A DNA stretch of 16,380 bases, taken from the NCBI GenBank assembly GCA_016200385.1, contig JACQEV010000344.1, positions 1 through 16,380 on the forward strand. The letters run 5' to 3'. Origin of the DNA: Candidatus Methylomirabilota bacterium. Lineage in GTDB: Bacteria; Methylomirabilota; Methylomirabilia; Methylomirabilales; Methylomirabilaceae. Position numbers and translations under genes: made by a program. Position 1 is the first letter of the stretch. The number at the start of each line of letters is the position of its first letter. The notes beneath the pieces are model-generated. The model was not told the DNA's origin and ran no database searches. It worked only from the letters and a program-made list of their open reading frames with translations. Positions 1 through 16,380 of this stretch are shown piece after piece.

Positions 1-449
1 GAACCGTTGAGTTGTCGTAATATCGTGCATGGTCGAGCAGTTGCAACGCAATGACCAACAAAGAATCAACAATCCATGACCTTTATACCCGCAATGACAG
101 GCCCGCTTCGACAGGGCTTACCGCAGGTTTCGGCGCGGCTCAGGACAGGCCCTTTGACCGGGCTCAGGACAGGCGAGGGTGCTGCTCATCACACTAATCT
201 ATCATAGCATCCTTGTAATTGCAGTCAATGTCCTTCCCCCAGGGGAGTACGGGCCCGACTGCTTCGTCCTCTCCAAACGCCGCCCACGCTTCCCCCGTAG
301 AGACAGGATCGACGGAGCCGGAGCGTGTCCGAAGCCGCCTCAACAAGTGTGTCCCTCGCGTGTAGCACGCTCCCTGGACACACAAAGGTTGGAAACGATT
401 CGGGTCTCTGGTAACATGGCATTGAACGATTCGCCACTGAGGAGACGTG
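1..449. other. Left-edge region with no convincing gene
   Basis: No reading frame here looks like a protein. The open frames on both strands overlap one another, have arbitrary composition, lack ribosome binding sites and resemble no family I know. The three plus-strand frames entering from the left edge all meet stops within about 55 bases, so no gene runs in on that strand. The only structure seen is the short repeated GGCTCAGGACAGGC unit near 137-174. A promoter for the gene at 450 should lie here, but no convincing -35/-10 pair was found. Confidence 0.5.
137..174. repeat. Degenerate direct repeat, GGCTCAGGACAGGC unit
   Basis: The 14-base unit GGCTCAGGACAGGC occurs at 137-150 and again exactly at 161-174, a 24-base period. 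The DNA just to the left (about 98-120) carries related CTTCGACAGGGCTTA-like sequence. The unit resembles a common dispersed intergenic repeat of the CTTCGACAGG...CTCAGGACAGG type. Only this cluster is visible in the window. Confidence 0.6.
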
Positions 450-689
450 ATGCCAACTCCAGAGGAATTCAAGGATGAGGAGCGTCGCCTACGGCAGCTC
501 CAACTCGTGGTTGGTCTGACGATGAGCGTGATCAGCCAGACCACGCTCTCGCTGGAAGAGGCGTCCCGGATGGTGGCCGGCGTGAGGCGGTTAGCGCTGA
601 AACTCTTTCCCGGGAAAGAGCTGGCCTTCGATCTGATCTATCAGCCCCGCTTCCGCAGGCTTCTTGCCGAGCGGTTCAACCTCCATTGA
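450..689 (+). CDS. Small conserved-type hypothetical protein (79 aa)
   Basis: Function not recognised. The 79-residue product is soluble and predicted helical: an acidic/basic N-terminus (PEEFKDEERRLRQLQ), a mildly hydrophobic middle (LVVGLTMSVISQTTLSLEEA), and a C-terminal stretch RRLALKLFPGKELAFDLIYQ ending in PRFRRLLAERF. I see no signal peptide or cysteine cluster. A GTG at 447 is in frame, but the ATG at 450 is preferred because GAGGAG at 439-444 then sits 5 bases upstream. The gene ends in CATTGA, and a TTG in the nfo frame overlaps this stop, so it may be cotranscribed with nfo. The ribosome binding site and protein-like composition make it a likely real gene. Confidence 0.7.
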   Translation: MPTPEEFKDEERRLRQLQLVVGLTMSVISQTTLSLEEASRMVAGVRRLALKLFPGKELAFDLIYQPRFRRLLAERFNLH

Positions 690-718
690 GACGTTGCCCT
701 CCTTCAACCATCCAACCG

Positions 719-1630
719 ATGAACGCACACCAGCGGCGGCGGAGAGATGGATCGGATCTGCTCCTAGGTGCCCACATGTCGATCGCAGGAGGGGTGAACC
801 TGGCGCCATTGAGAGGACGGCAGGTCGGCTGTCGGACGATTCAGCTCTTTACGAAAAGCAGCAACCAGTGGCGCGCCAAGCCATTGCCGCCGGAGGAGAT
901 CGAGCGATTTCGCGCAAATCTTCAGACCACCGGAATCGCCCCGGCCGCCGCCCACGATTCGTATTTGATCAATCTGGCCTCGACCGACCCGGCCTTACAT
1001 CACAAGTCGATGGCAGCCTTCCTCGAGGAGCTGGAGCGGGCCGAGGCGCTTGGCATTCCCTACCTCGTCGCCCATCCCGGAGCCCACATGGGGGCCGGTG
1101 AGGAAGCAGGGTTACGACAGGTGGCGATCAGTATTCGGGAGCTCTTGAAGCGGACGAGGGGCTATCAGGTGCAGGCGGTCCTCGAGACCACCGCTGGCCA
1201 GGGGACGAGTCTGGGGCACCGGTTTGAGCAGATCGCTGCCATCCTGGACCAGATCGGCCTTCCGGAGCGGACGGGAGTCTGCCTTGACACCTGCCACGTC
1301 TTTGCTGCTGGTTATGACATCCGGACTCCGGACGGCTATGCCGGCGTCATCCGCGAGTTCGATCGGATCGTTGGGATCGCTCACCTCAAGGTCATTCACC
1401 TCAACGACAGCAAGAGGGGGCTGGGGTGTCGGGTGGACCGGCACGAGCACATCGGCAAGGGAGCGATCGGGCTCGAGGCCTTCCGCTGCCTGGTGACCGA
1501 CCCCTGTCTGCGGGGACTGCCGATGATTATCGAAACCCCGAAAGACAACGACTTCGTATCGGCCGACAGCCGAAATCTGAGGACACTGCGACGCCTGGCG
1601 CACATAAGGCCCGGCTCACCCGCCTGCTGA
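719..1630 (+). CDS. nfo: Endonuclease IV (AP endonuclease)
   Basis: Zinc-dependent AP endonuclease of the TIM-barrel Nfo/APN1 family. It nicks DNA 5' to abasic sites in base excision repair and removes blocking 3' groups. All nine metal ligands known from E. coli Nfo can be placed in a 303-aa reading: H79, H119, E156, D190, H193, H227, D240, H242 and E272, at a near-constant offset of 10-11 residues. Visible motifs are GAHMSIAGG at the N-terminus, HDSYLINLAS, LETTAGQG, CLDTCHVFAAGYD, HLNDSK, DRHEHIGKG and IIETPK. The start is uncertain. ATG 719 gives about 11 residues more than E. coli before the GAH motif and lacks a clear Shine-Dalgarno. An in-frame TTG at 686 overlaps the stop of the preceding small gene and would allow coupled translation. 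Function is very secure. Confidence 0.96.
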   Translation: MNAHQRRRRDGSDLLLGAHMSIAGGVNLAPLRGRQVGCRTIQLFTKSSNQWRAKPLPPEEIERFRANLQTTGIAPAAAHDSYLINLASTDPALHHKSMAAFLEELERAEALGIPYLVAHPGAHMGAGEEAGLRQVAISIRELLKRTRGYQVQAVLETTAGQGTSLGHRFEQIAAILDQIGLPERTGVCLDTCHVFAAGYDIRTPDGYAGVIREFDRIVGIAHLKVIHLNDSKRGLGCRVDRHEHIGKGAIGLEAFRCLVTDPCLRGLPMIIETPKDNDFVSADSRNLRTLRRLAHIRPGSPAC

Positions 1631-1685
1631 GTCGTGACCTTGCCGGACTGAACTAATACAAACGACAATTTTAAAGTTACATCGG

Positions 1686-1788
1686 GCGGGTGGCCGGGGC
1701 GGGGCGCCCCATCCGCCCGCAACGGAAGGGCCCCACTGGGAGATGGGTGGAGTGAGGACGGATGGGGCTGCCGAAGGACAGAACCCGC
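1686..1788 (+). repeat. Structured dispersed repeat, copy 1 (candidate ncRNA or small mobile element)
   Basis: This element recurs at 16268-16378 in the same orientation. An outer 6-bp stem (1686-1691 with 1783-1788) encloses a perfect 10-bp stem (1706-1715 GCCCCATCCG with 1759-1768 CGGATGGGGC). That stem encloses a 43-nt core at 1716-1758, identical to the other copy at 40 of 43 positions. The inner stem differs between copies at paired positions: A1711-T1763 and T1712-A1762 here correspond to C-G and G-C in copy 2. Small internal hairpins are possible (CCG/CGG at 1717-1725; CCAC/GTGG at 1733-1750). It lies between two convergent genes, so it is unlikely to be a leader of either. No known family is assigned. 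Confidence 0.75.
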
Positions 1789-1883
1789 GCCTTTGCAACA
1801 AGATTAAAGACGTTTGTGTTAGTACCGTTCCACCTCATTATGGCGACTGTGCTGTTCCGCACGGTCGGGACCATTGCCGCCTC

Positions 1884-1912
1884 GTAGGGGCGACCCGCCG
1901 GGTCTCCCCTAC
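1884..1912. repeat. GTAGGGG...CCCCTAC hairpin between convergent genes
   Basis: GTAGGGG (1884-1890) pairs perfectly with CCCCTAC (1906-1912). After one C/T mismatch, GACCC (1892-1896) pairs with GGGTC (1900-1904) around a 3-base loop. It lies 11 bases beyond the 3' end of the eIF-2B-like gene and could act as a transcription terminator or mRNA end, though no T-run follows on either strand. Its GTAGGGGC start and CTAC end match the 53-bp elements at 7437 and 8204, so it may be a short relative of that family. Confidence 0.6.
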
Positions 1913-1923
1913 CATTCGGCGCA

Positions 1924-2859
1924 TCATGCTGGAACGGCACTCGCGACCTCCTCCGCCAACCGAGCCAGCGTCGCCGAAACTGGCGCTTTCCGGAACCCCG
2001 ATCGGAGTCTCCGTCGCGACCAGAGGCCTGCTTCAGTGATGACTCCGGTCACCATCTCAAGCGGTGTAAATTCGGAATATCGATTGCGTACCTGCAGCGT
2101 GGGGTGTCGTGCTTCCCACACCTCCTCGGGCGGGCGGTCGGCGATGCGAAGGAGCGGTACCAAAGATGGCGGAAGGAGTTTGTCCAGCAAGGCAGCGATG
2201 TAAAAAGGCCGCTCCATCGCCTTGGCCGCGAGGGACAGCGGATAGGTCCCGATCTTGTTGATCGCCCCATCCTCAACCACCGCGTCCGCGCCAACCAACA
2301 CGAGATCGGCCTCACGCACAAGACCCGGCAGAGCGGCATCCACGCACAGGTGGACCGGGGCGGACGCTGCTGCGAGAGCCTCGGCCAGCCGGACCCCCTC
2401 CAGCGCCGGCCTACCCTCCGAGCAGAGGATGCGGATCCCTTTTCCTGCCTCGTGGGCGGACAGGAGGGCCCGAAGGACAGTCGAGCTGTAGGAGTGCACG
2501 AGGACCGAGCTCCCTTCGGGCAGCCGATCCGAACAGGCTTCTGCGAGCCGATCCAGACGCAGCTCGGTCTCAAGACTCATCTGTTCCAACTCTGCCGCGA
2601 GGGCTTTGCGGACCGCATCAGCCTCGCTCACCCGTTCCAGCTCCAACCAGAGATGATTCAGGAGGGTAATGATCGGCGCCATGGCGGGCTTCGCATCCAC
2701 GATGCGCCGGGTGAGCGAAAGCAGGCGTTCCGCACACCCCTCGCCGGCCTTTTCCTCTCGGAGGTACCGGGACAGGAGCGAGGAAGCAAGGCGGGTTTGC
2801 TCCTGAGCTCCCGATGTCCTGTCACGGACCAACTGGTCAAGCAATAGCTCCCACGTCAT
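1924..2859 (-). CDS. eIF-2B alpha/beta/delta-like family protein (MtnA / ribose-1,5-bisphosphate isomerase fold)
   Basis: A 311-aa protein of the IF-2B superfamily: a helical N-terminal half (about residues 1-110) followed by the Rossmann-like half. Family motifs are VLVHSYSSTVLRALL (119-133), CSEGRPALEG (146-155), VDAALPGLVREADLVLVGAD (173-192) and the hallmark NKIGTYPLSLAAK (201-213). Members include methylthioribose-1-phosphate isomerase, archaeal ribose-1,5-bisphosphate isomerase and eIF2B regulatory subunits. The Asp of the GAD motif (D192) is kept. The position of the catalytic Cys in the isomerases (a T-H-C-like motif) reads H122-S123 here, so isomerase activity is doubtful and the substrate is unknown. 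The start at 2859 is chosen because GGAGG lies 7 bases upstream; longer in-frame starts have no such site. It is monocistronic, divergent from ftsE and convergent with nfo. Confidence 0.82.
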   Translation of the reverse strand: MTWELLLDQLVRDRTSGAQEQTRLASSLLSRYLREEKAGEGCAERLLSLTRRIVDAKPAMAPIITLLNHLWLELERVSEADAVRKALAAELEQMSLETELRLDRLAEACSDRLPEGSSVLVHSYSSTVLRALLSAHEAGKGIRILCSEGRPALEGVRLAEALAAASAPVHLCVDAALPGLVREADLVLVGADAVVEDGAINKIGTYPLSLAAKAMERPFYIAALLDKLLPPSLVPLLRIADRPPEEVWEARHPTLQVRNRYSEFTPLEMVTGVITEAGLWSRRRLRSGFRKAPVSATLARLAEEVASAVPA

Positions 2860-3131
2860 CGACGATCCTCCAATAGTGTGCCCGGGCTGGGCCATCATAT
2901 GGAAGGCGGACCAGCAGCGCAAGGAAATTCTCCGTGACGGGGCAGTCGCCGCATCGACAGGCTGAATCCGGGTAGGTGCTGGCCGAAGATGCTCGGAGAT
3001 TTTTGGTTGCAATCACCATGAAAAAGAGGTAACGTTGGACCGCATGCGCCAGCAGGGAAAGCTTCGGGCCCGTGTCCATGTCCCCGGGGCGGATGGGATC
3101 GAAGAAGGAGGTCTACCAGGGCTGCCTTGCC
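2860..3131. promoter_or_regulatory. Divergent intergenic region between the eIF-2B-like gene and ftsE
   Basis: These 272 bases must hold the promoters of two divergent transcripts. Toward ftsE a weak candidate is TTGCAA (3007-3012), 17 bases, then TAACGT (3030-3035): correct spacing but poor -10 match. A perfect Shine-Dalgarno AAGGAGGT lies at 3105-3112, 19 bases before the ftsE ATG chosen here. That is too far to serve it, and no in-frame start codon sits at proper distance, which is unexplained. The in-frame ATGs at 3072 and 3093 lie upstream of this site and would add residues not typical of FtsE. Toward the left, only the GGAGG of the eIF-2B-like gene is clear. Confidence 0.3.
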
Positions 3132-3794
3132 ATGATCCAGATGTTCCATGTCTACAAGACGTTTGGGAAAGATCTGGAGGCCCTAGTCGATGTCGATCTT
3201 CATGTTCACAAAGGAGAATTTGTCTTCCTGGCCGGTTCCAGCGGCGCCGGCAAAAGCACGCTCCTCCGCCTGACCTTCCGCGACGAGCTTCCCACCTCAG
3301 GTCAGATCCTGGTGAACGGTCGCAACATCGTCCGCATGAAATCGAGGGCGGTGCCGCCCCTGAGGCGGACACTCGGCATCGTCTTCCAGGATTTCAAGCT
3401 TCTTCGCGACCGGACCGTTGAGGAGAATCTGACTCTGGTCGCCCGGGTCGTCGGCATGCCGACTCTGGAGGGACAACGCAGAGTTGAGCAACTCCTGAAG
3501 CTGGTTGGGCTCTCTCACAAGGCGAAGACGCCGCCCTACAAGCTTTCGGGTGGCGAGCAACAACGGGTGGCGATCGCCAGGGCACTGATGAATGATCCCC
3601 TCATCCTCCTGGCCGACGAGCCGACCGGGAACCTGGATGCCGAATTGGCGGCGGACGTCATCCGGCTCCTTCTTGAGGTCAACGAGCGCGGGACCACTGT
3701 CTTGGTGGCCACTCATGACCTCAAGCTGGCGAAGGAGGCAGGCCGCCGGACCGTGTTCCTGAAGCAGGGACGGATCGTGGAAGAGTGGTCGTAG
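3132..3794 (+). CDS. ftsE: Cell-division ATP-binding protein FtsE
   Basis: Cytoplasmic ATPase of the FtsEX complex. It uses ATP binding and hydrolysis to transmit force through FtsX to periplasmic EnvC, controlling septal peptidoglycan hydrolysis. The 220-aa product has the full ABC set: Walker A GSSGAGKS (35-42), Q-loop Q86 (VFQDFK), signature [15 protein letters not shown] (138-152), Walker [14 protein letters not shown] (157-169) and H-loop ATHD (193-196). Length is normal for FtsE. The start [12 protein letters not shown] aligns with the usual MI-rich FtsE N-terminus. ftsX begins 33 bases downstream, and the gene order (ftsX, envC) separates it from the otherwise similar LolD/MacB-type ATPases. 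Confidence 0.95.
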
Positions 3795-3827
3795 GCCGTA
3801 TCCCTCCTTGCACGCGGCGCACACGCA

Positions 3828-4724
3828 ATGATTGAAAAGCTGAAGCATATTTTGGCGCATGGCCTGATCAATCTCATTCGCGCCGGCTGGGGCGGCATTG
3901 CGTCCATTGCCACCATCGGGGTATCGTTTGTGATCATCGGCATCTTTCTGCTTCTCGTCCTGCATCTCAACGCCCTTGTCGCTGAATGGAAGGAACAGTT
4001 CCAGGTGTCCGTCTTTCTGGATGACAGGATCACGCCGACGCAGTTGGAGATTCTCGGGAAACGGATCCAGAACGAGGCGGCCGTCAAGGCCACGACCTTC
4101 ACCACCAAGGAGGAGGCCCTCGCCAACTTCCGCCGGGAACTCAAGGGGCAGGAAAGCCTCCTCGAGGGGTTGGGCGACAACCCGCTCCCCGCTTCGTTTC
4201 AGCTCAAGATCCGGGAGGGGTATCAGAGCCCCGACACCCTCAAGAGGCTCAGCGCCTTTCTCAGCCGTCTCGAGGGAGTCGAAGATGTCCAGTATGGGCA
4301 AGAATGGATCGAGCGCATCTCCAACATCGTGAGGATCATGAAGCTGCTTGGCATCATCATCGGTTCGGTGCTGACGCTGGGGTCGGCCATGATCGTGTCG
4401 AACACTATTCGGCTCGCCGTCTATGCGCGCGCGTCAGAAATCGAGATCATGCGGCTCGTGGGCGCCACCAAGGCGTACATCCGCGCCCCCTTCCTGGTGG
4501 AGGGGATGCTACAGGGCAGCCTCGGGGCGCTGCTGGCCCTGGGCCTGCTGTTTGCGGCGTACCGCTTCGTCGCGCTGACGTTCAACTTGACCTCCCCGCT
4601 CCTCCCGACAGCAGCGAACCGGGGATTCCTGGAATCCTCGATGATGGCGAGCCTGGTAGGCGGAGGGGCAATGATCGGTGCCCTTGGAAGCTCGATCGCT
4701 GTCAGGCGCTTCCTCAAAATGTAG
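3828..4724 (+). CDS. ftsX: Cell-division protein FtsX
   Basis: Inner-membrane partner of FtsE, 298 aa. It has an N-terminal cytoplasmic segment and a first membrane helix at about residues 24-47. A periplasmic loop of about 120 residues (QFQVSVFLDDRITPTQLE...) carries the FtsX extracellular domain that binds EnvC-type activators. Three further hydrophobic segments follow (about 167-190, 218-240 and 270-290). The family stretch ARASEIEIMRLVGATKAYIRAPFLVEG, split here as ARASEIEIMRLVGATKAY then IRAPFLVEG, is the conserved cytoplasmic coupling region of the FtsX/MacB permease domain. It follows ftsE by 33 bases and precedes envC by 23 bases, so all three are probably cotranscribed. Assignment is secure from sequence and context. 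Confidence 0.94.
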   Translation: MIEKLKHILAHGLINLIRAGWGGIASIATIGVSFVIIGIFLLLVLHLNALVAEWKEQFQVSVFLDDRITPTQLEILGKRIQNEAAVKATTFTTKEEALANFRRELKGQESLLEGLGDNPLPASFQLKIREGYQSPDTLKRLSAFLSRLEGVEDVQYGQEWIERISNIVRIMKLLGIIIGSVLTLGSAMIVSNTIRLAVYARASEIEIMRLVGATKAYIRAPFLVEGMLQGSLGALLALGLLFAAYRFVALTFNLTSPLLPTAANRGFLESSMMASLVGGGAMIGALGSSIAVRRFLKM

Positions 4725-4747
4725 ACAGTCGTCATTCGAAGGAAGTA

Positions 4748-5986
4748 ATGGCTCGTTTGCCTCGCATGACCTGGGCGGTGGCCCTCATGGCGCCCCTGCT
4801 CCTTGGCCCGCCGTCAGCCCTCGCAGCCGAGAAGGGACGGAAGTCCTCGTCGCGCCTGCGCGACAAACGCGAAGAGCTCAACCAGGTCAAGCGGGAGCTG
4901 GACCGGGAGCGGAAGCAGGCGAAGCAGGCCACGCGAAAAGAGCAGTCGCTCTTCGAAGAGCTGGATCGGATAGAAAGAGAGCTCCAACAGAAGGAGCGAG
5001 CATTGAAAGGGCTGCAGGCCCAGCTCCGAGCCAGCACGGAACGGCTGCAGGCCGTCCAGAGAGAGATCGCGTTGACCCAGACGCACCTGAACCAGATCAA
5101 GAACCTCTTTCGGCGCCGAGTCCGTGCCATTTACAAGCAGGGGGACCATGGTTATGTCCGGGCCCTGCTCTCCTCGGAGGATCTATCGGGCGCCGGTCGC
5201 CGCATCCGATACCTTTCGGCCATCGCGAACCAGGATCAGCGAATGGTTGCTGCCTACACGGGCGCGCTCGAGACCCTTCAAACACAACAGGCTGAGCTGG
5301 AGCGCTCCAAGGCGGACCTGACCCTGAGCCAGAAGGCTGTCAGGGCAAAGCGGGAAGAGATCCTCAATGAACAACGTGCCAGACGAGTGTTGCTGGCCAA
5401 GGTTCAGGAGCAAAAGAAGGGCCACTTGGCCGCCATCCATCAACTGGAGCTGGCTGCCCGCGAGCTGCAGGGACTTATCGGTCGCCTGCAGCGCGAAAGG
5501 CGACCCCCGTCCCAGATCGGAAAAGGACCTGCTCCCGAGCCTTTGCGGGCACCCGCCCTTTCGGAAGGGACAGAGGCGGCGTTTGCATCGCTCAAGGGTC
5601 GCTTGCCCTGGCCGACTCCCGGTACCCTGGCTTCTACGTTCGGCCGGCAAGAGCACCCCCGCTATAGGACCGTGACCTTCAATCGTGGCATCGAGATCAA
5701 TGCCCCCGAGGGGCAAGAGATTGTCGCCGTCTCCGACGGCACCGTACTGTACGCGGACTGGTTCAAAGGGTACGGGCGTTTGATCGTCCTCGACCACAGA
5801 GAGGGGTATTATACCGTCTACGCGCACGTCTCAGAGATCCTGGTCAAGATAGGCGATCGCGTGGCAAAAGGGCAGGCCATCGGGTTGGTCGGGAGCACCG
5901 GCTCGGTGACCGGCTCACAACTCTATTTCGAAGTGCGTCATCGGGGCAGGCCCCAGAACCCCGTAGCTTGGCTCGCCCCGAATTGA
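4748..5986 (+). CDS. envC: EnvC-type murein hydrolase activator (degenerate M23/LytM domain)
   Basis: Periplasmic protein of 412 aa with a cleavable signal peptide (MARLPRMTWAVALMAPLLL, ending near ALA-AEK at residue 27). A long charged coiled coil spans about 33-250, then a proline-rich linker (252-272) and a C-terminal LytM/M23 fold (about 285-408). Active M23 peptidases bind zinc through HxxxD and HxH. Here the equivalents read N312-R-G-I-E316 and Q391-L-Y393, with only the YAH histidine (H360) kept. Zinc binding and hydrolysis are therefore very unlikely, as in E. coli EnvC, which activates AmiA/AmiB when pulled by FtsEX. Start ATG 4748 has AAGGAAG directly upstream; the frame is open much further left, inside ftsX, but that part is out-of-frame shadow. 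Confidence 0.92.
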   Translation: MARLPRMTWAVALMAPLLLGPPSALAAEKGRKSSSRLRDKREELNQVKRELDRERKQAKQATRKEQSLFEELDRIERELQQKERALKGLQAQLRASTERLQAVQREIALTQTHLNQIKNLFRRRVRAIYKQGDHGYVRALLSSEDLSGAGRRIRYLSAIANQDQRMVAAYTGALETLQTQQAELERSKADLTLSQKAVRAKREEILNEQRARRVLLAKVQEQKKGHLAAIHQLELAARELQGLIGRLQRERRPPSQIGKGPAPEPLRAPALSEGTEAAFASLKGRLPWPTPGTLASTFGRQEHPRYRTVTFNRGIEINAPEGQEIVAVSDGTVLYADWFKGYGRLIVLDHREGYYTVYAHVSEILVKIGDRVAKGQAIGLVGSTGSVTGSQLYFEVRHRGRPQNPVAWLAPN

Positions 5987-6001
5987 CATGGGAGAACAGG
6001 G

Positions 6002-6053
6002 TCTAGGGTTTCGCGTCAACGGCGGGTCCCCTAAACCCTACACCCTATACCCT
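6002..6053. repeat. Degenerate GGGTTTCG / CCCTA(T/A)ACCC repeat upstream of ctpA
   Basis: The left part carries GGGTTTCGCGT (6006-6016) and the right part a run of CCCTAAACCCTACACCCTAT-like heptamers (6029-6053). The same two blocks, in the same relative order, appear on the minus strand at 10163-10250 (several GGGTTTCG units, then CCCTATACCC and CCCTAAACCC units). The two ends can pair as AGGGTTT with AAACCCT, giving a weak hairpin. It fills the gap between envC and ctpA and stops just before the ctpA ribosome binding site. Confidence 0.65.
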
Positions 6054-6070
6054 TTGTGCGGGAGGGATCG

Positions 6071-7408
6071 ATGATGCCTGGAGGTGTGTTCCGAAACGGG
6101 TGGAAGAGCATGATCGCAGCGTTCACCCTGGTCCTGCTGATCATCAGTGGCGGCGGCCGCCATGAGGTCACTGCTGTCGAAGACAGCTATGAGCGCCTGA
6201 AGGTCTTCACCGAGGTCCTTTCGCTTATTCAGGCCAATTACGTGGACGAGACTAAGCCGCGCGACCTCATCTACGGTGGAATCAAAGGGATGCTGGAGAC
6301 GCTCGATCCTCACAGCTCTTTCATGCCGCCGGATATCTTCAAGGAGATGCAGGTCGAGACCCAAGGCTCTTTCGGCGGCCTGGGGATCGAGATCACGGTC
6401 AAGGACCGGCAGCTCACGGTGGTGGCACCGATTGAAGGCACCCCTGCCGATCGCGCCGGGCTTCACCCCGGGGACCGCATCGTGAAGATCGACGGGAAAC
6501 TGACCAAGGACATGACCCTTATGGAGGCGGTGAAAAACCTTCGGGGCCCAAGAGGCACCAGTGTCACCCTGACCATTCTGCGAGAAGAGTCCCCCGGTCC
6601 ATTCGAGCTGACCCTGGTTCGCGAGATCATCGATGTGAAGAGCGTCAAGAGCAAAGACCTCGGAGACGGGATTGCCTACATCCGGGTCAGCTCATTCCAG
6701 GAGCGGACCGGGAAAGATCTCCTGAAGGCGATCGAGCAATTGGGACAGAACGGGATGTCGGCAATGGTGCTGGACCTCCGCAACAACCCTGGCGGCCTCC
6801 TGAATCAGGCCGTGCACGTGACCGACCTGTTCCTGGACAAAGGCCAGCTCATCGTCTACACCGAGGGACGGATCAAGAATCAGGATCTCCGCTTCTCGGC
6901 CGAACACGGGGCTCAGATCCCCAAGGTCCCGATAGTGGTCCTGGTCAATGGTGGCTCGGCCAGCGCCTCGGAGATCGTCGCGGGCGCGCTGCAGGACTGG
7001 AAGCGCGCGGTGGTGCTCGGGACAAAGACCTTTGGAAAGGGCTCGGTCCAGACCGTTATTCCCCTGAGCGACGGCTCCGGCCTGCGCTTGACGACGGCGA
7101 AGTACTTCACCCCGAAGGGACGATCGATCCACGGCACCGGCCTTCTCCCTGATATTGTGGTAGAGGTGCCGCGGCCCACGCTGGCCAAGGCCCCCGGCCA
7201 CGGTGAAAAAGAGGCTGAGGCAGCAAAGGAGCGGCCTGAGGGGCGCCCGGAGAAAAAGATATCCGAGGAGGAGGGAGATCCAAGCCTGCAGATCGGAAAG
7301 CGAGAGGGACCCGATCCCAACACCGACGTCCAGTTGAAGCGGGCGATGGAGATTCTGAAGGCCAGTCGGATCCTGGAGAAGGGATTCGCGAAGGGGAACG
7401 CGGGTTGA
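6071..7408 (+). CDS. ctpA: Carboxy-terminal processing protease (S41 family, PDZ domain)
   Basis: Periplasmic or membrane-anchored serine protease that clips C-terminal tails of envelope proteins. The 445-aa product has an N-terminal hydrophobic signal/anchor (about 13-27) and the CTP N-terminal helical region (DSYERLKVFTEVLSLIQANY, 38-57). A PDZ domain follows (about 98-185, FGGLGIEITV then GTPADRAGLHPGDRIVKIDG), then the S41 core. By alignment with Prc the catalytic Ser is S298 in GSASASEI, the Lys is K323 in FGKGSVQ, and Q327 is also kept. The C-terminus (about 370-425) is charged and low-complexity. GGAGGG (6061-6066) supports ATG 6071 or the adjacent ATG 6074; a GTG at 6056 precedes that site and is rejected. 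ftsEX-envC-ctpA is a recurring arrangement. Confidence 0.94.
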   Translation: MMPGGVFRNGWKSMIAAFTLVLLIISGGGRHEVTAVEDSYERLKVFTEVLSLIQANYVDETKPRDLIYGGIKGMLETLDPHSSFMPPDIFKEMQVETQGSFGGLGIEITVKDRQLTVVAPIEGTPADRAGLHPGDRIVKIDGKLTKDMTLMEAVKNLRGPRGTSVTLTILREESPGPFELTLVREIIDVKSVKSKDLGDGIAYIRVSSFQERTGKDLLKAIEQLGQNGMSAMVLDLRNNPGGLLNQAVHVTDLFLDKGQLIVYTEGRIKNQDLRFSAEHGAQIPKVPIVVLVNGGSASASEIVAGALQDWKRAVVLGTKTFGKGSVQTVIPLSDGSGLRLTTAKYFTPKGRSIHGTGLLPDIVVEVPRPTLAKAPGHGEKEAEAAKERPEGRPEKKISEEEGDPSLQIGKREGPDPNTDVQLKRAMEILKASRILEKGFAKGNAG

Positions 7409-7416
7409 CCGAAGCG

Positions 7417-7515
7417 CTCAGCTATCAGCCGTCAGCGTAGGGGCAGGGCTTGCCCTGCCCGAAGAGGGCGCAGCAAGCGGCGTCCCTACGTTGCTGCTCA
7501 TAGCTGACTGCTCGT
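7417..7515. repeat. TCAGC-type repeat arms flanking the 53-bp element
   Basis: The left arm is CTCAGCTATCAGCCGTCAGC (7417-7436). The right side (7490-7515) contains CTCATAGCTGACTGCTCG, which is partly its reverse complement (CAGCTAT/ATAGCTG). The 53-bp element lies exactly between them, as though inserted in the centre of an older palindromic repeat. The same TCAGC vocabulary makes up the element at 9118-9199. This region fills the ctpA-tsaD gap and contains no clear ribosome binding site for tsaD. Confidence 0.5.
7437..7489 (+). repeat. 53-bp two-hairpin element, intergenic copy
   Basis: The element starts GTAGGGGC and ends CCCTAC. GTAG (7437-7440) and CTAC (7486-7489) form a closing stem. 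Hairpin A is a perfect 9-bp stem, GGGCAGGGC (7441-7449) with GCCCTGCCC (7452-7460) and a TT loop. Hairpin B pairs GGGCGC (7466-7471) with GCGTCC (7480-7485), including one G-T pair. A second copy of exactly the same length, identical at 45 of 53 positions, lies inside tsaD at 8204-8256. Several differences keep the pairing: a G-C pair in hairpin A becomes G-T there, and the G-T pair in hairpin B becomes G-C. Confidence 0.85.
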
Positions 7516-7522
7516 CATTGCG

Positions 7523-8602
<1,080 letters not shown>

Positions 8603-8612
8603 GAGAACACGA

Positions 8613-9122
8613 ATGGCGAAGCTGCCGATTTTGATCTATCCATCCCCCGTCATACGAAAGAAGTCACTTAAGGTCACATCGATCAACGGCGAGCTTCAGC
8701 GCCTCATCGATGACATGATGGAAACCATGTATGCTGCCCCCGGCGTGGGACTCGCTGCTCCCCAGGTGGGCGCGCTCAGGCAGGTCATCGTGGTGGACCC
8801 GCACGACGAGCGAAAGCTCACCAAGCCGATGGCCCTCATCAATCCCGAGCTGGTTGCCGCCGACGGGCACATCGTGGAGGAGGAGGGATGTCTTTGCATT
8901 CCAGACCTGAGGGAGGGGGTGCCGCGATTCAAGCGGGTGGTGGTGAAGGCGTATGACCGGAATGAAAAAGAGGTTGTCCTGGAAGCGTCCGACCTGCTGG
9001 CGCGTATCCTCCAGCACGAGATCGACCACTTGAATGGCGTCCTGTTCATCGACCGCCTTAGCCCGGCAAAGCGGCAACTGGTGAAGCGACGGCTGAAGAA
9101 GACAGGGAAAGTAAGCAGTTAG
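8613..9122 (+). CDS. def: Peptide deformylase
   Basis: Metalloenzyme that removes the formyl group from the initiator methionine of nascent proteins. At 169 aa it is of normal length. Motif I is GVGLAAPQVG (44-53). Motif II is EGCLCIP (91-97), whose C93 is the metal-binding Cys; the usual EGCLS has Cys in place of Ser at position 95. Motif III is HEIDHLNG (135-142), providing two metal His and the catalytic Glu. The start ATG follows the tsaD stop by 10 bases with only a weak AAGAGA upstream, so translation may be coupled to tsaD. The stop lies within the inverted repeat that separates it from the convergent surA-like gene. Confidence 0.96.
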   Translation: MAKLPILIYPSPVIRKKSLKVTSINGELQRLIDDMMETMYAAPGVGLAAPQVGALRQVIVVDPHDERKLTKPMALINPELVAADGHIVEEEGCLCIPDLREGVPRFKRVVVKAYDRNEKEVVLEASDLLARILQHEIDHLNGVLFIDRLSPAKRQLVKRRLKKTGKVSS

Positions 9123-9199
9123 CTTTCAGCGGTCAGCCTTCAGCTCACAAGCTAGAGAGTTGAGTGCTGACTGCTGATCGCTCAATGCTGACGGCTAAC
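9118..9199. repeat. TCAGC-rich imperfect inverted repeat between convergent genes
   Basis: The terminal GTTAGC (9118-9123) pairs with GCTAAC (9194-9199). The arms are built of CAGC/GCTG units: TTCAGCGGTCAGCCTTCAGC on the left, GCTGACTGCTGATCGCTCAA then TGCTGACGGC on the right. The element overlaps the def stop codon and ends 3 bases from the stop of the surA-like gene. Placed between converging ends it may act as a bidirectional terminator, but it has no T-run. The shared sequence with 7417-7515 suggests a dispersed repeat. Confidence 0.65.
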
Positions 9200-9201
9200 C
9201 T

Positions 9202-10260
9202 CTACATCTTCATCTCGACGCTGGCCTTGGCCTTCAGGGTCTGGACCCACTCCTTGAACTTGGCCTCGGCTTTCTGATCAAAGAGAGTGTTCCGAGCGGC
9301 CTCCTTGACCTGATCGAATGGGAGGACCTGGCCCGCTACTCGCTCCTCCACCTGGATCAGGTGGAAGCCCGCCGGATTTGTGATGATTCCGCTGACCTGC
9401 CCGATCGGCAGGGCAAGGGCCGTCTGTTCCAGTTCCGGCGCGAGCTCTCCGCGCTTCATCGTCCAGATTTCACCGCTGGAGGAGGCGAGCGGCCCGTCCG
9501 CGTACTGCTTGGCTACCGTAGAGAACTTGGCTCCAAGTTTCATCAGCACCTGCGCCTCTTCAATCCGACTCTTGGCCCGCAGGACGTCGTCCCGTGTGGG
9601 CTGCTGCGGAACAGCCACCAGAAGATGGCGGATCTTCACCTGGGGGATATCCTTGAATTGCTCCTGGTGTTCATCGTAGTACCGCCGAGCTTCCTCGTCC
9701 AGGACCACAACCTTCGACCGCACCTGCCTGGCCACCAGCTTTGTCAGGGCTACCTGCTCGGCGATCCCCTTTCGGAACTGCTCCTCGCTGAGCAATTCTC
9801 TGGACATGGCGGCCTGTAGCTCCTCATCGCTGGTGAGACCGTTGCGCCTTTTCAAATCCTCTATGGCGGATCGGACGTCGGCTGCGGTCGCCTCGATCTT
9901 CTCTTTTTTCGCCTCCTGAAGCTGAAGCTTCCTGAGAATCAGCTCATCTAGGATCTGACGTTCGGTGGTGCGAAGCCGCCGCTCTCGCTCTTCCCCCAGG
10001 CTTTCCTGCACGATCTTTCGGATTGTTTGGAGCCCCTCCTCTTGCACCTCGGTCAGCGTGATCACGTCATCGTTGACAACGGCGACGATGCGATCGAGGA
10101 TCACCCCCTCGGAGACAGAACCAATCAGGATTCCATAGAGGATGGCCAACCCCACCATTAGAACAGGGTTTAGGGTATGGGGTCCAGGGTATAGGGATTC
10201 TCTGACCGCACGCCACACCCGAAACGCGAAACCCGAAACCCGAAACCCTGCTTTTTTCAC
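9202..10260 (-). CDS. SurA-like periplasmic peptidyl-prolyl isomerase/chaperone
   Basis: Secreted chaperone of the SurA/PpiC type that helps outer-membrane proteins fold. It has a signal sequence, a SurA_N-like helical domain starting ILDRIVAVVNDDVITLTEV, and one parvulin domain in its second half (KIRHLLVAVP, then GLASSSGE-like ADGPLASSSGEIW, KRGELAPELEQTALAL and GFHLIQVEER). One rotamase domain makes it shorter than E. coli SurA. The start chosen is GTG 10260: its GTGA overlaps the mfd stop and GGAG lies 5 bases upstream, a classic coupled start. That start gives MKKAG, about 30 repeat-derived residues (GFRVSGFAFRVWRAV...), then the hydrophobic core VLMVGLAILYGILIG. The alternative ATG 10158 gives a normal signal peptide but has no ribosome binding site. 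Confidence 0.88.
   Translation of the reverse strand: MKKAGFRVSGFAFRVWRAVRESLYPGPHTLNPVLMVGLAILYGILIGSVSEGVILDRIVAVVNDDVITLTEVQEEGLQTIRKIVQESLGEERERRLRTTERQILDELILRKLQLQEAKKEKIEATAADVRSAIEDLKRRNGLTSDEELQAAMSRELLSEEQFRKGIAEQVALTKLVARQVRSKVVVLDEEARRYYDEHQEQFKDIPQVKIRHLLVAVPQQPTRDDVLRAKSRIEEAQVLMKLGAKFSTVAKQYADGPLASSSGEIWTMKRGELAPELEQTALALPIGQVSGIITNPAGFHLIQVEERVAGQVLPFDQVKEAARNTLFDQKAEAKFKEWVQTLKAKASVEMKM
10163..10250 (-). repeat. GGGTTTCG / CCCTATACCC repeat, apparently inside the surA-like coding start
   Basis: On the minus strand it reads three GGGTTTCG units, GCGTTTCGGGTG, a spacer, and then CCCTATACCC, ACCCCATACC and CCTAAACCCT units. It is the same family as 6002-6053. It lies between the mfd-coupled GTG at 10260 and the hydrophobic core of the signal peptide and is fully open in that frame (about residues 5-34, rich in Arg and Phe). 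Confidence 0.7.
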
Positions 10261-13200
10261 CGACACTCCGCCAGTCTCATAAGGAGGGTCTGAACCGTGG
10301 CGATCTTTTCGCCGCCGTTGACCCGGTATTCCAACGTGTCCCGTGGGACGTAGCGCAGACGGCCCGCCTCTGCGCGAAGCAGGTCCGCCACCTTTTCCGC
10401 GGCCAAGGGTGGCGCGTCGCGGAAGACGAGGCGAATCGTTTCGCCTCTGGCGTCGAGCTCACGGATGGCCAATGTCCGGGCGAGGATCCTGAGGCTCACC
10501 GCGGCCAGCACACGCTCCGCCTGCAGCGGGAGCTCACCGAAACGATCGATCAGTTCCTCGCGGAAAGCCGACACCTCCTCGGTCTCGGACAGAGCGGCCA
10601 GCCGCTTATAGAGCTGGAGCCTGACGTGGGGGTCTTCCACGTAGGCTTCGGGCAGATATCCCTCTGCCTCCAGCCTGACGGACGGCTCGACCGACTCGGC
10701 CGCCACCTCACCCTTCAACTCCCTGACGCTTGACTCGATCAGTCGGCAGTAGAGATCGAACCCAACGGCGGCGATCTGCCCGTGCTGCTCTGGCCCCAGC
10801 AGGTTTCCCGCACCGCGGATCTCCAGATCCCTCGCCGCCACCTTGAATCCTGATCCGAGTTCAGTGAACTCCGCGATAACCTGGAGCCGTTTCCTGGCGA
10901 CCTCGGAAAGGGCAGCGTCTTCCGGGACGAGGAGGTACGCATACGCCAGTCGCCGGTCGCGACCGACCCGTCCGCGGAGCTGGTAGAGCTGGGCCAGGCC
11001 GAGGGCGTCCGCCCGATCGATGATGATGGTATTGGCATTGCCGACATCCAGGCCCGACTCGATGATGGTCGTGCACAGCAGGACATCGGACTTGCCGGTG
11101 TAGAAATCGTACATGATCCGCTCGAGGCGCTCTTCCGGCAGCTCGCCATGAGCCACGGCCAGCCTGGCCCTGGGGACCAGCCGCTTGATCAGGTTGGCCA
11201 TGCTCTGGATGCTCTCCACACGATTGTGGACGAAAAAGACCTGCCCGCCTCGGTCCAGCTCCTGCTCGATCGCCTCCTGGATGAGTGCCTGGTCAAACCT
11301 GGCGACGTTCGTCTTGATCGAGAGGCGATCCTCCGGGGGTGTCTCGATGGTGCTGACATCCCGGACCCCCAGCATCGACATGTGAAGGGTCCTCGGGATC
11401 GGGGTCGCGGTCAAGGTCATGACATCCACTTGCCGCTTGAGCTGCTTCAGGCGCTCCTTGGCCGCGACGCCGAAGCGGTGCTCCTCATCCACCACCAGCA
11501 GACCCAGGTCTCGGAAGCGGATGTCCTTCTGAAGCAGACGGTGGGTCCCAATGACGATGTCCACCACCCCATCACGGAGACCGCGCAACACCTCGGCCTG
11601 TTCCTTTCGGCTTCGGAAGCGGGAGAGCATCTCCACCTTGATCGGGAAGCTGTTGAACCTTTCGGAAAAGGTCTGCAGGTGTTGCAAGGCCAGGACGGTG
11701 GTCGGGACCAGAACCGCCGCCTGCTTTCCCCCCATGACGGCCTTGAATGCGGCCCGCATCGCCACCTCAGTCTTGCCGTACCCCACATCTCCGCAGATCA
11801 GGCGGTCCATCGGTCGGTCTCGCTCCATGTCAGCCTTCACGTCGGCGATCGCCTGGAGCTGGCCGGGGGTTTCCTCGTAGGGGAAGCCGGCCTCGAACTC
11901 CCGCTGCCAGGTGGTATCAGGGGGGGAAGCGTAGCCGCTGATGACTTGCCGGGCAGCGTACAGCGTGAGCAGCTCCTGGGCCATCTCACGGATCGAGGCT
12001 TTCACTCGCTCCTTGGCCCTGGCCCATGATGTGCCGCCCAGCCGATCGAGGGCGGGCGGCTCCCCGTCAGCACCCAGATAGCGGTGGACCAGCTGGAGTG
12101 TGTTCGTCGGCACGTAGAGCTTGGTGTTGTCGGCATAGGTGATGAGGAGATAGTCGCCCTCCATCCCGCCGGCATCGAGTTGCCGCAGGCCTTTGTACCT
12201 GCCGATCCCGTGATCCTCGTGGACGACGACATCGCCGAACGCCAAGTCCTCAAAGGAGGAGAAGGGGGAGGCCTCCTTCGGCCGGGCCCGGCGGCGCGGG
12301 ATGTGTCGAGACCCGAAGATCTCGGCCTCGGTGATATAGGTCAGGCCCGCCTGATCCAGGTGAAAGCCACCGCTGAGCTCACCTGAAAGAATGGCGATCC
12401 CGCCCGGCGAGGCCACCGTCTCGCGAAGAGATGCGGCGATCTCGTGTTCTCTGAGCACCCCCTGAAGCCGTCGACCTTGGGCCTCACTCCGGCAGACCAG
12501 GTGAATCATTCGGCCCTGCCGCTGCCACCCTTCCAGGTCGCGCGCCAGTTCCGCGAGTCGCCCGCGGTAGGCCGGGACGGTCCCCACCTTAAAGGCGATG
12601 TGCGAGTCTTCTCCCTCGGGGTTGGTCTGTGAGAATTCGTCCAGGAAGATCCGCGGCCGCAAGGAGAGCTTCGATTCGAAGTCCGTCCAGCCGCAGGATG
12701 GGGACTCCAACATCAGGGGGAAGACTCCCTCAAGAGAGTCACGGTCGCCGCCGCGGGTCGCGGCCTCATCCAAGTCGTGCGCACGGGCTTCCAGGCCCGC
12801 CGGGTCTGCCAAAACCCAGAGTGCATCGGGTGCCACGTACTGAAAGAGGTCGGCGGTTTCCAGATAGAAGTACGGCAGATAGGCGTCCAGAACCGGGAAG
12901 GGGCGGCGATCTTCTAGCGCCTTGACGATCTCCGCAGGAACCTGGCCGCCCTGGCTGTTTTCCGCCGCGCGAAGGGTGCGAAGGGCCTGCCCGCACGCCT
13001 CGGCCGTCAGCGGAACCTCTCCAACGGGCAAGACGCTGATCTGTTCTACAGAGCGGATGGAGCGCTGCGTAGTAGGGTCGAATTCGCGCAGCTCAACCAG
13101 CTCGTCCCCGAAAAACTCAGCCCGGACGGGAAAGTCGCATCCGGGCGGGAAGAGGTCGAGAAGATTTCCCCGCAGGCTGTATTCACCTCGGTCCATCACT

Positions 13201-13682
13201 TGATTCACCCGGCGGTAGCCACCCACCTCCAGAGCGCCCAGAAGCTCGTCCATCGGGATCAACCGCCCGACGCACAGGGTAACGGCCGCGCCAAGAAGCG
13301 CTGCGGGGGGTGAGAGGCGTTCGAGGGCTGCCCGGATGGAGACAACAGCCAGCGGCAGTTCCTTGGCAGCCAGACCCGTCAGGCAGGCAATTCGCTGGGA
13401 TCGGACTTCGGGGTCTTCATCGCGCTCTGGCAGATATCCGACCGGGCCACGGGAGAAGAACTGGAGGTCCTTGGCAAGAGTTTCGGCCTCGCCCGCCGAG
13501 GAGACCAACACCACGAGGGGCCGCCCCGCTCGACGAGAAATCTCCGACAGGATCAGCGCCTTCGACGCCCCGAAGAGGCCGGTGAGATACACCTTCGCGG
13601 CGCCGCTATGAACCCGAGCCGCGATCTCCTGCGCCTGCCGGATTAACAGATCCTCCGATTGCTCCACCGACCGTATCACCAT
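10257..13682 (-). CDS. mfd: Transcription-repair coupling factor Mfd
   Basis: DNA translocase that displaces RNA polymerase stalled at lesions and recruits UvrA. Length 1141 aa, against 1148 in E. coli. Domains in order: UvrB-like N-terminal region (about 1-350); RNA-polymerase-interacting CarD-like domain (about 475-545, [18 protein letters not shown]...[11 protein letters not shown]); SF2 translocase with Walker [17 protein letters not shown] (about 628-643), DEEHRFG (about 731) and [13 protein letters not shown]; second RecA lobe with [19 protein letters not shown] and QLRGRVGR; C-terminal TRCF/D7 domain (about 990-1120). It starts 12 bases after the rfaE2 stop without an obvious Shine-Dalgarno and ends in the GTGA overlap with the surA-like gene. 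Confidence 0.97.
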
Positions 13683-13694
13683 GGGATCTGCACA

Positions 13695-14198
13695 CTACTC
13701 ATGCGATCTTGCCATCTCCAGGATTCGCCTGATGATGCCACTTGTGGAAGAGCCCTCCACCAACGGGATCGTCACCACTCGGCCACCACGTCCCTCTACC
13801 GTATCCCTGCCCACGACCTCTTCCTTCGCCCAGTCGGCCCCCTTCACCAACACATCGGGCTGCAGCGCGGCGATCGTCTGTCCCGGATCCGCCTCCTCGA
13901 AGATCACGACGTAGTCCACCGAGGCCAGGGCCGAGAGCAACTCTGCCCGTTCATCCTGTGAGAGCACAGGCCGCGAGGGACCCTTGAGGCTCCGAACGGA
14001 GGCATCGCTGTTCAACCCGACGATCAGCAGGTCGCCCAGCTCCCGGGCCTGCTGCAGGAGGCGAGTGTGTCCCCGATGGAGCAGGTCGAAACAGCCATTC
14101 GTAAAGACCACACGTTGCCCCAAGGCCCGCCGTTCCCGAACGATGCCCACCAATTCCTTCAAGCCTTTCACTTTGTCAGCGGTCCCCATTCTCGTCAT
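13695..14198 (-). CDS. rfaE2: D-glycero-beta-D-manno-heptose 1-phosphate adenylyltransferase (RfaE2/HldE C-terminal type)
   Basis: Nucleotidyltransferase that joins AMP to heptose-1-phosphate to give ADP-heptose for the LPS inner core. The 167-aa product corresponds to the adenylyltransferase half of HldE only, so the kinase half (RfaE1/HldA) must be encoded elsewhere. Motifs: VVFTNGCFDLLHRGH (30-44) with the HxGH nucleotide-binding signature, SDASVRSLKGPSRPV (64-78), LVKGADWAKEEVVG (117-130) and the C-terminal SSTSGIIRRI (150-159). ATG 14198 and ATG 14189 are both possible starts; neither has a good ribosome binding site. It sits directly upstream of mfd in the same orientation. Its presence supports an LPS-bearing outer membrane. 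Confidence 0.93.
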   Translation of the reverse strand: MTRMGTADKVKGLKELVGIVRERRALGQRVVFTNGCFDLLHRGHTRLLQQARELGDLLIVGLNSDASVRSLKGPSRPVLSQDERAELLSALASVDYVVIFEEADPGQTIAALQPDVLVKGADWAKEEVVGRDTVEGRGGRVVTIPLVEGSSTSGIIRRILEMARSHE

Positions 14199-14256
14199 GT
14201 CTTATCTATGAACTCTGAACTATCAACCCCGCGCATCTCGCCGGAGGTCGCCAAGG

Positions 14257-14514
14257 TCACGCTTCCTCCACTTGACCTTCCAAATGCCGGAGAAATCCGT
14301 CCGCCTCGGCCTGCTTGATCAACCGCTTTCCCTTCTCAGCATAGGGGGCAACCGTCATCAGGTGGACCTCTCCAAGCGGGCCAAACGTAATCCCTTGATA
14401 CCCACCGACCCGCATGGAACGGAGCCAGCATGGGACACCATGTCGCACAAGATGCAGGCGGAGCAGTTCAGCCTGCATCTCATCGTATGTAGTGTAGATG
14501 ATCCGGTGATCCAT
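14257..14514 (-). CDS. Small DUF2007-like protein
   Basis: An 85-aa soluble protein. The pattern IIYTTYDEMQAELLRLHLVR, then HGVPCWLRS...FGPLGEVHLMTV...AEKGKRLIKQAE, fits the DUF2007 (putative signal-transducing protein) fold: a short beta strand, a helix that scans A-x-L-L-x-x-x-L-x-x-x-G-V/I-P, then strand-strand-helix. The function of that family is not established. ATG 14514 is chosen because GGAGG lies 8 bases upstream; an in-frame ATG at 14556 would add 14 residues of no family character and lacks such a site. It is followed after 58 bases by rfaE2 and may share its transcript. The family call is from pattern recognition only. Confidence 0.65.
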   Translation of the reverse strand: MDHRIIYTTYDEMQAELLRLHLVRHGVPCWLRSMRVGGYQGITFGPLGEVHLMTVAPYAEKGKRLIKQAEADGFLRHLEGQVEEA

Positions 14515-14940
14515 TGAATACCCCTCCAAGATCTGCACGGGCTCTTCGATCCCCAAGGTCCTTGAGCTAACTATCCTCGCGCGCTTGACCGCTCAGCGGG
14601 CTGAGGGCATTGCAGCGCACGGTCGGATTCGTCGCTCCACTTCTCGAGCCTCGGATAACCTCAGGCGGGCTGCATTCGTGGAACAGACGCTGGCTCTCTT
14701 GCAGGGGCCGGTGGAGCGGAGCGACGGCACAAATGCGCGGCGGAACTCCTTGCTGGATATCGTATCGCGAGGGCGACTGCAGCGTCACAGTCCAATCATC
14801 AACAATCCTTGGGGGAACCCGACAATGCATAAAGCAAACTGAGCCGGCCCCGGTGGAACGGCTCCCAGGACCGGCTCTGCACCAGCAGTCGCGGCCGACG
14901 CCTCGTCCTCCCTGTCGGAAAAGGGCGACACGCTTTCCGA
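14515..14940. other. 426-base gap between pal and the DUF2007-like gene
   Basis: No convincing gene. Open frames of 80-110 codons on both strands overlap each other, have no ribosome binding sites and resemble nothing known. I looked for tRNA, tmRNA, SRP RNA and RNase P RNA landmarks and found none. Two inverted repeats are visible: GAGCCGG (14841-14847) with CCGGCTC (14871-14877), and the hairpin directly after pal listed separately. A promoter for the minus-strand DUF2007-rfaE2-mfd-surA group should be here, but I could not identify it. Given its length, a non-coding RNA remains possible. Confidence 0.4.
14915..14940 (-). terminator. Hairpin immediately after the pal stop codon
   Basis: TCGGAAA (14915-14921) pairs with TTTCCGA (14934-14940). 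On the minus strand it begins at the base after the pal TAA. No T-run follows, so it is at best an imperfect intrinsic terminator or an mRNA-stabilising 3' hairpin. Confidence 0.45.
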
Positions 14941-15681
14941 TTACTGTATGACGAAGTGAGCCCTCCTATTCCACTTCCAGGCCGACTCGTCGTGCCCAAG
15001 GGCGAAGGGCCGCTCCTTCCCGTAGCTGATAATCCTGGTCCGCTTGGCACTGACGCCGGCGGCGACAAGGTGGTCCTGGACAGATTTGGCGCGCCGCTGG
15101 CCGAGGGCGAGGTTGTATTCTTGCGTCCCGCGCTCGTCGCAGTGGCCCTCGATGACGATCGTCGCGTGTGTATTTGCCTTCAACCATCGGACGTTCTCAT
15201 CGAGACTCTGCTTCGCGTCCGCCCGGATCACCGATTTGTCGAAATCGAAGAAGACGTCTTTCAGGGGGGACTCCTTCGCCTTTTCTGCTTCTCCCACCCG
15301 GGCTGCCTCTGGCTTCGGCGCCGCTGGCGGCGAGACTGCCTCAATGGGAACCTTTGCCCGGCGGCTGGCAGCCACACTGCTCTTCAACGCCGCAAAGGCG
15401 GCCCGACACTTGCCAATATAGTTGCGGGCGTTCGGATCCGCGAACGGGTGGAACTCGGTGGCCTCGTGAGTCAATATATCCAGACATGCCTCGGCGTGGG
15501 CGTATTCCTCAGGCGCAAATGTCTCGGCACCCGCGGCCTTGGCCTCGGCCAGGTCGGCCTTCATGCTGTCGATGTCAGGGCGATAGGATGCGGTGGTCGC
15601 GCAGCCGGCAAAGATAAAAGCCACCAATGTGGAAACGAGTGCTAGGCGCCAAACCCGTCCAGCCTCACTGATCTGTGCCAT
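14941..15681 (-). CDS. pal: Peptidoglycan-associated lipoprotein (Pal) with DUF4398-like N-terminal domain
   Basis: Outer-membrane lipoprotein that binds peptidoglycan non-covalently. The 246-aa product has a signal peptide with lipobox FAGC (Cys27). A helical domain follows at about 33-105, resembling DUF4398 (LAEAKAAGAETFAPEEYAHAEA), then an Ala/Pro-rich linker (about 108-138). The OmpA-like domain (about 142-246) has the Pal hallmarks VFFDFDKSVIRADAKQSL, IEGHCDERGTQEYNLALGQR and ISYGKERP. Ordinary Pal is about 150-175 aa, so the extra domain accounts for the length. GGAGGG lies 9 bases before ATG 15681. It follows the small lipoprotein gene by 52 bases and is probably cotranscribed with it. 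No tolB or tolQRA is in view. Confidence 0.92.
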   Translation of the reverse strand: MAQISEAGRVWRLALVSTLVAFIFAGCATTASYRPDIDSMKADLAEAKAAGAETFAPEEYAHAEACLDILTHEATEFHPFADPNARNYIGKCRAAFAALKSSVAASRRAKVPIEAVSPPAAPKPEAARVGEAEKAKESPLKDVFFDFDKSVIRADAKQSLDENVRWLKANTHATIVIEGHCDERGTQEYNLALGQRRAKSVQDHLVAAGVSAKRTRIISYGKERPFALGHDESAWKWNRRAHFVIQ

Positions 15682-15733
15682 CGTCGAACTCCCTCCTGTT
15701 TGCTAAATCGGCCAGCTCGACTCAGTTGCTCCT

Positions 15734-16090
15734 CTACCCTCCGCGTTGCGCGATCGCCTTTGCATCCTCGGCCGCCTTTCTGGCGATCCCGGCTGACACC
15801 TCCCCGGCTGCAAAGTCTCGCTCCCCAATCTCTTCCTCAGCAATACCAATATACTCCTTCGCCTTGGCCATTGGATACCGCGCGGCATCGACACTCGCCG
15901 CGCCAGCCGCCTGAGCCTCGGCAAGGGCCTTCTTGGCCGCCTTCAGAGCGGCTGGGGCGGTCCGCTCCCCGCTCACCCAATCATAGTAATCCGGTCTCAG
16001 GTGCACTCCCGTGCAGCCCCATAGCATCGCCACCGCACTCATCAGGGCGATTGCGAAGGACACCCGAACCCCCTTACCACTGGTTCCCAT
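15734..16090 (-). CDS. Small DUF4398-type lipoprotein
   Basis: A 118-aa probable lipoprotein. The hydrophobic signal (VSFAIALMSAVAMLWGC) has Cys26 as the likely acylation site, with Thr at +2 suggesting the outer membrane. The mature part is Ala/Glu/Lys-rich and helical. Its segment LAEAQAAGA (56-64), with a Tyr 8 residues later (Y72) and YxxA, matches LAEAKAAGA...Y60 of the Pal protein encoded next, indicating a shared DUF4398-like domain. No enzyme motif is seen. ATG 16090 is chosen because GGAGGG lies 5 bases upstream; an upstream in-frame ATG at 16201 would put 37 residues ahead of the signal peptide. First gene of a two-gene unit with pal. Confidence 0.8.
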   Translation of the reverse strand: MGTSGKGVRVSFAIALMSAVAMLWGCTGVHLRPDYYDWVSGERTAPAALKAAKKALAEAQAAGAASVDAARYPMAKAKEYIGIAEEEIGERDFAAGEVSAGIARKAAEDAKAIAQRGG

Positions 16091-16191
16091 CGCGTCCCTC
16101 CTTCGTTTCGTCGATGGATGGAAGTGAAACGTCAAACGAATGGCCCACAGTAGGCCGCCAACTCCTGTCAGTCGGTCGATCAACCCAGAAC

Positions 16192-16220
16192 AACTTATCA
16201 CACAATGTTGTGCGAGTCAA
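16192..16220 (-). promoter_or_regulatory. Candidate promoter with palindromic operator for the lipoprotein-pal unit
   Basis: On the minus strand, TTGACT (16215-16220) is followed by a 17-base spacer and TAAGTT (16192-16197). The -35 and the spacing are good, the -10 is weak. The spacer is largely a palindrome: CACAA (16201-16205) and TTGTG (16208-16212), with flanking TC (16198-16199) and GA (16214-16215) extending the symmetry. A second TTGACT lies 6 bases further upstream (16221-16226). A protein bound to this palindrome would occlude or reshape the promoter. Transcription would begin about 95 bases before the start codon. Confidence 0.4.
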
Positions 16221-16267
16221 AGTCAACCCCGATCCGAAAATAACGGGACTCGGAATATCTGGCTACA

Positions 16268-16378
16268 CAGCGGGTGGCGCGGTGAGCGGGCGCCCCCGCC
16301 GCCCGCAGCGGAAGGGCCCCACTGGGGGATGGGTGGAGCGAGGACGACGGGGGCTGATCACCGCGACAGGACCCGCTG
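16268..16378 (+). repeat. Structured dispersed repeat, copy 2 (candidate ncRNA or small mobile element)
   Basis: Partner of the element at 1686-1788. Stem 1 is 8 bp: 16268-16275 (CAGCGGGT) with 16371-16378 (ACCCGCTG). Stem 2 is 8 bp: 16278-16285 (CGCGGTGA) with 16358-16365 (TCACCGCG). Stem 3 has 9 of 10 pairs: 16292-16301 (GCCCCCGCCG) with 16345-16354 (CGACGGGGGC). The 43-nt core at 16302-16344 differs from copy 1 at only three positions. Stem 2 is much weaker in copy 1. The element ends 2 bases before the window edge, so what follows it is unknown. It lies upstream of, and pointing away from, the lipoprotein-pal unit. Confidence 0.75.
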
Positions 16379-16380
16379 GC

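What the first reader, a model, noticed from the sequence alone, without database searches (positions are those of the whole stretch)
1686..1788. A covarying, repeated structured element (copies at 1686-1788 and 16268-16378)
Seen directly: two copies 14.6 kb apart share a 43-nt core with only three differences, while the enclosing stem has changed sequence and kept pairing. A1711-T1763 becomes C16297-G16349, and T1712-A1762 becomes G16298-C16348. The outer GCGGGT/ACCCGC stem is identical, and both flanking arms are longer by the same 2 nt in copy 2. A conserved core with compensating stems is what a structured RNA family, or a hairpin-recognised small mobile element, looks like. I cannot match it to a known family. 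Position between convergent gene ends argues against a cis-acting leader, at least for copy 1.
Basis: partly seen in the sequence, partly recalled or inferred. Interest (0 to 1): 0.72.

Follow-up and report, generated by a model that had tools for sequence, protein, structure and literature searches.

The report
New mobile structured hairpin element family
The two repeated hairpins are members of an uncatalogued family of short mobile DNA elements whose core folds, on one strand, into a shape kept by compensating mutations in bacteria of several phyla, which points to a working but unexplained RNA or single-stranded DNA.

Summary
In detail: both copies and their paired changes are at the stated coordinates. 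The host genome, an 81%-complete draft, has 18 matches, copy 1 included, in two subfamilies. On 106 aligned copies, 92.9% of cells pair (shuffled 74.5%), the covariation score is 0.408 (shuffled 0.122), and 26 of 32 pairs change on both sides. G-U beats A-C 53 to 12 in six P2 positions, so the window's + strand is probably the folded one. No Rfam family reaches its threshold. The family occurs in 17 of 95 genomes of the window's class, 36 of 98 of the Nitrospira class and 8 of 149 of the Saccharicenans phylum, with up to 107 matches per genome. Many copies lie between terminal inverted repeats of five different sequences. The gap holding copy 1 is 293 bp here and 17 bp in a congener. Best reading: a MITE-like non-autonomous element carrying a conserved structured module, probably RNA. 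Its transposase and the module's partner were not found; 30 Y1 (RAYT-type) transposase loci carry no copy.

The parts
1653..1664 (+). left terminal inverted repeat CTAATACAAACG of the copy 1 element (type A end)
   Evidence: same 12-mer with up to 1 mismatch at 19 places in the genome, 7 exact, 16 of them on contigs that carry subfamily A copies; reversed-pattern control 2; seen in the aligned copies
1811..1822 (-). right terminal inverted repeat of copy 1 (CTAACACAAACG on the - strand, 1 mismatch)
1686..1788 (+). structured core, copy 1 (subfamily A); the + strand is probably the folded strand
1686..1691 (+). P1 5' arm GCGGGT, followed by GG of the conserved internal loop
1719..1759 (+). conserved terminal domain and second internal loop (GCAACGGAAGGGCCCCACTGGGAGATGGGTGGAGTGAGGAC)
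   Evidence: near-invariant between phyla
1778..1788 (+). 3' side of the conserved internal loop (ACAGA here, ACAGG in most other copies) and P1 3' arm ACCCGC
16224..16241 (+). left terminal inverted repeat of copy 2 (CAACCCCGATCCGAAAAT, type B end); its right partner lies beyond the contig end
   Evidence: both ends visible in sister copies L012, L014, L015, L016
16268..16378 (+). structured core, copy 2 (subfamily B)

Best explanation
Copies 1 and 2 belong to one family of short, non-coding, non-autonomous mobile elements (about 170-200 bp with their ends). The core (mostly 82-150 nt) folds on one strand into a long hairpin: P1; a conserved internal loop (GGGU-GG-C / G-ACAGG-ACCC); a helix P2-P3 of freely changing sequence; a second conserved internal loop (CSCGCAGC / GCGAGSACG); and a terminal domain, usually GKAAGGGnCCCACnGGGGGAUGGGUGGA, that exists in several versions. 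SHOWN: fold, covariation, strand asymmetry, copy number, patchy occurrence, gaps without the element, terminal repeats of five kinds. INFERRED: a transposase acting in trans moves the element by its terminal repeats; the core is transcribed and works as RNA, its two internal loops and terminal domain forming a binding site for a conserved cellular partner that makes the insertion tolerable or useful; some hosts have kept copies, such as the one between nuoA and nuoB of Nitrospira.
For: Covariation: 92.9% of cells paired versus 74.5% shuffled, score 0.408 versus 0.122 and at most 0.058 when slid, 26 of 32 pairs with both-side changes. Strand: G-U 53, A-C 12 in six P2 pairs of 183 usable of 233 distinct copies; G-U exceeds A-C in each of the five groups that have any G-U. 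Loop sequence stays while stems change, from Nitrospira to Aminicenantes to a gammaproteobacterial MAG. Mobility: 18 matches in the window's genome, none in 14 of 14 congeners, a 17-bp gap between the same two genes in congener L297 instead of 293 bp, up to 107 matches in one genome. Terminal repeats: strong inverted repeats in the flanks of 50 of 227 copies versus 2 of 227 with shuffled right flanks (at least three of the 50 merely lengthen P1). Continued selection at one site: five Nitrospira share the nuoA-nuoB insertion with paired changes (C-G to U-A, A-U to G-C with a G-U intermediate, G-C to A-U), one broken P2 pair (L293), and a nearly constant loop.
Against: No transcript data. Folding energy of the two window copies does not favour the + strand (z -0.89 and -3.21 on +, -2.48 and -4.94 on -). 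G-U 14 versus A-C 16 in the outer P1 pairs shows no strand preference. Groups 'win' and 'clo' have neither G-U nor A-C, and group gsl has A-C 2, G-U 0. Copies are related, so counts are not independent events. Most copies (177 of 227) lack a strong terminal inverted repeat, and no autonomous transposon with these ends was recognised. In Nitrospira many copies lie antisense to the genes beside them, so the folded strand is not the genes' message there. Gene conversion could explain the paired changes at nuoA-nuoB.
Confidence: 0.58

Rival explanations
1. The core is a single-stranded DNA hairpin recognised by a recombinase or HUH-type transposase, as in REP/RAYT or IS200/IS605 systems; covariation reflects DNA hairpin recognition on one strand and no RNA is involved.
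For: Strand asymmetry and conserved bulges fit an ssDNA hairpin too. Inverted doublets in G097, 11 of them spaced 47-50 nt and one 214 nt, recall REP dimers. In G099 the + strand lies against the GC skew in 34 of 47 placed copies (p = 0.003).
Against: 30 Y1_Tnp loci (gene plus up to 1.5 kb each side) from 9 of 16 carrier genomes have no R2 match at E up to 1, and the other 7 genomes have no Y1_Tnp match. G097 shows no strand bias (37 of 74). Other recombinase families were not searched. The stems are sequence-free, whereas the loop is constant.
Confidence: 0.27
2. The core is a catalytic or guide RNA (self-splicing as in IStrons, a small ribozyme, or an OMEGA/bridge-type guide) that the mobile element needs.
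For: 35 invariant columns among the first 18 copies, many of them in loops, beside free stems is what a ribozyme or guide scaffold can look like.
Against: No Rfam family reaches its threshold; low-threshold scans of three stretches give only far sub-threshold matches such as microRNA and snoRNA models. A copy inside mutS2 (L082) is in frame and read through without a stop, so splicing is not required there. The elements read are too short to hold an effector gene.
Confidence: 0.08
3. A known kind of cis-regulatory RNA (riboswitch, leader, terminator).
For: Structured, intergenic.
Against: Flanking genes are arranged --:47, +-:44, -+:36, ++:32 relative to the core in 192 distinct copies, with 23 at an edge and 10 inside called ORFs; high copy number; no Rfam match.
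Confidence: 0.03
4. Inert palindromic debris of transposon ends, with pairing only by descent.
For: Some copies are decayed or cut short (L017, L112 and L154, L257).
Against: Paired cells and covariation far above shuffled and slid controls; loop more constant than stems between phyla; compensatory change at an orthologous site.
Confidence: 0.04

Closest known systems
MITEs (miniature inverted-repeat transposable elements) of bacteria
   Same: short, non-coding, terminal inverted repeats, many copies, mostly intergenic, gaps without the element in relatives
   Different: the interior is a covarying conserved structure shared by elements with different ends and across phyla; parent transposase and target duplication not found
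REP/REPIN elements mobilised by RAYT (Y1) transposases
   Same: hairpins, intergenic, in Nitrospira often just after a stop codon, inverted doublets. REP features from passages of PMC3733652; PMC3116915 seen only as a search listing
   Different: mostly 82-150 nt rather than 20-40 bp; stems free to vary; large conserved terminal domain; none of 30 Y1 loci carries a copy
Rickettsial palindromic elements (in-frame insertion is recalled; PMC3733652 passages only mention RPE sequences)
   Same: one copy lies in frame in a protein linker (MutS2)
   Different: nearly all other copies are intergenic; no sequence comparison with RPEs was made
IStrons: group I intron plus insertion sequence (PMC4227781, search listing only)
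   Same: idea of an RNA module joined to a DNA transposon
   Different: core is far smaller, no intron model matches, no transposase ORF in the elements read

Membership tests
MITE | terminal inverted repeats bounding a short element | tested here: met
   copy 1: CTAATACAAACG at 1653 and, with one mismatch, 1811; family-wide strong in 50 of 227 copies, 2 of 227 shuffled, so met for many, not shown for all
MITE | multiple copies and gaps lacking the element in relatives | tested here: met
   18 matches in own genome; 17-bp gap in L297 against 293 bp; nuoA-nuoB gap of 28 nt in L273 against 136-138 nt with the element
MITE | target-site duplication | tested here: inconclusive
   outer flanks listed, read by eye, show no consistent duplication
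MITE | autonomous parent transposon with the same ends | tested here: inconclusive
   type A ends searched in the own genome, type C in four genomes, type D in one; nine stretches read around lone ends showed cores, core variants or other small inserts; no transposase-carrying pair was recognised, but no transposase profile was run on them and the list is capped
REP / RAYT | associated Y1 (RAYT) transposase gene flanked by copies | tested here: not met
   0 of 30 Y1_Tnp loci carry an R2 match at E up to 1
REP / RAYT | 20-40 bp hairpin with unpaired GTAG or CGTC tag | tested here: not met
   size: cores mostly 82-150 nt; definition from passages of PMC3733652. The tag was not searched for, only looked for by eye
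any Rfam 15 family | covariance-model score above gathering threshold | tested here: not met
   window and 8 loci: 0 matches; low-threshold scans of 3 stretches give sub-threshold matches only, best MIR1437 27.1 bits against a threshold of 168 (E 0.0052)
structured RNA family (generic) | covariation beyond controls | tested here: met
structured RNA family (generic) | transcription of the folded strand | not testable with these tools
   no RNA-seq available

The most novel reading that the evidence does not exclude
A new class of structured RNA that travels as a passenger module: the same conserved RNA core has been built into small transposons with five different sets of terminal repeats, has spread across phyla, and has been kept by hosts at fixed sites (nuoA-nuoB of Nitrospira, the MutS2 linker of Rokubacteria), which implies a widely shared cellular partner for the RNA.
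Probability: 0.4. Interest if true: 0.86.

Novelty: new variant of a known kind. Interest (0 to 1): 0.72.

Why it matters
Short palindromic repeats are usually treated as sequence-defined DNA. Here the sequence of the stems is free and the fold is what is kept, across phyla and across different transposon ends. That is strong evidence of a selected single-stranded structure, and suggests an unknown partner present in distant bacteria. The named carrier Nitrospira moscoviensis (complete genome, L121) makes the question testable, and the covariance model describes a family for which Rfam release 15 gave no match.

Tried and rejected
Rfam: no family above threshold; sub-threshold matches (M23, snoRNA, microRNA, CRISPR-repeat models and the like) rejected as chance. 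RAYT/REP: rejected as membership. Viral carriage: the core pattern gave 0 matches in viral contigs. Autonomous transposon: searches with the ends gave small inserts, no transposase was recognised. Replication-strand bias: seen in G099 (34 of 47 against the skew), absent in G097 (37 of 74), where the windows were only about 3-18 kb and so noisy; not used as support. G-quadruplex and CsrA-type GGA binding were considered from the sequence alone and not tested; the GATATGTTCC version of the terminal domain loses part of the G-tracts. Literature: searches on Methylomirabilis + MITE (0 papers), MITE + structured RNA + covariation (1), the core letters (0), Nitrospira + REP + hairpin (20 papers, 10 listed), structured RNA + mobile element + inverted repeat (9), Rokubacteria/Aminicenantes + RNA motif (4) and CGTC-tagged repeats (19,822 papers, 8 listed) listed nothing that describes this element. 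Passages only were read of PMC12306157 and PMC3733652; all other papers were seen as search listings with the start of the abstract.

Full report
WHAT IS IN THE WINDOW. Both copies are present as described: stem hexamers GCGGGT/ACCCGC, a core with three differences, and the two double changes A1711-T1763 to C16297-G16349 and T1712-A1762 to G16298-C16348. The window is one whole contig (C149) of a draft genome of 2.21 Mb in 411 contigs, 81.3% complete. Copy 1 has 18 matches in that genome, itself included, at E 1.6e-55 to 3.7e-11. Eleven form subfamily A (copy 1 and ten places 95-98% identical to it) and seven subfamily B (like copy 2, 81-89% identical to copy 1 over the matched part). Several matches start or end at a contig end, as repeats do.

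THE REPEATED UNIT IS LARGER THAN THE HAIRPIN. In the aligned copies, subfamily A lies between CTAATACAAACG... and ...CGTTTGTATTAG (window 1653-1822) and subfamily B between TAACCCCAATCCGAAA... and ...TTTTCGGATCGGGGTTA (left end at 16224-16241; the right end is beyond the contig). Congener L297 has the same two convergent genes with a 17-bp gap (genes end at 2436 and 2454), where the window has 293 bp holding this element and a second small one. The other congener with a close match, L298, has the two genes further apart, with other sequence between. R1 found no match in 14 of 14 other genomes of the genus.

FAMILY AND FOLD. A DNA search with copy 1 matched 12 of 60 genomes, own included, several of them weakly. 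A first covariance model R1 built from 18 sequences matched 17 of 95 genomes of the class, own included. I gave 78 of those 80 (L098 and L109, cut at contig ends, left out), the window and 20 earlier loci to R1: 106 matches, and 74 of the 78 loci have one (L102, L119, L142 and L148 have none; L142, an actinomycete MAG, and L148, Kitasatospora, look like chance pattern hits). On these 106 rows the stored structure has 92.9% of cells paired (shuffled 74.5, sd 0.5), 557 cells with both-side changes (shuffled 170), 26 of 32 pairs with such changes, and a covariation score of 0.408 (shuffled 0.122; slid 0.026-0.058). The alignment was fitted to the model, which leans towards the structure. In six P2 positions fixed by conserved anchors instead, 971 of 1098 cells are Watson-Crick, 53 G-U, 12 A-C and 62 other.

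ANATOMY. P1, then 5' GG opposite 3' ACAGG, then P2 and P3 of free sequence, then an internal loop CSCGCAGC / GCGAGSACG in which S-S swaps C-G for G-C (69 and 33 rows), then a terminal domain. The commonest version is GKAAGGGnCCCACnGGGGGATGGGTGGA. Others seen are one ending GATATGTTCC, GGAGAAATTCGCCACC..., CCCGGGTCCCTACACCGGGCGGGGTG, a G036 type, and short ones with almost no domain. L257 keeps only P1, the first loop and a P2 hairpin between its terminal repeats.

WHICH STRAND. In the 32 pairs of A2, G-U occurs 146 times and A-C 54 times. In six P2 positions, G-U 53 against A-C 12 over 183 usable of 233 distinct copies (groups nit 12:2, gam 21:3, sac 11:3, ami 6:1, rok 3:1, gsl 0:2, win and clo 0:0). 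Outer P1 gives no asymmetry (14:16). Copies are related, so this is not a count of independent events. Thermodynamic z-scores of the two window copies do not favour +. I read the whole as favouring the window's + strand, as RNA more likely than as DNA.

RANGE. R2 (built from A2) gives 107 matches in the gammaproteobacterial MAG G097, 60 in Saccharicenans G099, 17 in G098, 15 in G100, 9 in G102, 4 in N. moscoviensis G095, 4 in G101 and 1 in G096; 36 of 98 genomes of the Nitrospira class; 8 of 149 genomes of the phylum of G099, of which G098 and G099 themselves are two. Searches used Infernal's stricter filters.

ENDS. With 100-nt flanks, 50 of 227 copies have a strong inverted repeat (score 13 or more) against 2 of 227 with a shuffled right flank: rok 11/24, gam 25/79, ami 4/12, nit 4/31, clo 3/6, sac 2/57, win 1/11, gsl 0/7. 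At least three of these (L155, L074, L062) are lengthened P1 stems rather than separate ends, and the type A ends of the window and L003 score just below the cut (11.7, 12.1). Five end types recur some 8-45 nt from the core on both sides: A CTAATACAAACG; B TAACCCTAATCCGAAA (window genome and Nitrospira, and by eye a Rokubacterium, L049); C TARCCCGGATTATTCATGAACG (Rokubacteria and G097); D CCGGCCGGATTCAT (G097); E AGCATCTCCGTTTCCGTGAT (Aminicenantes, the 'Clostridiales' MAG, Saccharicenans). C and D share a few letters and may be related. No consistent target duplication was seen by eye. No autonomous element was recognised. Y1 transposases are not the partner by proximity: 30 loci, no R2 match at E up to 1.

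CONTEXT. Gene calls were made by a simple codon-usage script, not a standard caller. Of 192 distinct copies, 159 have both neighbours called: -- 47, +- 44, -+ 36, ++ 32; 23 lie at an edge and 10 inside called ORFs. In Nitrospira, 13 of 18 copies with an antisense gene on the 3' side end within -3 to +6 nt of its stop codon. At nuoA-nuoB, 39 of 39 searched Nitrospira genomes have a NuoB match and 30 gave loci. Four of the 30 carry the full element (L266, L292, L293, L295), L269 looks like a remnant; by coordinates G138, not read, has one too. The gap is 136-138 nt with the element, 28 nt in L273, at most 60 nt in 4 of 30, and 23 of 30 gaps fold at -20 kcal/mol or below, most with other hairpins. 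L106 has the element there too. In five genomes (L266, L292, L293, L295, L106), which share the flank CATTCTCG, stems changed in pairs (P1 pair 4 G-C to A-T; P2 pair 3 C-G to T-A; P2 pair 6 A-T, G-C and G-T), with one G-T-type change in P1 (L106) and one broken pair in L293 (G/A), while the terminal part hardly changed. L108 lies after the nuoA of a different gene cluster and is not counted as orthologous. Gene conversion between copies is not excluded. Of ten ORFs that overlap a copy, Pfam names two: in L082 the element occupies residues 691-728 of MutS2, between the MutS_V and Smr domains, in frame, a stretch where homologues have a variable linker (13 chosen of 120 listed); in L099 it precedes a DUF2284 domain.

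INTERPRETATION. Shown: a real family, fold under selection, mobility, several end types. Inferred: movement in trans by a transposase acting on the ends; function as RNA; a shared partner. The main rival is recognition as single-stranded DNA. I rate the structured, mobile family itself as near certain (about 0.95), RNA over DNA at about 2 to 1, and the full statement at 0.58.

NOVELTY. No Rfam 15 match and nothing describing it in the listings, in a library that lacks most subscription journals. As small mobile palindromic elements are a known kind, I file it as a new variant rather than categorically new.

Noticed in passing
window 1823-1940: A second small inverted-repeat element abuts copy 1 (ends TACCGTTCCA / TGGAACGGCAC, inner hairpin GTAGGGGCGACCCGCCGGGTCTCCCCTAC); its right end supplies last codons of the gene 1924-2859 (-). 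GTRCCGTTCC-like letters also adjoin subfamily A copies L002, L003, L006, L007, L008 and (one change) L013.
   Followed up: partly
L082:940-1050 (-), in mutS2 683-3121 (-): An element of 111 nt lies in frame in the MutS2 linker. Four of 13 aligned homologues (P0003, P0006, P0008, P0011) have a linker peptide of the type PQWGxGG / SQWGMGG, resembling the read-through of the terminal domain (EGPHWGMGGART), as if an old insertion had become coding.
   Followed up: partly
L266-L295, nuoA-nuoB gap of Nitrospira: The gap just after the nuoA stop codon carries one of several different hairpins in most of the 30 genomes read (23 of 30 fold at -20 kcal/mol or below). L270, L274, L281, L282, L290 and L291 share another one with GCTCGCCCACCGCGCAC-like letters that may be a distant relative (by eye).
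   Followed up: partly
G097 loci L218, L220, L222, L224, L225, L228, L230, L233-L236: Inverted doublets of cores spaced 47-50 nt; several share one palindromic middle end such as GAATCCGGCCGGATTC.
   Followed up: partly
L263:115, L264:1748, L265:2094 (own genome): Type A-like ends next to a different repeat (CATTGCGAGCGA-like hairpins) instead of the core.
   Followed up: no
G099 loci L344-L379: Core + strand runs against local GC skew in 34 of 47 placed copies (p = 0.003); not seen in G097 (37 of 74).
   Followed up: partly
L110, L150, L139, L091, L361 (Saccharicenans): Cores in direct tandem at about 150 or 290 nt spacing, same orientation.
   Followed up: no
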